A stretch of DNA of 64,000 bases from assembly GCA_947259215.1 (NCBI GenBank), contig CAMYLJ010000004.1:1-64000 (forward strand), given 5' to 3'. A program made the position numbers and the translations under genes. The notes below the pieces were generated by a model. It saw nothing but the letters and a program-made list of their open reading frames with translations, was not told the DNA's origin and made no database searches. This DNA is from an uncultured delta proteobacterium (GTDB lineage: Bacteria; Myxococcota_A; UBA9160; JAFDET01). Positions 1 to 64,000 of this stretch are shown one piece after another (positions within the stretch are counted from its first letter, which is position 1; each line of letters begins with the position of its first letter).

Positions 1-64
1 ACTCCGGCCGCGCCCGCGGGCCGTGTGGTAACGTCCCGTCACCACTCACGAAGGACGGACCCCC

Positions 65-1711
65 ATGGCTCTTCACGGCGGAAAGCTCGCGGCCAAGGCG
101 CTGAAGGAAGCGGGCGTCGAGGTCGTCTTCACCCTCTCCGGCGGCCACATCATGCCGCTCTACGACGGCTGCATCGACGAGGGCATCAAGATCGTCGACG
201 TGCGTCACGAGCAGGCCGCCGTGCACGCGGCGGACTCCTGGGCGCGCTGCCGGCCGGGCTCGATCGGGGTAGCTGCCATCACCGCCGGGCCCGGCGTGAC
301 CGACGGCGTCACCGGGATCGCCAACGCCTGGCGCGCCAACTCGCCGATCCTCGTCTTCGGCGGCCAGGGCCCCTTCGAGAACCTCCGCCGCGGCTCGCTC
401 CAGGAGATGGACCACCTGGGCGTGGTGCGTCCCATCACCAAGTACTGCGACGCCATCTACCAGACGAAGCGCATCCCCGAGTACATCGAGCTCGCGATCC
501 GGCACGCGGTGTCCGGCATCCCGGGTCCGGCGTACCTGGAGATCCCCATGGACGTGTTCATGGGCCAGGCCGAGGAGGCGGAGTCGCCGATCCCGCGCAT
601 CCGCACCGAGCCGCCGCGCATCTCGCCCGACCGCGAGGAGGTGCGCAACGCCATCGAGATCCTGCGCAGCTCCGAGCGTCCAATGCTGATGGCGGGCACC
701 AGCGTCAAGTGGTCGAAGGCGGCACCGGAGATGAACCGCTTCATCGCCGAGACCCACATTCCGACCTACACCAACGGAATGGGTCGCGGGAGCGTGCCCC
801 ACGACTCGCCGGAGTTCCTGAACCGCTCGCGCCGCGATGCGCTGAAGCAGATCGACTGCATCCTGCTGGCGGGAACGCTGCTCGACTTTCGCATGCGCTT
901 CGGTCAGACGATCCCGGCGGAGGCGAAGATCATCCAGCTGGACATGGACGCCACCCTGATCGGGCAGAACCGGCAGACCGACGTGCCCCTGGTGGGCAAC
1001 CTGGCGTGCAGCTTCGACCTGCTGCTCGAGGAGCTGAAGAACCAGGGCGTGCAGCTCGACTTCTCGGGCTGGCGCGACCAGCTGCGCGCCGTCGAGACCG
1101 AGGCCGAGGCCAAGGTGGAGGCGGCGCTGAACAGCGACGAATCGCCCCTCGACCCCCAGCGCATGTGCCGCGAGGTGCGCGATTGGCTCGAGACCCTGGA
1201 GCGCCCGATCGTGATCGGCGACGGCGGCGACATCGTCGCCACGGCCGCCAAGATCATCCCGGTGAAGGGCGAGGGCGCCTGGATGGATCCGGGGCCCCTC
1301 GGCACGCTCGGCGTGGGCATGCCCTTCGCCCTGGCGGCCCAGCTCGCCCATCCCGACCGCCGCGTGGTAATCGTCTACGGCGATGGCTCCTTCGGGTTCA
1401 ACGGCTTCGAGTTCGACACCGCCGTGCGCTTCGGGCTGCCGGTGATCGGCGTCGTCGGCAACGACGGCGCCTGGGGGCAGATGATGCGTCCCCAGGGCGC
1501 GATCTATGGCTGGGATCGCCTGGAGGGCGTGCTGCTGAACCGCACCCGCTACGACAAGGTGGTCGAGGCACTCGGCGGCCACGGCGAGCACGTGACCGAG
1601 CCCGACCAGCTGCGCCCGGCCCTCGAGCGCGCCGCCGAAAGCGGCAAGCCCGCCCTCATCAACGTCGAGATCCGGCAAGACCGCGAGTACAAGGGTGGTG
1701 TCTACGTCTGA
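65..1711 (+). CDS. Thiamine-diphosphate enzyme, acetolactate synthase-like
   Basis: A 548-residue protein with the three-domain ThDP-enzyme layout (PYR domain at the N-terminus, central TPP_enzyme_M, C-terminal PP domain). The N-terminal LSGGHIMPLYD stretch and the HEQAA segment near residue 49 supply the conserved catalytic glutamate that activates ThDP. GDG at residues 439-441, followed about 27 residues later by GNDGAWG, is the Mg-ThDP binding motif. It resembles the IlvG/acetolactate-synthase-like group that includes oxalyl-CoA decarboxylase and 2-hydroxyacyl-CoA lyase. I see no IlvN partner and no isoleucine/valine genes nearby, so branched-chain synthesis is not supported and a carboligase or lyase acting on an acyl-CoA is just as likely. 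The ATG follows GAAGGAC. Its last 11 codons are repeated just downstream (1764-1796). Confidence 0.85.
   Translation: MALHGGKLAAKALKEAGVEVVFTLSGGHIMPLYDGCIDEGIKIVDVRHEQAAVHAADSWARCRPGSIGVAAITAGPGVTDGVTGIANAWRANSPILVFGGQGPFENLRRGSLQEMDHLGVVRPITKYCDAIYQTKRIPEYIELAIRHAVSGIPGPAYLEIPMDVFMGQAEEAESPIPRIRTEPPRISPDREEVRNAIEILRSSERPMLMAGTSVKWSKAAPEMNRFIAETHIPTYTNGMGRGSVPHDSPEFLNRSRRDALKQIDCILLAGTLLDFRMRFGQTIPAEAKIIQLDMDATLIGQNRQTDVPLVGNLACSFDLLLEELKNQGVQLDFSGWRDQLRAVETEAEAKVEAALNSDESPLDPQRMCREVRDWLETLERPIVIGDGGDIVATAAKIIPVKGEGAWMDPGPLGTLGVGMPFALAAQLAHPDRRVVIVYGDGSFGFNGFEFDTAVRFGLPVIGVVGNDGAWGQMMRPQGAIYGWDRLEGVLLNRTRYDKVVEALGGHGEHVTEPDQLRPALERAAESGKPALINVEIRQDREYKGGVYV
1679..1711 (+). repeat. 33-nt direct repeat, left copy (3' end of ThDP gene)
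   Basis: These are the last ten codons plus the stop (DREYKGGVYV) of the ThDP-enzyme gene. The same 33 bases recur at 1764-1796 with only two differences, both third-position T to C changes in glycine codons. Confidence 0.9.
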
Positions 1712-1725
1712 CCCGCGTCGCGGTC

Positions 1726-1749
1726 GCGCAGCGAGCCGCAGGCGAGCGG
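1726..1749. repeat. Short partial copy of dispersed intergenic repeat
   Basis: The string GCGCAGCGAGCCGCAGGCGA followed by GCGG lies between the two copies of the ThDP gene tail. It matches the right half of the longer intergenic repeats at 41228-41280 and 50948-50998. The left half, with the GC-rich hairpin, is absent here. Confidence 0.6.
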
Positions 1750-1763
1750 AGTTCATCGGAATG

Positions 1764-1796
1764 GACCGCGAGTACAAGGGCGGCGTCTACGTCTGA
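1764..1796 (+). pseudogene. Remnant copy of ThDP-enzyme C-terminus
   Basis: A second copy of the 33-base gene end, 52 bases after the first, preceded directly by ATG so that it reads MDREYKGGVYV and a stop. The only differences from the parent are synonymous, which suggests that the copy once sat in a translated paralogue. It is most simply the surviving tail of a tandem duplicate whose body was deleted. No promoter or ribosome site is visible, so I do not propose a functional peptide. Confidence 0.6.
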
Positions 1797-1806
1797 GCTG
1801 AGTCCG

Positions 1807-4581
1807 TTGCGCGTCGAAGAGTCGGCGCCGGAGGCTCTCGGCCTCGACGCCGAGGTGCTGGCGCGGCTCGTCGCAGCCGTCGGGCCGCTGGCGGTGGTCG
1901 ACCTCGAGACGACCGGGCTGCCCGACGACCCGGACGCCGAGTTGCTCGAGTTCGGCGCCGTGCTGCTCGACCCGGGCGTGCCGCGCGCCGTGACGGCCCA
2001 CAGCCTGGTGCGTCCCTCCCGGCCCCTGCCCCGCGCGATCCGGCGCCTGACGGGCCTGTCCGACGACGACGTGGGCGACGCACCGCTGGCGGATGCGCTG
2101 CGGGCGCCCGTCGCGGAGCTCCTCGCCGGGCGCACCCTGGTGGCGCACAACGCGCCCTTCGAGCGCCACTTCCTGGCGCGCATGGGGGGCGGGTTCGCGG
2201 ACGCGCGCTTCCTGGACACCCAGGATCTGCTCGCCTTGACCCACCCCGACACGCCCGACCTGCGTCTCGAGACCTTCACGCGGGCGCTGCTCGCGACCGA
2301 CGAGCATCACCGCGCGCTCGACGACGCCCTCGACACGGTGCGCGTGCTCTCGCAGGTTGGAGTCGGCGCCGACGCCGGCGAGCCCCGCTACGCGGTGGCG
2401 CGCCGCGCGCTCGAGACCTACGCGCCCGACTCGCAGTGGGCGTCGCTGCTGGGGAAGGAGCCGGATCTCGTCGCCCCGGTCGCCGCACCCCAGTACGTCG
2501 CCATCGGGGAGACGGACCTGCCGACCGTCCCCTTCGACCCCGACGCGATCGCGGCGGTGCTGGCCGACGAGAGTCGCGGCCGAAGCGTCCTCCCGGGTTA
2601 TCGCGCACGTCCGGGCCAGATCGAGCTGGCGCGGCGAGTGGCGTGCGCCCTGACAGACGGCGGTGTGGCGCTGCTCGAGGGCGGCACCGGCGTCGGAAAG
2701 TCGCTGGCCTATCTGGCCGCCGCGATTCCCTTCGCGATGGAGCGCGCCGCGGCCGGCGAGCGCCGGCCCGTGGTCGTGTCCACGCGCACCAAGCTCCTCC
2801 AGGACCAGCTGCTGGAGAAGGACATCGCCCTGGCGGCCCGGCTCCTCGGTCATCCGGAGCTGCGCGCGCTCTCGATCAAGGGCCGCGGCAACTACGTCTG
2901 CCGCCGGCGGGTGGATGGTGTGCTGGCGGAGGGCCGCGAGCCGCGCCTCTTCGCCGAAGACCGCATGGCGTACGCGGCGCTCTTCGCCTGCGCGCGCACC
3001 CGGCCCCACGGCGAGATCGGCGCCTTGCCCCCCGCCCTGCTGCGCCGCTTTCCCAGCCTGCACGGCCTGCGCCGGCGCTCCACCTCGCCGCGCGCCCAGC
3101 ACTGCAGCCGCGAGCAGTGCGCGTCGCAGCCGAACTGCCCCTTCGGTCGGCGGCGCGCAGCGCTGGCGGACGCCCACCTGGTGGTGGCCAATCACGATCT
3201 GCTGCTGCGTTGGCCGCCGGACTACCCGGACTTCACCCACGCCATCGTGGACGAGGCCCACGAGCTGTCCGACGTGGCCGACGAGGTCTACGCCCTGGAC
3301 GTGCGGCCGGAGGAGATCCTCGATCGCGTCGACGAGGTCTTCGGGAATCCGGGCGAGCGGGGCAGTGGGCTGCTCCCGGCCAAGACCCGCCGCGCGTCGC
3401 GCACCGACGCGGTCGCCTGGCGCCGGAGCGTGCAGCAGGATCTCGCGGGGCTCGGTCGCGTGCTCGGCGCCGAGAACCCGGACTACGGCGAGATCCAGCT
3501 GCCGGACCCGCCAGGCCCGCGCTTCGAGGCCGCCGCGGACCAGGCGCGGGTGTGCTGGGAGCGCCTGGAGACCCTGGCCGAGGTGGTGACGCGCCACGCC
3601 GACGACGCGGACGAGGCCGAGGGCGGGCTCCTCGGCCGCGCGGCGGAGGAGCTGCGCGAGTCCGCCCGCGGCCTGCGCCTGGCCTTCACCGGGACCGGTG
3701 GAGACGCGGTGGCGGCCTTCGAGCGCATCGTGCCGCCGTGGGATCGCTGGCGCCTGGCCGTGCGTCCGGTGTCGCCCGCCGCGCCCTTCCACGAGCAGTT
3801 CCTGTCGCGCCTCACGACCCTCTGCGGCGTCTCGGCCAGTCTCTTCGTCGCGGGCGACGCGTTCCCGGCCCTGGGCGTGCTGCAGCTGGAGGAACAGCGG
3901 GAGCTTCCCGTTTCCACCTTCTCCGCGCCGAGCCCCTTTCCGTACGCGGAGCACATGCGCGCGGCGGCGCTCGAGTCCGGAGGCCACCTGGTCGAGGAGA
4001 CGGCCCGGGTGCTGGAGGACGTGGCCCGCCAGCTGGGCGGCCGCACCCTCGGGCTCTTCACGAGCCTGGCGCGCATGAACGAGGTGGCGGAGATCCTGAG
4101 CGAGCGCCTGCGCCCCGACGGCATCGAGGTGCTGGCGCCGCGCCGCGCGGGCGACGACCCGAACGCCCTGGTGGAGCGTTTCCGCGAGAGCGGCGAGGCC
4201 GTGCTGCTCGGCGCGCGCACCTTCTGGCAGGGACTCGACATTCCGGGTCCCGACCTCCAGGCGCTCGTGATCGAGAAGCTCCCCTTCGCGGTGCCGACCC
4301 AGCTACGCAAGCGCCGCGAGGCGCGCCTCAAGGCGGCGGGCATCGACGCCTTCTCGCGCGATACGCTCGGCACCATGCTGCTCTACCTGAAGCAGATGGT
4401 GGGCCGCCTGATCCGCAGCGAGGAGGACCGCGGCCTGGTGGTGGTGGTGGAGAGCCGTTCCGACAAGCGCTACTTCGCGCGCCTCGACGACGCCCTGCCC
4501 GAGGGCGTCTCCTTCCGGCTGGTTTCCCGGAGCGCGCTGCCCGGGATGATGCGCGAAGTCGGGATCGAGGGAGGGGACTGA
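1807..4581 (+). CDS. dinG: DinG-type exonuclease-helicase (DEDDh + Fe-S XPD-like)
   Basis: About 924 residues from a TTG start; GTG at 1855 is an alternative and neither has a clear ribosome site. The N-terminus is a DEDDh 3'-5' exonuclease domain (VVDLETTG, D32/E34; then AHNAPFE). A superfamily-2 helicase follows: Walker A GGTGVGKS (K298), DEAH at 482-485, and motif VI QMVGRLIRS near the C-terminus. Four cysteines (365, 433, 438, 444) in the order C-x67-C-x4-C-x5-C match the Fe-S cluster spacing of E. coli DinG and XPD. Exonuclease-DinG fusions are known from Bacillus, but the Bacillus form lacks the cluster. Predicted role: processing of DNA or RNA-DNA structures during repair. The stop overlaps the next ATG (TGATG). 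An in-frame open reading stretch extends to position 25, but that part is antisense-like translation across the ThDP gene and is not included. Confidence 0.85.
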   Translation: MRVEESAPEALGLDAEVLARLVAAVGPLAVVDLETTGLPDDPDAELLEFGAVLLDPGVPRAVTAHSLVRPSRPLPRAIRRLTGLSDDDVGDAPLADALRAPVAELLAGRTLVAHNAPFERHFLARMGGGFADARFLDTQDLLALTHPDTPDLRLETFTRALLATDEHHRALDDALDTVRVLSQVGVGADAGEPRYAVARRALETYAPDSQWASLLGKEPDLVAPVAAPQYVAIGETDLPTVPFDPDAIAAVLADESRGRSVLPGYRARPGQIELARRVACALTDGGVALLEGGTGVGKSLAYLAAAIPFAMERAAAGERRPVVVSTRTKLLQDQLLEKDIALAARLLGHPELRALSIKGRGNYVCRRRVDGVLAEGREPRLFAEDRMAYAALFACARTRPHGEIGALPPALLRRFPSLHGLRRRSTSPRAQHCSREQCASQPNCPFGRRRAALADAHLVVANHDLLLRWPPDYPDFTHAIVDEAHELSDVADEVYALDVRPEEILDRVDEVFGNPGERGSGLLPAKTRRASRTDAVAWRRSVQQDLAGLGRVLGAENPDYGEIQLPDPPGPRFEAAADQARVCWERLETLAEVVTRHADDADEAEGGLLGRAAEELRESARGLRLAFTGTGGDAVAAFERIVPPWDRWRLAVRPVSPAAPFHEQFLSRLTTLCGVSASLFVAGDAFPALGVLQLEEQRELPVSTFSAPSPFPYAEHMRAAALESGGHLVEETARVLEDVARQLGGRTLGLFTSLARMNEVAEILSERLRPDGIEVLAPRRAGDDPNALVERFRESGEAVLLGARTFWQGLDIPGPDLQALVIEKLPFAVPTQLRKRREARLKAAGIDAFSRDTLGTMLLYLKQMVGRLIRSEEDRGLVVVVESRSDKRYFARLDDALPEGVSFRLVSRSALPGMMREVGIEGGD

Positions 4582-5348
4582 TGGGGGATCACGCGGGACG
4601 CGCGGTGGTGGTGACCGGCGCGGGTACGGGCATCGGCCGGGCCGTGGCGCTGCGCCTGGCGCGCGAGGGTGCACGGGTCGCGCTCCTGGGACGCACGCGC
4701 GCGAGCCTGGAGAAGACCGCCGCGGACGCAGCGGGCGAGACGCTGGTCGCCACCTGCGACGTCGCCGACGGCGCCAGCGTGGCAGCGGCCTTCGACGCGG
4801 CTGCGGAGCGCTTCGGACCGCTGCACGCGCTGGTGGCCAACGCCGGCGCGGGGGGTCCCAACGAGCCGGGCCCGGACGACCGCTGGGACGAGATCGTGCG
4901 TACGAACCTGGACGGCTCCTACGCCTGCACCCGCGCCCTCGAGCGCCACCTGGCGCCGGGGCCGGAGCCGCGGCACGTGGTCTACATGTCGTCGTGCCTG
5001 GCGCGCTTCGGGGTGCCGGGCTTCACGGCCTACTGCGCCAGCAAGACCGCGCTGCTCGGCCTCGCCCGGGCGCTGGCGCTGGAGTGGGCGGAGCGCGGCG
5101 TGCTGGTGAACGCCATCTGCCCGGGCTGGGTCGAGACCGAGATGGCCAAGGCCAGCTGGCAGAACATCGCCGAGGGGACCGGCACGAGCTTCGACGAGGC
5201 CAAGGCCGGGGCGCTGGCGGACGTGCCCCTGGGCCGGGCGGCCGATCCCGAGGAGATCGCGGCCCTGGTGTCGTTCCTGCTGGGGCCGGGAGGCCGCTTC
5301 TTCACGGGCCAGGCCCTGGACCCCAACGGCGGCGCCTGGATGGGTTGA
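4581..5348 (+). CDS. Short-chain dehydrogenase/reductase (SDR)
   Basis: A 255-residue classical SDR. The NAD(P)-binding glycine motif TGAGTGIGR is at residues 13-21, the NAG motif is in VANAGAG, the catalytic serine is in YMSS, and Tyr-x3-Lys is in AYCASK. The C-terminus ends in the usual LDPNGGAWMG-like cofactor-loop region. It shares one base with the DinG-like stop (TGATG), so it is probably translated by coupling. The alcohol or ketone substrate cannot be inferred. Acidic residues after beta-2 are not obvious (LLGRTRAS), which leans towards NADPH, but this is weak. Confidence 0.9.
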   Translation: MGDHAGRAVVVTGAGTGIGRAVALRLAREGARVALLGRTRASLEKTAADAAGETLVATCDVADGASVAAAFDAAAERFGPLHALVANAGAGGPNEPGPDDRWDEIVRTNLDGSYACTRALERHLAPGPEPRHVVYMSSCLARFGVPGFTAYCASKTALLGLARALALEWAERGVLVNAICPGWVETEMAKASWQNIAEGTGTSFDEAKAGALADVPLGRAADPEEIAALVSFLLGPGGRFFTGQALDPNGGAWMG

Positions 5349-5374
5349 CTCGCTTCAAATTTTGAAGTTATGAT
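5345..5374 (+). promoter_or_regulatory. hxlR promoter with self-operator; probably leaderless
   Basis: TTGACT (5345-5350) and TATGAT (5369-5374) form a good -35/-10 pair with an 18-base spacer. The spacer carries a perfect 15-base palindrome, CTTCAAA-T-TTTGAAG (5353-5367), the most AT-rich stretch in this part of the window. The -10 ends six bases before the GTG start at 5381, so the transcript would begin at or next to the start codon. The -35 overlaps the stop of the SDR gene. Binding of the palindrome by the HxlR product would block RNA polymerase. Confidence 0.75.
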
Positions 5375-5380
5375 GGCCCC

Positions 5381-5869
5381 GTGCGCTGGCAGGACCTGGG
5401 CGACGTCCGCTGCTCGGTGGCCCGCTCCCTCGCGGTGGTGGGGGACCGCTGGACCCTGCTGCTGCTGCGCGACTGCTTCCTCGGCGCCCGGCGCTTCGAG
5501 CAGTTGCAGGCCTCGCTCGGGATCTCCTCCCACCTGCTTTCGACGCGGCTCCGCAAGCTGGTGGACGAGGGCGTGCTCGAGCGCCACGCCTACTGCGAGC
5601 GCCCGACCCGCCACGAGTACCGCCTGACCGAGAAGGGCCGCGACCTCTACCCCGTGATCGCGAGCCTTGTGCGCTGGGGCGACCGCTGGCTGGCCGACGA
5701 GGCGGGGCCGCCCGTGACCCTGGTGCACCAGGGCTGCGGCCACGCCACCACCCCGACCCTCACGTGTTCCGAGTGCGGCGAGGCCCTCGAGCCGCGGGCC
5801 ATGCGACCCGTGGCGGGCCCGGCCACCCGACTGCCCGAATCCACTGCGCCCTGGAGGAGAGACCCATGA
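5381..5869 (+). CDS. HxlR-family transcriptional regulator
   Basis: A 162-residue winged-helix protein. The N-terminal motif CSVARSLAVVGDRWTLLLLRD, the RRFEQLQASLGISSHLLSTR recognition-helix region and RPTRHEYRLTEKGRDL wing are the HxlR/MarR-like signature. The C-terminal third has CGH and CSECG, a possible zinc-binding pair of cysteine motifs seen in part of this family. GTG at 5381 was chosen because the two upstream ATGs are out of frame and the promoter -10 ends at 5374. Its last codons overlap the next gene by ATGA, so regulator and molybdoenzyme form one unit. Likely an autorepressor that senses a small molecule handled by the oxidoreductase; the ligand is unknown. Confidence 0.85.
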   Translation: MRWQDLGDVRCSVARSLAVVGDRWTLLLLRDCFLGARRFEQLQASLGISSHLLSTRLRKLVDEGVLERHAYCERPTRHEYRLTEKGRDLYPVIASLVRWGDRWLADEAGPPVTLVHQGCGHATTPTLTCSECGEALEPRAMRPVAGPATRLPESTAPWRRDP

Positions 5870-8226
5870 CCGCCCCCGCCGTCCGCTCCGTGCATCCCTC
5901 GGTGTCGCGCACCCCGATTCCCCTGGACGCCAAGGACCTGCCCACCGTCTGCGTGCTGTGCAGCCACAACTGCGGCATGCGCGTGGACGTGGAGGACGGC
6001 CGCATCACGGAGGTCCGCGCCGACGAGCACAACGCGATCACCCACGGCTACGTCTGCAACAAGGGCTTCCGGATCGCGAACTACGCTCACCACGATCAGC
6101 GCGTGCAGGAGCCGCTGCGGCGGCGGGACGACGGCAGCTTCGAGCCCGTTTCCTGGGACGACGCCATCGCCGACATCGCGGCGCGGCTCGTTGCGATCCG
6201 CGAGGAGAGCGGACCCCGCGCGATCGGGCTGGTCGGGATCGGCGGCCAGGCCAACCACATGGACGCGCCCTTCGGCCTCGCGTGGCTCGGGGCGGTGGGC
6301 TCGAAGCGCTGGTTCAACGCCTTCGCCCAGGAGAAGCACCAGCACTTCCTGATCGACCAGTGGATGTTCGACTCGCCGCCCTCGGCCTGGTTCCACCCGG
6401 ACCAGAAGAACACGAAGACGCTGCTCGTGATGGGCACCAACCCCCGCATCAGCAACCGCGGCCACGCCGCCAACGACTACTTCAAGGAGTTCGAGAAGGA
6501 TCCGGAGCGGCGCCTGCTGGTGGTGGACCCGCGCGAGACCGAGACCACGCGCCAGGCGGACCGCCACGTGCGCCTGCGCCCGGGGACCGACGCCTGGTTC
6601 CTGCTCGGGGTGGCGGCGGCGATCGCCGGCTCGGAAGGCCTCGCCGACGCGTCCTTCCTGACGGAGCGCACCCACGGCTTCGACGCCCTGCGCGAGGCGC
6701 TCGAGCAGGTGGACGTGGCGAAGATGGCCGAGCACTGCGGGATCGACGCGGACGAGATCCACGCCGTGGCGTCCGAGCTCGCCGCGGGCGACGGCGCGGC
6801 CATCATGTGGGACCTGGCGGTGGAGCAGAATCTCTTCTCGACGCTCATCTCCTACCTGATCCGGGTCATCTGCGCGCTGACGGGCAACGTGGGCCAGGGG
6901 GGAAACGTCTTCCTGGAGACGCAGAATCCGCCCGAGTGGAACCCCAAGCGCTTCGACGAGCCGGAGCGCGCGCTGGCCTCGGGCATCCGGTCGATCGCCG
7001 CCATCGGCGGCTTCCCGATGTTCTCGCCGAGCCTGGTGCCCGAGGAGATCATGCTCGACCACCCGGAGCGGCTGCGGGCCCTGGTGGTCGAGGGTGCCAA
7101 CCCGTTCCTCTCCTATTCGGACACCGGCGCCTGGCGCGAGGCACGCGAGAAGCTCGACCTGCTGGTCGTGATCGAGCCCGCCATGACCGAGACCGCGCGC
7201 CTGGCCGACTACGTGCTGCCGACGCCCGTCGGCTACGAGAAGTGGGAGGTGGCGGGCTTCCCCAAGGGCTACCCCGAGGTGTACGTGCAGCTGCGGCCGC
7301 CCGTGATCCCGGGGCCCGAGCAGGCGCTGCCCGAGCCCGAGATCTACGTGCGGCTCATGGAGGCGATGGGGCTCGTGGGCGAGCCGCCGGCCAAGCTCTC
7401 CGAGCTGGCGCCGGCTGCGCTGGAGCCCGCGGGCGCCATGGCGTACCTGGCGGAGCTCCAGAGCGCGGCCGCCGGCAACGAGGCGGCGGTGATGGCGTGG
7501 GGCTACCGCACCCTCGGCCCGCACCTGCCCTCGCCGGCGCTGGCCGCCATCTGGGCCATCTGCCACCAGAACGCCTTCCTGCGCCGGGAGTCGGTGCTGC
7601 GCACCCTCGGCTCGGACTGGTCGGAGGCCAACCCCTTCGAGATCGCCGCCGAGCTCTTCCGCCGCATCCTCGAGCATCCCGAAGGCGTCGAGATCGCGCG
7701 CGCCGACACGTCGGACACGCTGAATGCGAACGTCGGCTACGAGGACAAGAAGGTTCGGCTCGCGCCCGAGCTCATGCTGGAGGAGATCGCGCGCGCGACG
7801 AACGAAGGTCCCCCGACGGACCCCGAGTACCCGTTCGTGCTGGCGGCGGGCCTGCGCACGCGCTGGACCGCCAACACCATCCAGCGCGATCCCGCCTGGC
7901 GCAAGGGCCGCGGGCCCTTCTGCACCCTGCACCTGTCTCTCGCCGATGCCGAGTCGCTCGGCGTGGCGGAGGGCGACCGGGTGCGACTCACGACGCGCCG
8001 CGCGTCGGTGGAGCTGCCCGCCGAGCTGGACCCGAAGTGCAGCCAGGGCAACGTCTGGGTACCCAACGGCTTCGGCATGGAGTACCCGGCGAACGGCGGC
8101 GAGCTCGAGGTGCAGGGCATCAACGTGAACGAGCTGACGGACGTCGCGGACCGCGACCCGATCAGCGGCTGCCCGCACCACAAGTACACGCTCTGCCGGG
8201 TCGAGAAGGTGGCGTCCGCGGCCTGA
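5866..8226 (+). CDS. Molybdopterin-dependent oxidoreductase (BisC/DMSO reductase family)
   Basis: A 786-residue catalytic subunit. The N-terminal C-x2-C-x3-C (CVLCSHNCG) and a fourth cysteine in YVCNKGF form a 4Fe-4S site. Molybdopterin-binding segments follow (TLLVMGTNPRISNRG, VDPRETET, EGANPFLSY), then the C-terminal molydop_binding barrel (NVWVPNGFGMEYP). There is no twin-arginine signal and no adjacent Fe-S or membrane subunit, so a soluble cytoplasmic enzyme is likely. The usual Mo-ligand loop reads NAFAQEKHQHF, with no cysteine and no in-frame TGA that could encode selenocysteine; the ligand cannot be assigned by eye. GGAGGAG precedes the ATG, which overlaps hxlR by four bases. The substrate is unknown. 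Confidence 0.85.
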   Translation: MTAPAVRSVHPSVSRTPIPLDAKDLPTVCVLCSHNCGMRVDVEDGRITEVRADEHNAITHGYVCNKGFRIANYAHHDQRVQEPLRRRDDGSFEPVSWDDAIADIAARLVAIREESGPRAIGLVGIGGQANHMDAPFGLAWLGAVGSKRWFNAFAQEKHQHFLIDQWMFDSPPSAWFHPDQKNTKTLLVMGTNPRISNRGHAANDYFKEFEKDPERRLLVVDPRETETTRQADRHVRLRPGTDAWFLLGVAAAIAGSEGLADASFLTERTHGFDALREALEQVDVAKMAEHCGIDADEIHAVASELAAGDGAAIMWDLAVEQNLFSTLISYLIRVICALTGNVGQGGNVFLETQNPPEWNPKRFDEPERALASGIRSIAAIGGFPMFSPSLVPEEIMLDHPERLRALVVEGANPFLSYSDTGAWREAREKLDLLVVIEPAMTETARLADYVLPTPVGYEKWEVAGFPKGYPEVYVQLRPPVIPGPEQALPEPEIYVRLMEAMGLVGEPPAKLSELAPAALEPAGAMAYLAELQSAAAGNEAAVMAWGYRTLGPHLPSPALAAIWAICHQNAFLRRESVLRTLGSDWSEANPFEIAAELFRRILEHPEGVEIARADTSDTLNANVGYEDKKVRLAPELMLEEIARATNEGPPTDPEYPFVLAAGLRTRWTANTIQRDPAWRKGRGPFCTLHLSLADAESLGVAEGDRVRLTTRRASVELPAELDPKCSQGNVWVPNGFGMEYPANGGELEVQGINVNELTDVADRDPISGCPHHKYTLCRVEKVASAA

Positions 8227-8249
8227 CCGGCTTCGCTGCGGGTACGACG

Positions 8250-8456
8250 ATGGATCCCGTCCGGCTCTACACCTGCGCGATGAGCCCCTACGCGGCCAAG
8301 GTGCACTGCTTCCTGCTCTACCAGCAACTCGACTTCGAGTGCTGCTACATCAAACCGCTGCGGGTGAAGCAGGATCTCCCGCTCGGAATGCGCCCCTTCG
8401 TCTCGGGCAGGCCGGACCTGATCCCCGCCGTCGTGAGGAAGCGTGAGCTCCGCTAG
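8250..8456 (+). pseudogene. Truncated glutathione S-transferase N-terminal fragment
   Basis: A 68-residue open frame beginning MDPVRLYTCAMSPYAAKVHC. This is the beta-alpha-beta start of a thioredoxin-fold GST N-terminal domain (hydrophobic strand, SPYAAKV helix, FLLYQQLDFE strand). The usual VPvL-S region is blurred (MRPFVSGRPDLIPAVV), and the alpha-helical C-terminal domain, normally another 130 or more residues, is missing. It starts 23 bases after the molybdoenzyme stop without a ribosome site. I read it as a decayed gene; a functional mini-thioredoxin fold is less likely. Confidence 0.6.
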
Positions 8457-8542
8457 TCCGCTCTGAGGCTCGCGGTCACGAAGGCGGCGCCCACCAGCAT
8501 CATCACGATACAGCCGAATCCGAAGAGGCCGAGGTCCGTCAT
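8453..8542 (-). CDS. 29-aa single-pass membrane peptide (possible small protein)
   Basis: On the minus strand, eleven bases after the 66-residue gene, ATG opens a 29-codon frame beginning MTDLGLFGFG. Residues 5-25 are almost wholly hydrophobic (GLFGFGCIVMMLVGAAFVTA), giving one predicted membrane helix with a short charged tail (SLRAD). A small gene directly after another membrane gene is typical of accessory small subunits. The ribosome site is weak (GGGGCC), and the end overlaps the GST remnant on the other strand, so the call is tentative. Confidence 0.4.
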   Translation of the reverse strand: MTDLGLFGFGCIVMMLVGAAFVTASLRAD

Positions 8543-8553
8543 CGCTGGCCCCG

Positions 8554-8754
8554 CTAGCCGCGGCCGTCGCCGGCGTGCAACAGCGCGCCGGCGGAGAGGA
8601 TCGAGGGCACCCAGAGGCCCACGAAGATCCCCCGCTCGTGATCTCCGGTGAAGAAGAGCGCCACGGATCCCAGGAACGAGAGTCCCGCGGCGGCGAAGAA
8701 GAGCTTCTTGGACGTGGACAGTCCGCTGGCTCGGGGCGGCGAGGCTGCGCTCAT
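8554..8754 (-). CDS. 66-aa hypothetical two-helix membrane protein
   Basis: A short minus-strand gene with a strong ribosome site (GGAGGAAACG directly before ATG). The cytosolic N-terminus (MSAASPPRASGLSTSKK) is followed by two hydrophobic helices (LFFAAAGLSFLGSVALFF and GIFVGLWVPSILSAGALLHA) separated by the charged turn TGDHERG. I do not recognise the family. It lies between the EamA transporter and the 29-residue membrane peptide, all on the same strand, so the three may be co-transcribed. Confidence 0.6.
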   Translation of the reverse strand: MSAASPPRASGLSTSKKLFFAAAGLSFLGSVALFFTGDHERGIFVGLWVPSILSAGALLHAGDGRG

Positions 8755-8824
8755 CGTTTCCTCCGCGTGGCAGGCCCGGCGTGTCCGCCAGACTCGCTCG
8801 TCGAAGACTCTAGCGGGCTGCCGG

Positions 8825-9733
8825 TCAGCCGAGCAGGACCGCCCCGATCCCCAGCATGATCAGGACGACGCCCGGGAGCTGCTGCCGCACGCCGGGCTCG
8901 CGCCACACGAAGAGCGCCAACCCGACCGCGAGGACCGCCTCGATCTGTCCCACCGCCTTGACGTACGCCACCAGGGTCAGCGAGTAGGCCCAGAACCAGC
9001 ACAGGCTGCCGGCGAACCCGCTGGCCCCGATCGCGAGCATGCGCTGCCAGTGGACGCGCACGAGGGGGAGCTGGTCGCGCTGGCGGGAGACCAGCCAGGT
9101 GCTGAGCAGCACCACCTCGATCCAGGTGGTGTGGAAGAGGGTGTTGGCGGCAGCGACGAAGCGGCCCGAGCCCACCCAGGGATTGGCCAGGGCGAAGCGC
9201 TCGTTGGCCTCCTTCAGCGCGAAGCTCGCGGCCACCAGCCCGAGTGCGCAAGCGAGCGCCAGGATGGCGCCCGCGTCGAAGTGCAGCGCCCGGCGCCAAC
9301 CCTCGGGCCCGCGGCCGCGGCCCAGGTTGATGAGCAGCACGCCCGCGCCGCAGACGACGATCCCGAGCCAGCCGAGCGGGGTCGGCGCCTCGCTGAAGAA
9401 GGTCACGCCCACCAGGGCTGTGAAGACCAGCTCCAGCTTGTGCAGCACGATCGACTCGACGAAGTTGGCGTGACGGAACGCCGAGACCAGCGCCACGTTG
9501 GCCAGCAGCTGGGTCAACGCCGTGGCGGTGCAGAACGCGAGGAACCCGGGCGTGAGCTCGGGCACCCGAGTGGCGAGGGCGACGCCCACCACCAGGGTGG
9601 TGGAGAAGGGCAGGTTGAAGGCGAAGCGCGACCAGCTGTTCAGCGCCGGTGAGACCCGCCCCACCAGGCTGCGGGCCAGGGCGTTGCGGGCCGTCTGGAA
9701 GGTTCCGGCCGCGAGCGACAGCTCGATCCACAC
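8825..9733 (-). CDS. EamA/DMT-superfamily transporter
   Basis: A 302-residue protein from a GTG start with about ten hydrophobic helices in two repeats of five, the classic EamA (drug/metabolite transporter) layout. The first half ends near GWLGIVVCGAGVLLINLGRG and the second repeats the pattern (AVGQIEAVLAVGLALFVWREP, then VVLIMLGIGAVLLG). Export or uptake of a small metabolite across the inner membrane is expected; the substrate cannot be read. It is divergent from the KAS III gene, with 83 bases between their starts. Confidence 0.85.
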   Translation of the reverse strand: MWIELSLAAGTFQTARNALARSLVGRVSPALNSWSRFAFNLPFSTTLVVGVALATRVPELTPGFLAFCTATALTQLLANVALVSAFRHANFVESIVLHKLELVFTALVGVTFFSEAPTPLGWLGIVVCGAGVLLINLGRGRGPEGWRRALHFDAGAILALACALGLVAASFALKEANERFALANPWVGSGRFVAAANTLFHTTWIEVVLLSTWLVSRQRDQLPLVRVHWQRMLAIGASGFAGSLCWFWAYSLTLVAYVKAVGQIEAVLAVGLALFVWREPGVRQQLPGVVLIMLGIGAVLLG

Positions 9734-9798
9734 GCAGGGCCAGAAGTAGCGCAGCTACGGGGAGTTCCGCGTGCGGGGGCCGCCCCACTTGACGGAAA

Positions 9799-9815
9799 AG
9801 TGACTCTGGGTCACT
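9799..9815 (+). promoter_or_regulatory. Operator-like inverted repeat before KAS III start
   Basis: AGTGAC-TCTGG-GTCACT is a perfect 6-5-6 inverted repeat ending one base before the ATG of the KAS III gene. A -35-like TTGACG lies at 9789-9794. A dimeric regulator bound here would cover the start of the KAS III-carboxylase transcript and translation start. The regulator is not identifiable from the window. Confidence 0.5.
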
Positions 9816-9816
9816 C

Positions 9817-10836
9817 ATGAAGCCCGAGGGGGGTGGCTTGAGTCTCCATTTGCGCAGCCTGGGCCACGCCCACCCCGACAGCGAGATCAGCAACGCCTTC
9901 CTCGAGGAGCTCGGGATCGGGACCAGCGAGCGCTGGATCCTCGAGCGGGTCGGGATCCGCGCCCGGCGCAGTGTGCTGCCTCTCGACTACATTCGGGAGA
10001 CGCGCAACCGCGAGCCGCGGGCGGCTCTGGAGGCCGCTCGGGAGACCAATGCGGAGCTCGGCGCCCGTGCGGCGCGGATGGCCCTGGCCCGGGCCGGGCT
10101 CGACGCCCGCGAGGTGGGGCTCGTGGTGTGCGGCGGGTCGGCGCCGGATACGGTGTCGCCGGCGGAGGCCTGCAACGTGGCGCGCGCACTCGATCTCGCG
10201 GTTCCCGCCTTCGACTTGAACTCCGCCTGCACGAGCTTCCTGGTGGCGCTCCACTGGCTCGCGGCCATGCGTCCGGAGGCGCTGCCGGACCACGTGCTGC
10301 TGGTCGTGCCCGAGGCGTTCACGAAGACGGTGGACTACCGCGACCGCGCGAGCGCCGTCCTCTGGGGCGACGCGGCCGTGGTCTCGCCGCGGGTGCCGGG
10401 ATGCGCCCGGGTGCTGGACAGCGCCCTGGACTCCGATCCGGGCGGCGCGGAGAAGGTGGTGGTGCCGCGCCTCGGCCACTTCCGCCAGCAGGGCCACGCG
10501 GTGCAGATGTTCGCGATCAAGAAGACGAGCGCGGGCCTGACGCGCCTCCAGGCCACGCACGCCGATCCGGCGCGGGTGCAGCACTTCGTCGGGCACCAGG
10601 CCAATCTGCGCATGCTCGAGGCCGTCCGCCGCGGCTGCGGCATTCCCGCCGACCGGCACCACACGAACCTCGAGTGGTACGGCAACACCGGCGCCGCCGG
10701 CGCGCCTTCGGTCGTCTCCATGGCCTGGGAGAAGTGGGGCGCCGCGGACGACGTGGCCGTCGCGGGCGTCGGCGCGGGCCTCACCTGGGCGAGCTGCCTG
10801 CTGCGCTTCGACGCCGCGCCCGGGAGTGTGGCGTGA
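9817..10836 (+). CDS. 3-oxoacyl-ACP synthase III family (KAS III-like)
   Basis: A 339-residue thiolase-fold enzyme with the KAS III triad: Cys138 in NSACTSF, His260 in VGHQAN and Asn290 in GNTGAAG. KAS III enzymes condense an acyl-CoA starter with malonyl-ACP; related enzymes also make beta-ketones or quinolones. No acyl carrier protein or other fab gene is adjacent. Instead the stop overlaps the GTG of a giant carboxylase by four bases (GTGA), which would supply malonyl-CoA or another carboxyacyl-CoA to this condensing enzyme. The N-terminus lacks the usual initial strand motif of E. coli FabH, so this is a divergent member. Confidence 0.85.
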   Translation: MKPEGGGLSLHLRSLGHAHPDSEISNAFLEELGIGTSERWILERVGIRARRSVLPLDYIRETRNREPRAALEAARETNAELGARAARMALARAGLDAREVGLVVCGGSAPDTVSPAEACNVARALDLAVPAFDLNSACTSFLVALHWLAAMRPEALPDHVLLVVPEAFTKTVDYRDRASAVLWGDAAVVSPRVPGCARVLDSALDSDPGGAEKVVVPRLGHFRQQGHAVQMFAIKKTSAGLTRLQATHADPARVQHFVGHQANLRMLEAVRRGCGIPADRHHTNLEWYGNTGAAGAPSVVSMAWEKWGAADDVAVAGVGAGLTWASCLLRFDAAPGSVA

Positions 10837-13800
10837 GCCCGGAGGCCGGCGTGCGCCGCCTGGCCATCGTGAATCGCGGCGAGGCCGCGATGCGCTGCAT
10901 CCGGGCCGTGAAGGCGTTGCGCGAAGAGAGCGGCGAGCCCCTGCTGGCGCTGGCGATCTACACCGACGTGGACCGCGCGGCGCCCTTCGTGCGCCATGCG
11001 GACGCCGCGGTGGAACTCCCCGCCGCCGACGGTCCGGTGGCGGCGTACCTGGATCACGAGCGGCTGCTCGACGCCTTGCGGCGGCTCGGCGCGGACGCGG
11101 TCTGGCCGGGCTGGGGCTTCGTGGCGGAGGATCCGCTCTTCGCGGAGCGGGTGACCGCCGAGGGGCTCGTCTTCCTCGGGCCCTCGGCCGACGTGATGCG
11201 CGTCCTCGGGGACAAGGTCGCGGCCAAGCGCCTGGCCGAGAGCCTGGGCTGCCCGGTGACGCCGTGGAGCGGCGGGGTGCTCGCGAGCGAAGCCGAAGCC
11301 CGCGCGGCGGCGAAGGCCCTCGGCTACCCGCTGGCGCTGAAGGCGGCGGCTGGCGGCGGCGGGCGCGGCATCCGGATGCTCGACGGGCCGGAGGGGCTGG
11401 CCGAGGCCTGGCGCGCGGCGCGCTCCGAGGCGGCGGCCGCCTTCGGCGACGACCGGGTCTTCGCCGAGCGCAGGCTCGAGGGCGGCCGCCACGTGGAGGT
11501 GCAGATCGCCGGGGACCGCTTCGGCCAGGTGGTGTCCCTCGGCTGCCGCGACTGCTCCGTGCAGCGTCGCTACCAGAAGCTGATCGAGGAGACGCCGCCG
11601 CCCGGTCTGGCTCCTTCGTTGCTGGCCGATCTCGAGTCGGCGGCGGTCAACCTGGCGGCGAAGGTCGGCTACTCCGGCGTCGGCACCGCCGAGTTCCTGG
11701 TGACCGGCGACGAGTTCGCGTTCCTGGAGATGAACCCGCGGCTCCAGGTGGAGCACCCCATCAGCGAGGCCGTGACGGGCGTCGACCTGGTGCAGCTCCA
11801 GATCCGCATCGCGCGCGGCGAGCGGCTGCCGGAGCGCGGCTACCCGCAGCGCGGCGCCGCCATGGAGGCGCGGCTCTGCGCGGAGGATCCGGACGCCGGC
11901 TTCGCGCCGGCGCCGGGGCGCGTCGCGCGCTTCGACCTGGCCCTGGGGCCCGGCGTGCGCGTCGATACCGGCATCGTGGCGGGAAGCGTCGTGCCCGCCG
12001 CCTTCGACTCCCTGGTGGCGAAGGTGATCGCAGCGGGTGCCAGCCGCGAAGAAGCGCGTGCGCGCCTGGCCTGCGCGCTCGCCGACCTGGAGCTGGTGGT
12101 CGAAGGTGGCGCCAGCAACAAGGGCCTGCTGCTCGAGCTGCTCGACACGCCCGAGTTCCGCGCGGGCGGCGTGGACACCGGCTGGCTCGACCGCCGCGCG
12201 CGGCGCAGCGAGGACGCCTTCGCGCCGGCGGCGCTGGTGGTGGCCGCGATCCTGGCCTACCAGCGCGCCCGCGAGCGGACGCGCCGCAACTTCTTCGACG
12301 ATCCCGCGGCAGCCTCGGTGGCGCGGGTGCCGGCCTCCGAGGGTCAGGACATCGACCTGGCCTTCCGCGGGGAGGCGTACCGGCTGCGGGTCTTCGCCAT
12401 CGGGTCCTGGCGCTACCGGGTGCACCTGGACGGACGCGTCGTGACCGCGCGCCTCTCCGAGGAGCGCGCCGGCGCCGCGACCCTCGAGTGGGGCGGCCGC
12501 AGCCTGCGCATCCTGCACGACGCCGGTGGTGCCGGGCTGCGCATCGAGGTGGAGGGCCGCCCGTACCGGTTCGGCTGGCAGATGGCGGGGCGCGTGCGCG
12601 CGGGAGCGCCGGCGGTGGTGGTGGCGATCCACGCCGCGGTGGGCGACCGGGTGGAAGCCGGTCAGGCGCTGGCGGTGCTCGAGGCCATGAAGATGGAGAT
12701 CGCCGTCGACGCGCCCATCTCCGGCACGCTGCAGGAGGTGCTCGTGGGTCGGGGCCAGAAGGTGGCCGCCGGCGACGTGCTGCTCGTGATCGAGCCGGAG
12801 GCGTCCCAGCAGGCGTCCAGCGACGGGAGTCGCATCGAGCTGCCCGACGAAGAAGACCCGCTCTCGCTCTTCCTGAGCGACGACGGCGTCGATCTCGCGG
12901 CCGCGGATCGGGCCGATCCCGGGCTGCGGCAAGCCGCCGTCAGCGCCGCCGGCGAGGAGATCCGCCGCGTCCTGCTCGGCTACGACGCGGACCCGAGCCG
13001 GGTGGAGGCGCTGCTGGCGTTCCTCTCGGTGCCCCTCCCCGACGGTCTCTCCGCGGGGCTCCGCGCCCAGCTCGCCCTGGTGCGGCGCGAGGCGGTGCTC
13101 TTCGCCGACGTGGAGGAGCTCTTCATCCGCTCGCCCCGGGCTTCGGTGTCTGGGGAGCGCGGTCCGTCCAACCAGGCGCGCACGCGCATGTACGTGCGCC
13201 GCATGCGCGCGGGGGGAGCGGGTCTCGCGCAGGAGTACCTGGCGCTCCTACGCGCTGCGCTGGCCCACTACGGCACGCCCGATCTCACGGGCGGCCCGGA
13301 GACGGAGCGCGCCGTCCTGCGGCTCTTCGCCGCCCAGCGTTCGCCGGAGCCGCGTCACCATCTCGTGATCGGACTGCTGCGCCGCTTGAGTCAGCTGGCG
13401 GCCAGCGGGATCGACCTCGGGCGCGACGAGCTGCTGGCGGATGCGCTGGTGCGGATCGCGCGCATGCGGGGCCTGGTCCCGGACGCGCTGGCGGACCTCG
13501 CCAGCGAGCTGCGCTGGGACCTCTTCGACGCACCGGCCAGCGAGGCGCGCCTGGCCGACTCGGGGCGTCGGCTCGAGGAGTGGCTCGACCGGGTGGGGGA
13601 CGAGGCTCCGGCCATTCCCGAGGAGGTGCTGCGAGAGCTCGCCGCCGCGCCGCGCCGGGTCTTCGAGCGGGTCGGCGCCTGGATGGCCGACCTGGATCCG
13701 CGTCGCAGCGCGATCGGTCGCGCCGCCCAGCTTCGCCGCCTGTACGCACCGCTGGTTCCCACCTATCACACTTCCGGGTCGCTCGACGGCGTGGAGGTGG

Positions 13801-16388
13801 ACGAGCTGGAGCTGCCCGACGGTCGCGTGGTGCTCGGGACGGCGGTGCCGGCGTCTCGCGCGGCCGAGGCGCTGCGCGCCCTGGTGCGCCGGGCGGAGCC
13901 GGCCGTGGACGCGCTCGAGCTCGTCGCCTGGCCCGACGGCGTGGCGAACGTCGAAGCGACCGCCCGCTGCCTGCGCGACGCGTTCGCGGAGCGTGGCGTG
14001 GCCCGGAGCGCCACCTTGACGTGGCTGCCGGAGTCGGGCGAGCCGGTCCACCGCAGCTTCGCGCGCGACGCCGAGGGCGTGCGGGAGTGCCCGGAGCTCC
14101 GTGGGCTGCATCCGGAGACGGCCGACCGCGTCGATCTCGCCCGGCTCGCGAACTTCGAGCTCGAGCCGCTGCCCGGGGGCGAGGACGTCCACGTCTTTCA
14201 CGGCCGCAGCCGGGAGCTGCCCGCCGACGAGCGGATCTTCGTACTGGCCGAGGTGCGGGGCCGCGCCCGCGGCGGGCGCGAGGCGGAGCTTCACATTCCC
14301 GCCTTCGAGCGCGCCTTCGTGGCGGCGGCCCGCAGCCTGCGCGCCGCGCTGGCGGCGCGCGACGAGCGGCGGCGTCTGCACTGGAACCGGATCAGCGTCT
14401 TCGTCGGCCCGGAGGTCAGCCTGGGGCCGGACGCAGCGCGCGAGCTGGCGCGCAAGCTCTTCCCCGAGACCCGCCATCTGGGGCTCGACCGGGTCGTGGT
14501 GCGGCTGCGGCTCGTCGACCCCGAGGACCCGGCGGCCCCGGCGCGTCCCGTCGAGGTGGTGATCGCCGATCCCACCGGCAGCCGCATGGACATCGCCTGG
14601 CGCGACCCGCGCCGAGCGCCCCTGGAGCCCGCCAGCGCCTACGAGCGCAAGCTGATGGAGGCCCGCCGCCGCGGGCTCGTCTATCCCTATGAGATCGTGC
14701 GCATGCTGACGGGCGGCGGCGTGGGCCGCGACGGCGAGCCCGCCGATCACGCGCTGCCGCCGGGCCGCTTCGAGGAGTACGACCTGGTTCCCGAGAACCC
14801 CGAGCCCCGCGCGGTGCGCGTGGAGCGACCGTACGGGGAGAACGAGAGCTCGATCGTGTTCGGCGTCATCGACACGCCCACCGCGCAGGTTCCCGAGGGG
14901 ATGCGCCGGGTGCTGGTGCTCTCGGACCCGAACATCGGGATGGGCTCGCTGGCCGCACCCGAGTGCGACCGTCTGGTGGCCGTGATCGACCTGGCCGAGC
15001 AGCTGTCGCTCCCGGTGGAGTGGGTTCCCGTCTCGAGCGGCGCCCGCATCTCCATGACGAGTGGGACCGAGAACCTGGATGCCACGGCGCGGGTGGTTCG
15101 CCGCATCGTGTCCTTCACCCAGGCGGGTGGGGTGATCCACCTGGTGGTGCACGGTGTGAACGTCGGCGCCCAGTCCTACTTCAACGCCCTGGCCACGATG
15201 CTGCCGCACACCCGCGGCGTGCTGATCATGACGCCGGGCGCCTCCATGGTGCTGACGGGGCGGGCGGCGCTCGAGGCGTCCGGGAGCGTGGCGGCCGAGG
15301 ACGAGGTGGCCATCGGGGGCTACGAGCGCGTGATGGGGCCCAACGGCGAAGCCCAGTACCAGGCCGCCGACCTGGGCGACGCCTTCCGCATCCTGTACGA
15401 CCACTACCGCTACAGCTACGTCCCGCCCGGCGAGCGCGCGCCGCGCCGCCTGGCGAGCGCCGATCCCGACGACCGTGACGTGTGCACGTCGACGTGTGGG
15501 CCCGACGACGAAAGTGGGTTCGCCACGGTGGGCGAGATCTTCGACGCGAGCGCGAACCCCGACCGCAAGCGCCCCTTCGGCATGCGCTCGGTGATGGAGG
15601 CGGTCGTGGACCGCGACGGGGGGCATCTCGAGCGCTGGCGCGCGTGGTCGGGCGCGGAGATGGCCATCGTGTGGGACGCCTTCCTGGGAGGGCAGCCGGT
15701 CTGTCTCGTCGGGATCGAGAGCCGCAACCTGCCGCGCCAGGGCTACCGGCCCACGGATGGCCCGGAGTCCTGGACCGGCGGCACCCTCTTTCCGCTCTCC
15801 TCCAAGAAGGTGGCGCGCGCCCTCAATGCGGCCAGCGGCAACCGCCCGGCGGTCGTGCTGGCGAACCTCTCCGGCTTCGACGGCTCTCCCGAGTCGATGC
15901 GCAAGCTCCAGCTCGAGTACGGCGCCGAGATCGCGCGGGCGGTGGTGAACTTCCGCGGGCCGCTGGTCTTCGTGGTGGTCTCCCGCTACCACGGCGGCGC
16001 CTACGTCGTGTTTTCGAAGGCGCTGAACGACGGCCTCCACGCTGCCGCCCTGCAGGGCTCCTACGCCTCGGTGATCGGCGGCAGCGCGGCGGCCACGGTG
16101 GTCTTCTCCCGGGAAGCGCGGGCGCGGACGGCGTCCGATCCCCGGGTGGCCGGCCTTCTGGGCGAGGAGCGGGAGCGGCGCGAGAGCGAAGTGCTGCTGG
16201 AGAAGCAGACGGAGCTGGCGGTGGAGTTCGACGCGATCCACACGGTCGGGCGGGCGCGGGAAGTCGGCTCCCTCGACCGCATCCTGCCGGCCTCGGAGCT
16301 GCGCCCGTTCCTGGCGGAGGCGCTCCGCGGCGGAGAGGCCTCCGCGCTCAGCAAGTTCCGCGGGCGCGCGGGGACGTTGGTTGAGTAG
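10833..16388 (+). CDS. Single-chain acetyl/acyl-CoA carboxylase, eukaryote-like
   Basis: An 1851-residue protein containing every activity of a biotin-dependent acyl-CoA carboxylase. Residues 1-450 are biotin carboxylase (ATP-grasp GGGGRGIRM; EMNPRLQVEHPISEAVTG). Residues about 570-650 are the biotinyl domain, with EAMKMEI and biotinyl Lys620. Residues about 680-1350 form a long helical/central region resembling the ACC central domain of fungal and animal enzymes. Residues about 1350-1850 are a fused carboxyltransferase with both crotonase-like halves (GARISMTSG, GGVIHLVVHGVNVGAQ, GGSAAATVVFSREAR). Bacterial ACC is normally four polypeptides; this order BC-BCCP-central-CT is that of eukaryotic ACC (about 2200 residues). 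Translationally coupled to KAS III. The stop codon lies inside a 63-nt palindrome. Confidence 0.9.
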   Translation: MSPEAGVRRLAIVNRGEAAMRCIRAVKALREESGEPLLALAIYTDVDRAAPFVRHADAAVELPAADGPVAAYLDHERLLDALRRLGADAVWPGWGFVAEDPLFAERVTAEGLVFLGPSADVMRVLGDKVAAKRLAESLGCPVTPWSGGVLASEAEARAAAKALGYPLALKAAAGGGGRGIRMLDGPEGLAEAWRAARSEAAAAFGDDRVFAERRLEGGRHVEVQIAGDRFGQVVSLGCRDCSVQRRYQKLIEETPPPGLAPSLLADLESAAVNLAAKVGYSGVGTAEFLVTGDEFAFLEMNPRLQVEHPISEAVTGVDLVQLQIRIARGERLPERGYPQRGAAMEARLCAEDPDAGFAPAPGRVARFDLALGPGVRVDTGIVAGSVVPAAFDSLVAKVIAAGASREEARARLACALADLELVVEGGASNKGLLLELLDTPEFRAGGVDTGWLDRRARRSEDAFAPAALVVAAILAYQRARERTRRNFFDDPAAASVARVPASEGQDIDLAFRGEAYRLRVFAIGSWRYRVHLDGRVVTARLSEERAGAATLEWGGRSLRILHDAGGAGLRIEVEGRPYRFGWQMAGRVRAGAPAVVVAIHAAVGDRVEAGQALAVLEAMKMEIAVDAPISGTLQEVLVGRGQKVAAGDVLLVIEPEASQQASSDGSRIELPDEEDPLSLFLSDDGVDLAAADRADPGLRQAAVSAAGEEIRRVLLGYDADPSRVEALLAFLSVPLPDGLSAGLRAQLALVRREAVLFADVEELFIRSPRASVSGERGPSNQARTRMYVRRMRAGGAGLAQEYLALLRAALAHYGTPDLTGGPETERAVLRLFAAQRSPEPRHHLVIGLLRRLSQLAASGIDLGRDELLADALVRIARMRGLVPDALADLASELRWDLFDAPASEARLADSGRRLEEWLDRVGDEAPAIPEEVLRELAAAPRRVFERVGAWMADLDPRRSAIGRAAQLRRLYAPLVPTYHTSGSLDGVEVDELELPDGRVVLGTAVPASRAAEALRALVRRAEPAVDALELVAWPDGVANVEATARCLRDAFAERGVARSATLTWLPESGEPVHRSFARDAEGVRECPELRGLHPETADRVDLARLANFELEPLPGGEDVHVFHGRSRELPADERIFVLAEVRGRARGGREAELHIPAFERAFVAAARSLRAALAARDERRRLHWNRISVFVGPEVSLGPDAARELARKLFPETRHLGLDRVVVRLRLVDPEDPAAPARPVEVVIADPTGSRMDIAWRDPRRAPLEPASAYERKLMEARRRGLVYPYEIVRMLTGGGVGRDGEPADHALPPGRFEEYDLVPENPEPRAVRVERPYGENESSIVFGVIDTPTAQVPEGMRRVLVLSDPNIGMGSLAAPECDRLVAVIDLAEQLSLPVEWVPVSSGARISMTSGTENLDATARVVRRIVSFTQAGGVIHLVVHGVNVGAQSYFNALATMLPHTRGVLIMTPGASMVLTGRAALEASGSVAAEDEVAIGGYERVMGPNGEAQYQAADLGDAFRILYDHYRYSYVPPGERAPRRLASADPDDRDVCTSTCGPDDESGFATVGEIFDASANPDRKRPFGMRSVMEAVVDRDGGHLERWRAWSGAEMAIVWDAFLGGQPVCLVGIESRNLPRQGYRPTDGPESWTGGTLFPLSSKKVARALNAASGNRPAVVLANLSGFDGSPESMRKLQLEYGAEIARAVVNFRGPLVFVVVSRYHGGAYVVFSKALNDGLHAAALQGSYASVIGGSAAATVVFSREARARTASDPRVAGLLGEERERRESEVLLEKQTELAVEFDAIHTVGRAREVGSLDRILPASELRPFLAEALRGGEASALSKFRGRAGTLVE

Positions 16389-16432
16389 TCGAGAAACTGC
16401 TGCAGTTTCTCGACTACTCAACCAACGTCCCC
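16370..16432. repeat. 63-nt perfect palindrome (REP-like), copy 1
   Basis: Two 31-base arms separated by one T. The left arm is GGGGACGTTGGTT, then GAGTAGTCG, then AGAAACTGC; the right arm is its exact reverse complement. The carboxylase gene (plus strand) ends TLVE-stop inside the left arm, and the CoA-transferase gene (minus strand) ends GDVG-stop inside the right arm, so the element supplies the last codons and stops of two convergent genes. In RNA it would fold into a long hairpin from either strand. No T-run follows. See the sister copy at 30003-30065. Confidence 0.95.
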
Positions 16433-18796
16433 CAGGCCTTCCGGTCGCGTTGCCAGCACGCCGTCGCGCTCGAGCGCGTCGATCTCCGCGTCGTCCACCC
16501 CGGCTTCGCGCAGGATCTCGCGGTTGTGCTGGCCCAGCAGGGGGGCCGGGCGGCTCAGCCAGTGTTCGACGCTCGCGTAGCGGAAGGGCACGGTGGGCAC
16601 CGGCTGCGCGCCCACCACCGGATGATCGAAGGTCTCGTAGAAGCCGCGCGCCGCCATCTGCGGATTGCGGCTCGTCGCGCGCGGGTCCGCGAGCGGGGCC
16701 GCGGGGATGCCCGCCGCCAGCAGCTCCTCCACCACCTTGCCGCGCTCGCGCGCCGCGAACCACGGGCGCAGCTCGGCGTCGATGCGGTCGTGGGCGGCGC
16801 GGCGGCCCGGCAGATCGACCAGCGCGGCGTCCTCGGCCCAGGCCGGATGCCCCAGCACCCGACGCAGCCCCTCCCAGTGCGCGTCGCTCGCCACGGCCAG
16901 CGCCAGCCAGCGCGGGCGGGTCGCCGGCTCGTGTCCCAGGCACGGGTAGATGCCCTGGGGTGCGGCCACCGGGCTGCGGTTGCCCTGGCGTTCGAGCAGG
17001 TTGCCGTAGGCGCTGAACTCGATCAGCTGCTCCGCCGCCGCGTTGAGCGCGCCCTCCACCATGCTGCACTCCACGTGAACGCCCTCGCCTTTCGCCTCGC
17101 GTTCGGCCAGCGCTACCAGGAAGGCGAAGGCCGCGTGCATCCCCGCCAGCGGGTCGCACGGGCCGCGCTGGATGCGCGGCTGGTCGTCGGCGTGTCCCGT
17201 GACCCAGGCCAGCCCCGTCATCTGCTCCATCGTCTGGGCGAAGCCCACGTTGTCGCGCCAGGGGCCGGAGAGGCCGAAGGCGGGCATGCGCAGCATGATG
17301 GTGCGGGGGTTGGCCGCGTGGACCGCCTCCCAGGTCAGGCCGAAGCCCTCCGTCACCCGGGGCGAGAAGTTGTCGAAGAGCCCGTCGGCCCCGGCGAGCA
17401 GGCGTCCCATCACCGCGCGACCGCGCGGATCCGTCAGGTCGAGAGCCAGGCCGCGCTTGTTGGTGTTGGCGGTCAGGAAGAAGTGGCTGCACTCCCACCA
17501 CTCCGCGTGGCGCCCGGCCATCATGCCCCCGATCATGCGCATGCCGTCGGGGCGCCGGCCCGATTCCACGTGCACCACGTCGGCGCCGAGGGTCGCGAGC
17601 ATGTGGGTGGCCGAGGGCCCGGCCCACCAGGCCGTGAGGTCGAGCACCCGCAGGCCGGCCAGCGGCAGCTCCGGCTCCCCCTGCGGCGGCGGTCGTTCGG
17701 GCTGGCGCGTTTCGATCCGACCCGTGTGCTCGCCCAGCCGAGGCGCCCGGCGGAAGGCCGGCGCCTCTTCCCCGTCCACGAGGTAGGGCGGGCGCGGGTG
17801 CAGGAAGTCGTCCTCGGGATCCCGACGGAAGACGCCCCGCGCCGCCAGCTGCTCCTGGCTGCGCACGCTGTCGCCGTTGCAGACCGGGGCCACGGGGATC
17901 CGCAGCAGCGAGGCCCGCTCGATGATCTCCGCGGTGGTGTGCCGGGTGGTCCACGCGCGCACGATCTCGTTCCACTCCTCGAAACGCGCCATGCGGCCCA
18001 CCACCTGGGCCAGCAGCTCGTCGTCCTGGAGATCCGTGCGCTCGATCAGGAGCAGGAAGTCCGAGAACTGCTGGCGTGAGTTGGTGCAGAAGCCCACGTA
18101 GCCGTCGGCGGTGGGCTCGATCGAAGGCGTCTCGACGGTGGCGGGCAGCGCCCCCCCGACCTCCCCCAGATCCATCAGCCGGTGGACCAGGTCCATGTAG
18201 TTCGTGCCGGCGATGGTCATGAGCTCGAGGATCGAGAAGTCCACGCGCTCACCGTGACCCGTGCGGCGGGCGCGCATCACCGCCGCCAAGGCGCCCACGG
18301 CGGCGAAGGTGCCGGCCACCCACTCGGCGATGCGGCCGCCGGCCTGGAAGGGCTCCTGGCCGGCGAGGCCGCGAGTGCCGATGGAGCCGCACGCCGCCTG
18401 GACCGTGAACTCGCTGGCGGGTCGCCCATCCCAGGGCCCCCCGTTCCCGAACCAGGTGAGCGAGAGCTGCACGAGGCCGGGGAAGCGGCCGGCGAAGTCC
18501 GGGCCGTCCGGTGCGAAGTCCTCCATCACCAGGTCGGCGCCCGCGACCAGCTCGAGCGTCGCAGGCTCGTCCGGCATGCCCACGACTGCGCGCTTGTTGT
18601 GGTGCAGGAAACGGAACAGCGCCCCGTCGCGTTTCCCCAGCTCGGCGCCGCTGGCGGACCAGCGGCGCAGCGGATCGCCGGCCGCGGGCTCCAGCTTCAC
18701 CACGTCGGCGCCGGCGTCGGCCAGCAGCTTGCTGCAATAGGGACCGGCGATCCCGCTCGTGAAGTCGACCACCCGGATGTCGCGCAGACCGTGCAC
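16418..18796 (-). CDS. Tandem-domain CaiB/BaiF family CoA-transferase
   Basis: A 792-residue protein (GTG start) made of two complete CaiB/BaiF (family III CoA-transferase) domains in tandem, residues about 1-375 and 380-790; single-domain members have about 400. Both halves begin with the nucleotide-fold motif (RVVDFTSGIAGPYCSKLLAD and RVLDLTAWWAGPSATHMLA). The second half keeps the catalytic aspartate in PCDPLAGMHA. At the matching site the first half has AEWVAG, glutamate for aspartate, so it may be inactive. The family moves CoA between an acyl-CoA and a free acid. It starts nine bases after an amidohydrolase gene and ends within the palindrome. Confidence 0.85.
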   Translation of the reverse strand: MHGLRDIRVVDFTSGIAGPYCSKLLADAGADVVKLEPAAGDPLRRWSASGAELGKRDGALFRFLHHNKRAVVGMPDEPATLELVAGADLVMEDFAPDGPDFAGRFPGLVQLSLTWFGNGGPWDGRPASEFTVQAACGSIGTRGLAGQEPFQAGGRIAEWVAGTFAAVGALAAVMRARRTGHGERVDFSILELMTIAGTNYMDLVHRLMDLGEVGGALPATVETPSIEPTADGYVGFCTNSRQQFSDFLLLIERTDLQDDELLAQVVGRMARFEEWNEIVRAWTTRHTTAEIIERASLLRIPVAPVCNGDSVRSQEQLAARGVFRRDPEDDFLHPRPPYLVDGEEAPAFRRAPRLGEHTGRIETRQPERPPPQGEPELPLAGLRVLDLTAWWAGPSATHMLATLGADVVHVESGRRPDGMRMIGGMMAGRHAEWWECSHFFLTANTNKRGLALDLTDPRGRAVMGRLLAGADGLFDNFSPRVTEGFGLTWEAVHAANPRTIMLRMPAFGLSGPWRDNVGFAQTMEQMTGLAWVTGHADDQPRIQRGPCDPLAGMHAAFAFLVALAEREAKGEGVHVECSMVEGALNAAAEQLIEFSAYGNLLERQGNRSPVAAPQGIYPCLGHEPATRPRWLALAVASDAHWEGLRRVLGHPAWAEDAALVDLPGRRAAHDRIDAELRPWFAARERGKVVEELLAAGIPAAPLADPRATSRNPQMAARGFYETFDHPVVGAQPVPTVPFRYASVEHWLSRPAPLLGQHNREILREAGVDDAEIDALERDGVLATRPEGLGDVG

Positions 18797-18805
18797 GCGC
18801 GCGCC

Positions 18806-19969
18806 CTAGTCGAGCCCGTAGAGCGCGGCGGCGTTGTCGTGCAGCACCTTCTGGAGGGTGGCCTCCGGCAGCTCCGCCAGCGCCTCGTCGACGTACTCCC
18901 GCGGATGCATGGCCGGCGAGTAGTCGCTCGGCGCCATGCAGGTGGGATGCGGGTAGTCGGTCTCGTAGAGGAGGTTCTCCGGGTAGAGGCGAAGCGCGCT
19001 CTGGACCCCCTCCTGCTCGAACCAGAAGCAGCCGTAGATCTGGCGCCGGAAGTACTCGCTCGGCAGCAGGTCGTACTCCGGGTGCTCCTCGCGCACGCCG
19101 CTGTTCTGCCACTGCCAGTCGAGTGCCTCGAGCAGCGACGGGATCCAGCCGGCGCCGCTCTCCACCGAGACGAAGCGGAGGTCCGGGAAGCGGTGGCAGA
19201 TGCCGCCGAACGTGAGGTCGGCGATGGTGCGGGCGTTGTCGAGGAAGTAGATGGCCGAGGCGCGGCCGAAGTTCGTCTTCACGCCCAGGCCGGCGGCGTC
19301 GTCCATGAGGTCGCTCATGTCGCCGGCTCCGATGTGGAAGCTGATGGAGAGGCCCGCGTCCTGGGCTGCGGCCCAGACGGGATCCCAGTGCGCGTGGGCC
19401 AGCACGGGCTGGCCGAAGGCCTCCGGTGTGGCGCACATTAGGACCGCCTTGTGCCCGAGCGCCGCGCAGCGCTCCAGCTCGGCCAGCGTGGCGTCCACGT
19501 TCCAGAACGGGGTGGCCAGCACCGGGACCAGGCGCTTCGGGTCGGCGCTGCACCACTCCACCAGGAAGTCGTTGTAGGCGCGCACACAGGCCAGCATCAG
19601 CGCGGGCTCGTCGAGGCTGAGGAAGCGCCCGGAGCCGAAGCCGCCGACGTTCGGATACAGCACCTGGGCGTAGATGCCTTCGCGGTCCATGAGTTCGAGC
19701 CGGGCCTTGGCGTCGTAGGCGGCGGGCGGACAGTCGGCGTAGGTGTTCGGAAAATCCGGGAAGGAGCCATTGAAGCCGGCCATGGAGAAGATGCCGGGGA
19801 AGCCCACGGGCTTGCCGTCCAGGAGCCAGACGTCCTTCTCGCCCAGGCGCTTCACCCTGGGTACCCGCTCGCGCCACTTCGCCGGGACTCGCGACGTCCA
19901 CAGGTCCGCCGGCTCGGTCACGTGGGTGTCGGTGTCGATCACGCGGAAGCGCGAGAACAGGTCGGTCAC
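18806..19969 (-). CDS. Amidohydrolase family 2 (ACMSD-like TIM barrel)
   Basis: A 387-residue metal-dependent hydrolase/decarboxylase of the amidohydrolase-2 type. The first metal motif is DTDTHVTEP (D-x-H variant of HxH). A histidine lies in SISFHIGAG, and the ending ETDYPHP gives the last catalytic aspartate. GTG at 19969 is preceded by GAGGAGATCTCCCC, which fixes the start. The family includes ACMSD and several ring-cleavage-product hydrolases and decarboxylases. It is the first gene of a two-gene minus-strand unit with the tandem CoA-transferase. A paralogue lies at 33385-34470. Confidence 0.85.
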   Translation of the reverse strand: MTDLFSRFRVIDTDTHVTEPADLWTSRVPAKWRERVPRVKRLGEKDVWLLDGKPVGFPGIFSMAGFNGSFPDFPNTYADCPPAAYDAKARLELMDREGIYAQVLYPNVGGFGSGRFLSLDEPALMLACVRAYNDFLVEWCSADPKRLVPVLATPFWNVDATLAELERCAALGHKAVLMCATPEAFGQPVLAHAHWDPVWAAAQDAGLSISFHIGAGDMSDLMDDAAGLGVKTNFGRASAIYFLDNARTIADLTFGGICHRFPDLRFVSVESGAGWIPSLLEALDWQWQNSGVREEHPEYDLLPSEYFRRQIYGCFWFEQEGVQSALRLYPENLLYETDYPHPTCMAPSDYSPAMHPREYVDEALAELPEATLQKVLHDNAAALYGLD

Positions 19970-20198
19970 GGGGAGATCTCCTCGCTTCGGGCGACGCCGT
20001 GGAGCCGGGCGTGGGCCAGTGTAGACGCTGAGTCCAGCGCCCGGCAGGCCCCGGCAGCGGCCCTCCGCGGGCGCGCAAGAGGCCCGCCAAGGGCCCGTCC
20101 TGCCTCGCCGCGAGGGAGCCTCAAGTGGGCTCGGCCGGGGGTCGATACGCCCTACGGACTCGCGGGCGTTGCCCGCCGTCCGACGTTTTGGGGGGGGC

Positions 20199-20519
20199 AT
20201 GGCCGACGCATCGGCTTTCGACTGGGTATGCAGCGAACTCGAGCAGCGGACCTGTCTGGACCGCCTCGAGACCCGGGGCACGGTGCGTCTCGCGCTGAAG
20301 GAGGCGGGTCTCGATCCGCGCAGCCTCACCGCGATCCAGATGAAGGTCGTGATCGAGAAGGTGATGCCCGGCGAGCTCCAGAGCCGGGGGGTCGAGAACG
20401 CCGAAGCGGTGTGTCGGGAGCTCGCGCCGGGCCTCGACCAGCTGGCCTCCGAGAGCGACGACTCCGCTCGCGAGACGCCCGAAGCCGTCTTTCGTCGCCT
20501 GGCCGGATCCTCCAGCTAG
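20199..20519 (+). CDS. Conserved-looking 106-aa hypothetical protein
   Basis: A small soluble protein, mostly helical and charged. It contains RGTVRLALKEAGLDPRSLTA and VVIEKVMPGELQSRGVENAE, which look like a compact conserved core. Cysteines occur at VCSEL, RTCLD and VCREL. There are no membrane segments and no signal peptide. ATG at 20199 follows a run of eight G residues rather than a typical ribosome site; an earlier in-frame ATG at 20169 would add ten residues. The stop lies six bases before the next gene, so the two may be co-transcribed. Function unknown. Confidence 0.65.
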   Translation: MADASAFDWVCSELEQRTCLDRLETRGTVRLALKEAGLDPRSLTAIQMKVVIEKVMPGELQSRGVENAEAVCRELAPGLDQLASESDDSARETPEAVFRRLAGSSS

Positions 20520-20525
20520 TCGCCC

Positions 20526-21272
20526 ATGCAGGGCAGTCCGTTGCTGGCCGTCGGCTTCCTGGCCTTCTTCGTGGTGGCGCTCGTGGTGGGCGTGCGTCTC
20601 CTGCTGCTGTGGGGGCGCACCCGCGAGCTGCCGGAGCTCCTGATCGGGCTCGGCGTGCTCGGGATCGGCCCGGTGGGCTTCGGGCTGCTGGTCGTCGCCC
20701 AGGAGTCGCAGGCCAGCCTTCCCGGGCTTCGCCTGACGTTGATGGGCGCGGGCACGCTGGCGGTCGTCGTCGGGGTGGCGTGCAAGCTGGTCTTCAACTG
20801 GCGCGTCTACCATCCGGAGAGCCGCCGAATCGCGTTCCTGGTCTACGCGGGGATCGTGCTCCTCGGGGTGTTCTTCCTCCGGGACGCCCTCGGCGGCTTC
20901 CTCGGCTACGAGCGGATGGATCCGGCGTTCTACGCGCGTTCCTTCCTGCAGGTCCTGGCGCTGCTGTGGGGCTCCGGCGAGGCGCTCCACTACTGGAGCC
21001 GGATGCGCCGGCGCCTGCGCCTGGGCCTGGCCGACCCGGTGGTCTGCAACCGCTTCCTGCTCTGGGGCCTCGGCGCCGGTGCGGCCGGACTGGGGTCGCT
21101 CGTGGGCGTCCTGGCGCAGGTGGCCAGCGGAATTCCGCACGGCGAGATCCCCTGGGTGCTGGCCAGCTCCTCGGCCCACGGCCTGGCCGCCGCGGTCTGC
21201 ATGTGGCTGGCCTTCGTGCCTCCGGCCGCGTACACGCGCTACGTCGCGTCGCGGTCGTCCGCCGAGGCCTGA
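20526..21272 (+). CDS. Seven-helix membrane protein of unknown function
   Basis: A 248-residue protein with about seven hydrophobic helices (e.g. LLAVGFLAFFVVALVVGVRL, LLIGLGVLGIGPVGFGLLVV, IAFLVYAGIVLLGVFFL, GLAAAVCMWLAFVPP). Between helices 3 and 4 it has NWRVYHPESRR, and the loop after helix 5 carries YWSRMRRRLRLG, so the inner-face loops are basic. I do not recognise the family and see no catalytic motif. The 3' end overlaps the convergent transporter gene by 34 bases. Confidence 0.65.
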   Translation: MQGSPLLAVGFLAFFVVALVVGVRLLLLWGRTRELPELLIGLGVLGIGPVGFGLLVVAQESQASLPGLRLTLMGAGTLAVVVGVACKLVFNWRVYHPESRRIAFLVYAGIVLLGVFFLRDALGGFLGYERMDPAFYARSFLQVLALLWGSGEALHYWSRMRRRLRLGLADPVVCNRFLLWGLGAGAAGLGSLVGVLAQVASGIPHGEIPWVLASSSAHGLAAAVCMWLAFVPPAAYTRYVASRSSAEA

Positions 21273-22615
21273 GCGCCCGCCCGGCGGTCGAGCTCCGCCC
21301 GCACCCGGGCGTGCTCCGCCTCGTCGAGGGAGAAGCGCCCGAAGAGCCAGGCGCCGATGAGGTAGGCCGTGAAGGGCGCGCCGGCAAAAAGGCCCTTCAG
21401 GGTCCACAGTGCGGTCGGCGACTGCTCCACATTGGGCTGGAAGCCCGACGCGCTCAGCGCCACCCCGGTCATCATCACCGTTCCGCCCGCCGCGGCCTTG
21501 AACGCGAAGCCTGCGACCGCGGAGTAGGCTCCTTCCTTGCGCTGCCCGGTCCGGAGCTCGTCGTAGTCGATGATGTCCGCCAGGATCGACTGGCTGATCG
21601 CGCCGCCGCAGCCTGCCGCGGTGCCCGCGCCGGTGAGCAGTGCCGCCAGCAGGAGCCAGTCGTCCTGCCCGACGAAGATGGTGCCGCCGAACGACAGCGC
21701 CGTGCCCACCATGGCCCAGCGCCAGACCCGGCGCTTGCCGAAGCGGCGCGCGAGGCGCAGCCAGAGCGGGATCGACAGGACGCTCGCCGCCACATAAGCG
21801 CTCGGGAGCAGGGCGATCAGATCCGGGCGGCCGAGCACGTACTCCGCGACGTAGGGCGCGAGCACGCCCAGCACGCCACCGCCCAGGGACTCGATGAAGA
21901 TCACGAACAAGAGCACGCGCGCGTGGGGATTCTGGCCGACGTCGCGGAAGGCGGCCCGCGGATTCTCCGCTCCGCGTCCCTGGTGGGCCTTGCGCTCCGA
22001 GACGAACAGGGCCGGGATCGCAAGCAGCGCGGGAATCAGGACCATCCCGCCCAATCCCAGGGCAACGGCCGCCGCCCGCCGGTCGGGAGCGTTGTTGGCC
22101 CACTGCACGGCCGCGAATGCCACGACGACGCCCATGATGAAGCTCACGTGACGCAGCGCGAAGATCCGGCTGCGCTCGTGGTGGCCGAGGCTCAGCTCGG
22201 CCCCGAGAGCGTTGTGCGGGACCGCGTACATGGTGTAGGCCGAATAGAAGCCGATCAGGGCCACGCCCATCCAGGCGACCAGGACGCCCCCGGACAGGCT
22301 GGCGGGCGGCATCCACAGCATGGCGAAGAAGCCCGCCAGCAGGGGGAGCGCGGCCAGCATCCACGGACGCCGGCGCCCGAGGCGCGAGCGCGTGCGGTCC
22401 GAGAGGTAGCCGATCGCCGGGTCCGAGACCGCGTCCCACACGCGGCTCACCCCCACCAGGATTCCGAACGTCGCCGGCAGCAGCAGGACGTCGGTGGCGA
22501 ACTTGAGGACGAAGGTCTGGATGAAGAAGATCGGGACCGCGAACCCGACCACGGGTCCGCTCCATAGGAAGACGGTGGACCAGGGGACCCGGTCGGGGGG
22601 CGGGGTCGGGGGCAC
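21239..22615 (-). CDS. GPH-type MFS transporter (glycoside/pentoside/hexuronide symporter)
   Basis: A 458-residue, 12-helix transporter (GTG start) of the MFS_2/GPH group. The signature after helix 2, RVWDAVSDPAIGYLSDRTRS followed by RLGRRRPWM, is characteristic. The GPH family includes MelB, XylP and the glucuronide carrier UidB; many uncharacterised bacterial members carry other substrates. It starts three bases after the P450 stop and is presumably co-transcribed with it. A beta-glucuronidase-like gene lies 4 kb away on the other strand, making a glycoside or glucuronide plausible but unproven. The 3' end overlaps the convergent membrane-protein gene. Confidence 0.8.
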   Translation of the reverse strand: MPPTPPPDRVPWSTVFLWSGPVVGFAVPIFFIQTFVLKFATDVLLLPATFGILVGVSRVWDAVSDPAIGYLSDRTRSRLGRRRPWMLAALPLLAGFFAMLWMPPASLSGGVLVAWMGVALIGFYSAYTMYAVPHNALGAELSLGHHERSRIFALRHVSFIMGVVVAFAAVQWANNAPDRRAAAVALGLGGMVLIPALLAIPALFVSERKAHQGRGAENPRAAFRDVGQNPHARVLLFVIFIESLGGGVLGVLAPYVAEYVLGRPDLIALLPSAYVAASVLSIPLWLRLARRFGKRRVWRWAMVGTALSFGGTIFVGQDDWLLLAALLTGAGTAAGCGGAISQSILADIIDYDELRTGQRKEGAYSAVAGFAFKAAAGGTVMMTGVALSASGFQPNVEQSPTALWTLKGLFAGAPFTAYLIGAWLFGRFSLDEAEHARVRAELDRRAGAQASADDRDAT

Positions 22616-22618
22616 GCC

Positions 22619-23974
22619 CTACGGTAGCGGCTGAAGGGAGATCGGCAGTCCGTCCCGCGGCTTCGAGATCGGCGCCTGCTGCACCGGCATGCGGTAGCCC
22701 CCCGGCACGCTCCAGCGGTAGCGGCGCAGCAGCTGGTGCAACACGCCCTTGATCTGCGTCTCGGCGAACTTGAAGCCCAGGCAGTGGTGGGGGCCGCCGC
22801 CGAACGGGACCCATTGGAACGTGTGGCGCGCGTCCTCCTGACGCTCCGGCGAGAAGCGCTCCGGGTCCCAGGTGAACGGGGCGCTCCACCATTCGGGCAT
22901 GTGGTGGGTGTGGATCGGCGACACCACCACCAGCGCGCCGGCGCGGATCTCGTAGCCGCCGAACTCGAAGGGCTCGAGGGCGATGCGCGGGATCACCGGC
23001 AGCGGCGGGTAGCGGCGCATGGTCTCCTTCATCGCCCAGGTGAGGCTCGGCATGCGGTCGATGTCCTCGAACTCGATCTGCTCCCGACCCACGGCGAAGG
23101 ACTCCTCGCGCACCCGCTCCTGCCACTCGGGGTTGCGCGCCAGCTCGTAGGTGATCGAGGTCAGGGTGCTGGTGGTGGTGTCGTGGGCGGCCATCATGGC
23201 GAAGATCATGTGGTCGATCACGTCCTGGTCCGCGAGCCGGTTGCCCTCTTCGTCCTCGGCGCAGCAGAGCAGACTGAACATGTCGCTGCCGCCGCTGGCC
23301 CGCTTCTTCTCGATGCGGTCGCCGAGGAACGCGATCATGAACTCGCGACCCCGCAGGCCCCGGTAGAACTCGAGGCCGGGGATGCGCAGCCGGATGCGCG
23401 ACATGGAGGCCGCCACCATGTCCTCGAAGGCGCCGTTCAGCCGCCGGGTCTCCGGTCCCAGGTCTTCGCCCAGGAAGATGTGGCAGGCCATGTCGAGCGT
23501 GAGCTCCTTGATGGCCGGGAACGCGTGCAGATCCTCGCGCTTGCCCCAGTCCGTCAGGGTCGCCTCGATCATGGGGTTCATGCGTTCGAGGTAGCTCCGC
23601 AGCACGGGGCGCCGAAAGGCCTGGTGCAGGATGCGCCGGTGGTGCCTGTGGTCCTCGCCGTCCCGCAGCAGCAGACCGTTGGGGAAGATGCGGCCCATGA
23701 TCTGGGTCCAGGGCTTGCGGGAGGAGAAGATCCCGTCCTTGTCCATCAGCACGAAGCGGTTCGCCTCGGGCCCGAACAGGTTCACCATGTCGAAGAGGCC
23801 GCTGCTCTGGGCGGCGACGGCGCCGAACTCCTGATGCATGCGGGAGAGCGGCGTCAGCATGTCGACGCGTTGCCCGGTGGCGTTGATCAGGTTGCGGATC
23901 ATGCGCAGGCCGCCGGGCCCGGGGACCTCGCTGAAGGGACGGGTGGTCGCCGGAGTCGCGGCGGGCTCGCTCAT
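22619..23974 (-). CDS. Cytochrome P450
   Basis: A 451-residue bacterial class P450. The heme signature FGGGPHHCLG has ligand Cys398. The I-helix oxygen-activation motif is MMAAHDTTTS, and the K-helix ExxR is in KETMRRYPP. There is no membrane anchor, so the enzyme is soluble and needs a ferredoxin or flavodoxin partner, none of which is adjacent. The start ATG follows GAGGAGAAGCGCCCC. It heads a minus-strand unit with the GPH transporter, suggesting oxidation of an imported hydrophobic or glycosylated compound. Confidence 0.9.
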   Translation of the reverse strand: MSEPAATPATTRPFSEVPGPGGLRMIRNLINATGQRVDMLTPLSRMHQEFGAVAAQSSGLFDMVNLFGPEANRFVLMDKDGIFSSRKPWTQIMGRIFPNGLLLRDGEDHRHHRRILHQAFRRPVLRSYLERMNPMIEATLTDWGKREDLHAFPAIKELTLDMACHIFLGEDLGPETRRLNGAFEDMVAASMSRIRLRIPGLEFYRGLRGREFMIAFLGDRIEKKRASGGSDMFSLLCCAEDEEGNRLADQDVIDHMIFAMMAAHDTTTSTLTSITYELARNPEWQERVREESFAVGREQIEFEDIDRMPSLTWAMKETMRRYPPLPVIPRIALEPFEFGGYEIRAGALVVVSPIHTHHMPEWWSAPFTWDPERFSPERQEDARHTFQWVPFGGGPHHCLGFKFAETQIKGVLHQLLRRYRWSVPGGYRMPVQQAPISKPRDGLPISLQPLP

Positions 23975-24017
23975 GGGGCGCTTCTCCTCGGCAGTCGCGT
24001 GGGCGCGAAGCCGGATG

Positions 24018-24045
24018 AAGATAGGTTCTCGGCGACGATCGGCAA
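24018..24045 (-). promoter_or_regulatory. Promoter of the P450 operon
   Basis: Read on the minus strand: TTGCCG (24045-24040), a 16-base spacer and TATCTT (24023-24018). Initiation near 24011 would leave a leader of about 37 bases carrying the GAGGAG ribosome site. It lies within the 120-base divergent region shared with the TRAP operon. Confidence 0.5.
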
Positions 24046-24080
24046 AGTTGAGGTCCGCCACGGCCGCCGTCTGCGGGCGG

Positions 24081-24086
24081 TACAAT
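24081..24086 (+). promoter_or_regulatory. -10 element for TRAP operon
   Basis: TACAAT lies eight bases before the ATG at 24095, so transcripts would start within one or two bases of the start codon. No good -35 is seen at the normal distance. No Shine-Dalgarno sequence precedes the ATG, which agrees with leaderless initiation. Confidence 0.4.
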
Positions 24087-24094
24087 CCGCACGC

Positions 24095-25084
24095 ATGCAG
24101 CCGACTCGCCGCCTGCGCTGGCCTTCGGGGCTCGCTCTGCTCCTGCTCGTGGCCTGTGCGCCGGCCGATCCGGGGCGGGTGCTCGCCCTGGCTCACGGGC
24201 TCGACGTCGCCCATCCCGTGCACCGGGCGATGCTGCTCCTGTCCGAGCGGGTGGCGGAGCTGTCGGCCGGCCAGCTCCGCGTCTCCCTCTATCCGAGCGA
24301 GCAGCTCGGCAGCGAGCGCGAGTGCCTGGAGCTGCTCCAGATCGGCAGCCTGGCTCTGACGAAGGTCTCGTCCTCGGTGCTCGAGAACTTCTCACCGGGC
24401 TTCCAGGTGTTCGGCGTGCCCTACCTGTTCCGGGACGAGGCGCACCGCTTCGCCGTGCTGGACGGCCCCATTGGTCGCGGCCTGTTGCTCGGCGCCGAGC
24501 GTTACGGGCTGCGGGGCCTCGCGTACTACGACGCCGGCACGCGGAGCTTCTACACCCGCGATGTGGCCGTGAAGACACCCGCAGACCTCGCGGGGCTGAA
24601 GATCCGCACCCAGGAGAGCCCGATGGCGATCGCGCTGGTGAACGGCCTGGGCGGATCCGCCACGCCCATCGCCTGGGGCGAGCTGTACGCGGCGCTGCAG
24701 CAGGGCGTGGTCGACGGTGCCGAGAACAACCCGCCTTCCTTCTACTACTCGGGCCACTACGAGGTCGCGCGCTTCTACACCCTCGACGAGCACACGAGCC
24801 CGCCGGACGTCCTGCTGGTCGCGACGCGCGTCTGGCGCTCGCTGTCGGAGGAGGAGCGAGGCTGGCTCACCCGCGCGGTGGACGAGTCCGTCAGCCACGA
24901 GCGGCGGCTGTGGCGCGAGGCGACCGAGGAGGCCCTGCGGGCGGTGCGAGCGGCAGGCGTCGAGGTGATCGTGCCGGACAAGGAGCCCTTCATGGCGCGC
25001 GCCGAGGCCCAGTGGCGCGCGCTGGCGGACGCCCCGGAGATCGGCGCGCTGCTCCGCCGGATCCGTGACGGGGAGGCAGAGTGA
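24095..25084 (+). CDS. dctP: TRAP transporter substrate-binding protein (DctP family)
   Basis: A 329-residue lipoprotein: basic start, hydrophobic stretch LALLLLVAC and lipobox cysteine at 21. The mature part is a DctP-type binding protein with GLKIRTQESP, which holds the carboxylate-binding arginine, and ATPIAWGELYAALQQGVVDG followed by AENNPPSFYYSGHYE. That last region is what I associate with hexuronate-binding TRAP proteins, though this is from memory of the family. It delivers an organic acid to the DctQM membrane pair encoded next. The stop overlaps the dctQ GTG (GTGA). A beta-glucuronidase-like gene in the same operon supports a sugar acid as ligand. Confidence 0.85.
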   Translation: MQPTRRLRWPSGLALLLLVACAPADPGRVLALAHGLDVAHPVHRAMLLLSERVAELSAGQLRVSLYPSEQLGSERECLELLQIGSLALTKVSSSVLENFSPGFQVFGVPYLFRDEAHRFAVLDGPIGRGLLLGAERYGLRGLAYYDAGTRSFYTRDVAVKTPADLAGLKIRTQESPMAIALVNGLGGSATPIAWGELYAALQQGVVDGAENNPPSFYYSGHYEVARFYTLDEHTSPPDVLLVATRVWRSLSEEERGWLTRAVDESVSHERRLWREATEEALRAVRAAGVEVIVPDKEPFMARAEAQWRALADAPEIGALLRRIRDGEAE

Positions 25085-25569
25085 GATTCGCCGCTGCGGT
25101 GGACCGTGCCGTCGCCGCGCTGCTGGTCGTGCTGATGGCGGCGGCGGTCGCCAACGTGCTCTGGCAGGTGGCGTCGCGCTTCCTGCTCGGCGATCCGAGC
25201 TCCTTCACCGACGAGCTGGCGCGCTACCTGCTGGTCTGGATCGGCCTGCTCGGTGCGGCCCATGCCGCCGGCCGCCGGCGTCACCTGGCCATCGATCTCC
25301 TGCCCGGGCGGCTGGCGCCCCGCGGTCGGGCGCTCGTCGGCATCGTGGCCGAGGCGCTGGTCTTCGTCTTCTCCGCCAGCGTGCTGGTGGCCGGAGGCGC
25401 ACGCCTGGTGCAGCAGATGGTCTCGTTCGGGCAGCGGACGGCGGCCCTCGAGATCCCGCTCGGCTGGATCTACCTGGTGCTCCCGCTCTCGGGGCTGCTG
25501 CTGATGTTCCACAGCGCGCGTTTCGCCCGGGAGCACCTGCGGGTGTGGCGGCGCGAGGAGGGGACGTGA
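25081..25569 (+). CDS. dctQ: TRAP transporter small permease (DctQ)
   Basis: A 162-residue protein with four predicted helices (AALLVVLMAAAVANVLWQV, YLLVWIGLLGAAHAAG, LVGIVAEALVFVFSASVLVA, LVLPLSGLLLMFHSA). FTDELARYLLVWIGLLGAA is the DctQ signature. It forms the membrane complex with DctM. The GTG start overlaps dctP, and its stop overlaps dctM in the same GTGA fashion, so the three subunits are translationally coupled. Confidence 0.85.
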   Translation: MRFAAAVDRAVAALLVVLMAAAVANVLWQVASRFLLGDPSSFTDELARYLLVWIGLLGAAHAAGRRRHLAIDLLPGRLAPRGRALVGIVAEALVFVFSASVLVAGGARLVQQMVSFGQRTAALEIPLGWIYLVLPLSGLLLMFHSARFAREHLRVWRREEGT

Positions 25570-26855
25570 GCGCGATCGCGGTGCTGGTGCTGGCGTTCGC
25601 GTTGCTGCTCGCGATCGGCGTGCCGGTCGCATTCGCCATCGGCGTCGCAGCCGCGCTGGCCATGCTCCTGGCCATGCCCGCGGAGCCGGCGCTCGTCACC
25701 GTGGCCCAGCGCATGGCCACGGGGCTCGACTCCTTCACCCTGCTCGCGATCCCGCTCTTCGTGCTGGCCGGTGAGCTGATGAGCCGGGGCGGAATCGCGC
25801 GCCGGCTGATCGAGCTTGCGAAGGCGCTGCTGGGCTTCCTGCCCGGCGCCCTGGCCCACGTGAACGTGCTGGCCTCGCTGCTCTTCGGCGCCATCTCGGG
25901 CTCGGCCGTGGCCGCCGCCTCCGCGGTCGGCGGCATCATGGCGCCCCGGATGCGCGAGGAGGGCTACGACCCGGGCTTCGGCGCGGCGGTGAACATCACC
26001 GCCGCCACCACCGGACTCGTGATCCCGCCGAGCAACATCCTGATCGTCTACTCCCTGGCGAGCGGCGGCGTCTCGATCGCGGCGCTCTTCCTGGCGGGCT
26101 ACCTGCCCGGCCTGCTGGTGGGGGCGCTCCTGATGCTCGTCGCCAGCCGCCCCGCCGCGCGCATGGGCCCGCGGCCGGCAGAGCGCCCGGGCGCGCGCTT
26201 CGTGCTGTCGCGCCTGTTGCGGGCGGCGCCGAGCCTCGGGATTCCGGTGTTGGTGATCGGCGGCATCGCGGGTGGCGTCTTCACCGCCACCGAGGCGGCC
26301 GCCATCGCGGTCGCCGCGGCGGGGCTGCTCGCCTTCGCGTACGGCGAGGTGCGTCCCCGCGACCTGCCTTCCATCCTGCTCGAGGCGGCGACCACCACCG
26401 CCGTCGTCCTGCTGCTCGTCGCCACCTCGGTGGCCCTCTCCTGGATCCTGGCCTACCTGCGCGTGCCCCAGGCGGCCGGTGCCGCGCTGGTCTCCCTGGG
26501 CGAGAGCCCGCTGGCGGTGTTGCTGGCGATCAATGCCATCCTGCTGCTGGTGGGTACGTTCATGGACATGACCCCGGCGGTCCTGATCTTCACGCCGATC
26601 TTCCTGCCGGTGGCCGAGGGCCTGGGGATCGATCCGGTGCACTTCGGCATCATCATGATTCTGAACCTCTGCATCGGGCTCTGCACGCCGCCGGTGGGGA
26701 GCGTGCTCTTCGTCGGCTGCGGCGTCGCCCGCATCGGGATCGGACAGGTCGTGCGACCGCTACTCCCGCTCTTCGTCGCCATGTTGCTGGCGCTTGCGAT
26801 CGTGACGGCCGTGCCGGAGCTCTCGCTCTGGCTGCCGGGACTGTTCGGACACTAG
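25566..26855 (+). CDS. dctM: TRAP transporter large permease (DctM)
   Basis: A 429-residue, roughly 12-helix protein of the DctM/ion-transporter superfamily. The conserved GAISGSAVAAASAVGGIMAP and AATTGLVIPPSNILIVYS segments are the paired signature loops. NLCIGLCTPPVGSVLF near the C-terminus is the second conserved hairpin. It carries out Na+-coupled uptake of the ligand delivered by DctP. It is coupled to dctQ and followed nine bases later by the GH2 gene. Confidence 0.9.
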   Translation: MSAIAVLVLAFALLLAIGVPVAFAIGVAAALAMLLAMPAEPALVTVAQRMATGLDSFTLLAIPLFVLAGELMSRGGIARRLIELAKALLGFLPGALAHVNVLASLLFGAISGSAVAAASAVGGIMAPRMREEGYDPGFGAAVNITAATTGLVIPPSNILIVYSLASGGVSIAALFLAGYLPGLLVGALLMLVASRPAARMGPRPAERPGARFVLSRLLRAAPSLGIPVLVIGGIAGGVFTATEAAAIAVAAAGLLAFAYGEVRPRDLPSILLEAATTTAVVLLLVATSVALSWILAYLRVPQAAGAALVSLGESPLAVLLAINAILLLVGTFMDMTPAVLIFTPIFLPVAEGLGIDPVHFGIIMILNLCIGLCTPPVGSVLFVGCGVARIGIGQVVRPLLPLFVAMLLALAIVTAVPELSLWLPGLFGH

Positions 26856-26864
26856 GAGGTAGGC

Positions 26865-28862
26865 ATGAATCGCATCCTGGCTGCGTTCGGCGCACTGCTG
26901 GCCCTCGTCGGCGTCGCGTCCCTGGCGCTGACTGCCTGGCTCTGGTTCGGCCGCTGGCCGCAGGAGGCACGCGGGCTGGTGGAGCACCAGCGCTCCGTCG
27001 CGGCCAACCGCGGGCGTGCCCCGGATCCGTTGCTGGCCCACGTGCGCGGGCGCGAGCCGCGCTCCCTGGCGGGAACCTGGCAGGCCGTGATCGATCCCTA
27101 CGGGCGCGCGGCGATCGCCGGCGTGGCGCCGCGCGACGTGCGGCCCCAGACCCCGAGCGACCTGGGCGAGTTCTCCTTCGAGGGTGGGCTGACCCTCGAG
27201 GTGCCGGGCGACTGGAACAGCCAGGACCCGCGTCTGGTCTTCTACCGCGGGAGCGTCTGGTACAAGACGACCTTCGAGCACGCCCCGGTCTCGGCGCGGC
27301 GCCACTTCCTGTGGTTCGGAGCGGCCAACTACCGCGCTTCGGTGTACCTGAACGGGCGTCTGCTGGGAGAGCACCTGGGGGGCTTCACGCCCTTCAACTT
27401 CGAGGTGAGCGAGGGGCTGCGCGCCGGCGAGAACCTGCTGGTGGTGCGTGTGGACAACGACCGCACGCCGGAGGACGTGCCCACCCCGGTCACGGACTGG
27501 CAGAACTTCGGCGGCCTGACCCGGGACGTGCTGCTGGTCTCCGTGCCCCGGGTGTTCGTGCGGAACTGGAGCGTGGGGCTGGCCTCCGACGGCGCCGAGG
27601 GCGTGGATGTGGTGGCGCAGCTCTCCGGCGCGCGCGGCGGCGAGCTGGTGCGCGTCGCGATCCCCGAGCTCGGAGCCGAGGGCATGGCGCCTGCCGACGC
27701 CGAGGGTGTCGCACGCGTCCGGCTGGACGCCGCGCCGGAGCGCTGGTCGCCGGAGAGCCCGCGCCTGTACCGCGTGGAGATCGCGGCGGGCGAGGACCGG
27801 GTCGAGGAGGAGATCGGCTTCCGCACGCTGGAGGTGCTGGGCGACGAGATCCTGCTGAACGGGGAGCCGATCTTCCTGCGCGGGATCTCGCTGCACGAGG
27901 AGGCGCCGGGCGGGCGCCGCGCCTACAGCGCCGAGGATGCGCGCACGCTCCTCGGCTGGGCCAGCGAGCTCGAGTGCAACTTCGTGCGCCTGGCGCACTA
28001 TCCGCACAACGACCACATGGCGCGCGAGGCGGATCGCCTGGGGCTCCTGGTCTGGGCGGAGATCCCCGTCTACTGGGGCATCGCCTTCGAGAGCGAGCAT
28101 ACGCTGGCGTTGGCCCGCAGACAGCTCTCGGAGCTGATCGAGCGCGACCGCAACCGGGCCTCGGTCGTGATCTGGAGCATCGGCAACGAGACGCCCATGA
28201 CCGAGGCGCGGCTGCGCTTCATGAGCGCGCTGGTCGATCACGTGCGAGCCCTCGACGACACGAGGCTGGTGTCGGCCGCGCTCCTCACCGGGGCCGAGGC
28301 TCTCATGCCCTTCATGACCCGGGCCTACCTTCCCGCGCTCTTCGGCCTGGTGCGCGACGAGTGGGTCTTCCCGATCCACGACCCGCTGGCCGAGCGTGTC
28401 GACCTGGCGGCCGTGAACGAGTACTTCGGCTGGTACTACTCCGGGGCGATCGGCACGCTCGGCCCCTTCTCGAGCCATCACACGCGCCGCGTGATGCTGG
28501 AGAACATGCAGCGGATCCGCTTCGAGCTGCCGGCGGGCAAGCCCCTGGTGGTGAGCGAGCTGGGCGCGGGCGCCGTGGCGGGTCGTCACGCGCCCGAGGA
28601 GCAGCTGGCGGCCTACAGCGAGGAGTTCCAGGCTCTGGTCTACCGTCGGCAGCTGGCCATGCTGGAGCGGCAGCCCGCCCTGCGCGGGATCTCGCCCTGG
28701 GTGTTGAAGGACTTCCGCTCGCCCATGCGCATGTACCAGGGGGTGCAGGACTACTGGAACCGCAAGGGGCTCGTGGCGGACGACGGGACGCGCAAACAGG
28801 CCTTCGGCGTCCTGCGCGATCACTACCGGGAGCGCCGGGCGCGTGGAGGCGGGGCCTCCTGA
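26865..28862 (+). CDS. GH2 glycosidase, beta-glucuronidase-like
   Basis: A 665-residue protein with an N-terminal signal anchor (AAFGALLALVGVASLALTAWLWF). A sugar-binding jelly roll, an immunoglobulin-like domain and a TIM barrel follow, the GH2 layout. The acid/base glutamate is in SIGNETP and the nucleophile in VVSELGAG. An NxK motif, Asn632-Arg-Lys634 (WNRKGLV), falls where E. coli GUS uses Asn-x-Lys to bind the glucuronate carboxylate. It probably removes glucuronic acid (or galacturonic acid) from a glycoside at the outer face of the inner membrane. Ribosome site AGGAGGTAGGC. As the fourth gene after TRAP P-Q-M, it could feed the released uronate to the transporter. Confidence 0.85.
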   Translation: MNRILAAFGALLALVGVASLALTAWLWFGRWPQEARGLVEHQRSVAANRGRAPDPLLAHVRGREPRSLAGTWQAVIDPYGRAAIAGVAPRDVRPQTPSDLGEFSFEGGLTLEVPGDWNSQDPRLVFYRGSVWYKTTFEHAPVSARRHFLWFGAANYRASVYLNGRLLGEHLGGFTPFNFEVSEGLRAGENLLVVRVDNDRTPEDVPTPVTDWQNFGGLTRDVLLVSVPRVFVRNWSVGLASDGAEGVDVVAQLSGARGGELVRVAIPELGAEGMAPADAEGVARVRLDAAPERWSPESPRLYRVEIAAGEDRVEEEIGFRTLEVLGDEILLNGEPIFLRGISLHEEAPGGRRAYSAEDARTLLGWASELECNFVRLAHYPHNDHMAREADRLGLLVWAEIPVYWGIAFESEHTLALARRQLSELIERDRNRASVVIWSIGNETPMTEARLRFMSALVDHVRALDDTRLVSAALLTGAEALMPFMTRAYLPALFGLVRDEWVFPIHDPLAERVDLAAVNEYFGWYYSGAIGTLGPFSSHHTRRVMLENMQRIRFELPAGKPLVVSELGAGAVAGRHAPEEQLAAYSEEFQALVYRRQLAMLERQPALRGISPWVLKDFRSPMRMYQGVQDYWNRKGLVADDGTRKQAFGVLRDHYRERRARGGGAS

Positions 28863-28897
28863 GACGCTGCGTCTCCCGACACCGGTCTTCCCCGGCC

Positions 28898-28903
28898 TAT
28901 ACT
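28898..28903 (+). promoter_or_regulatory. -10 element before LLM gene
   Basis: TATACT, a near-consensus -10, lies in the 67-base gap after the GH2 stop. Initiation near 28910 would leave a leader of about 20 bases with CAGGAG before the ATG at 28930. No convincing -35 was found. It suggests that the LLM gene has its own promoter as well as read-through from the TRAP operon. Confidence 0.4.
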
Positions 28904-28929
28904 CGATCGACGGACCCAGGAGCCACGCC

Positions 28930-29994
28930 ATGAACGTCGGAATCCTCCAGATCTTCCAGAACTACAAGGGTCATGCGGACGACGCCGACGTGGTCCGGAA
29001 CGAGATGCGCCTGGCGCTGCTGGCCGACCAGCTGGGCTTCGACAAGGTGTGGGCCGTCGAGCACCACTTCACGGACTACGCCGCCTGCCCGGACAATGTG
29101 ACGTACCTCTCCTGGCTGGCCGGTCGCAGCGAGCGCATCAAGCTCGGCACCGGCGCCGTGATCGTGCCCTGGAACGACCCCCTGCGGGTGGCGGAGAAAG
29201 TGACCCTCCTCGACCACGTCTCCGGCGGCCGCATGGTGCTCGGGCTGGGCCGCGGCCTCTCGCGCATCGAGTACGGGCACTTCGGGATGGACATGGGCAC
29301 GTCGCGGGAGCGCTTCGACGAGGCCGCCCCGATGATCATCGAAGCGTTGGAGAAAGGATTCATCGAGGGCGCGGGACCGTTCTATCCCCAGCCGCGCACC
29401 GAGATCCGACCGCGTCCGCTGTCGGGGATCCGCGACCGGCTCTACTGCGTCGGCATGTCGACGGACTCCGTGGAGGAGGCCGCACGCCTCGGTGGACGCC
29501 TCACCACCTTCACCCAGAGCGCCTGGGAGCTCTACCGGGACGGCCCGCTCAAGGCCTATCGCGAGGCCTATCGGCGCTTCCACGACGGCGAGCCCCCGCC
29601 GCCGCTGACCGGCGACCTCATGTACTGCCACCCGGACCCGACCGTCGCCGAGGAGCGGGGCCTCGAGCTCATGACCAACTACTTCCTCACGATCGTGAAG
29701 CACTACGAGCTCATGAGCGACCACTTCAAGGGGACGAAGGGCTACGACCTGTACGCCAGCGCGGCGGAGGCGTTCCAGGCCGTGGGTCTCGAGACCGCAG
29801 CACGCGCCTACTGCAGCGTCAACTCCTGGGGAACGCCGGAGCGGATGCTGGGGGAGCTCGCCCGGCGGCGCGAGCTGATCGGCGAGTTCGAGCTGAACCT
29901 GATCCCCTACTACGGCGGGATGTCGGTCGAGGAGGCGGAAGCGAGTCTGCGTCTCTTCGGCGAAGAGGTGCTGCCCGTCATCCAGGGCTGGTAG
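28930..29994 (+). CDS. LLM-class flavin/F420-dependent oxidoreductase
   Basis: A 354-residue bacterial luciferase-like TIM barrel. Family marks are LGFDKVWAVEHHFTDYA, KLGTGAVIVPWNDPLRVAEK and VSGGRMVLGLGRG. Members use FMNH2 or F420H2; because cofG and cofH are encoded in this window, F420 is a fair guess, but FMN monooxygenase activity cannot be excluded. The ATG follows CAGGAG. It is the last gene before the second 63-nt palindrome, which starts eight bases after the stop. Confidence 0.85.
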   Translation: MNVGILQIFQNYKGHADDADVVRNEMRLALLADQLGFDKVWAVEHHFTDYAACPDNVTYLSWLAGRSERIKLGTGAVIVPWNDPLRVAEKVTLLDHVSGGRMVLGLGRGLSRIEYGHFGMDMGTSRERFDEAAPMIIEALEKGFIEGAGPFYPQPRTEIRPRPLSGIRDRLYCVGMSTDSVEEAARLGGRLTTFTQSAWELYRDGPLKAYREAYRRFHDGEPPPPLTGDLMYCHPDPTVAEERGLELMTNYFLTIVKHYELMSDHFKGTKGYDLYASAAEAFQAVGLETAARAYCSVNSWGTPERMLGELARRRELIGEFELNLIPYYGGMSVEEAEASLRLFGEEVLPVIQGW

Positions 29995-30002
29995 CAGTAG
30001 CA

Positions 30003-30065
30003 GGGGACGTTGGTTCAGTTGTTCAGAAACCGCAGCAGTTTCTGAACAACTGAACCAACGTCCCC
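30003..30065. repeat. 63-nt near-perfect palindrome (REP-like), copy 2
   Basis: Same 31-1-31 design as copy 1. The left arm is GGGGACGTTGGTT, CAGTTGTTC, AGAAACCGC; the centre is A; the right arm pairs with one mismatch (at 30031). The outer 13 bases and the AGAAAC part of the core are identical to copy 1, while the middle nine bases differ at four places, all compensated in the opposite arm. It lies in the 98-base gap between the LLM and GH3 genes. Confidence 0.95.
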
Positions 30066-30092
30066 GCTCCGCGCGCGTGATACCATCGGCGT

Positions 30093-32480
30093 ATGTCGGA
30101 GCGTGTCGAAGAGCTGCTGGCTGAGCTGGAGCTGGGGGAGAAGGTCGCGCTCCTGGCGGGGTCGGATCTCTGGCATGCGGAGGGGGTGGAGCGACTTTCG
30201 ATTCCGGCGCTGAAGCTGACGGACGGGCCGCATGGGGCGCGGGGTGGGGACCTTTCGGGGAGCGTCTCCGCCGCCTGCTTTCCGTGCGGGACCGCGCTCG
30301 GCGCGAGCTGGAACCCCGAGCTGGTCGAGGCGGTCGGCGCCGCCATCGGTGAGGAGGCTCGCAGCAAGTCCTGTCACGTGGTGCTCGGCCCCACCGTGAA
30401 CCTGCACCGCGCGCCCCTCGCCGGGCGGAACTTCGAGTGCTACGCGGAGGACCCACACCTGTCTGCGCGGATGGGCGTGGCGTGGGTGCGCGGCGTGCAG
30501 GGCACCGGCGTCGGCGGCTGCGTCAAGCACTTCGTGTGCAACGACTCGGAGTTCGAGCGCCACACGATCAGCTCCGAGGTGGACGCGCGTCCGTTGCGCG
30601 AGCTCTATCTCGCGCCTTTCGAGGCGGTGGTGCGCGAGGCCGACCCCTGGTCGCTGATGACGGCCTACAACCGGATCAACGGCAGCTACGCCTGCGACCA
30701 TCCGCTGCTGGCCGACGTCCTGCGCGGGGAGTGGGGCTTCCGCGGATTCGTGGTCTCCGACTGGTTCGGCACCCAGAGCACCGAGGCCGCCGTTCGCGCG
30801 GGCAACGACCTGGAGATGCCGGGCCCGGGCCGCTGGCGCGGCGAGAAGCTGCTGGACGCCGTGCGCGAAGGGCGCCTCGACGAGAAGGAGCTCGACCCGC
30901 CGGTGCGCCGGATGCTCGAGGCGCGCGAGCGCGCCGGAATCCTGGCAGGTCCCGTCGAGGACACGGAGGAGGCGGTGGACCGGCCGGAGCATCGCGCCGT
31001 CGCGCGCCGCGCCGCCGCCGAGGGGATCGTGCTGCTGCGCAACGAGGGGGTGCTGCCTCTCGAGGGGGTGCGCCGCCTCGCCGTGATCGGGCCGAACGCG
31101 GCTCGCGTCGAGCTCGGCGGGGGCAGCTCGCGGGTCTCGCCCCACTACGCGGTCTCGCCCCTGGACGGCTTGCGGGCGCGCGTGGACGAGGTGGTCTACG
31201 AGCCTGGCTGCACCAACCACCGGACCTTGCCGGTCCTGACGGGCGACTTCGAGGTCACGTTCCACGCGGGCTTCGAAGGCGAGGGCGAGCCCCTGCTCGT
31301 GCGACGCGCGAAGCGCGTCGACTTCACCTGGCTCGGCCGCTTCAGCGACGCCGTGGATCCGCAGAGCTGCAGCGTGCGCGTCCGCGGTCGCTTCGAGCCG
31401 ACGGCGCCAGGGTCCTGGACCTTCGGCCTGACCAGCGCCGGGAAGAGCCGGCTGCTCGTGGACGGTCGCGAGCAGATCGACAACTGGACGCGGCAGGAGA
31501 AGGGCGACTCCTTCTACGGCGCGGGCAGCACGGAGAAGACGGCCGCGGTCGCGCTCGACGGCCCCTGCGAGCTGGAGATCCTCTACAGCAAGGAGGGCGC
31601 GCCGGTCCTGGGCGGCCTCCGGGTCGGCTGCCTCGAGCCCGTGCCGGATGACGCCATCGAGCGCGCCTGCGCGGCGGCGCGCGAGGCGGATGCCGCGGTG
31701 GTGGTGGTGGGACTCAACGCGGACTGGGAGACCGAGGGCCGCGACCGCGAGAGCCTGGAGCTCCCCGGCCGTCAGGCCGAGCTGGCGCAGCGGGTCGCCG
31801 CCGCGAACCCCCGCAGCGTGGTGGTGCTGAACGCGGGCTCGCCCGTCGCCGGCGACTGGCTCGACGAGCTGCCCGGGCTCCTCGTCCTGTGGTACGCGGG
31901 CCAGGAGGGCGGCAACGCCCTGGCGGACGTGCTGCTGGGCGACGTTTCGCCCTCGGGCCGGCTGCCCCAGACCTGGCCCCGACGCCTCGAGGACAACCCG
32001 ACCCACCTGAGCTACCCGGGCGAGCGGGGCCGGGTCGCCTACGGCGAAGGTCTCTTCATGGGCTACCGCTACTACGACAAGAAGCGCATTGCGCCGCGCT
32101 TCCCCTTCGGTCACGGTCTCTCCTACACGGAGTTCCGATACGGCGAGCTGCTCGTCGAGCGCGGCGGGGACGACGCGGTCGAGGTGACGCTGGACGTCAG
32201 CAACACCGGCACCCGCGCTGGTCAGGAAACGGTCCAGCTCTACGTGCGCGACGTGGAGGCCAGCGTCCTGCGGCCGGACAAGGAGCTGCGCGCGTTCGCC
32301 AAGCTCGCCCTCGAGCCGGGGGAGACCGGGAGCGCGCGCATGACTCTCGACCGCCGCGCCTTCGCGTTCTGGGACCCGGAAGCCGGCGACTGGACCCTCG
32401 AGGCGGGAGACTTCGAGCTGCTGGTGGGAAGCTCGTCGGCCGACATCCGCGCCCGGGCGCGCGTCGCCCTGGAAGGCTGA
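30093..32480 (+). CDS. GH3 beta-glycosidase with PA14 domain
   Basis: A 795-residue GH3 enzyme. Residues about 1-270 are the N-terminal TIM-like domain (KLTDGPHGARG substrate loop; nucleophile Asp223 in VVSDWFGT; KHF motif in CVKHFVCND). A PA14 beta-sandwich is inserted at about 370-520 (GSWTFGLTSAGKSRLLVDG), the C-terminal GH3 domain surrounds it, and an Fn3-like domain ends the protein (SNTGTRAGQETVQLYV). PA14-bearing GH3 enzymes include yeast beta-glucosidases. There is no signal peptide, so it should act in the cytoplasm on imported oligosaccharides or aglycone glycosides. Its location after the TRAP/GH2 group suggests a shared catabolic route. Confidence 0.9.
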   Translation: MSERVEELLAELELGEKVALLAGSDLWHAEGVERLSIPALKLTDGPHGARGGDLSGSVSAACFPCGTALGASWNPELVEAVGAAIGEEARSKSCHVVLGPTVNLHRAPLAGRNFECYAEDPHLSARMGVAWVRGVQGTGVGGCVKHFVCNDSEFERHTISSEVDARPLRELYLAPFEAVVREADPWSLMTAYNRINGSYACDHPLLADVLRGEWGFRGFVVSDWFGTQSTEAAVRAGNDLEMPGPGRWRGEKLLDAVREGRLDEKELDPPVRRMLEARERAGILAGPVEDTEEAVDRPEHRAVARRAAAEGIVLLRNEGVLPLEGVRRLAVIGPNAARVELGGGSSRVSPHYAVSPLDGLRARVDEVVYEPGCTNHRTLPVLTGDFEVTFHAGFEGEGEPLLVRRAKRVDFTWLGRFSDAVDPQSCSVRVRGRFEPTAPGSWTFGLTSAGKSRLLVDGREQIDNWTRQEKGDSFYGAGSTEKTAAVALDGPCELEILYSKEGAPVLGGLRVGCLEPVPDDAIERACAAAREADAAVVVVGLNADWETEGRDRESLELPGRQAELAQRVAAANPRSVVVLNAGSPVAGDWLDELPGLLVLWYAGQEGGNALADVLLGDVSPSGRLPQTWPRRLEDNPTHLSYPGERGRVAYGEGLFMGYRYYDKKRIAPRFPFGHGLSYTEFRYGELLVERGGDDAVEVTLDVSNTGTRAGQETVQLYVRDVEASVLRPDKELRAFAKLALEPGETGSARMTLDRRAFAFWDPEAGDWTLEAGDFELLVGSSSADIRARARVALEG

Positions 32481-32499
32481 GCGGCCGTGGGCTCGGCCG

Positions 32500-33363
32500 C
32501 TACGCGGCCAGCTCGCTCAGTGCGGACGTCTCCTCCACGGCGCGAAAGCGACCGCGCTCGTCGCGCGCCACCCGAGAGAGCGCCACCTCGGCATCGTGGA
32601 AGTAGAAGAGGCGGCCTGCGCGCGCCTCCAGGTCCTCGAGCAGCGCCCGCTTCTCGTCCACCAGGAGCTCGGGGTTGCGGTCGTAGCCCATGGTGATCGG
32701 CAGGTGCACCCAGGCGCGTCCCGGGACGAGGTCCGACGCGAACACCACCGGGCCTTCGGGCATCGCGATCTCGCTGACGAGCAGTCCCGGCGTGTGGCCG
32801 CGGCTGCGGTGGAAGCGGTAGCCCTCGCCGAGCAGGCTCGCGTCGTCGCCCGCCACCAGGTCCAGGCGGCCGCTCGCCTCCAGCGCCGCGCAGATCTCCG
32901 CCGCGAAGGAGGCACGATCGCGCGGATGCGGCGCGCGCGCCCGTTCCCAGGCTTCGCGCCCCGCCAGGAATCGCGCGCGGGGAAAGGCGAGCGCCGGCTC
33001 CGCGCCCTCGCGCCACGGCGCCAGCACGCCGCCCGCGTGGTCGAAGTGGAGGTGGCTGAGCACCACCCGGTCCACGTCCTCGGGCGCGACGCCGGCCGCC
33101 GCCAGCGAATCGAGCAGCACGTGCTGCGGCTCCTCCACGCCGTAGCGCGCGCGCAGGTCCGGCGGGAAGAAGGCGCCGACGCCCGGGTCGAAGAGCAGGG
33201 TCTGCCCCGCGTCGCGCACCAGCAGGGCGCGGCAGGCGAGCGGGATGCGGTTGGCGTCGTCCGGCGCGACCCAGCGGGACCAGAGCGCCTTCGGGGCGTT
33301 CCCGAACATCGCGCCGCCGTCCAGGCGCTGGCCGTTCCCGAGCAGCGAGGTGAGCGTGCGCAC
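32500..33363 (-). CDS. Metallo-beta-lactamase-fold hydrolase
   Basis: A 287-residue MBL-fold protein (GTG start, GCGGAGGGAGCC before it). The zinc motif is [10 protein letters not shown]; later ligands lie in [15 protein letters not shown] and near the C-terminal FYFHDAE. The arrangement resembles the quorum-quenching lactonase/SdsA-like branch, but a lactone or thioester substrate is only a guess. It follows an amidohydrolase gene by 21 bases on the minus strand and is likely co-transcribed with it. Confidence 0.85.
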
Positions 33364-33384
33364 GGGGCTCCCTCCGCGGGGAGC

Positions 33385-34470
33385 CTACTCGATCCCGTAG
33401 AGCTCCGCGCAGTTGTCGGCCACGATGCGCTGCAGCGCGTCGTCGCCGAGGGACGCCAGCGGCGAATCCTCGATGGCCTTGCGCGAGTTCGGCCAGGTGC
33501 TGTCGCCGTGCGGGTAGTCCGAGGCCCACATCACGTTTCCGACGCCGATGCGCGGTATCAGCTCGACGCCGAGCTGTTCGTCCTCGTAGGTCACGAAGAT
33601 CTGGCGCGCGAAGATGTCCTTGGGACGCATCTCCAGGCGGTGGTCGCGGATGGTGTCCCAGTACTTGTCGATCTCGTGCTCGCAGCGCTCCACCACGTAG
33701 GGAATCCATCCGAGCCCGGCTTCGCCGAGCACGAGCTTCGCGTTGGGCCGCTTCTCGAGGATGCCCGAGAAGATCATGCCCGCGAGCACCTCGTCGAGCT
33801 GCATGGGCACGACCGCCACGAAGGCCGGCATGCGCCAGGAGCCGAGCTGCGGCTTCAGGCTGTGCATGCCGGGACCCAGGTGGATCGAGATCGGAAGTCC
33901 CGTCTCCTGCACCGCGTCCCAGAACGGATGCCAGCTGTCCTCGAAGATGGGGTCCGCGTGCTGGAACTGGTGGATGATGGCGCCGCGGTGGCCGAGCTTC
34001 GCCACCCGCAGCAGCTCCTCACGCGCGGCCTTCGGATCATGGCTCGGAATGTCTGCCAGGCAGACCAGGCGGTTCGGGTCCGCGGCGTTGAACTCCGCGG
34101 CCCAGTCGTTGTAGGCCGCCTGGCATACGGCTCGCAGCTCGCCGTCGGCGATCCGCATCTGCGTCGTCATGGGGCTGTAGATCACATGGGTGTGGATGCC
34201 GTCCTTGTCCATGTCCTCGATGCGCGTGCCGGGCTGGCCGGGCCGGAAGCCGTGGGCGTCGGCGCGGATGAAGCCGGCGGCCTTGCGACCCGAGGGCGAG
34301 AGCTGCTGGCCGTCGACGATCCAGAACGGCCCGTCGTCCGTCTCCTCCACCCGCGGTCCGCGCTCGCGCCAGGCCCGGGGCAGGCGCTCCTGCCACAGGT
34401 CGGGAGGCAGCACGTGGATGTCCATGTGATCGTCGGCGGAGATGATCCGCTGGTCCGGCGCGAGGCCCAT
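33385..34470 (-). CDS. Amidohydrolase family 2 (ACMSD-like)
   Basis: A 361-residue TIM-barrel hydrolase. SADDHMDIHVLPPDLWQ holds the D-x-H metal motif. A further histidine is in SIHLGPG, and ASDYPHGDSTWP ends the set with the catalytic aspartate. The ATG has a strong ribosome site (CAGGAGGAGAGC). It is a paralogue of 18806-19969, and both are paired with acyl-CoA-related genes, suggesting hydrolysis or decarboxylation of a ring-cleavage product. It is divergent from the acyl-CoA dehydrogenase pair, with which it shares a 107-base regulatory region. Confidence 0.85.
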   Translation of the reverse strand: MGLAPDQRIISADDHMDIHVLPPDLWQERLPRAWRERGPRVEETDDGPFWIVDGQQLSPSGRKAAGFIRADAHGFRPGQPGTRIEDMDKDGIHTHVIYSPMTTQMRIADGELRAVCQAAYNDWAAEFNAADPNRLVCLADIPSHDPKAAREELLRVAKLGHRGAIIHQFQHADPIFEDSWHPFWDAVQETGLPISIHLGPGMHSLKPQLGSWRMPAFVAVVPMQLDEVLAGMIFSGILEKRPNAKLVLGEAGLGWIPYVVERCEHEIDKYWDTIRDHRLEMRPKDIFARQIFVTYEDEQLGVELIPRIGVGNVMWASDYPHGDSTWPNSRKAIEDSPLASLGDDALQRIVADNCAELYGIE

Positions 34471-34509
34471 GCTCTCCTCCTGGTTGGCTGACGGCGGCGG
34501 CTGGCGTTT

Positions 34510-34531
34510 CTGACGGTGCGTCAGATATGCT
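34510..34531 (+). promoter_or_regulatory. TetR-like operator overlapping a -10 element
   Basis: CTGACG-GTG-CGTCAG (34510-34524) is a perfect inverted repeat; TATGCT (34526-34531) directly follows and can serve as a -10 for the plus-strand dehydrogenase pair. Inverted TGACG/CGTCA repeats are typical binding sites of TetR-family acyl-CoA or fatty-acid regulators. It sits between divergent genes, so one repressor could control both. Confidence 0.6.
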
Positions 34532-34577
34532 ACCACTCCCTGGCCGGGCGTCCAGGCGGCGCCGCGCCGGAGCGAGC

Positions 34578-35687
34578 GTGGACTTCGAGGTCAGCGAGGA
34601 GCAGGAGCAGCTGCGGGCGTCGGTGGCCGACGTGCTCGCCCGCGAGTGCCCGCCCTCGCTGGCGCGCGCGCGGGTGGAGGGCGGCGACGCGCCCGTGCAG
34701 CCGTGGCGCTCCGCGGTCGAGCTCGGCTGGACGGGCATCGCCCTGCCCGAGGCCTGGGGCGGACTCGGTCTCTCCTTCGAGGAGCTCGGCCTGGTGGTGG
34801 AGGAGCACGGGCGCGCCCTGGCGCCGGGGCCCTTCCTGGCCACCACCACCTGGTTCGCGCCCCTGGTGCGCGAGACCGGTGACGAGGTGGCGGGCGCGCG
34901 CTGGCTCGCAGCCGTCGCGCGGGGCGAGTGCACCGGCAGCGCGGCCTGGGGGCCGGACCTCGCCGGGAGGGACGCCGGGGTGCGCGCGCGCCGCGACGGC
35001 GACGCCTGGATCCTCGAAGGCACGCAGCGGTTCGTGCTCGACGGCGACAGCGCCGACGAGCTGGCCGTGGCGGCGCAGGTCGAAGCCGGCGACGGCTGCG
35101 CGCTCTTCCTGGTGCCGCAGCAGGCGCTGAAGTGCCAGCGCGTGGTGTCTCTGGATGCGAGCCGGCCCCTGGCCCACGTGGGCTTCGACGGCGTACGGGT
35201 GGCACCGGACCGGGTACTGGGCGAGCCCGGCGCGTCGCGCGGCGTCCTCGCGCGCGCCCGCGAGGAGGCCAGCGTCGCGCTGGCGCTCGAGACGGTCGGC
35301 ACCTGCCGCACGCTCTTCGAGCGGGTGCTGGAGCATGCGCGCCAGCGCGTGCAGTTCGGCCGGCCGATCGGATCTTTCCAGGCCGTGCAGCACAAGTGCG
35401 CCGACATGTTCGTGCAGATCGAAAAGGCCCGGGCCACGGCGCATTTCGCCATGATGGTGATCGCCGAGGACGATCCGCGCCGCGCGCTGGCCGCATCCCT
35501 CGCCAAGGCCGCCGCCGGAGATTGCCAGCGCCTGGTGGCAAAGGAGGCCATCCAGATCCACGGAGGCATGGGCTTCACCTGGGAGAGCGACGTCCACCTG
35601 TTCGCCCGGCGCGCGAAGACCGGCGATCTCCTGCTCGGCACGGCGCGCGAGCACCGCGCCCGCCTGGCCGCGCTGCTGGAGCTGTAG
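34578..35687 (+). CDS. Acyl-CoA dehydrogenase, subunit A (short form)
   Basis: A 369-residue acyl-CoA dehydrogenase from GTG. It has the N-terminal helical domain (LPEAWGGLGLSFEELGLVVEE), the middle beta domain and the C-terminal helix bundle (RVQFGRPIGSFQAVQHKCADM; IHGGMGFTWESDVHLFARRA). The FAD-site motif (WCLGMSEPGAGSD in the partner) is degraded here to SAAWGPDLAGRD. That pattern, with a complete partner encoded four bases downstream, is what is seen in heterotetrameric dehydrogenases such as mycobacterial FadE28-FadE29. It likely acts on a bulky or cyclic acyl-CoA. Confidence 0.85.
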   Translation: MDFEVSEEQEQLRASVADVLARECPPSLARARVEGGDAPVQPWRSAVELGWTGIALPEAWGGLGLSFEELGLVVEEHGRALAPGPFLATTTWFAPLVRETGDEVAGARWLAAVARGECTGSAAWGPDLAGRDAGVRARRDGDAWILEGTQRFVLDGDSADELAVAAQVEAGDGCALFLVPQQALKCQRVVSLDASRPLAHVGFDGVRVAPDRVLGEPGASRGVLARAREEASVALALETVGTCRTLFERVLEHARQRVQFGRPIGSFQAVQHKCADMFVQIEKARATAHFAMMVIAEDDPRRALAASLAKAAAGDCQRLVAKEAIQIHGGMGFTWESDVHLFARRAKTGDLLLGTAREHRARLAALLEL

Positions 35688-35691
35688 CCCC

Positions 35692-36894
35692 ATGAAGCTG
35701 CACTACGACGACGCCACCGAGCGTTTCCGAGCCGAGCTGCGGGCCTGGCTCGAGGAGAACCAGCCGGACGTCGCTGCGGTGCGGGCGGATCCGTCGAGGT
35801 CGTCGGCCCACGTGCCGGAGTGGGCGCGCGCCTGGCAGGAGCGGCTCTTCGACGCCGGCTGGCTGGTGCCGGGCTGGCCGCCGGAGCTCGGTGGGCGGAA
35901 CGCCACGCCGGTGCAGCAGCTGGTGTACTTCGAGGAGATGGCCCGGATCCCGGTGATGCGGAGCTACAATCCACAGGGGTTGACGATCATCGCGCCGTCT
36001 CTGCGCGACTTCGCCAGCCCGGCGCAGCAGGCGCGGTTCCTGGTACCGTCGCTGCGCGCGCAGATCACCTGGTGCCTGGGGATGAGCGAGCCCGGCGCGG
36101 GGAGCGACCTGGCCGGTCTCCAGACCCGGGCCGAGCTCCAGGGCGATCGCTTCCTGGTGACCGGCCAGAAGGTGTGGACCTCCGGCGCCGCCCACTCCGA
36201 CTTCTGCTTCTGCTTCGTGCGCACGGATTCCGAGGCGCCGAAGCACCGCGGCATCAGCGTGCTCGTGATCGACATGCGCAGCCCGGGCATCGACGTGCGT
36301 TCCATGCCCGAGCTCACCGATCGCGAGCGGGCGGACTTCAACGAGGTCTTCTTCGATGGCGTCGTGGTGCCGCGGGAGAACCTGGTGGGCCCGCTCAACC
36401 AGGGCTGGTCCATGGCCGCCGGCTCGTTGGCCCACGAGCGGGGGATGCTCTGGACCAGTCAGGCGGCGCGTCTCGAGCAGCAGATCGACCGGCTGCGCGA
36501 GCTGGCGCGCACGCCGGGCTCGGACGGCCGCCGGCTCGGCGAGGACGCCGTCTTCCGCGACCGGGTCGCGTCCCTGTACGTGGACGTGCAGGCGCTGCGC
36601 TGCATGGGCTACCGCGGCTTCGCCAAGTTCGCCCACGGCGAGGCCGCGCCCGAGCACTCGGTGCTGAAGCTCTTCGGCAGCGAGATCGAGCAGCGACTGT
36701 GCCTCGTGGCCCTGGAGGCGCAGGGCGCCGAGGGGCTCGACGTCGACTGGGCGGGCTTCGGGATGATGGGCGACCGGGAGCCGCCGTGGGCCAACCGCTA
36801 TCTCCACACCTTCGCCAACACCATCGCGGGCGGAACCTCGGAGATCCAGCGCAACATCATCGCCCAGCGGGTCCTGGGTCTGCCGCGTTCCTGA
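35692..36894 (+). CDS. Acyl-CoA dehydrogenase, subunit B (catalytic)
   Basis: A 400-residue acyl-CoA dehydrogenase. FAD/substrate motifs are intact (WCLGMSEPGAGSD, VTGQKVWTSGA, AGGTSEIQRNIIAQRVLGLP). The MCAD-type catalytic glutamate before GTS is glycine here; SLAHERGM holds a glutamate at the position used by isovaleryl-CoA-type enzymes, which I take as the base. The GYRG and FGSEIEQR segments fit the FadE29-like half of heteromeric enzymes. The 3' end overlaps the convergent sulfatase gene by 38 bases. Confidence 0.9.
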   Translation: MKLHYDDATERFRAELRAWLEENQPDVAAVRADPSRSSAHVPEWARAWQERLFDAGWLVPGWPPELGGRNATPVQQLVYFEEMARIPVMRSYNPQGLTIIAPSLRDFASPAQQARFLVPSLRAQITWCLGMSEPGAGSDLAGLQTRAELQGDRFLVTGQKVWTSGAAHSDFCFCFVRTDSEAPKHRGISVLVIDMRSPGIDVRSMPELTDRERADFNEVFFDGVVVPRENLVGPLNQGWSMAAGSLAHERGMLWTSQAARLEQQIDRLRELARTPGSDGRRLGEDAVFRDRVASLYVDVQALRCMGYRGFAKFAHGEAAPEHSVLKLFGSEIEQRLCLVALEAQGAEGLDVDWAGFGMMGDREPPWANRYLHTFANTIAGGTSEIQRNIIAQRVLGLPRS

Positions 36895-38554
36895 GGGTGC
36901 GGCGTCGCCAGGCGCGGGCGACGAGAAGCGAGACCAGCACGAGCAGCCCGGCCACACCACCCGCGGCCCAGCGGGCAACCGAGAGCGCCCACGGCCACGG
37001 CACGACACCCGCCTCTTCGGCCCAGGCGTCCCACAGGGCGGCCAGGCGCTTCGCCTCGTGGGGGTACACCCAGGACACGTCGTTCTTCTCGGTGCGATCG
37101 CGGCGCAGGTCGTAGAGCTCCCAGGGGCCGCGCCACGGCGCCACCAGCTTCCAGCGCCCGTCGCGTACCGCCCGGTTGCCCTCGTGCTCCCAGAACATCG
37201 GCCCGCGCTCGCGCCCCTCTCCCCGCAGCAGCGGTGCCAGGCTCTCGCCGGAGAGTCCGGGCGGCATCGGTGCACCCGCCAGCTCCAGCAGCGTCGGCAG
37301 GACGTCCACCACCTGGGCTGGCGAGCGTTCGAGCGCACCGGGCTCGCGCGCGAGCCCCCTCGGCCAGTGTACGACCAAGGGCGAGGCGATCCCGCCTTCG
37401 TGCAGATCCGCCTTGTTGCCGAGGAAGGGTGCGTTGGAGACGTCGGACCAGCCCGGTCCGTAGCTCTGGAACGTGTCGGCAGGCCCGGGTGCCACGCCGG
37501 GTTGGTTGCCGTAATGCTCCGGCGTCCACAGGCCGAGCAAGCGTCGCAGGCGTGCGTCGCGCAGCGAGAGCTCCTCGTCGGAGGCGCCGTTGTCGGACAG
37601 GAACAGGATCAGCGTGTCATCGAGCCTGCGGGTATCGCGCAGCGCCGCCACGACCTCCTCCACGGCACGGTCCATGCGGTCCACCATGGCGGCGTACGCG
37701 CGCATGCGTGCGGCCTGCCAGGCCTCGTCGTCGACCTCGTACCAGGACGGGACGCGCGGATCGCGATCCGACAGGCCCCAGGTATCGTCCGCGATGCCGA
37801 CCCGCTCGAGGCCCTGCATCCGGTAGGCGCGCCAGATTTCCCAGCCCCGCTCGTACACGCGCTCGTAGCGCGCCATGTCCTGCCGGTGGGCGTGGAGCGG
37901 CCAGTGGGGCGCGGTGAAGGCGACGTACAGGAAGAGGGGTTCGTCGCCGGCACGCGTCGCGTGCTCGCGCACGAAGCGCGCCGCCTCGAAGCCGATCGCG
38001 TCGGTCAGGTGGAAGGAGGCGTCGCTCGCGTAGGCCTCGGCCCCGTCGCCCTCGACGAGTGACGGGTCCCAGTAGTCCGAGGCGCCCTGGATCACCCCGA
38101 AGAAGCGCTGGAAGCCCCGAGCCACGGGGCCCGTCCCGTCGTCGGCGCCCCGCCGCGACAGGTGCCACTTGCCGCTCATGGCGGTCGCGTAGCCCGCTCC
38201 GCGCAGCAGCTCGGCCAGGGTCGCAACGTCGGCCGGCAGGACGCCGGCGTAGGCGGGGGCGGAGGATGCCAGGTCCGGCAGGTGGCCGAACCCGACCCGG
38301 TGTGGGTCGCGGCCCGTCAGCAGCGCGGCCCGGGTCGGGCTGCAGCGCGGTGTCACGTAGAACTGCGTGAAGCGCAGCCCGGCGGCGGCAAGCGCGTCGA
38401 GGGCGGGAGTCTGGATCTCGCCGCCGTAGCTCCCGATGTCGGAGTAGCCGAGGTCGTCGGCGAGGAAGATCACCACGTTGGGCCGCGGCGCGTCGGCTGC
38501 GCCCGCGGCCTGGGCCAGCAGCAGGCTCGCGGCGGCGATCAGCCCGCGCGCCAC
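36857..38554 (-). CDS. Sulfatase (type I, formylglycine) with C-terminal anchor
   Basis: A 565-residue enzyme. A signal peptide (LIAAASLLLAQAAGAADA) is followed by the arylsulfatase fold: metal aspartates 33-34 in FLADDLGYSD, and RCSPTRAALLTGR, in which Cys71 is converted to formylglycine. SGKWHLS and APHWPLHAH hold further active-site residues. A C-terminal helix (VAGLLVLVSLLVA) with a basic tail anchors it to the membrane. It should release sulfate from an organic sulfate in the periplasm; no formylglycine-generating enzyme or anSME gene is in the window. GTG start, overlapping the preceding amidohydrolase gene by 16 bases. Confidence 0.9.
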   Translation of the reverse strand: MARGLIAAASLLLAQAAGAADAPRPNVVIFLADDLGYSDIGSYGGEIQTPALDALAAAGLRFTQFYVTPRCSPTRAALLTGRDPHRVGFGHLPDLASSAPAYAGVLPADVATLAELLRGAGYATAMSGKWHLSRRGADDGTGPVARGFQRFFGVIQGASDYWDPSLVEGDGAEAYASDASFHLTDAIGFEAARFVREHATRAGDEPLFLYVAFTAPHWPLHAHRQDMARYERVYERGWEIWRAYRMQGLERVGIADDTWGLSDRDPRVPSWYEVDDEAWQAARMRAYAAMVDRMDRAVEEVVAALRDTRRLDDTLILFLSDNGASDEELSLRDARLRRLLGLWTPEHYGNQPGVAPGPADTFQSYGPGWSDVSNAPFLGNKADLHEGGIASPLVVHWPRGLAREPGALERSPAQVVDVLPTLLELAGAPMPPGLSGESLAPLLRGEGRERGPMFWEHEGNRAVRDGRWKLVAPWRGPWELYDLRRDRTEKNDVSWVYPHEAKRLAALWDAWAEEAGVVPWPWALSVARWAAGGVAGLLVLVSLLVARAWRRRTLRNAADPGPAGR

Positions 38555-39930
38555 AGGAGCTCGCCGGCGCGGAGGGTGGCGGCGACGTGCCGGCTCGCGA
38601 GGGAGTGGCGCGCGCTCGCCCAGGGCCGGTCCAGCAGACAGAAGTCGGCCCGGCTCCCGACGCGGATCCGGCGGGGCGGCCCGCCGGGCGCGTGCGGGTC
38701 GCCCGCAAAGAGCGCGAGCGCCCGCTCCGGGGCGACACGCTCCGCGCCTGCGAGCAGGGCGCCGTCCTGCGTGCGCCGTTCCACGGCTGCCCGCATCGCG
38801 AGCCAGGGATCCGGGTCTCCGAAGGGAGCGTCGGTCCCGGCGGCCAGCGGCACGCCGGCGCTCTCGAAGCCGCGACAGCGGTAGAGCCAGGGGCGGTCGG
38901 CGGGATCGACCTCGCGCAGGTAGGCGTCGCCGCGCTCCCGCACGAAGCCAGGCTGGGTGACCACGCGAAGCGGCAGCTCCGCCACCAGCGCCACCAGGTC
39001 CGGCGGCGCCACCGACGCGTGCTCGATGCGATCCCCGGGATGCGCGCCCGCGCCCGCCAGGGCCGCCGCCGCCAGCACGAGCTCGCTGCGGGTGACGCAG
39101 TGCACCGCCACGGGTCGCCCGTCCGCGTGGGCGCGCGCCACGGCGGCCTCGAGCTCGTCGAGCCGCGGCAGCGCCGACTCGCGCAGCACGAGCTTCACGG
39201 CGCCGCGCTCGATGTCGGGATGGCGTACCGGCGGCAGCTTGGCGCCACCCATCACGACGATCCGCTGCGGCAGGGCGCCTCGCTCGCTCGCCTCCACGAA
39301 GGCCGCCAGGGTCGCCGCGTCATTGTGGGGCGTGGCGTCGGTCACGCCCGTCACTCCGAAGCGCAGGAGCTGGCGCCCCACGGCCGCCAGGTCCGGCGCT
39401 TCGCCGGGTCCGAGCCGCTCGCGCAGCCAGCCGTCGAGACCGAACAGGCGGCCGTTCGCCCGACCGGAGCGGTCGCGCTCGACGCCAGGGGCGTCGGCGC
39501 CGCGGTCGAGGCCGGCCCGCGCGCACGCCGCGGAGTTCAGCATCCAGAGCGCGCCGCTCCGATGCTGCACGCGCAGCGGTCGCGTGGGGACGAGGGCGTC
39601 TAGCAGGGTCCGGTCCAGCGGACCGGCCACGCTCTCGTGATAGCCGACGCCGCGGATCCAGCCGGTCCCGGGAGCCGTCGCCAGCGCGCCCGCCAGCGCG
39701 TCGCGGTTGCGCACGCGCGGCGGACCGCACGCGACCGAGCCGCGGGCTGCCGCCAGCGCGAAGAGGTGGAGGTGGTGGTCGTGCAACCCGGGCAGCAGGG
39801 CGCCGCCGGCGGCCAGGAACACGGGCTCGTCGGGGATCCGCGTCAGCGCCGGCCCCAGCTCGATCACGCGGCCCGCGCGGATGCGGACGTCGAGCTCGCG
39901 GCCCTCCACTTCCGCGCGCGCGATCAGCAT
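38539..39930 (-). CDS. Amidohydrolase family 3 (YtcJ-like)
   Basis: A 463-residue hydrolase of the amidohydrolase-3 group. LPGLHDHHLHLF holds the first metal histidines, AVHCVTRSE and RIEHASV give two more, and AAGTDAPFGDPDPW carries the catalytic aspartate. The N-terminal and C-terminal strands (RVIELGP; SRADFCLLDRP) build the small beta-sandwich typical of the family. Members hydrolyse N-acyl or cyclic amide bonds. It overlaps the CoA-transferase gene upstream by seven bases and the sulfatase downstream by 16, so the three are one minus-strand operon. Confidence 0.85.
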   Translation of the reverse strand: MLIARAEVEGRELDVRIRAGRVIELGPALTRIPDEPVFLAAGGALLPGLHDHHLHLFALAAARGSVACGPPRVRNRDALAGALATAPGTGWIRGVGYHESVAGPLDRTLLDALVPTRPLRVQHRSGALWMLNSAACARAGLDRGADAPGVERDRSGRANGRLFGLDGWLRERLGPGEAPDLAAVGRQLLRFGVTGVTDATPHNDAATLAAFVEASERGALPQRIVVMGGAKLPPVRHPDIERGAVKLVLRESALPRLDELEAAVARAHADGRPVAVHCVTRSELVLAAAALAGAGAHPGDRIEHASVAPPDLVALVAELPLRVVTQPGFVRERGDAYLREVDPADRPWLYRCRGFESAGVPLAAGTDAPFGDPDPWLAMRAAVERRTQDGALLAGAERVAPERALALFAGDPHAPGGPPRRIRVGSRADFCLLDRPWASARHSLASRHVAATLRAGELLWRAG

Positions 39931-41189
39931 GCGGCACCCAGTTCGTGGAGAACCCGCCGCGTGTCGGCGCCGAGGGCGCGGGCCCGCCCGCGCGGGCGGC
40001 GCGCGCGCGGCGCGGCCACCGGCGCCGTGCCGGCGTCGGTCGCCACCTCCCAGCCGGAGCGGGTGCGTCGCACGCGCGCCCCGGTCCGGGCGTCGCCCTC
40101 GGCCAGGACGCTCGCCACCACGCTGCAGAGCGAGAGGTCGAGCAGCGCGCCCCCGCCTCGCCGCCAGCTGCACCAGGCGGCGAGCGCGGCGTGCATCCCC
40201 GTCAGCGGGTCGGCGATGGCGTCGCCGCAGAAGAGCGGGGAGTCGGGCGCGCCGGTGGCGGCCGCCAGGCCCGCCGCGGCCGCCGCGTCGTCGCCGAAGG
40301 CCACCCAGCCGGCCTCGGGCTCGCGGCGGCCGTAGCCCGAGAGGGCGATCCAGCTGCGCCCGGGTCGCGCCGCCACCCAGTCGTTCGCGTCGATTCCGAG
40401 CTGGGCCAGCGCGCGCGGCCGCGACGCCTCCACCACCACATCGGCGTGCTCGATGAGCCGCGCCAGGGCGCCGCGTCCCTCGCGCGTGTCGAAGTCCAAG
40501 GCCACGCTCGCCTTGCCGGCGTGGAGCAGGTCGAAGAAGGCGCGCGGGCCGAAGCGCGCGCCGTCGGGACGCGCGCGGCTCTCGAGCTTCACGACCCGTG
40601 CGCCCGCGCTGCGCAGCAGGTGTGTGGCGAGCGGTCCGGCCCAGAGCGACGAGAGATCGACCACCAGGGGCCTCGCGCTCGCCGCCGGGCGTTTCCGCGG
40701 GCCGCGCGCCGCCAGGCGCAGCCACGCGCACCCGCTCGGCTCCGGCGCGTCCGCGGGCGCCGCCGCCAGGCCGAGCAGCCGCGCACGCGCCACCAACGCC
40801 GCCACGGCTTCGCGGGCCACGCCGCGTTGCACCGCGGGCCAGGGATCCGCACCCGGCGACTCCTCGCCGAGCCACGCCGGCAACAGCGCGCGGTCGTCGG
40901 CGCGCGGAAGGTTCAGCGCCAGCCAGCCGTCCGCAGCGCGCAGCAACCGGCAGCTTCCGCCCGGTGCGACCCGGCCGCGCCGCGCGAGGCCGAGGCAGGC
41001 CGCGCGCTCGCCCAGCAACGCGGCGCCGTCGAGCGCGGCCAGCTCCGCGCTGCCGGAGCGGCGGGCGAGCTCGGCGACCAGCGCACGCGCGCGCGTCGCC
41101 AGCGGAGCGGGGGCGAGACGCGGCGTCCCGCCGGGCGGGCCGGAGAGCGCCATCGCGCCCGATCGCGCCCAGACCAGTGCCGGGTGCAC
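39924..41189 (-). CDS. CaiB/BaiF-type CoA-transferase with atypical N-terminus
   Basis: A 421-residue protein. GTG at 41189 is chosen because GGAGGAGGAAAGAGA stands directly before it; ATG at 41153 is in frame but has no such site. Residues about 165-400 are a CaiB/BaiF domain (PLVVDLSSLWAGPLATHLL; catalytic aspartate in CGDAIADPLTGMHAAL). The first about 150 residues, with LALNLPRADDRALLPAW, resemble the small C-terminal domain of the family placed in front, as if circularly permuted or fused from a second copy. Head of the operon with amidohydrolase and sulfatase. Confidence 0.75.
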   Translation of the reverse strand: MHPALVWARSGAMALSGPPGGTPRLAPAPLATRARALVAELARRSGSAELAALDGAALLGERAACLGLARRGRVAPGGSCRLLRAADGWLALNLPRADDRALLPAWLGEESPGADPWPAVQRGVAREAVAALVARARLLGLAAAPADAPEPSGCAWLRLAARGPRKRPAASARPLVVDLSSLWAGPLATHLLRSAGARVVKLESRARPDGARFGPRAFFDLLHAGKASVALDFDTREGRGALARLIEHADVVVEASRPRALAQLGIDANDWVAARPGRSWIALSGYGRREPEAGWVAFGDDAAAAAGLAAATGAPDSPLFCGDAIADPLTGMHAALAAWCSWRRGGGALLDLSLCSVVASVLAEGDARTGARVRRTRSGWEVATDAGTAPVAAPRARRPRGRARALGADTRRVLHELGAAC

Positions 41190-41227
41190 TCTCTTTCCTC
41201 CTCCGCCGGAATCGGGAACACTAGCAC

Positions 41228-41280
41228 CGCAAGCGCCGCCGCCCGGGGCGGCGCGCGCAGCGAGCCGTAGGCGAGCGAAG
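41228..41280. repeat. Dispersed intergenic repeat, copy B
   Basis: A 53-base GC-rich element beginning CGCAAGCGCCGCC and ending AGCGAGCCGTAGGCGAGCGA plus AG. The left half can fold on itself (GCGCCGCC against GGCGGCGC). It matches 50948-50998 over its whole length apart from two small indels in the loop and two base changes. It lies between the divergent CoA-transferase and 103-aa genes. Confidence 0.75.
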
Positions 41281-41383
41281 GCCGGGCCGTCGGGCGCAGC
41301 CCGACGAAGGCTGAGGATAAGAGGCGCGCCGCCGCCCGGAGCTCCGGCGAAGGCCCAGGATGAGTGAGGCACCGCGAACCCCC

Positions 41384-41695
41384 ATGCCCCAGATCAAGCC
41401 CGGCACGCGCTTGCGCAGCGCGGTCTGCGCCAGCGAGGTGATGGTGGTGGCGGCTCCGAAGGAGTCCGTGGAGCTCTCCTGCGGCGGCGCCCCCATGTGC
41501 GAGCTGTCCGCCGAGCCGGCCGCCGGAGCCAGCCTCGACCCGGCCGCCGCCGGCGGCACCCAGCTCGGCAAGCGCTACGTGAACGAGAGGGGCGATCTCG
41601 AGCTCCTGTGCACGAAGCCCGGCGAGGGCTCGCTGGCCTGCGCCGGCACCGCCATGACCATCAAGGGAGCCAAGCCCCTCCCCTCCTCGGACTGA
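41384..41695 (+). CDS. 103-aa hypothetical protein coupled to CoA ligase
   Basis: A small protein beginning MPQIKPGTRLRSAVCASEVM and containing VELSCGGAPM and LELLCTKPGEGSLACAG. Conserved-looking cysteines (AVC, LSCGG, LLC, LAC) suggest a metal or Fe-S site, with short beta strands between. The start at 41384 fits the family-like opening; ATG at 41360 would add eight residues. It ends three bases before the acyl-CoA ligase gene. I recall similar small proteins beside AMP-dependent ligases in actinobacteria, but I cannot assign a function. Confidence 0.65.
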   Translation: MPQIKPGTRLRSAVCASEVMVVAAPKESVELSCGGAPMCELSAEPAAGASLDPAAAGGTQLGKRYVNERGDLELLCTKPGEGSLACAGTAMTIKGAKPLPSSD

Positions 41696-41698
41696 GTC

Positions 41699-43198
41699 AT
41701 GAACCTGATGATGCTGCTCGAGATGGCCCGGTCGGGATTCGGTGACCGGGTGGGCCTGGTGAGCGGCGACGTCCGGCTCCGCTACGCGGACCTCTTCGCC
41801 ATGGCCGGCGCCGCGGCGCAGGAGCTGGCGGGCTCGGGAGCGAAGCATCTCGCGTTCCTCGACGTGGCGAGCCCCGCGCTTCCCGTGTCGCTCTTCGCCA
41901 GCGCCTGGGCGGGCCTTCCGTTCGCGCCGCTGAGCTACCGGCTCACCGGCGACGAGCTCGACGCGCTGCTCGAGCGGCTCGCGCCCGCCTACCTGGTGAC
42001 CGATGCCGAGCGCGCCGAGGCGCTGGCCGGGGGCGCGGTCGCCGCGGCGCGCGGCTGCGACGCCTTCCTCGAGGCGGCGCGCGCGGGCGGCGCGGCGGGC
42101 GAGTGGTCGATGGACCCCGACGCGATCGCCGTCCTGCTCTTCACGAGCGGCACCACCGGAGCGCCCAAGGCGGCCGTCCTGCGCCACCAGCACCTGGTGT
42201 CCTACATCCTCGGCTCCGTCGAGTTCGGGGCGGCAGGCGAGGACGAGGCCGCGCTGGTGTCGGTGCCGCCCTATCACATCGCCGGCATCGCGGCGGTGCT
42301 GTCGTCGGTCTACGCGGGGCGACGCATCGTGCAGCTGGCGAGCTTCGACGCGGAGGCGTGGATCGCACTGGCGCGCAGCGAGCAGGTGACGAACGCCTTC
42401 GTGGTGCCGACCATGCTGGCGCGGATCGTGGACGCGCTCGAGGCGAGTGCGGATTCGTCCCTCCCGAGCCTGCGGGCGCTGGCCTACGGCGGCGGCAAGA
42501 TGCCCCAGGCGGTGATCGAGCGCGCGATGCTTCTCTTGCCCGAGACGAGCTTCACCAACGCCTACGGTCTCACCGAGACCAGCTCCACGATCGCGGTGCT
42601 GACGCCCGAGGACCATCGTGCCTCCGCCTCCGGCGACGACCCCGGCCTGCGCCGGCGCCTGGTCTCCGTGGGCAGGCCCCTGCCCGGCGTCGAGCTCGAG
42701 ATCCGCGATGAAGACGGCAAGCCCGTCGGGCCCGGCGAGCGCGGAGAGATCCACGTGCGCGGCGAGCAGGTGTCCGGCGAGTACCTGGGCCGCGGCAGCG
42801 CGCTCCTGGCCGACGGCTGGTTCCCGACCCGCGATGCGGGCTCCCTCGACGACGAGGGCTACCTGTTTCTCCAGGGACGCATCGACGACGTGATCGTGCG
42901 CGGCGGCGAGAACCTCTCGCCCGGCGAGATCGAGGACGTGCTGTTGGAGCACCCGGACGTGGCCGACTGCGCGGTGGTCGGAATCCCCGACGAGCAGTGG
43001 GGGGAGGCCGTCGCCGCCGTGGTGGTGCCGCGGACCGGAGCGGCGCGCGACGCCGACGCCCTGCGCGGCTGGGTGCAGGAGCACCTGCGCTCCTCGCGCA
43101 CGCCGGAGCGCGTCGTCTTCCGCGACGAGCTTCCGTACGGCGAGACCGGGAAGCTCCTGCGCCGGCGCGTGCGCGAGGAGCTGGCCGGGGACGCGTGA
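41699..43198 (+). CDS. AMP-dependent acyl-CoA synthetase/ligase
   Basis: A 499-residue ANL-superfamily ligase. The P-loop is LLFTSGTTGAPKAAV, then NAYGLTETSS (A5), DAGSLDDEGYLFLQGR (A7/A8 hinge) and the catalytic lysine in YGETGKLLRR at the C-terminus. It activates a carboxylic acid to acyl-AMP and then acyl-CoA. At 499 residues it is the short acyl/aryl form. The stop overlaps the following GTG (GTGA), so ligase and crotonase are made together, giving activation and hydration steps of one pathway. Confidence 0.9.
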   Translation: MNLMMLLEMARSGFGDRVGLVSGDVRLRYADLFAMAGAAAQELAGSGAKHLAFLDVASPALPVSLFASAWAGLPFAPLSYRLTGDELDALLERLAPAYLVTDAERAEALAGGAVAAARGCDAFLEAARAGGAAGEWSMDPDAIAVLLFTSGTTGAPKAAVLRHQHLVSYILGSVEFGAAGEDEAALVSVPPYHIAGIAAVLSSVYAGRRIVQLASFDAEAWIALARSEQVTNAFVVPTMLARIVDALEASADSSLPSLRALAYGGGKMPQAVIERAMLLLPETSFTNAYGLTETSSTIAVLTPEDHRASASGDDPGLRRRLVSVGRPLPGVELEIRDEDGKPVGPGERGEIHVRGEQVSGEYLGRGSALLADGWFPTRDAGSLDDEGYLFLQGRIDDVIVRGGENLSPGEIEDVLLEHPDVADCAVVGIPDEQWGEAVAAVVVPRTGAARDADALRGWVQEHLRSSRTPERVVFRDELPYGETGKLLRRRVREELAGDA

Positions 43199-44193
43199 GC
43201 GAGCCCCTCTCCCTCGCCGAAGCCCTGGATCGCCTGCGCGATCCGCGGGCGTCGGAGAGCTGGTCCGCGGTCGGTCCGGGGTGCGTGCTGCTGGTGGACG
43301 TGGCCGGCGACGCCGAGGACGACGGGCACGCTGCCGAACGCCTGCGCGCGCTGCCGTGTCCGACGATCGCCTGGCGCGCGGACGCGGCCTCGCCGGCCGG
43401 CGCGCGCCTGCTGCCGGCCTTCGACGTGCGGGCCTCGTCGGAGGCGGAGCTGGCTCCCGTCGTCGAGGCGACGCAGCACTGCCCACAGGCGACGGCGATG
43501 CTGGTGCAGTTGCTGCGCCACTCGCAGGAGCTCGAGATCCACGACGGGCTCGTGGCGGAGTCCCTGGCCTACTCCACCCTGCAGGCAGGCCCCGAGTTCG
43601 CCGGCTGGCTGGCGGCGCGCGACGCCGTCACGCCGGCACCGCCGGCCGTCGGTCCCGCCGTCCTGGCCGAGCGTGGGGACGGGGTCCTGCGCCTCATCCT
43701 GAATCGGCCCGCGCGACACAACGCCTTCTCGGCGGAGATGCGTGACGGCCTGTGCGAGGCGCTCGCCGTGGCGCTGGCGGATCCGTCGATCGCCGAGGTG
43801 GTCCTCTCCGGCGCCGGGCCTTCGTTCTCGAGCGGCGGCGAGCTGGCCGAGTTCGGAACCCTCACGGACCCCGCGACCGCGCACGCGGTCCGCTCCGCGC
43901 GCAACGCGTCGCGCCTGCTCGCCGAGTGCGCCGAGCGCGTGACGGCTCACGTCCACGGCGCGTGTGTCGGCGCGGGCGTGGAGCTTCCGGCGTTCGCCCG
44001 CCGGGTGGTGGCGCGACCCGACGCGTGGTTTCAGCTCCCGGAGGTGGCCATGGGCCTCGTCCCCGGCGCGGGCGGCACGGTCTCGATCCCGCGCCGCATC
44101 GGTCGCCAACGCACAGCGTGGCTGGCGCTGTCCGGAGTCCGCATCGATGCGGAGACGGCGCTCTCCTGGGGCCTGATCGACGAGATCAGTTGA
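43195..44193 (+). CDS. Enoyl-CoA hydratase/isomerase with degenerate N-terminal half
   Basis: A 332-residue protein. Residues about 155-332 form a crotonase domain: oxyanion-hole FSSGGELAEF, and both catalytic glutamates, Glu263 (GAGVELPAF) and Glu283 (PEVAMGLVPGAGG). The first 150 residues look like a worn second crotonase half: GPGCVLLVDV resembles the first strand, and DGLVAESLAYSTLQAGPEF the end, with no catalytic glutamates. Usual length is about 260. Translationally coupled to the ligase; its end overlaps the convergent CoA-transferase by eight bases. Confidence 0.85.
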   Translation: MSEPLSLAEALDRLRDPRASESWSAVGPGCVLLVDVAGDAEDDGHAAERLRALPCPTIAWRADAASPAGARLLPAFDVRASSEAELAPVVEATQHCPQATAMLVQLLRHSQELEIHDGLVAESLAYSTLQAGPEFAGWLAARDAVTPAPPAVGPAVLAERGDGVLRLILNRPARHNAFSAEMRDGLCEALAVALADPSIAEVVLSGAGPSFSSGGELAEFGTLTDPATAHAVRSARNASRLLAECAERVTAHVHGACVGAGVELPAFARRVVARPDAWFQLPEVAMGLVPGAGGTVSIPRRIGRQRTAWLALSGVRIDAETALSWGLIDEIS

Positions 44194-45409
44194 TCGCCCC
44201 GCTCTCCTTCAGCGCGGCGATCTGCTCCCACTCCACGCCCATCTCCAGCAGCACCGCTTCGGTGTGCTGGCCCATCTCGGGAGAGGGGGAGCCGATCTCG
44301 ATGGGCGCTTCGTCGAACTGCACCGGGCTCGCGACCAGCTTAAAGTGGCCCTTGTCCGCGCCGTCGATGTCGGGCAGGTAGCCGTTCTCCAGCACCTGCA
44401 CGTCGTCGTGCAGCTCCTCGGCGCTCTGCATCGGCGCCCAGGGGCCTTCCATGCTGGCGAACTGCTGGCGCCACTCGTCGAGGGTGCGGCTGGCGAAGAT
44501 CTCGTCCAGGATCCCGATGGCGGCCTCGCGGTTCTTGAAGCGGGCGGGTGAGTCCGCGAAGCGCTCGTCTTCGATCAGGTCGGGCCGGTCGATGTGGCGG
44601 CAGAAGTCGGCCCAGTGCTTGTCGGGCTGGAGCATCATCAAGAGCAGCCAGCGCCCGTCCTTGGTCTTGTAGGAGTTGCCCACCGGGTTCGGAGCCTGCT
44701 TGCGGCTGAACTTCGGGATGAAGCTCCCGCCGCCCTCGATCAGCTTGCTCGCCACGATGTCCGGCGCCAGCACCCACATGGCGGTGTTCAGGAGCGAGAT
44801 GTCCACCACGGGCGCCTCGCCGGTGCGCTCGCGGCCGAAGAGCGCGGCCGCGATGCCTCCGGCCACGGTCATGGCGCCGATGGAATCGCCGAAGGCCGCC
44901 CGCTGCATGACCGGGTTCTCCAGACCTGCCGGGGTCAGCATGTGGGCGATGCCGCCGCGCGACCAGAAGGCCGTGGCGTCGTAGCCGCCCTTGCCCGCGT
45001 CCGGGCCCTTGGGGCCGTGGCCGTGGCCGCGGACGTAGATGATGTTCGGGTTGCGCGCGCGGATGTGCTCCACGTCGATCTCGAGCCGCTCCCGCGCGTC
45101 GGGCAGGAAGTTGGTGAGGAAGACGTCGCACTGCTCGGCCAGTGCGTAGAGCAGCTCGCGCCCTTCGGGGTGGGCGAGGTCGATGCCGACGCTGCGCTTG
45201 CCCCGGTTCGACTGCTGCATCATGAAGTCCACGTTGCCCTCCGTGGACTTGAAGCCGACGGCGGCCAGGCCGCGCTGACCGTCCCCGGTCAGCGGGTGCT
45301 CCACCTTGATCACGTCGGCGCCCCAGTCGGCCAGGACCGCGCCCGCGGCCGGCACGAACCACCACTGGGCCACCTCCAGGACCTTCACGCCCTGCATCAT
45401 CCCCTGCAT
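44186..45409 (-). CDS. CaiB/BaiF family CoA-transferase
   Basis: A 407-residue, single-domain family III CoA-transferase. The N-terminus (VKVLEVAQWWFVPAAGAVLA) and VIKVEHP are the CoA-binding start. The catalytic aspartate is in AAFGDSIGAMTVAGGI, and VVDISLLNTA follows. It probably moves CoA from one acyl-CoA to a substrate acid in the pathway encoded around it. ATG at 45409 is preceded by GGAGGAGAG-like purines. Fourteen bases of its start recur 103 bases upstream within an 8-codon open frame (45476-45502). Confidence 0.9.
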   Translation of the reverse strand: MQGMMQGVKVLEVAQWWFVPAAGAVLADWGADVIKVEHPLTGDGQRGLAAVGFKSTEGNVDFMMQQSNRGKRSVGIDLAHPEGRELLYALAEQCDVFLTNFLPDARERLEIDVEHIRARNPNIIYVRGHGHGPKGPDAGKGGYDATAFWSRGGIAHMLTPAGLENPVMQRAAFGDSIGAMTVAGGIAAALFGRERTGEAPVVDISLLNTAMWVLAPDIVASKLIEGGGSFIPKFSRKQAPNPVGNSYKTKDGRWLLLMMLQPDKHWADFCRHIDRPDLIEDERFADSPARFKNREAAIGILDEIFASRTLDEWRQQFASMEGPWAPMQSAEELHDDVQVLENGYLPDIDGADKGHFKLVASPVQFDEAPIEIGSPSPEMGQHTEAVLLEMGVEWEQIAALKESGAIN

Positions 45410-45466
45410 GCTGCTCTCCTCCGTTCCCCGGGGCGGGAGTGTAGGGACTCCTCCGACACCGGCGGC

Positions 45467-45502
45467 GACGCGGTGTTACCGCGTCATGACGCCCTGCATC
45501 AT
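45467..45502 (-). promoter_or_regulatory. Upstream mini-ORF and hairpin before CaiB gene
   Basis: On the minus strand ATG at 45502 opens MMQGVMTR-stop (45502-45476), eight codons whose first 14 bases copy the start of the downstream gene. The hairpin GACGCGG-TGTTA-CCGCGTC (45467-45485) overlaps the end of this frame. It could be a leader peptide/attenuator or simply a scar from duplication of the gene start; nothing distinguishes these by reading. Confidence 0.3.
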
Positions 45503-45547
45503 TCAAGCTCCGGATCGAAGAAGTCGAAGAATTCCGGGGCCGTTTCG

Positions 45548-45560
45548 GTGTAGACTACAC
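45548..45560 (+). promoter_or_regulatory. Palindrome overlapping -10 of DUF1302 gene
   Basis: GTGTAG-A-CTACAC is a perfect 13-base palindrome. TAGACT inside it (45551-45556) can act as -10, giving a start near 45563 and a leader of about 23 bases with GGGGGGAAGC before the ATG. A protein bound here would block the outer-membrane gene. No clear -35 was found. Confidence 0.45.
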
Positions 45561-45585
45561 GCCGCCGGGCCAGCAGGGGGGAAGC

Positions 45586-48500
45586 ATGTTCACGCGAGCG
45601 CGTCGTGGGGCAGCCTGGCCGCTGGTCTGCTGCGCCGTCCTGCTCGGCGCGCGTCCGGTCTCGGCGTTCGAGTTCTTCGACGGCCGGCTCCAGTTCCACG
45701 GCTTCTACCGCGCCGAGGCGCGGACCATCGCCTCCAACTTCGATCCGGGCGACTTCCGCCTCACCCAGCTCGCGCACACCCTGAACCTCGAGATCGAGGC
45801 CGACATCGCGCCGGACGGCTGGGGCCCCTTCAACTCCATCGGAGCCTACACCCGCATCAACGCGCGCTTCGACTGCATCTGGACCAACTGCGGGACGAAC
45901 TCGGATCTCTACTACGGCAACGACGGCGCCGCCCGCAACCTGAAGGCGCTCTTCGACGCCGGCGAGGACGACCAGTTCCAGCTCATCAAGATGAGGGCGC
46001 GCTCCAAGACCCTGGCCGACGGGACGACGGGCGACAAGAGCGGGTTCCTCGACTTCGGCACCTCAGAGCCGGTCCAACCGAGCAACCACAAGCTCACGGC
46101 CTTCTTCTACACGCCGGTCTTCCAGCCGCTCTTCGACGTCGGCGGCGGCAACACCCTCGCCACCCTCGAGCCGATCAAGGACAATGTCGCCCTGACCAGC
46201 ACCGTGGCGATCGAGGGCGGCTTCGAGCGCAGCAACTTCGTCCTGGGCCCCTACAACCGCAACTCCCTGGTCGACTCCCTCGCCACGCTCAACACGGTGG
46301 AGAGCCTGGCCCTGCCCCTGCCGACCCGGCCCCAGATTCCCGTGCCCAGGCCCTTCGCGCTGCCCAGGAACCAACCGAAGATCATCCAGGGTCTGTGGGC
46401 GCCCCACGTGGCCGTGCGCAACGAGATCTCGGACATCACCGCGCGAGAGGGCAGCCGGGGCGGGGCGTTCAACTACTCGAGCCGGGAGCTCAAGTGGAAC
46501 CACGGAGAGGGCCAGGACGAGAAGGAGCTGAAGGAGTTCTACGTCGACCTCGAGATGTTCGACGGGCGCTTCTTCCTGCGGGCCGGTTACCAGACCATCG
46601 TCTGGGGCAAGACCGAGCTCTTCCGCAACCAGGACCAGTGGAACCCCCAGGACGTCGGGCTCGCGAGCCTGCCGAGCCTGGAGGAGTCGCGGCTCTCCCA
46701 GTGGGCCTTCCGCGGGATCTGGTCCTTCTACGACGTCGGCCCCCTGGAGGACGTGCGGCTCGAGCTGGCCACCATCCTCGACGACTTCCAGCCGATCGAC
46801 GCGGGCACCTGCGGCGAGCCCTACTCGCCCTGGCTGGTCTGCGCCGGCAGCTTCGGCTTCTACACCAACGGCCTGACCGGCGCCGGACTCGCCGGCGCCC
46901 CCTCGCCTCCGAACCCGTGGGACGACGTCCGGGGCCTGGAGATCGGGGGGCGCCTGGAGTGGCGCTACCATCGCTTCTCCTTCGCGCTGAGCGACTTCTA
47001 CGGCTACTCCGACATCCCGTACGTGGACCGGATCGCGGAGTACAGCCGGGCCGTGAACCCGCGGTCGGGGAAGCCCCTGGACGCCCTGGGCAACCCCTAC
47101 AAGATCGGAGACTCGAGCCTCGAGGAGCAGGCGCTCAACCTGAACCCGATGAACCGCAGCCTGTTCGAGTTCTCCTGCTCGCTCTCGGTGGGGGTGGCGG
47201 GCACGGTGATCCCGGCCCTGGGCGACGAGTGCGCGCTCACCGTCTTCAACAGCTCCACCCCGATCGCCCCCAATCCCCTCGGCGGCGCCGACATCACCGC
47301 CGCCGACGCCTTCGCCCAGGCCCTGGCCGGCACCGCCTTCGGCGGCCTCGTGATCGGCGGCGCGGCGGGCTTTCCGAGCCTGACGGTGATTCCGCTGATC
47401 GGGCTCAACATGGACCCCAACGACGGCCCGCCGCCGGTCCCGATCCAGGTCGGCGCGTCATTGGCCTGCGCGGATCAGACCTTGCGCTTCATCTTCGGCG
47501 GCGGCGCAAATCCGCTCCTGTGTCTGTCCGAGGTGACCACCGACCAGCAGGAGGCCCTGCTCGGCTGCGGCCCCTTCTACGGCACCAACTGCGACATCGA
47601 AGGGTTCGACCTCTACAACGCCGAGGCCAGCGTGATCTTCCAGGCGCTCCCCATGTTCGAGCCCGGCGGCCCGATCGGGACGCGCTACGTGAGGGGGGAG
47701 CTCTGGCAGCTTCCCGGCTCGCGGGGTCCCGGCGAGCCGGGGTACGATCCAGACATCGACGGCTGCGTGGGACCGCTCCCGCGCTCCCTGGACCCGCGCC
47801 AGCTGTGCGCGAACTCGAAGGAGCTCCTGGATCCCAACACGGGCCTTCGCTTCCGCAGCGAGATGCAGGCGCTCTCGTCCAACCTCGTGAGCCTGCTGGT
47901 CGCCTTCGGCGTGAACAGCGACCCCGACGGCGACTGCTCCCTCGACGGAGACCCGCTCGACTGCGACTTCGTCCGGGGCATCTTCGGTCTGACGCGGATC
48001 GGGCGGCCGGACCTGCGCGCCGGCGGCAACGGCAGGTTCGGCCGCCGCGACTTCGTGTGGGCCGGCGGCGGGCCGGCCGTGCTGCGCTTCGCCAAGCGCA
48101 ACGTGCTGGGCTTCTCGATGGACTTCGCCGAGGACTGGTCGAAGACCAACTGGTCGATCGAGGCCACCTGGGTCGCGAACGATGCGGTCGGAGACACCGA
48201 CCGGCCCAGCAACTTCCGCCGGACCGACGCCTACAACCTCACGGTCTCCTTCGACCGCCCCACCTTCGTGAACTTCCTGAACGTGAACCGGACCCTGCTC
48301 TTCAACACCCAGATCTTCTTCCGCTACGTGCCGGGCGAGGAGTTCCAGACCCTCGGGACGTTCACGATCTTCACCGGCTACTTCCAGGACCGGCTGCTGG
48401 TCCAGACCACCCTGGTGCACGACGTGCAGTCGGTGTCCGGCGGCATGATCTTCAACATGACCTACCGCTTCAACTCGAACTTCTCGGCGACCTTCGGGGT

Positions 48501-48660
48501 GGTGGGCTTCTACGGGCGGCCGCGGGAGCAGCAGGACGCCCTCTTCCCGATCGCGCTGGGCGAGAACAGCACCAACGAGAAGCGCCGCACGAACTTCAAC
48601 GGCCTGAGCATCCTGCGCAACCAGGACGAGATCTCCCTCAGCCTCCGCTACACCTTCTAG
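45586..48660 (+). CDS. Very large DUF1302-family outer-membrane barrel
   Basis: A 1024-residue protein with a signal peptide (PLVCCAVLLGARPVSA) and a DUF1302 core: LQFHGFYRAEARTI at the start, and FFLRAGYQTIVWGKTELFRN near residue 330. Many amphipathic strands follow, and the terminal ISLSLRYTF ends in phenylalanine as expected for BAM-assembled barrels. Relatives are usually 550-800 residues. The extra length comes from a cysteine-rich insert at about 520-800 (many Cys, with a Ca-loop-like DPDGDCSLDGDPLDC). It is likely a channel for hydrophobic compounds, matching the acyl-CoA genes around it; the substrate is unknown. The 3' end overlaps the convergent aminotransferase gene by four bases. 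Confidence 0.85.
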   Translation: MFTRARRGAAWPLVCCAVLLGARPVSAFEFFDGRLQFHGFYRAEARTIASNFDPGDFRLTQLAHTLNLEIEADIAPDGWGPFNSIGAYTRINARFDCIWTNCGTNSDLYYGNDGAARNLKALFDAGEDDQFQLIKMRARSKTLADGTTGDKSGFLDFGTSEPVQPSNHKLTAFFYTPVFQPLFDVGGGNTLATLEPIKDNVALTSTVAIEGGFERSNFVLGPYNRNSLVDSLATLNTVESLALPLPTRPQIPVPRPFALPRNQPKIIQGLWAPHVAVRNEISDITAREGSRGGAFNYSSRELKWNHGEGQDEKELKEFYVDLEMFDGRFFLRAGYQTIVWGKTELFRNQDQWNPQDVGLASLPSLEESRLSQWAFRGIWSFYDVGPLEDVRLELATILDDFQPIDAGTCGEPYSPWLVCAGSFGFYTNGLTGAGLAGAPSPPNPWDDVRGLEIGGRLEWRYHRFSFALSDFYGYSDIPYVDRIAEYSRAVNPRSGKPLDALGNPYKIGDSSLEEQALNLNPMNRSLFEFSCSLSVGVAGTVIPALGDECALTVFNSSTPIAPNPLGGADITAADAFAQALAGTAFGGLVIGGAAGFPSLTVIPLIGLNMDPNDGPPPVPIQVGASLACADQTLRFIFGGGANPLLCLSEVTTDQQEALLGCGPFYGTNCDIEGFDLYNAEASVIFQALPMFEPGGPIGTRYVRGELWQLPGSRGPGEPGYDPDIDGCVGPLPRSLDPRQLCANSKELLDPNTGLRFRSEMQALSSNLVSLLVAFGVNSDPDGDCSLDGDPLDCDFVRGIFGLTRIGRPDLRAGGNGRFGRRDFVWAGGGPAVLRFAKRNVLGFSMDFAEDWSKTNWSIEATWVANDAVGDTDRPSNFRRTDAYNLTVSFDRPTFVNFLNVNRTLLFNTQIFFRYVPGEEFQTLGTFTIFTGYFQDRLLVQTTLVHDVQSVSGGMIFNMTYRFNSNFSATFGVVGFYGRPREQQDALFPIALGENSTNEKRRTNFNGLSILRNQDEISLSLRYTF

Positions 48661-49853
48661 GCCGCGGGCTCCAACACCAGCTCGAGCAGGCTGTCCACGG
48701 CGGGCCAGAGATCTTCTTCGGGCACGTTGAGCGCCGGGAAGAGCCGCATCACCCGGCCCGCGGTGACGTTCACGAGCACGCCCCGCTCCAGCGCGCGCAG
48801 CGCGAGGCTGGCCGCCCGGGCCTCGTCCCGCAGCACCAGACCCACGAGCAGTCCTTGTCCGCGGGCCGCCTCGGCATGCTGCGGATGCGCCTCGGCGAAG
48901 GCAGCCAGCCTGGCCAGCAGCCGCGTGCCGAGCTCCGCCGCGCGCTCCACCAGCCCGTCCTCGCGGATCACCCGCAGCACGGCGTTGGCCGCGGCCGCCG
49001 CGAGCGGGTTGCCCGCGTAGGTGCCGCCGTGGTCGCCGGGCTCGACGGTCTTGGCCACCGCTTCGCTGCACAGGAAGGCGGCCACCGGGAAGCCACCGCC
49101 GAGGCCCTTGCCGAGGGTCAGGATGTTCGGAGCCACGCCGGCGTGGTCCACGGCCACCCAGGCGCCCGTGCGTCCGATTCCGGTCTGCACCTCGTCCGCG
49201 ATCAGCAGCGCGCCGGCGGCGTCGCAGATCTCGCGCAGGCCAGCCAGGTACCCCGGCGAGGGGACGTTCACGCCGCCCTCGCCCTGCACGGGCTCGACGA
49301 TCACTGCCGCCACGCGCTCGTTCACCGCCGCGCGGGCGGCGTCGAGATCGTCGTAGGGCACGAAGGTCTGCTCGTGAAGGAGGCCCGCGTAGCGCGCGCG
49401 GTGCTTGGCCTGACCGATCACCGAGAGGCCGCCCAGGGTGCGTCCGTGGAAGGAGCCGTGGGTAGCCACGAACTCCCGCCGGCCGCTGGCCCGGTGCGCC
49501 AGCTTGAGCGCGCCCTCCACCGCCTCCGCTCCGCTCGACACCAGGAAGGAACGCGACAGGGGCTCCGGCGTGATCTCCGCCAGGCGCTCGATCAGGTCGA
49601 GCTGCGGCAGGGTGTAGAAGAGGTTGGTGGTCTGCATCAGGCGGCCGGCCTGCTCGGAGATGGCGCGCACCAGCTCCGGATGGCAGTGGCCGACGGCGCA
49701 GACGCCCCAGCCCGCCGTCAGGTCCACGAACTCCCGGCCCTCGACGTCGCGCACGCGGGAGCCGCGGCCCTCCACCAGGGCCAGCGGCAGCCGCTTCACC
49801 ACCGGCAGGAAGTGGGTCGCCTCGCGGGCCCGGATCGCCTCGAAGTCGCTCAT
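48657..49853 (-). CDS. argD: Class III aminotransferase, acetylornithine type
   Basis: A 398-residue PLP enzyme. ADEVQTGIGRTG and the PLP lysine in LTLGKGLGGGFP are the class III motifs, and HGSFHGRTLG and GHCHPELVRAI fit the ArgD/acetylornithine-succinyldiaminopimelate branch. It would transfer an amino group between glutamate and N-acetylglutamate semialdehyde. No other arg gene is adjacent, so a related omega-aminotransferase role (e.g. 4-aminobutyrate) remains possible. Divergent from moaA with a 66-base gap. Confidence 0.8.
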   Translation of the reverse strand: MSDFEAIRAREATHFLPVVKRLPLALVEGRGSRVRDVEGREFVDLTAGWGVCAVGHCHPELVRAISEQAGRLMQTTNLFYTLPQLDLIERLAEITPEPLSRSFLVSSGAEAVEGALKLAHRASGRREFVATHGSFHGRTLGGLSVIGQAKHRARYAGLLHEQTFVPYDDLDAARAAVNERVAAVIVEPVQGEGGVNVPSPGYLAGLREICDAAGALLIADEVQTGIGRTGAWVAVDHAGVAPNILTLGKGLGGGFPVAAFLCSEAVAKTVEPGDHGGTYAGNPLAAAAANAVLRVIREDGLVERAAELGTRLLARLAAFAEAHPQHAEAARGQGLLVGLVLRDEARAASLALRALERGVLVNVTAGRVMRLFPALNVPEEDLWPAVDSLLELVLEPAA

Positions 49854-49919
49854 GGCGGGCCAAGAGTCCGGTGTCCCGCAGGGGCCGTCAAGGCCGGCGT
49901 GGGGTAGATTCGCAGGGCC

Positions 49920-50909
49920 ATGCCCCCCCTGGTGGATCGCTACGACCGCCGCATCGGCAGCCTGCGCCTCTCGGTCACCGACCGCTGCGACCTGCGCTGC
50001 TTCTACTGCATTCCCGAAGACATCGAGTGGCTGCCCCGCAAGGCGCTCATGAGCTTCGAGGAGATCGAGCGGGTGGTGCGGCTGGCGGTGGCCGGAGGCA
50101 TCCGCAGGCTGCGCCTGACCGGGGGCGAGCCGCTGCTGCGAAAGGACCTGCCGCGGCTGGTGGAGAAGCTGGCGCGGGTCGAGGGCCTGGACGATCTGGC
50201 CCTCACCACCAACGCCACCCAGCTCGAGCGGCTGGCCGGACCGCTGGCCCGCGCCGGGCTCGAGCGCGTCAACGTGAGCCTCGACTCGCTCGATCCCGCG
50301 CGCTTCCACGAGCTGACCCGCCGCGACGTCCACGCCCAGGTGATGCGCGGCATCGATGCCGCCGAGGCGGCCGGGCTGCAGCCGATCAGCCTGAACTGCG
50401 TCGTGATCCGCGGCCGCAACGACGACGAGGCGCCGGACTTCGCGGGCCTGGCCCGCGAGCGCGGCTTCGACGTACGCTTCATCGAGTTCATGCCCCTGGA
50501 GCACGGCGCTCGCTGGGGAACGGACGTGCTGGTGCCGGGCTACGAGCTGCGCGAGCGGATCGACGCGGTCTTCCCGCTGCGGCCCGATCCGGAGCGCGAT
50601 CCCCACGCGCCGAGCCGCGACTGGGTCTTCGCCGACGGCGCCCCCGGCTCCGTCGGCTTCATCGACTCGGTGACCGAGCCCTTCTGCTCTGCCTGCAACC
50701 GGATCCGCCTCACCGCCGACGGCAAGATCCGCACCTGTCTCTTCTCCCTGCGCGAGCATGACCTCCTGGGCACCTTGCGCGCCGGCGCCAGCGACGAAGA
50801 GCTCGCCGCGCTGCTCCACGGCGCCGTCGCCACCAAGGAGCTGAAGCACAACATCACCGACGGCCTGTTCATAAAGCCCGAACGCACCATGTCCCGCATC
50901 GGAGGCTGA
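49920..50909 (+). CDS. moaA: GTP 3',8-cyclase MoaA (molybdenum cofactor)
   Basis: A 329-residue radical-SAM enzyme. The SAM cluster cysteines are 23, 27 and 30 (CDLRCFYC), and the second cluster is in FCSACNRIRLTADGKIRTC. The GTP-binding arginines and the C-terminal Gly-Gly (SRIGG), needed for activity with MoaC, are present. It converts GTP to 3',8-cyclo-GTP, the first step to molybdopterin, which the oxidoreductase at 5866 requires. MoaC is not in the window. A -10-like TAGATT (49905-49910) ends nine bases before the ATG, and no ribosome site is seen. Confidence 0.95.
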   Translation: MPPLVDRYDRRIGSLRLSVTDRCDLRCFYCIPEDIEWLPRKALMSFEEIERVVRLAVAGGIRRLRLTGGEPLLRKDLPRLVEKLARVEGLDDLALTTNATQLERLAGPLARAGLERVNVSLDSLDPARFHELTRRDVHAQVMRGIDAAEAAGLQPISLNCVVIRGRNDDEAPDFAGLARERGFDVRFIEFMPLEHGARWGTDVLVPGYELRERIDAVFPLRPDPERDPHAPSRDWVFADGAPGSVGFIDSVTEPFCSACNRIRLTADGKIRTCLFSLREHDLLGTLRAGASDEELAALLHGAVATKELKHNITDGLFIKPERTMSRIGG

Positions 50910-50947
50910 GCCTCCGCGCCCCGCGAACCCTGAGGAGGTAGACGCCC

Positions 50948-50998
50948 CGCAAGCGCCGCCCCGGGCGGCGCGCGCAGCGAGCCGCAAGCGAGCGAAGT
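50948..50998. repeat. Dispersed intergenic repeat, copy C
   Basis: A 51-base relative of 41228-41280, beginning CGCAAGCGCCGCC and ending AGCGAGCCGCAAGCGAGCGA plus AG. It lies between moaA and folB. An orphan strong ribosome site (GAGGAGGT, 50932-50939) stands just before it without a start codon, and CCTGAGGAG occurs on both sides (50929-50937 and 51015-51023), as if the element had been inserted behind a ribosome site. The remainder of the 163-base moaA-folB gap holds only the folB ribosome site. Confidence 0.75.
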
Positions 50999-51072
50999 CA
51001 CGATAAATGAAGAGCCTGAGGAGACCCGCAACCCTCCCAGGCCGCGCGGCAACCCAAGGAGCAAGAACCCCC

Positions 51073-51450
51073 ATGTCCCACGCCGACGACGTCATCGTAT
51101 TGGAAGGCATCCAAGTGCCGGCGGCCCTCGGCGTCACCGCCGCGGAGCGCCGGATGCGCCGGCCGGTGACGCTGGACCTGGAGGTCGCGCGCGACCTGCG
51201 GGCTGCGGGCCGCACGGACTCGATCCGCTCGACCCTCCACTACAAGCGCATCTTCGAGGTGGTGGAGGACGTGGCCGGCAATCAGGAGCACAAGCTGGTG
51301 GAGGCCCTGGGCGCGCGCATCGCGCGCGCGGTGCTGGAGAAGTTCGACGCCGACCGCGTGACGGTGAGCGTTCGAAAGCCCAAGCCCATCGCCGGCGTGC
51401 TGGAGTACGCCGGCATCCGCATCACCCGCACCCGCGACGATCTCGACTGA
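51073..51450 (+). CDS. folB: Dihydroneopterin aldolase
   Basis: A 125-residue FolB/FolX-type protein of the tunnelling fold. VIVLEGIQVPAALGVTAAER is the opening strand with the conserved glycine; STLHYKRIFEVVEDV and EHKLVEALGARIA carry the active-site residues, and TVSVRKPKPI the pterin-binding strand. It cleaves dihydroneopterin to hydroxymethyl-dihydropterin and glycolaldehyde in folate synthesis. ATG at 51073 has AAGGAG eleven bases upstream; an earlier in-frame ATG at 51007 would add an implausible basic tail. No folK or folP is adjacent. Confidence 0.9.
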   Translation: MSHADDVIVLEGIQVPAALGVTAAERRMRRPVTLDLEVARDLRAAGRTDSIRSTLHYKRIFEVVEDVAGNQEHKLVEALGARIARAVLEKFDADRVTVSVRKPKPIAGVLEYAGIRITRTRDDLD

Positions 51451-51501
51451 CCCGCGGGGCCTCGCCCCACCCGGAAGCCTCGAAATCCCCGCAGGGCGGG
51501 T

Positions 51502-51507
51502 TATGAT
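51502..51507 (+). promoter_or_regulatory. -10 element for ferritin-like gene
   Basis: TATGAT lies 29 bases before the ATG at 51537 in the 86-base gap after folB. A transcript starting near 51514 would keep the CAGGGGGG ribosome site. No convincing -35 element is present. Confidence 0.4.
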
Positions 51508-51536
51508 AGGCGCGTCCGAGCCCAGGGGGGTCGTCC

Positions 51537-52088
51537 ATGAGTCCGCCTTCGATCGATGCGCTGGTGAAGGTCTGCTCGTACTACCGCGATGCGGAGATGC
51601 GGGGGTCCAACCTGCTGTATCGCATGCTGCGCTTCGTCGACGATCCGGAGGCTCAGATGAACCTCTCGGAGCACCTGGCCGACGAGACGCGCCACGCCTG
51701 GCTCTGGACCAAGCGCATCCGCGATCTCGGCCGCACGCCGGTGCCCGTCGATGACGGCTACCAGGTGCGCATCGGCCGCAAGGCCGGCTTCCCGCGCAAC
51801 GTGATCGATCTCTTCGCGCTCACCGTGGTGGTGGAGCAGCGCGCGCTGCGCCGCTACCAGGAGCACCTGCGCCGGCCCGACGTGGACGAAGAGACGCGCG
51901 ACGTGCTGAACCAGGTGAGCAAGGACGAGGGTTGGCACCTCGACTGGATGCGGCGCAAGGGCCGCGAGTTCGCCGAGAAGGCGGGCGAGCCCGAGCGCTT
52001 CGATTCCTCCATCAAGCGCTTCCGCGACATCGACCGCGAGGTGATGGAGGAGCTCAACGAGCTCGAGAGTTCGTTCGACGCGTCCTAG
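51537..52088 (+). CDS. Ferritin-like di-iron protein
   Basis: A 183-residue four-helix-bundle protein. Each pair of helices carries an iron motif: Glu in RDAEMRG with ExxH in ADETRHAW, then Glu in VVEQRALRRY with ExxH in KDEGWHLDW. That gives the complete E-ExxH-E-ExxH set of the ferritin-like di-iron family. There is no signal peptide and no targeting segment. It may be an oxygenase, an oxidase or an iron-handling protein; sequence alone does not decide. Ribosome site CAGGGGGG. Confidence 0.8.
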   Translation: MSPPSIDALVKVCSYYRDAEMRGSNLLYRMLRFVDDPEAQMNLSEHLADETRHAWLWTKRIRDLGRTPVPVDDGYQVRIGRKAGFPRNVIDLFALTVVVEQRALRRYQEHLRRPDVDEETRDVLNQVSKDEGWHLDWMRRKGREFAEKAGEPERFDSSIKRFRDIDREVMEELNELESSFDAS

Positions 52089-52158
52089 CGACCGCCTGCT
52101 CGGTGCACTTGCCGGCGGCCTGCTGAACGCGCTCGGCGCGCTGTCCCGGCCCCGAGCG

Positions 52159-53046
52159 GTGCGCCTGGGAGGCGCCTTCGGCCGTGCCTGGGCGCGCGTG
52201 CGCGGACCGCGAACCTCCATCGCCGCCAGCAATATCGCCATCGCCTTTCCGGATCTCGAGCCACGCGCGCGGCGGCGACTGCTCGTGGACTCGTTCGAGC
52301 GCATGGGCCAGGGGCTGGCGGAGGTGGCCCTGCTGCCGCGGCTCGACGCCGACGAGGTCCGGCGCTGGGTCACGGTGGAAGGCATCGAGCACCTGGAGGA
52401 GGCGCGCAAGCATTCGCCGGGGGGCGGCGCCATCGCGCTGACCGCACACTTCGGGTCCTTCGAGTTCTTCGCCGCCGCCATGGGCCTGTGGGGAATCCCG
52501 CTGTCGATCGTGCACCGGGAGCAGCACCCGGCACTCCAGCCCCTGGTGGTGCGCTGGCGCGAGGCGGCGGGCATCGAGGTGCTCACCCGGGGCAACGCGG
52601 CGCGGGCGGTGCTGCGCGCGCTGCGCGACGGCAAGGTCGTGGCCATGCCCCTGGATCAGGACTCGGGCAAGCGCGAGGGGATCTTCGCGCCCTTCTTCGG
52701 GCGGCCGGCCAAGACCCGCGACGCGCCCGCGCGCCTGGCCATGCACACCGGGGCGCCGGTGGTGCCCGTCTTCTTCTTCCGCCAGGACGGCGGCCCGCAC
52801 CACGTCGTGCGCTTCGAGCCCGCCCTGAAGCTGGTGCCCCAGGGGGAGGGTGATGAGGCGGAGGCCGTGGCGGAGAACGTGCGACGCATGAACGCCGCCA
52901 TCGAGGCGGCCGTGCGCGAGGCTCCGGACCACTGGGCCTGGGTGCACCGGCGCTGGAAGACCCGGCCCGAAGGCACGCGCCACCCCTATCGGCCCGACCG
53001 TCCGGGCTCCCCAGAGCTCCCGAAGTCACCGAAGCGGCTGGGCTAA
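52159..53046 (+). CDS. LpxL/HtrB-type lysophospholipid (lipid A) acyltransferase
   Basis: An HtrB-family acyltransferase. The catalytic HX4E is in LTAHFGSFE, and NIAIAFPDL and PLDQDSGKREGIFAPFFG are further family motifs. From GTG 52159 it has 295 residues, but the hydrophobic lead-in expected in this family (LLGALAGGLLNALGALSRP) is encoded just upstream, in frame and open back to 52045, without any ATG, GTG or TTG. Translation may start at CTG 52096 or CTG 52120, or may depend on read-through from the ferritin-like gene ending at 52088. It acylates a membrane lipid at the inner-membrane face. Confidence 0.75.
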   Translation: MRLGGAFGRAWARVRGPRTSIAASNIAIAFPDLEPRARRRLLVDSFERMGQGLAEVALLPRLDADEVRRWVTVEGIEHLEEARKHSPGGGAIALTAHFGSFEFFAAAMGLWGIPLSIVHREQHPALQPLVVRWREAAGIEVLTRGNAARAVLRALRDGKVVAMPLDQDSGKREGIFAPFFGRPAKTRDAPARLAMHTGAPVVPVFFFRQDGGPHHVVRFEPALKLVPQGEGDEAEAVAENVRRMNAAIEAAVREAPDHWAWVHRRWKTRPEGTRHPYRPDRPGSPELPKSPKRLG

Positions 53047-53059
53047 CATCCGAACGATC

Positions 53060-54784
53060 ATGAGCTGGGTCCCCCCCGACAAGCCCGCGGTCACGCTCGA
53101 CGGCTCCGATCTGTCCCAGATGAGCAAGAACGAGCGGATCAAGCTGGAGAGCCGCGGGCTCCTCGGCCTGGGCGACCACACCTTTCGCGACGAGCTCGAC
53201 GCCTTGTCCCGGGGCGACGAGCCCACCCTCTCCGGCGACGCCAAGGAACTCTCGAAGTTCTTCGGGATCTACAAGCAGCAGATCCGCGGAGAGCGCGGGC
53301 GCAAGACCGGCGATCATGTCTTCATGGCGCGGATCAAGCTGCCGTCCGGGGGCGAGCTGTCGCCGGCCCAGTGGCTGGCCCTGGACGCCGCCGCGGAGCA
53401 GTTCGCCGACGGCAGCCTGCGGATCACCTCGCGCCAGGGGATCCAGTATCACCGGGTCTCGGGGCCGAACCTGGCTCCCCTGGTGCGGCACCTGAACCGC
53501 CACTACCGGGATCACGGCACCCTGGGCGCCTGCGGCGACGTGAACCGCAACGTGATGGGCTCGCCCATCGACGGGCTGGCTCCCGGCGGTGATCCGCGGG
53601 CCCGGGAGCTGGCCGAGAGCATCGCGGGCGAGCTGGCGCCGCGCACCGGCTCCTACTTCCAGATCTTCCTGTCCGACGACGAAGGCCGCTCGCTGCAGCG
53701 GGTGAACCCGGAAGAGCCCATCTACGGCGCCCACTACCTGCCGCGGAAGTTCAAGATCGGGCTCGCCCACCCGGACGACAACTCGGTGGACGTCCTCACC
53801 CAGGACGTCGGCCTGGTGCCGGTGGACCGGGAGGGAGAGGTGTGGGACCTCTACAGCGGCGGCGGTCTCGGGCTCACCCACAACAACCCGCACACCGCCG
53901 CCCTGCTCGGCCTGTACCTCGGCCGGGTACGGCGCGCGCAGGTGCAGGATGCCATTCGCGCCATCGTGCTGCTCCAGCGCGACCACGGCGAGCGCAAGGA
54001 CCGCAGGCAGGCGCGCTGGAAGTACACGGTCCGACGCCTCGGGCTCGGGGCCGTGAAGGAGTCGTTGAAGCAGCAGGGCATCGAGCTCGAGTCGGCCGAG
54101 CCGGTGCCGCTCCCGCCCATGCGGCTCCACCTGGGCTGGAACGAGCAGGCCGACGGGCGCAGCTGGTACGGCGTCTCCGTCGAGAACGGGCGCGTGAAGT
54201 CCGCCCTGCGCCAGGCCGTGCGCGCGGCGGTGGAAGAGCTGGGGCTGGGGGTGCGCCTGACGCCCCAGCAGGATCTGCTGCTCACGAACGTCGCCGATCG
54301 GGACGCCCTGGAGCGGATTCTCTCGGAACACGGCGTGGCGGATCCCGAGTCCGTCTCGCTCATGCGGCGCAACGCCATGGCCTGCCCGGCCCTGCCCACC
54401 TGCGGCCTGGCCATGACCGACGCCGAGAACGTGCTGCCGCGCTACATGGACGCCATCGAGGCGGCGGGGCTCGGCGACGTCGATGCGGTGATCCGGATGA
54501 CGGGCTGCCCCAACAACTGCGCGCGTCCGCCGACGGCCGAGATCGGGATCTACGGCTACGGCAAGAACGACCACGTGATCCTGGTGGGCGGTGCGCGCGA
54601 GGGCTCGCGCCTGGCCCACACCCTCTACGAACGCCTGCCCGAGGAGCAGATGGTGCCCGCGCTGGTGGGTCTCCTGCGCGCCGTCCGGGAGCGCAACACG
54701 GACGGGCTCCCGGTGGGCGAGTTCCTGCACCGCACCAATCCGGCCGTGCTGCGCGACTGGATCGGGCTCGACGAGGCGACCTAG
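53060..54784 (+). CDS. Siroheme sulfite/nitrite reductase (hemoprotein)
   Basis: A 574-residue enzyme with the duplicated ferredoxin-like half-domain and siroheme motifs. RITSRQGIQYHRV is in the first half; the siroheme/4Fe-4S cysteines are in ACPALPTCGLA (C-x5-C) and TGCPNNCARPP (C-x3-C). The start SKNERIKLESRGLLG is that of assimilatory, ferredoxin- or NADPH-linked sulfite reductases. It reduces sulfite to sulfide (or nitrite to ammonia). No flavoprotein CysJ is adjacent, so a ferredoxin donor is likely. Its stop lies one base before cofG, an unusual neighbour. Confidence 0.9.
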   Translation: MSWVPPDKPAVTLDGSDLSQMSKNERIKLESRGLLGLGDHTFRDELDALSRGDEPTLSGDAKELSKFFGIYKQQIRGERGRKTGDHVFMARIKLPSGGELSPAQWLALDAAAEQFADGSLRITSRQGIQYHRVSGPNLAPLVRHLNRHYRDHGTLGACGDVNRNVMGSPIDGLAPGGDPRARELAESIAGELAPRTGSYFQIFLSDDEGRSLQRVNPEEPIYGAHYLPRKFKIGLAHPDDNSVDVLTQDVGLVPVDREGEVWDLYSGGGLGLTHNNPHTAALLGLYLGRVRRAQVQDAIRAIVLLQRDHGERKDRRQARWKYTVRRLGLGAVKESLKQQGIELESAEPVPLPPMRLHLGWNEQADGRSWYGVSVENGRVKSALRQAVRAAVEELGLGVRLTPQQDLLLTNVADRDALERILSEHGVADPESVSLMRRNAMACPALPTCGLAMTDAENVLPRYMDAIEAAGLGDVDAVIRMTGCPNNCARPPTAEIGIYGYGKNDHVILVGGAREGSRLAHTLYERLPEEQMVPALVGLLRAVRERNTDGLPVGEFLHRTNPAVLRDWIGLDEAT

Positions 54785-54785
54785 G

Positions 54786-55985
54786 GTGTCCCTCGCGCTG
54801 GCCGACGCCGAGCGCATCGTCGCGTGCGCCGTGTCCGACGCGGCGATCGATCCGGCGGAGGCGGAGCTCCTGGCCGGGAGCCTCGGCGACGCGGCGGTCC
54901 GCGACGCCGTCCGCGCCGGCGCCCTCGAGAGCAAGCTCCGGGGCAAGGGCGACGTGGTCTCGTTCTCCCGCAACGTCTTCATCCCCCTGACCAACCTGTG
55001 CCGGGACCGCTGCGCCTACTGCACCTTCGCCAAGCTCCCCGACTCGCCCGAGGCGAAGACCTACGCCCTGGACGAGGTGGCCGAGGTCGTGCGGGGCGGC
55101 GTCGCCACCGGCTGCAGCGAGGCGCTGCTGTGTCTCGGCGACAAGCCCGAGATCGCCCATCCTCAGCACCGGGACTGGCTGCGCGAGCGCGGCTATCGCA
55201 GCACGCCGGACTACGTCGTCGAGGCGTCGCGGGTGGCGTTCGAGGGCGGGATGCTGCCGCACACGAACGCCGGGATCCTGACGTCCGACGAGATGCAGGC
55301 GCTGCGCGCCTGGAACGCCTCCCTGGGCCTGATGCTCGAGAGCACGAGCGAGCGCCTCTGCGCCCGCGGCGGCCCGCACTTCTGGGCGCCCGACAAGAAG
55401 CCGGCCGTGCGGCTGCGCATGCACGAGGAGGCGGGCGAGCTGGGGATCCCGTTCACCAGCGGGCTGCTGCTCGGGATCGGCGAGACGCCAGCCGAGCGCG
55501 TGCAGACGCTCTTCGCGATCCGCGACCTGGACGAGCGCCATGGCCACATCCAGGAGACGATCGTCCAGCCCTTCCATCCCAAGCCCGGCACCCGCATGCG
55601 GGCCGCGACGCCGCTCTCCGACGCCGAGGTGGCGGGCTGGGTGGGACTCGCCCGGCTGGTGCTGGGCCCGGCGCGCAACGTCCAGGCCCCGCCCAACCTG
55701 GCGCCCGACGTGCTGGAGACCCTCCTCCACTCGGGGCTCAACGACTGGGGCGGCGTCTCGCCCGTGACCCTCGACTTCATCAACCCCGAGGCGCCCTGGC
55801 CCACCCTGGACGAGCTGCGCCGCCGCACGGAGGCGGCCGGTCACAGGCTGGTGGAGCGCCTGCCCGTGTATCCCGACGATCTGCTCGAGCGCCCCGAGCG
55901 GTTCGCCCCCCGCGTCCGCGAGGCGGCCCTGCGCCTCGCGGGCCCCGACGGCTGGGTGCGACCCCGGCAGGAGGCGGCAGCATGA
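54786..55985 (+). CDS. cofG: FO synthase subunit CofG
   Basis: A 399-residue radical-SAM enzyme with cluster cysteines 72, 76 and 79 (CRDRCAYC). The sequences TFAKLPDSPEAKTYALDEV, LPHTNAGILT and QPFHPKPGTRM are typical of CofG. With CofH it makes the deazaflavin FO from 5-amino-6-ribitylaminouracil and tyrosine, the chromophore of coenzyme F420. GTG start one base after the reductase stop; its own stop overlaps the cofH ATG. No cofC/D/E (fbi) genes are in the window. Confidence 0.95.
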   Translation: MSLALADAERIVACAVSDAAIDPAEAELLAGSLGDAAVRDAVRAGALESKLRGKGDVVSFSRNVFIPLTNLCRDRCAYCTFAKLPDSPEAKTYALDEVAEVVRGGVATGCSEALLCLGDKPEIAHPQHRDWLRERGYRSTPDYVVEASRVAFEGGMLPHTNAGILTSDEMQALRAWNASLGLMLESTSERLCARGGPHFWAPDKKPAVRLRMHEEAGELGIPFTSGLLLGIGETPAERVQTLFAIRDLDERHGHIQETIVQPFHPKPGTRMRAATPLSDAEVAGWVGLARLVLGPARNVQAPPNLAPDVLETLLHSGLNDWGGVSPVTLDFINPEAPWPTLDELRRRTEAAGHRLVERLPVYPDDLLERPERFAPRVREAALRLAGPDGWVRPRQEAAA

Positions 55986-57211
55986 GTCTCGATCGACTGC
56001 TCGCGGACGTGGACCCGCTGGTGGCTGGCGCCCTGGACGCCGTCCTCGACGGCAAGGAGCTCTCCACCCGCGAGGCGGAGCTGCTGCTGGAGACCGACGG
56101 CGCCGACTTCCACGCGCTCGTGCGCGCGGCGGACCTGGCCCGCAGCGAGGACAAGGGCGACGACGTCACGTTCGTGGTCAACCGCAACATGAACTTCACC
56201 AACGTCTGCTACGTCGGCTGCAGCTTCTGCGGCTTCTCGCGGCACAAGGACGAGAAAGACGCCTACGATCACCCGATGGAGGTGCTGCTGGAGAAGACCC
56301 GGGACGCGGTCGCCCGCGGCGCGACGGAGGTCTGCATCCAGGGCGGCATCCATCCGGGCAAGGACCACACCCATTACCGCGAGATCCTGGAGGCGGTGAA
56401 GGGCGCCTTCCCCGACGTCCACATCCACGCATTCTCGCCCGAGGAGATCGACTTCGGGCACCGCAAGAGCGGGATGGAGCTGGCGGACTACCTGCGCTGG
56501 CTGGTGGACGCGGGGCTCGGGACCATGCCCGGAACCGCCGCCGAGATCCTGGACGACGAGGTGCGCGACGTCATCTCGCCGAACAAGCTCAAGAAGGACC
56601 GCTGGGTGGAGATCGTGACCGCTGCGCATTCGATCGGCCTGCCGTCTACCTCCACCCTGATGTACGGCCACATCGAGAGCGCGCGTCACGTGGCCGAGCA
56701 CCTGGGCTTGCTGCGCGACATCCAGAAGCGGACCGGGGGCTTCACGGAGTTCGTGCCCCTGGGCTTCATCCACGAGAAGAACGTGCTCTTCAACCACATG
56801 GGCGCGCGCCCAGGCTCGTCCATGGCCGAGGACGTGCGGTTGGTGGCGGTGGCGCGCCTCTTCCTGCGCCCCTGGATCACCAACATCCAGGTGTCGTGGG
56901 TGAAGATGGGTCCCAAGCTGGCGCAGCTGGGCCTGATGTCCGGGGCCAACGACTTCGGCGGCACCCTGATGGAGGAGTCCATCAGCCGCGAGTCCGGGGC
57001 CGACTTCGGGGAGAACCTGCCGCCCGAGGAGATCCGCCGGCTGGTGCGCGAGCTCGGCCGCACGCCGGTGGAGCGCAGCACGACCTACCGCGTGCTGCGC
57101 CGCTTCGACGACCCGGAGAAGGACCCCCCGAGCCGGGAGCCGAAGCGGGAGCCCGAGCTCTCCGGCCCCACGCGCTGGCGGCTGGCCCAGGAGCGGGCCG
57201 CGGCCTCTTGA
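55982..57211 (+). CDS. cofH: FO synthase subunit CofH
   Basis: A 409-residue radical-SAM enzyme. Cluster cysteines 76, 80 and 83 (CYVGCSFC) are followed by CIQGGIHPGKDHTHY, FSPEEIDFG, and PSTSTLMYGHIE. These mark CofH, which joins the tyrosine-derived quinone methide/radical to the ribityl-uracil. The C-terminal tail (DPEKDPPSREPKREPELSG) is charged and proline-rich. ATG overlaps the cofG stop, and the TGA overlaps the Hsp33 start, so the unit is tightly coupled. Confidence 0.95.
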   Translation: MSLDRLLADVDPLVAGALDAVLDGKELSTREAELLLETDGADFHALVRAADLARSEDKGDDVTFVVNRNMNFTNVCYVGCSFCGFSRHKDEKDAYDHPMEVLLEKTRDAVARGATEVCIQGGIHPGKDHTHYREILEAVKGAFPDVHIHAFSPEEIDFGHRKSGMELADYLRWLVDAGLGTMPGTAAEILDDEVRDVISPNKLKKDRWVEIVTAAHSIGLPSTSTLMYGHIESARHVAEHLGLLRDIQKRTGGFTEFVPLGFIHEKNVLFNHMGARPGSSMAEDVRLVAVARLFLRPWITNIQVSWVKMGPKLAQLGLMSGANDFGGTLMEESISRESGADFGENLPPEEIRRLVRELGRTPVERSTTYRVLRRFDDPEKDPPSREPKREPELSGPTRWRLAQERAAAS

Positions 57212-58083
57212 ACGACGAGCTCGTCCGCACGATCGATCCCCAGGCCAGCGTGTCCGTCCGGGTTCTCGCGGCGACGGACCTCACCCGCGAGGCGGCGCGC
57301 CGGCACGCGACCACGCCCGCGGCGTCGGTGGCATTGGCGCGGGCGCTGATGGGCGGCGTGCTGCTCGCCAGCGAGGCCCAGGACGGCGAGCGCGTGCAGC
57401 TCCAGTTCCGCGGCGACGGTCCCTTCGGCTCCGTCACGGTCACCGCCGACGCGGAGGGCGCCGTGCGCGGCTACCTCCAGCACCCGGGCGCCGATCCGCC
57501 CCTGGAGGGAGATCAGCTGGGGGTCGGGCGCGGGATGGGGCTGGGCGCGCTGGCGGTGGAGCGGAACCACCCGTCGTGGAAGCAGCCCTACAGCGGCATC
57601 GTGCCGATGCGGACCGGCGAGATCGCCCAGGATCTGGCCCACTACCTGCTGGAGAGCGAGCAGAAGCCGTCGGCGGTGGCGCTGGGCGTCTACCTCGGCG
57701 CGGAAGGAGAGATCGAGGCGGCCGGCGGCTACTTGATCCAGGCCCTGCCTGGCGCCGATGACGGCGACCTGGCCGCCTTCGAGCAGCGGGTCGCCGCCAC
57801 GGCCCATCCCTCGGAGCTCCTGCGCGACGGCGCATCGGCGTCGGACCTGCTTGTGCGCCTGCTCGGCGAGGCGCCGGATCCCGACCACGTGGACCGCAGC
57901 CAGCCGCGCTTCCTCTGCCAGTGCGACGTGGAGCGCGTGCGCAGGGCCACCGTCCTGCTGGGTCGCGACGAGATCCGCGACATCGTGTCCCGCGGCGAGG
58001 TGCTGGAGGTGCGCTGCGCCTTCTGCGCCGACGTCTACCGCCTCTCTCCGGACGAGGTCGGGAGCCTGCTCCCCGACGCCTGA
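57208..58083 (+). CDS. hslO: Redox-regulated chaperone Hsp33
   Basis: A 291-residue Hsp33. The zinc-thiolate switch cysteines are Cys237 and Cys239 (FLCQCD) and Cys270 and Cys273 (VRCAFCADVY), the C-x-C...C-x2-C pattern. The N-terminal part has GMGLGALAVERNHPSWKQPY, typical of the substrate-binding domain. Oxidation by peroxide or hypochlorite expels zinc and activates holdase function. TTG start overlapping cofH by four bases (TTGA). A protective role for the oxygen-sensitive radical-SAM enzymes made beside it is an inference. Confidence 0.95.
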   Translation: MNDELVRTIDPQASVSVRVLAATDLTREAARRHATTPAASVALARALMGGVLLASEAQDGERVQLQFRGDGPFGSVTVTADAEGAVRGYLQHPGADPPLEGDQLGVGRGMGLGALAVERNHPSWKQPYSGIVPMRTGEIAQDLAHYLLESEQKPSAVALGVYLGAEGEIEAAGGYLIQALPGADDGDLAAFEQRVAATAHPSELLRDGASASDLLVRLLGEAPDPDHVDRSQPRFLCQCDVERVRRATVLLGRDEIRDIVSRGEVLEVRCAFCADVYRLSPDEVGSLLPDA

Positions 58084-58089
58084 GGCGCG

Positions 58090-59508
58090 TCAGGGGCGTG
58101 CGCCCGTCCTCTCCTCCACGCGGCGCGAGAGCGCCTCCACCTGGTAGCGGAGCGGAGCTCGCTCCAGCATCCGCCGCTCGACCACCGCCACGGCGTTGGC
58201 CACCGCCGGATGGTCGCGATCGAAGGCGCGCCCGATCCGGGCCAGGGAGGCATCGGTGTAGCGGCGGCACAGGTACATGCCCAGCTGGCGCGGCAGCAGC
58301 ACGTCGCGCCGGCGCGAGCGGGAGGCGAGGGCCGCCGCGGTGGTCTTGAAGAAGGCGGCCACCACCTCGATCACGTCCTCGGGCGCCACGGGCCCCGGGC
58401 CCTCCGCCACGCGAGGCCGCACCTTCTTCAGGGCGGCGTCGGTCAGGTCGCGGTCGATGGGGCGCTGGAGCAGGGAGGCGGTCGCCACCAGCTGCACCAG
58501 GGCGCCCTCCAGGTCGCGGACGCTGCCGCGGATCGCGTCCACCAGCAGCTCCAGGCAGATGTCGGGCAGGCGCACCCCGCCCGCGGCCGCCTTCGCTCGC
58601 AGGATCCGGCGCCGCACCTCCGCGTCCGGCTCCTCGATCTCCGCCACCAGTCCCGCCGTCATGCGCGATCGCAGCCGCGGGTCGAAGTCCGTCAGGTTGG
58701 CGGGCGGCCGGTCCCCCGTGAAGACCACCCGGCCCCCGATGTCGAGCAGGTGCTGCACGGTGTGGAAGAGCTCGAGCTGCGTGGCCTGCTTGCCCGCGAA
58801 GAACTGCACGTCCTCGACCACGAGCAGGTCGCACTCACCCCGGTAGCGCCGCTTGAAGGCGCTCATGCCACGGCTGCGAAGCGCGCTCTGGAACTCGTTG
58901 GTGAAGGCCTCGGCCGGCGCGTAGATCGCGCGGCGCGAACCCTGCGCCTGGACCTCCGCCACCAGCGCGCGCGCCAGGTGCGTCTTGCCGAGGCCGGAGT
59001 CTGCCGCCAGGAACAACGTGTCCACGCTGCGCTGGCGTCCCTCCGCCAGGGCCAGCGAGCCCTCCCGCGCCAGGGCATTGCACGGCCCCACCACGAAGTC
59101 GTCGAAGCGGTAGGGGAGCGGCTCCTGGCGCGGCGCGGGCGAGGTCTGTGCGACCGGCCTCGGGTTTGGGGCGGGTCGCGACGCGCGCGCCGGCTCGGGC
59201 GCCGGGTGCGGCGAGGACGTCGGGGCGCCCGTGGGCCCGCCGGGCCTGGCCGTCGCCGCGGGCACCGGCTCGGCGCCGACCTCCAGCGAAACCGGCACCT
59301 CACGACCGGCTTCCTCCCCAGCCCAGTAGCTGATGCGCTCCAGCAGGCGGCCGCGGACGCGTTCCCGATGGAACACGTTGGGACAGCTCAAGCGCAGCTC
59401 GCCGTCTTCGGCCCGGGCCACCAGCGGGTGGACCCAGGTCTCCAGGGCGAGCGGCCCCGTCTCGGCCGCGAGGCGGCCGAGAACGGCGGTCCAGAGGGGG
59501 GGAATCAT
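58090..59508 (-). CDS. dnaA: Chromosomal replication initiator DnaA (divergent)
   Basis: A 472-residue DnaA. Domain I is residues 1-75, a proline-rich domain II linker spans about 80-130, and domain III is AAA+ with Walker A GLGKT (172-176), Walker B LLVVEDVQFFAGK and sensor TGDRPP. Domain IV is a helix-turn-helix. The box-reading motif, usually GRDHSTV or GRDHTTV, is DRDHPAV here, and the arginine-finger region reads RLRSRM instead of RLRSRF. The expected neighbours dnaN, recF and gyrB are absent. It is either the genome's only initiator with altered specificity or a paralogue. ATG at 59508 with a weak ribosome site. Confidence 0.85.
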   Translation of the reverse strand: MIPPLWTAVLGRLAAETGPLALETWVHPLVARAEDGELRLSCPNVFHRERVRGRLLERISYWAGEEAGREVPVSLEVGAEPVPAATARPGGPTGAPTSSPHPAPEPARASRPAPNPRPVAQTSPAPRQEPLPYRFDDFVVGPCNALAREGSLALAEGRQRSVDTLFLAADSGLGKTHLARALVAEVQAQGSRRAIYAPAEAFTNEFQSALRSRGMSAFKRRYRGECDLLVVEDVQFFAGKQATQLELFHTVQHLLDIGGRVVFTGDRPPANLTDFDPRLRSRMTAGLVAEIEEPDAEVRRRILRAKAAAGGVRLPDICLELLVDAIRGSVRDLEGALVQLVATASLLQRPIDRDLTDAALKKVRPRVAEGPGPVAPEDVIEVVAAFFKTTAAALASRSRRRDVLLPRQLGMYLCRRYTDASLARIGRAFDRDHPAVANAVAVVERRMLERAPLRYQVEALSRRVEERTGARP

Positions 59509-59894
59509 CTCTGGCTCGACGTCCTGATTCCTTGTTGTAGAGCGATTATTGCGGGTTTGCCGGGGATTCCAGGGAACCGAACCTCTCACCCCCCCAGAAT
59601 CCAGGCGCATTCCAGCACAGCGCCGGGATCCCCGCAAAGCCGATTCCCAAGCCCGATCGCCCCGGCGCGATCGACTCGGCCGTCATCGCAATACCATCTC
59701 AGCGTCGAGGAACCGTCGTTTGGAAGTCCGAAGCACGCGCGTTTCCGGCGGCTTCGGCGGTTCTTGTTGAGACGGGTTCGCGGCGCACGGGCTGCCCGGC
59801 CGCAGCCAGCCAGCGCTCTCCGCCAATCGCGAATCGTCTTTTTTCTGGAATTTTCGGATGATTTCTACGAAATCCGGCGATTCTCAGGAGAGGC
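59509..59894. other. 386-base gene-free region upstream of dnaA
   Basis: Between dnaA and the LON-domain gene (both minus strand). No gene is evident. It contains a small hairpin, GATTTC-TAC-GAAATC (59860-59874), beside the AT-rich segment TCTTTTTTCTGGAATTTTCG (59837-59856), and an AATAAT-like stretch on the minus strand near 59550 that may serve the dnaA promoter. I looked for TTATNCACA-type DnaA boxes on both strands and found none, so I do not call this an origin. Confidence 0.5.
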
Positions 59895-60557
59895 TCAGTG
59901 GACGCTCCGGGGGGGCGTGGGAGCCCCGCCGGAGCGCTCCGCCTGCCGGAACTCGAGCAGGTCCACGAGCGCCTGGGAGCGGCCCAGCACGCCTTCGGCC
60001 TCGAGCAGCCCCTGCTTCTCCGGGGGCGGGAGCTCGATCAGCTGGCACACGGTGTTGACTACGGCGGCGCGGTCGTTGCCGCAGAACAGGCGTTCCTGCA
60101 GCTGCTGGCGCGCTCCCGGGACCTGCTCCTCCAGCAGCTGCGCCAGCAGGTCGAGACATCGGTCCAGCAGCCCGCTCAGGCGCTCCGTCTCATTGCCGGC
60201 GAGCGGATCATCCAGGTACTCCACCCGGGCGCTGCGGTAGAGGCGTGCCTCGGGCCGGCTCGGCTCGTCGAGGATGCGGAAGCGTCGCGCCCCCAGCAGA
60301 ACGATGTTGTAGCGACCGTCGGGAAGCCGCTCGGACTGCACGATGCGCCCCTCGCAGCCCACGTCGAAGATCGGCGGGTCCCCTGCCGTCGAGGAGCTTT
60401 GCTCGGGGCGAATCGTGACCATCCCGATGCGCTCGTCCGACGCCAGCGCGTCCAGGGCCATCTGGCGATAGCGCGTCTCGAAGATGTGCAGCGGGCAGCG
60501 TACCCTCGGGAACAGCACCACCTGCTGGAGCGGAAAGATCGGGATAAGGTCGCTCAC
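59895..60557 (-). CDS. LON substrate-binding-domain protein
   Basis: A 220-residue protein consisting of the N-terminal substrate-binding domain of Lon without its ATPase or protease. IPIFPLQQVVLFPRVRCPLHIFE is the family signature, and GCEGRIVQSERLPDGRYNIVLLG continues it. A helical tail follows (LEEQVPGARQQLQERL). GTG at 60557 is preferred because the family begins directly with the IFPL strand. A -10-like TATGTT stands seven bases before it on the minus strand. It may act as an adaptor or a peptide-binding protein; stand-alone members have no settled function. Confidence 0.8.
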   Translation of the reverse strand: MSDLIPIFPLQQVVLFPRVRCPLHIFETRYRQMALDALASDERIGMVTIRPEQSSSTAGDPPIFDVGCEGRIVQSERLPDGRYNIVLLGARRFRILDEPSRPEARLYRSARVEYLDDPLAGNETERLSGLLDRCLDLLAQLLEEQVPGARQQLQERLFCGNDRAAVVNTVCQLIELPPPEKQGLLEAEGVLGRSQALVDLLEFRQAERSGGAPTPPRSVH

Positions 60558-60676
60558 GGGAAGAACATAGATGATTCTCGGGAGGCGTCCGGTGCGACCG
60601 GGTTGCCGCCTGGGGTCCACGGAGCGCGATTCGCCCGAGGGAAGGCGCCGGGGTTCGAGCGTTCCAGCGGGTCAGC

Positions 60677-60682
60677 TACACT
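60677..60682 (+). promoter_or_regulatory. -10 element for SprT-like gene
   Basis: TACACT lies 19 bases before the GTG at 60702. The leader would carry GGGGTGAGG as ribosome site. The -35 region (TTCGAG at 60655) is poor. Confidence 0.35.
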
Positions 60683-60701
60683 GGCCGCGGGGTGAGGTGC
60701 G

Positions 60702-61178
60702 GTGAATCGCCGGACGCGGCGTGAGCTGGTCGAAGGGCTGAATCGCGACGGGGCCGTGCTGGCCGCGGAGTTCGGCCTGCGCTTCCGTGCGATCGAGGCG
60801 GATCGCGCCAACGCCGTCAGTCGCTACGGGATCTGCTACTCGGACGGCACCATCCGGATCCGCCTGCGGCACGCGACCACCGGACGCCCGCTCAAGTACT
60901 CGAGCCTCGTCAATACCCTCTGCCACGAGCTGGCGCACTTGAAGCACTTCGACCATGGACCGCGCTTCAAGGCATTCTACCTGCGGATCCTGGCGGTGGC
61001 GCGCAGCCGCGGGATCTACCGGCCCGCCCGCCGCCCGTCGGCCCCAGTCGTTCGGAGCCCCGAAGCGACGCGGGCGCCCGAGCCGGCGCCGCCCAGGAGG
61101 CGACCGCGAGACACACCGCCGAAGCCGCCGGTCCCCACGGGTCCGATCCAGCTCGATCTCTTCGGCCTGGCTCGCTAG
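60702..61178 (+). CDS. SprT-like zinc metalloprotease with C-terminal clamp motif
   Basis: A 158-residue protein. Residues 1-105 are a metallopeptidase core of the SprT/WLM type: HELAH (His75, Glu76, His79) plus His85 in HFDHGPRF, and the flanking LVNTLCHELAHLKHF and FKAFYLRIL helices. Residues about 110-145 are a Pro/Arg-rich, probably disordered linker. The last residues, PIQLDLFGLAR, contain QLDLF (150-154), matching the QL(S/D)LF consensus by which DNA-metabolism proteins bind the beta sliding clamp. The layout parallels eukaryotic SPRTN (SprT domain, linker, PIP box), which degrades DNA-protein crosslinks. GTG start behind GGGGTGAGG. It could alternatively be a housekeeping YgjP-like protein with a chance motif. 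Confidence 0.8.
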   Translation: MNRRTRRELVEGLNRDGAVLAAEFGLRFRAIEADRANAVSRYGICYSDGTIRIRLRHATTGRPLKYSSLVNTLCHELAHLKHFDHGPRFKAFYLRILAVARSRGIYRPARRPSAPVVRSPEATRAPEPAPPRRRPRDTPPKPPVPTGPIQLDLFGLAR

Positions 61179-61381
61179 GAGGACACCTGCTGGGCGTCGT
61201 AGTCTTCCAGGGTGTTGGGACCCTCGACCACCTGGATCTTGATCTCGTCACAGGCGATGGCCTTGTCCAGGATCTCCCGCACAGCACCTTCCACCGTGAT
61301 CTCGTCGTACTCAGCCAGAGCGTCCTCGAGGGCGCCCTCCGTGATCGTGAACTCGACCGTCGCCTTGATTCTGGTGCTCAT
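61175..61381 (-). CDS. 68-aa acidic hypothetical protein
   Basis: A short soluble protein: strand MSTRIKATVEFTIT, an acidic helix (EGALEDALAEYDEITVEGAVREILDKA), then IKIQVVEG. It looks like a small alpha/beta domain without cysteines or membrane segments. Its stop overlaps the SprT-like gene's stop region by four bases on the opposite strand. Upstream on its own strand is TTTTCTTTTATTTTCGG, AT-rich for this genome and a fair promoter region. Function unknown. Confidence 0.6.
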   Translation of the reverse strand: MSTRIKATVEFTITEGALEDALAEYDEITVEGAVREILDKAIACDEIKIQVVEGPNTLEDYDAQQVSS

Positions 61382-61697
61382 CCGCGGCTCTGTCGGCTAA
61401 GTAGCCGAAAATAAAAGAAAACTCCCGACGACGCCGGAAGATACATCACGGCCCCCGGATGGGCTACGGCCCGGAGGGCTTTTTTCGCGTCGGATCGAGA
61501 ACATCTAAGAGGTGCCTCGCTGGAGGCGGGTCCCAAAAACCCCGCCTGAACGAGCCGGAGAGCCCCCGGCACCCTGCCCTGTCGTGCGAAACCGGGCCGT
61601 CGCGGCCGGCGGCGGTTCCGGGATCTCCTCCATCCCGGGCGTCATGCCGAAGACGGGATGGACCCCCGGGGCAGGGGGAAGACAGGGGAGCAGAGGC
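61382..61697. other. 316-base intergenic region with hairpins
   Basis: Between the 68-aa gene (minus) and the YiiX-like gene (plus). It holds the 6-bp inverted repeat CGGCTA-AG-TAGCCG (about 61395-61408) beside an A-rich stretch, a plus-strand terminator (61451-61485), and the stem AGGCGGG...CCCGCCT near 61534-61557. No gene is evident; an in-frame ATG at 61644 could extend the downstream protein by 18 residues but lacks a ribosome site. Confidence 0.5.
61451..61485 (+). terminator. Rho-independent terminator (plus strand)
   Basis: GCCCCCGG pairs with CCGGAGGGC (one bulge), with an alternative inner stem GCCC-GGA-GGGC, followed directly by six T residues (61480-61485). It would stop plus-strand transcripts running from the SprT-like gene, which would then carry a 3' tail antisense to the whole 68-aa gene; alternatively it attenuates the YiiX-like leader. 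Confidence 0.65.
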
Positions 61698-62561
61698 TTG
61701 GGTTTCCGGCGTTGGCTGACGCGGCACCTGGCGGACTTCCTGACGCAGCCGCTCGCCCACTACGAGCGGCGCGGCTGGAACGACATGGACGCCCTGAAGC
61801 GCAACATCCGCAAGGGCGACGTGCTGCTGGTGGAGGGCGATCAGCGGGTGTCGGCGGTGATCCGCTACCTCACCCAGAGCTGCTGGTCCCACTCCGCCCT
61901 CTACGTGGGCGACGAGCTCCTGCGCCGGGACGATCACCTGCGCGACGAAGCGCTGGCCTGCTTCGGAGACGACGCCCAGCACATGATCCTGGAGGCCCTG
62001 ATGCACGGCGTCGTGGCCTCGCCCCTCTCGCGCTACCACGATCTCAACATCCGGGTCTGCCGCCCCCACAACCTGAAGCCCGGCGACCTGAAGCAGATCC
62101 TGGACGAAGCGATCCGGACGCTCGGCTGGCGCTACGACCTGCGCAACGTGATGGACCTGATGCGCTACCTGCTGCCGGTTCACGTGGTGCCGGATCGGTT
62201 CCGCCGTACGGCGCTCCACTTCGGAAGCGGGCAGCCCACCGAGGTCATCTGCTCCAGCCACATCGGCCAGCTCTTCCAGCAGGTGGGCTTCCCGATCGCG
62301 CCGCACATCGAGTTTCCCGACAGCTTCGACGCGCCGCTGCCGCGGCACCGGGGCCTGCTGCGACTGGTCTTCGGGTACGAGAGCGGCAGCTACACGGGGC
62401 TCTTCCGCAAGCGCCACCCGAGCCTGTTGACGCCCCGGGACTTCGACCTTTCCCCCTACTTCGAGATCGTGAAGTTCAACGTCATCGCGGAGCGGAACTT
62501 CGACTACGCCCGCATCCGCTGGGCCGAAGAGGCGGCAGAGATCGGCGAGCCGGAGCTCTAG
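61698..62561 (+). CDS. YiiX/YebB-like permuted papain-fold (NlpC/P60) hydrolase
   Basis: A 287-residue protein of the permuted NlpC/P60 superfamily. The histidine is in CWSHSALYVGD at the N-terminal side, and the catalytic cysteine in EVICSSHIGQLF comes later, the reversed order typical of YiiX/YebB and LRAT-like enzymes. KRNIRKGDVLLVEGDQRVS and IEFPDSFDAPLPRH are further family features. TTG at 61698 is chosen for GGGGAGCAGAGGC before it. There is no signal peptide. Relatives act on lipids, thioesters or amides; the substrate is unknown. Confidence 0.75.
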   Translation: MGFRRWLTRHLADFLTQPLAHYERRGWNDMDALKRNIRKGDVLLVEGDQRVSAVIRYLTQSCWSHSALYVGDELLRRDDHLRDEALACFGDDAQHMILEALMHGVVASPLSRYHDLNIRVCRPHNLKPGDLKQILDEAIRTLGWRYDLRNVMDLMRYLLPVHVVPDRFRRTALHFGSGQPTEVICSSHIGQLFQQVGFPIAPHIEFPDSFDAPLPRHRGLLRLVFGYESGSYTGLFRKRHPSLLTPRDFDLSPYFEIVKFNVIAERNFDYARIRWAEEAAEIGEPEL

Positions 62562-62637
62562 CGGCCGTCCTCGGGGTGATCGGGGAGTGCGCCGCGGCGG
62601 CTTCGGTGTAAGCTCCAGCCTCCGTCGGAGGAGGCGC

Positions 62638-63069
62638 GTGCCGAACATCCGCTGGCTGCTGGCGCTGATCACCGTCGTTCACCGCTTCGTGTATCGGGCG
62701 AGCGGCGGGCGGATCGGCCACCACCTGGGCTCCCGCAAGACCCTGCTGCTCGAGACCGTCGGGCGCAAGAGCGGCAAGGAGCGCGTGTTGCCGCTGCTCT
62801 ACGTGGAAGACGAGGCCGGCCTGGTCGTGGTCGCATCGAACGCCGGCGACGACCGGACACCCGCGTGGTGGCTGAACCTGAAGGCCCGGCCCGAGGCATG
62901 GGTGCAGGTGGGGACGCGGCGGTACGCCGTGCGGGCGCGGGAAGCCGTCGACGGCGAGCGGGCGCAATTGTGGTCGAAGCTCGTGGCGTCGTACGCTCCC
63001 TACGCGGAGTACGAGCGCCGCACTTTCCGCCCGATTCCGATCGTGGTGCTGGAGCCGGCAGCCGACTAG
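62638..63069 (+). CDS. Ddn-type deazaflavin (F420)-dependent nitroreductase family protein
   Basis: A 143-residue split-beta-barrel protein. VGRKSGKERVLPLLYVED, ASNAGDDRTPAWWLNL and YAEYERRTFRPIPIVVL are the Ddn (deazaflavin-dependent nitroreductase) family signature. Members bind F420H2 and reduce quinones or nitro compounds, some at the membrane. The N-terminal helix (WLLALITVVHRFVYRAS) is amphipathic and may touch the membrane. GTG start behind GGAGGAGGCGC. The presence of cofG and cofH in the window supports a real F420 link. Confidence 0.85.
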   Translation: MPNIRWLLALITVVHRFVYRASGGRIGHHLGSRKTLLLETVGRKSGKERVLPLLYVEDEAGLVVVASNAGDDRTPAWWLNLKARPEAWVQVGTRRYAVRAREAVDGERAQLWSKLVASYAPYAEYERRTFRPIPIVVLEPAAD

Positions 63070-64000
63070 GCGCGGGCCAGCCCGTCGGGATCAGCCGGCG
63101 GCTCGCGCGTCCAGCGCTCGCCTGCGTCCAGCACGCGAAGCGCCGCGTCGGCGGCCTCCACCGCAGACAGGCGCGCGGCGCCGAGGGTCCGCCGCAGCAG
63201 CTCGAAGCCCGCGTAGCGCGCGACCTCCTCGAAACGCAGCGTCTGCCCGTTCCCGCCGGCGTACGCCTCCCAAACGGCCCGGACGGACGCGAGGCCCTGG
63301 CCGGGCTCGCCGCGGGCCAGGGCCGGCAGCAACAGGTGGGCGACCAGGGTGCCCACGTCGAACGCCGGGTCGCCCACGTGGGCGATCTCCGCGTCGAGGA
63401 GCTTCGGCCCGGTGGGCGGGAGCAGCACGTTGCCGGCCTGCACGTCGCCGTGGACGAGCGCGCCCCGGGGCTCCAGGTATCGCTCGTAGGCCGCGGCTGC
63501 GAGCTGCCGGAACTCCGGGGTCTGAAGCCGGGCGGCGCGGCGGGCGACCTCGGGATCGAGGGGAAAGGCGCCCTCCTGGTAGGGCAGGCTGAAGATGTGA
63601 TCTCCATGGAGCCGACGCATGGCGTCGTTCCCGAATTCGGCAGCCAGCTCGGGCTCGCGGCTGGCCTCGTGGACGGCCGCCAGGAAGCGGCCCAGGGCCG
63701 CGGCCACCGCCGAGGCATCCCCCGCCTTCGTCAGCCTGGCGTCGAGGCGTTCGGCCTCGCCCAGATCCTCTAGTATGAGAACGCGTTCGCCTTCGTCGAA
63801 GTGCAGGATTTGCGGGCAGATTCCTTCCCGGTCCCAAGGCCGGGTCCGGGCGTAGTAGCGGGCCTCGAAGACGATCCGCTCGGTCGTGACCTCGTACTCC
63901 GGGAAGCGCTCCAGAGCTGGGCGGGCCTGTTTCACCACCCAGGAGCGGTCGTCGCCGGCCACCCGGGCGCGGCGCACCCAGTTGATGTTGCCGTCGCCCG
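63066..64000 (-). CDS. Kinase of the aminoglycoside phosphotransferase/MtnK type (5'-truncated by window)
   Basis: A partial gene running off the right edge; at least 311 residues are visible. The first visible residues, GDGNINWVRRARV and WVVKQARP, match the nucleotide-binding start of methylthioribose kinase-like proteins (GDGN motif and the ATP lysine). LVHGDVQAGNVLL is the catalytic loop and LLDAEIAHVGDPAFDVG the Mg-binding motif. The N-terminal start lies outside the window. It may phosphorylate a small sugar or amino alcohol. The 3' end overlaps the Ddn-like gene by four bases. Confidence 0.8.
   Translation of the reverse strand, partial: GDGNINWVRRARVAGDDRSWVVKQARPALERFPEYEVTTERIVFEARYYARTRPWDREGICPQILHFDEGERVLILEDLGEAERLDARLTKAGDASAVAAALGRFLAAVHEASREPELAAEFGNDAMRRLHGDHIFSLPYQEGAFPLDPEVARRAARLQTPEFRQLAAAAYERYLEPRGALVHGDVQAGNVLLPPTGPKLLDAEIAHVGDPAFDVGTLVAHLLLPALARGEPGQGLASVRAVWEAYAGGNGQTLRFEEVARYAGFELLRRTLGAARLSAVEAADAALRVLDAGERWTREPPADPDGLARA

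Follow-up and report, generated by a model that had tools for sequence, protein, structure and literature searches.

A eukaryotic-type single-chain acetyl-CoA carboxylase gene overlapping a KAS III gene in an uncultured Myxococcota bacterium

Introduction

The question raised by this locus is what kind of enzyme is encoded by a bacterial gene whose 1851-residue product fuses biotin carboxylase (BC), BCCP, central and carboxyltransferase (CT) regions, and which pathway is served by an enzyme whose gene overlaps that of a KAS III. The original prediction noted that bacteria usually split these parts. As worded, this statement passes over known bacterial examples. SACE_4237 of Saccharopolyspora erythraea, characterised in 2019, is a multidomain homodimer with a central region, which carboxylates acetyl- and propionyl-CoA, rescues an E. 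coli mutant in ACC and is essential, its reported orthologues being actinobacterial only (PMC6491548). Since SACE_4237 has the same architecture, the single-chain eukaryotic layout was already known in bacteria, and a scan of genome contigs returned at least 571 relatives of the 1851-aa protein. Another single-chain multiple-domain ACCase, Shewanella AccS, has a domain order unlike that of eukaryotic ACC (PMC11602165); it resembles the protein studied here as a bacterial single-chain ACC that takes the place of the multi-subunit enzyme, as the present one appears to do.

The window is a stretch of 64,000 nt from contig CAMYLJ010000004.1 of an uncultured Myxococcota bacterium (genome label G000), and the coordinates below are positions in it. 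The assembly comprises 5.70 Mb and is 95.7% complete; statements about this genome come from profile and protein searches of the assembly.

Results

Domain structure of the carboxylase

The features relevant to the locus are as follows.

4650-5348, + strand: SDR oxidoreductase of the FabG-like family (adh_short_C2, 160 bits)
9817-10836, + strand: KAS III (FabH-like), 339 aa, ATG start (Pfam ACP_syn_III and ACP_syn_III_C)
10822-10826, + strand: ribosome-binding-like GGGAG, six bases 5' of the carboxylase GTG (read from the sequence)
10833-10836, + strand: GTGA overlap of the KAS III stop TGA and the carboxylase start GTG (read from the sequence)
10833-16388, + strand: single-chain eukaryotic-type acetyl-CoA carboxylase, 1851 aa, GTG start (translation, Pfam, relatives)
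10854-12191, + strand: biotin carboxylase domain, aa 8-453 (Pfam; aligned with yeast and human ACC)
12192-12605, + strand: linker with BT-like region, aa 454-591 (collinear with the BT of yeast and human ACC)
12606-12791, + strand: BCCP, aa 592-653 (Pfam Biotin_lipoyl, 58.8 bits)
12798-14732, + strand: ACC central domain, AC1-AC5-like, aa 656-1300 (Pfam ACC_central, PDB profile, Foldseek)
14733-16385, + strand: carboxyltransferase region, N and C halves (Pfam Carboxyl_trans)

The translated carboxylase ORF has zero internal stops, and its G+C content is host-like. Relatives at the level of the order align with it at 54-68% identity, mostly over the full length, and its codon-position G+C follows the pattern of coding sequences, which together argue that the ORF is not a chance frame. 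The domains are arranged in the order BC, BT-like linker, BCCP, central region and CT. Inside BC, Pfam placed Biotin_carb_N at aa 8-122, CPSase_L_D2 at aa 127-334 and Biotin_carb_C at aa 345-453. The glycine-rich motif GGGGRGI lies at aa 174 and DAVWPGWG at aa 88; the latter, along with LGDK and PWSG of the same domain, is common to eukaryotic ACC. A Pfam search gave zero matches in the BT-like linker. The biotinyl lysine is Lys620 (codon 12690-12692), within an EAMKME motif starting at aa 617. ACC_central was matched at aa 1040-1249 with 31.5 bits (cut-off 23.2), and a single Carboxyl_trans match (aa 1356-1824; 14898-16304) spans both CT halves.

Relationship to eukaryotic ACC

A profile of the central region was built from 22 relatives and searched against all PDB sequences. 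All 11 significant matches were eukaryotic ACC chains (best E-value 5.6e-22), and the first non-ACC entries appeared at E 0.29 and above, which is chance level. The AF2 model of the region reached a mean pLDDT of 85.2, and its comparison with the PDB in Foldseek gave 31 matches at E<0.001, all of them eukaryotic ACC, with the yeast ACC holoenzyme as the best (2.3e-21) and a target TM of 0.67 for yeast AC3-AC5. These matches identify the region as a homologue of the AC1-AC5 central domain of eukaryotic ACC. In the ranking obtained with the CT profile, 20 eukaryotic ACC chains (2.4e-29 to 4.8e-21) came first and the first bacterial beta subunit, of the PCC type, followed at 2.4e-11. Moreover, the full-length profile was collinear with yeast ACC (5csk) and human ACC1 (8xkz) over nearly the whole chain. 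Pfam order, PDB profile and Foldseek thus agree on the predicted fusion in eukaryotic order within 1851 residues.

The window protein shares with both eukaryotic enzymes the BC-BT-BCCP-central-CT layout and the AC1-AC5 central fold. It differs from them in being about 400 aa shorter and only about 15% identical in the central region, and the Arg of the yeast CT motif ANWRGF is replaced by Ser in the window protein and throughout the bacterial family. When BC sequences were placed in a tree against an outgroup of E. coli AccC, PCC, MCC and LCC (9 outgroup rows only), the bacterial single-chain enzymes joined yeast and human ACC with an SH-aLRT of 97. Here, on a long branch (2.7), and in a second BC tree with a smaller outgroup, the eukaryotic ACC fell outside all bacterial members with a support of 85-86. 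The W.GWG motif was present in 67 of 68 bacterial single-chain sequences and in both eukaryotic ones, and in 0 of the 9 outgroup sequences. The FAS-linked sequences of Myxococcota formed one clade in the tree with the smaller outgroup (100), and the actinobacterial, acidobacterial and C16-type sequences another (94). The CT tree was saturated, with eukaryotic and outgroup branches at the limit of 10 changes per column, and was not used to place the eukaryotes.

The 80 relatives kept of the at least 571 come from Myxococcota/Deltaproteobacteria, Acidobacteria, Xanthomonadales MAGs and Actinobacteria (Saccharopolyspora, Amycolatopsis, Rhodococcus and Thermobifida), and the complete ones among these 80 have the same architecture of about 1850 aa. 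An S. hirsuta protein (L119), presumed to be the SACE_4237 ortholog, is 43% identical to the window protein over aa 9-1834. Domain order, a similar size (about 200 kDa), the ACC central region and a eukaryotic-type CT are common to SACE_4237 and the window protein; unlike SACE_4237, the window type belongs to a separate clade and, in Myxococcota, has links to KAS III and to an operon for type II FAS. At the actinobacterial and acidobacterial ACC loci examined, one weak match in L106 was the sole sign of such a KAS III. The window protein is therefore a genuine eukaryotic-type ACC of a family known from actinobacteria, and its architecture is not new.

KAS III and the fatty-acid operon

The KAS III retains an intact catalytic triad (Cys138, His260 and Asn290), conserved in 12/12 sequences, and differences fall on its third codon positions about two times as often as on the first or second; the gene is under purifying selection. 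It scores below the NCBIfam cut-off for beta-ketoacyl-ACP synthase 3 (TIGR00747) and is not the canonical FabH of the genome, for which the C12 protein scores 118 bits versus 77. A KAS III of the window type (E<1e-100) was found in 31 of 40 genomes. In 25 of these 31, ACC follows KAS III downstream on one contig and one strand, no more than about 5 kb away, and in the other 6 the two genes are on different contigs. The GTGA overlap was read where it had been predicted, and the link that had been drawn from it is conserved as gene order; the tight overlap, however, is local: KAS III and ACC are separated by 3.4-5.1 kb carrying further fatty-acid genes in the majority of the other families of the order.

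In most order-level relatives, the genes follow one another as helicase, SDR (FabI/FabL-like), KAS III, FabA, FabG, FabZ-like, FabF-like, ACP, acyltransferase, PPTase and ACC, so that ACC ends the operon begun by KAS III. Because canonical FabH (7/7 genomes) and canonical FabF (8/8) are located outside this operon, it represents a second type II FAS. In several relatives an LpxL/HtrB-like acyltransferase is found 3' of ACC (L058:13942-14943 and similar); this neighbour suggests that the product of their FAS may go to an outer-membrane lipid.

All four genomes of the window family (G000-G003) have KAS III next to ACC, and the two are directly adjacent also in G005, which belongs to another family. 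No FabA/FabZ domain was detected in G000-G003, and no operon-type FabF was found in G000. The window looks to have kept only KAS III, ACC and perhaps the SDR of the ancestral operon; the direction of change would have been loss of the middle genes in the window family and not gain elsewhere. The SDR between helicase and KAS III, an arrangement kept in L067, is a possible remnant of the operon. Between SDR and KAS III, where relatives carry FAS genes or other DNA, the window contains a molybdopterin oxidoreductase gene (5764-8226, + strand), with an HxlR-like regulator, recognised by eye, 5' of it (5381-5869, + strand). The suggestion of a dedicated starter module is correct in part only: the ancestral unit appears to have been a complete second operon for type II FAS. 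At E<=1e-8, no FabA/FabZ-fold dehydratase (PF07977) was detected in G000, G001, G002, G003, G015 and G021. G000, G015 and G021 do have canonical FabH and FabF, and therefore the fatty-acid dehydratase there must be of another type.

Absence of accA, and the other carboxylases of the genome

None of the 40 genomes, made up of the window genome and 39 relatives, yielded an accA match above the cut-off. The window genome has nine places matching Carboxyl_trans (PF01039) and four BC places. No short stand-alone accD was found among the former, all nine of which match a full-length CT model, so that the proposed search of this genome returned neither gene. The BC places are the window protein, the C16 paralog, an MCC-like pair (C8) and a PCC-like operon of CT, BC and BCCP (C39). 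Across 378 genomes of the phylum, accA was present in 187, single-chain CT in 121 and both in 12; accA thus occurs in 12/121 genomes with single-chain ACC versus 175/257 without it, in counts and Fisher p-values that ignore kinship. When ten genomes carrying only the high-scoring, C16-like class are left out, 8 of which have accA, the overlap decreases to 4/111. This high-scoring class is the PKS-linked one in the case of C16, and presumably also in the rest. These are strong genomic signs that the window-type ACC replaces AccABCD in much of Myxococcota, and the near-exclusive distribution supports the idea of a substitute contained in the original prediction.

The C16 paralog (L017:2797-8361; 1855 aa) has the same architecture and is 45-48% identical to the window protein. 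Its neighbours (L017:2-9104) are a giant type I PKS, whose KR-DH end borders it on one side, and an Sfp-type PPTase on the other; Acidobacteria, Xanthomonadales MAGs and a few actinobacteria show this trio of PKS, ACC and PPTase as well. Together with the FAS operon, this arrangement gives the ACC family two separate ties to fatty-acid or polyketide machinery. The PCC-like CT, BC and BCCP genes of C39 (L018:7833-11424) lie downstream of a malic-enzyme-like gene. An Asp at one CT position marks classic PCC; the C39 CT has Val there, compared with this Asp in the solved PCC 6ybp and Ile in the 6ybp variant 6ybq.

Discussion

The presented results are probably best explained by a eukaryotic-layout acetyl-CoA carboxylase that stands in for AccABCD and whose gene originally closed a second type II FAS operon. 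In the proposed mechanism, BC would carboxylate the biotin on Lys620 using ATP and bicarbonate, BCCP would carry carboxybiotin to CT, and CT would make malonyl-CoA from acetyl-CoA and probably also methylmalonyl-CoA from propionyl-CoA. The analogy with SACE_4237 and the absence of accA make acetyl-CoA the likeliest substrate. The central domain would act as a structural scaffold, probably within a homodimer as in SACE_4237, and the enzyme may likewise be essential. The ancestral operon would have comprised KAS III, FabA, FabG, FabZ-like, FabF, ACP, acyltransferase and PPTase genes with ACC at its end, and loss of the middle genes in the window family would have left KAS III and ACC translationally coupled. 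We propose that, through this coupling, malonyl-CoA is produced at the same time as the first condensing enzyme.

The window genome has other possible suppliers of malonyl-CoA, namely the PCC-like C39, the MCC-like C8 and the single-chain C16, and redundancy is possible there since the single-chain ACC and C39 coexist. The ACC could serve only a specialised second pathway, in which an unusual acyl chain is placed onto a lipid by the acyltransferase of the operon, with housekeeping malonyl-CoA coming from C39. The operon has a KAS III, FabA, FabG, FabF, ACP, acyltransferase and PPTase of its own, canonical FabH and FabF being elsewhere, and a type I PKS and a PPTase similarly accompany the paralog. 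Five order-level genomes (G011, G015, G017, G021 and G026) lack accA as well as this ACC, which indicates that another enzyme can suffice for malonyl-CoA; this KAS III is missing from them too, as if the whole operon had been lost. Moreover, four f7 genomes devoid of single-chain ACC carry a C39-type CT at 80-81% identity. On the other hand, G006, G014, G020 and G027 have the single-chain ACC and neither accA nor a C39-type CT, which makes this ACC their most plausible malonyl-CoA source, and in G013 the other BC-bearing protein found, among the candidates scored, is an LCC only. The window family lacks the FAS partners yet has the ACC, and malonyl-CoA is diffusible. We consider a purely specialised role doubtful, although it has a real chance of being correct.

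The other readings concern the identity and origin of the protein. An ordinary long-chain (LCC) or YCC-type single-chain acyl-CoA carboxylase would, like the window protein, carry BC, then BCCP and then CT along a single chain. LCC-type enzymes, however, have about 1100-1170 aa, no central domain and a CT of another subfamily, whereas the window protein has 1851 aa and the ACC central domain. The window CT profile misses LCC 4rcn at E<=0.001; L151, a true LCC of 1167 aa from the order of the window genome, lacks ACC_central and hits 4rcn with E=0. The BC tree also sets LCC apart from the window type. With central, CT and whole-chain profile searches all pointing to eukaryotic ACC, membership of the LCC/YCC family, named beforehand as the outcome contrary to the prediction, is refuted as a family assignment, and we regard this reading as very improbable. 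BC proteins of about 1190 aa in relatives are LCCs and not pyruvate carboxylases.

The eukaryote-like layout might also be ascribed to a recent transfer of a eukaryotic ACC gene or to a contaminating contig. Against this stand the presence of ACC across many families of the order at the identities given above, the host-like G+C and coding pattern, the bacterial operon context and the branching of eukaryotic ACC outside all bacterial members; none of the trees put the window protein within eukaryotic ACC. Such an origin has next to no credibility. The converse relationship, in which, of the bacterial lineages alive today, the Myxococcota FAS-operon clade lies nearest the ancestor of eukaryotic ACC and the donor of the cytosolic enzyme was myxobacterial-type and not actinobacterial, is a speculative and improbable proposal. 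The support in the BC trees for eukaryotes outside the bacterial members is modest and compatible with a myxobacterial-type donor. A literature search of incomplete coverage found nothing relevant on a link of Myxococcota ACC to eukaryogenesis.

Within the preferred reading, that of an AccABCD substitute derived from a FAS operon, the operon context is the part that looks new: a literature search, likewise incomplete in coverage, found no description of a eukaryotic-type ACC in Myxococcota or of its FAS-operon context. The bacterial eukaryotic-type ACC is extended from actinobacteria to many Myxococcota and Acidobacteria, and it is placed where AccABCD is missing across much of a Gram-negative phylum, tied to fatty-acid and polyketide operons. 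More, and different, bacterial sequences become available for the question of the origin of eukaryotic ACC, along with a test case for why a bacterial enzyme keeps the central domain.

As for the 3' surroundings of the locus, a convergent gene of about 790 aa (16418-18796, - strand) contains two CoA_transf_3 stretches in one chain. It is followed by an amidohydrolase gene and then an MFS transporter gene, and the same order is seen in L067.

Follow-up and report, generated by a model that had tools for sequence, protein, structure and literature searches.

A 158-residue protein that combines a Wss1-like metalloprotease core with a conserved, predicted beta-clamp-binding motif is encoded in the 64,000-nucleotide stretch of DNA analyzed here (the window), which represents contig C4 of a 5.7-Mb genome assembly of 96% completeness. 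Taken together, the sequence comparisons and the structure model suggest that it is probably a clamp-tethered protease with a Wss1 fold that clears DNA-bound proteins. The three elements highlighted in the earlier note, a HELAH core, a Pro/Arg-rich linker and a terminal QLDLF (residues 150-154), are all present in the open reading frame at 60702-61178 on the plus strand. The gene, its parts and its neighbors are:

60702..61178, plus strand: whole protease gene, encoding a WLM-type minigluzincin metalloprotease with a C-terminal predicted clamp-binding motif (158 aa, GTG start)
60702..61025, plus strand: folded protease core, residues 1-108 (pLDDT 94-99; best matches among solved structures to Wss1)
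60924..60956, plus strand: active site HELAHLKHFDH, residues 75-85, with HExxH and the third histidine H85
61026..61148, plus strand: Pro/Arg-rich linker, residues 109-149, not conserved in sequence and variable in length across homologues
61149..61163, plus strand: QLDLF, residues 150-154, predicted beta-clamp-binding motif
59895..60620, minus strand: LON substrate-binding-domain protein without a protease part, divergent neighbor with conserved synteny in the class
58090..59637, minus strand: dnaA, encoding the sole PF00308 protein of the genome, conserved neighbor in the class
61175..61381, minus strand: convergent small ORF of 68 aa with no assigned family, adjoining the protease gene in nearly all Myxococcota loci

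The GTG start of the protease reading frame is preceded by GGTGAGGTG. HELAH occupies residues 75-79 of the 158, the linker of 41 amino acids contains 14 prolines and has a net charge of +6, and QLDLF is followed by GLAR, which closes the protein at residue 158. No further Pfam domains were found in the protein beyond the protease-family matches.

Among these families, the protein passes the cut-offs for WLM (33.9 bits, cut-off 26) and YgjP-like (32.3 bits, cut-off 26), with RYGIC in place of the YgjP motif RWGSC. SprT-like, the family to which the protease had originally been attributed, ranks third and stays below its threshold (20.2 versus 25.6 bits), and the attribution had to be given up. 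WLM was matched by all 70 aligned homologues (E<=0.01), and a sequence search with the family profile found the S. pombe WLM structure 5jig (Wss1-type) with an E-value of 4e-5. In an AlphaFold2 model built on the 70-sequence alignment, the core reached pLDDT values of 94-99, and the tail was modeled as coil with values of 60-78. This low-confidence coil and the widely varying linker length agree with the earlier proposal of a disordered tail. When the model was compared with the PDB using Foldseek, the top five matches were Wss1 structures from S. cerevisiae and S. pombe (E 5e-5 to 2e-3), followed by minigluzincins and then by SPRTN (6mdw) in eighth place (probability 0.94). The core therefore resembles Wss1, a crosslink protease of yeast, more closely than it resembles SPRTN.

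The zinc ligands and the catalytic glutamate (H75, E76, H79 and H85) are invariant in the 70 sequences, and C45 and C74 are the only invariant cysteines among the aligned homologues. Judging from the alignment, the zinc site is intact, and proteolytic activity of the protein is highly probable. The motif could also serve to bind the clamp in a protein whose core is mainly non-proteolytic or acts on another class of protein, for example in an adaptor or in a peptidase of damaged replisome subunits. The YgjP-like score of the core is compatible with such a role, and to our knowledge no protease function has been settled for the related bacterial YgjP-type proteins. However, the complete conservation of the zinc ligands and the catalytic residue, and the fact that the closest folds are those of active Wss1, make this alternative unlikely.

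The beta-clamp motif has been defined as Q-aliphatic-x-[L/M]-[F/L], plus a six-residue form, and QLDLF is a consensus peptide (PMC11139829), in agreement with the earlier identification of QL(S/D)LF as a clamp motif. In the same genome, QLxLF is also found near the C-termini of MutS (QLGLF), DinB (QLGLF) and a second Y-family polymerase (DinB; QLELF), and QLDLF occurs internally in an ImuB-like protein. The host DnaN (L157 1498-2619, minus strand) can be aligned with solved clamps from end to end and contains TDGHRL, P-Y-R, N-R-Y and VMPMRL, which we take to be the segments forming the pocket in the E. coli clamp. It is very likely that the QLDLF tail binds the DnaN clamp of the host.

PurF of the same genome carries QLSLF nine residues from its C-terminus (L169, G000:C9:34194-34208, minus strand), so the QLxLF word alone is no proof of clamp binding. 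PurF is likely the one decoy among the QLxLF proteins of the genome; its QLSLF may reflect chance or an unexpected clamp client.

A radical SAM protein of the PA0069 family (spore-photoproduct-lyase-like; L156/L171/L261, G000:C10:144869-145894, minus strand) ends in QLALF. Among its homologues in the class, several have QLSLF, QLELF or QLGLF as their last residues, or six-residue words such as QLDLDL, QLSLEL and QLELGL. As these endings resemble the two known forms of the clamp motif, the protein is a second candidate for clamp tethering.

Conservation of the protease tail was assessed in a union set of 87 different full-length proteins, all of them homologues found in Myxococcota or Acidobacteriota, with two Acidobacteriota proteins common to both contributing sets. 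An exact QLxLF near the C-terminus was present in 74 of the 87 proteins and a close variant in 9, so that the motif is kept while the linker drifts in sequence and length; orthologues without it, which would have spoken against the proposal in the earlier note, number only 4. In the first set (72 full-length proteins), 66 had the exact motif, mostly 0-5 residues from the end. The remaining tails carried the variants QLDLL, QLRLL, QRDLF and QGSLF, and two proteins were motif-free. Among 17 Acidobacteriota proteins, QLxLF was found in 9, QxxLF variants in 6 and no motif in 2, and the motifs were mostly located on short linkers of about 8-14 amino acids. A frameshift as the reason for the missing motif in L050, L051, L221 and L236 was rejected, since no frame contains the motif, and loss was accepted.

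In shuffled homologue tails, QLxLF arose in 0.044%. The 5.7-Mb genome contains 32 QLxLF-coding words (all frames, both strands), and a reversed-pattern control also gives 32, from which simple arithmetic yields a chance of about 1e-4 for one in a 50-residue tail. Presence in a single tail is thus unlikely by chance but not decisive; what is decisive is conservation. Column entropy ranged from 0 to 0.26 bits at the Q, L, L and F positions and rose to 2.74 bits at x and to an average of 2.8 bits in the linker, and the conserved letters together with the free third position fit the clamp consensus exactly.

The conserved word might instead be another docking or degradation signal, or a consequence of some DNA-level element located where the gene ends, and the similar ending of PurF could be cited in favor. 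Yet the 66 genes with the exact motif encode it by 51 different nucleotide sequences, which shows that selection acts on the peptide and led us to reject a DNA-level element. The exact fit to the clamp consensus, and the recurrence of the same words in MutS and the Y-family polymerases of this genome, also speak against a signal unrelated to the clamp, and we regard this explanation as very improbable.

The possibility that the motif is a general trait of SprT or YgjP proteins was considered and rejected. No clamp motif was found in 28 proteins of the SprT family (PF10263) from this phylum that were read to their C-termini, or in the distant YgjP-type homologues that were recovered. The tag therefore belongs to this compact family and not to the superfamily.

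Of 91 genomes from the host's Myxococcota class, 71 contain the protease gene; it was also found in a single genome from a different class of this phylum and in 18 of 396 Acidobacteriota. Its absence from about one fifth of the class is partly due to incomplete assemblies, and also suggests that the gene is probably not essential. Phage or plasmid origin was rejected, as there was no phage match and one weak plasmid match.

In nearly all class members, the gene order is cofG-cofH-(hsp33)-dnaA(-)-LON-domain(-)-protease(+)-small ORF(-). In the window, the sole dnaA lies apart from dnaN and gyrB (contig C22) and follows the stand-alone LON-domain gene (58090-60620, minus strand), a pairing that is kept in the class. 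The 68-aa ORF (61175-61381, minus strand) shares a few bases with the protease gene at its stop codon and is conserved, at 50-75% identity, in almost every Myxococcota locus. The F420 genes cofG and cofH (the former assigned by order and sequence only), a protein of the F420-dependent quinone reductase type and a nitrite/sulfite reductase are also located near the protease gene (51537-57211 and 62587-63069).

The location beside the only dnaA of the genome leaves room for a role in the control of replication initiation. The substrates of a clamp-tethered protease might then be regulatory clients, above all DnaA (or a translesion polymerase), that are destroyed in a replication-coupled manner. 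The protease gene adjoins dnaA with just the LON-domain gene in between, in an order kept across the class. In addition, PF00308, which would also be matched by Hda, the usual clamp-tethered inactivator of DnaA, was found once in the 96% complete genome, so that Hda seems to be absent. On the other hand, the protease gene is divergent from dnaA and not co-transcribed with it, and Acidobacteriota homologues with the same motif are found in a heme gene context. In the acidobacterium Mor1, for example, hemB and a gene for a hemL-like aminotransferase flank the protease gene (L149 4811-7670), which indicates that the dnaA neighborhood is not general. Moreover, proteases of the Wss1 fold have no substrate pocket and are promiscuous (PMC7782752), which suits crosslinks better than a single target. 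We therefore consider regulatory clients unlikely as the main substrates. Still less likely is the stronger version, in which a clamp-dependent proteolytic switch would replace RIDA and control DnaA in Hda-less genomes, while the clearance of crosslinks would be a secondary function.

Linkage to replication or repair genes, which the earlier note had proposed to look for, is limited to the adjacent dnaA in Myxococcota; a search of the neighborhoods returned no repair genes and no repair or replication operon, the neighbors being dnaA and the LON-domain gene in Myxococcota and heme genes in Acidobacteriota. A search for an SOS-like box upstream of the protease gene found none, and no palindrome was enriched. 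Enriched upstream words were rejected as an SOS/LexA box, because they most likely belong to the first codons of the LON-domain gene, which is divergently oriented.

Clearance of DNA-bound proteins by a clamp-tethered protease remains the reading that we favor. In this mechanism, the disordered, basic and Pro-rich tail would tether the Wss1 (WLM)-fold protease to the hydrophobic pocket of DnaN through the C-terminal QLDLF, so that the protease would travel with clamps at the replication fork or behind it. There its substrates would be proteins that obstruct the DNA, mainly in DNA-protein crosslinks or because they are bound very tightly, and the peptide stub remaining after cleavage could be passed by clamp-bound translesion polymerases. 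Outside the motif, the tails drift across homologues and are mostly positively charged. Wss1 and SPRTN are DNA-dependent, promiscuous and sequence-indifferent crosslink proteases (PMC7782752), and for a core of this kind a clamp tether would be a natural means of targeting. DNA-protein crosslinks are the best inference for the substrates, and a reasonably probable one. Some observations count against the proposed mechanism, namely the 4 motif-free proteins among the 87 homologues, the absence of the gene from part of the class, the QLSLF of PurF, the lack of an SOS-like box in the upstream search and the neighbors that are not repair genes, as well as the report that the PIP box of SPRTN is dispensable for its recruitment to forks (PMC7782752).

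Excision repair and recombination are the usual explanation for the clearance of DNA-protein crosslinks in bacteria (PMC7782752; Nakano 2007 via PMC12593628), and the usual accounts contain no dedicated fork-bound protease for crosslinks. In a search of the open-access literature, a clamp motif was not described for any bacterial protease, in keeping with the earlier note, which knew of none recruited in this way, and the clamp interactome is still incomplete according to a 2026 study (PMC13254535). A conserved clamp motif on a Wss1-type protease spans two phyla. If the proposed mechanism is true, the principle of directing a promiscuous DNA protease by means of the sliding clamp also evolved in bacteria, with their own motif replacing the PIP box. 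With 158 residues, the protein would be a structurally simple system that is open to a clear test at the peptide level.

Canonical beta-clamp clients (DinB, MutS, ImuB, Pol III alpha) have the same QLxLF in tails or loops, but no protease is named among them in the main text of a 2024 clamp review (PMC11139829). The bacterial SprT and YgjP proteins belong to the same superfamily of small HExxH proteases, but differ from the window protein by the absence of the clamp motif (in the 28 SprT-like and the distant YgjP-type proteins) and, for YgjP, by the RWGSC motif. The similarity to Wss1 comprises the core fold with the top PDB matches, the HExxH motif with a third histidine 10 residues after the first, and the WLM score above the cut-off. 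Wss1 has Cdc48- and SUMO-binding motifs, with no sliding-clamp motif named alongside them, and a cysteine switch has been described for it (PMC4559962). The bacterial protein, by comparison, is a minimal core with the clamp motif as the only visible partner motif. With SPRTN (Spartan, DVC1), it shares a metalloprotease core, to which the fold match is weaker (6mdw), and a disordered basic tail with a clamp motif, but it stays below the SprT Pfam cut-off and has neither the ubiquitin-binding (UBZ) zinc finger nor the Cys-rich zinc-binding subdomain. The earlier designation as a bacterial SPRTN thus does not hold for the family, because the core is Wss1/WLM-like and the protein is not a SPRTN ortholog. 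It does hold as an analogy between crosslink-type proteases with a predicted clamp tether, in which the DnaN-type QLxLF takes the place of the PCNA-binding PIP box, and bacteria may in this sense have their own clamp-guided counterpart of human SPRTN.
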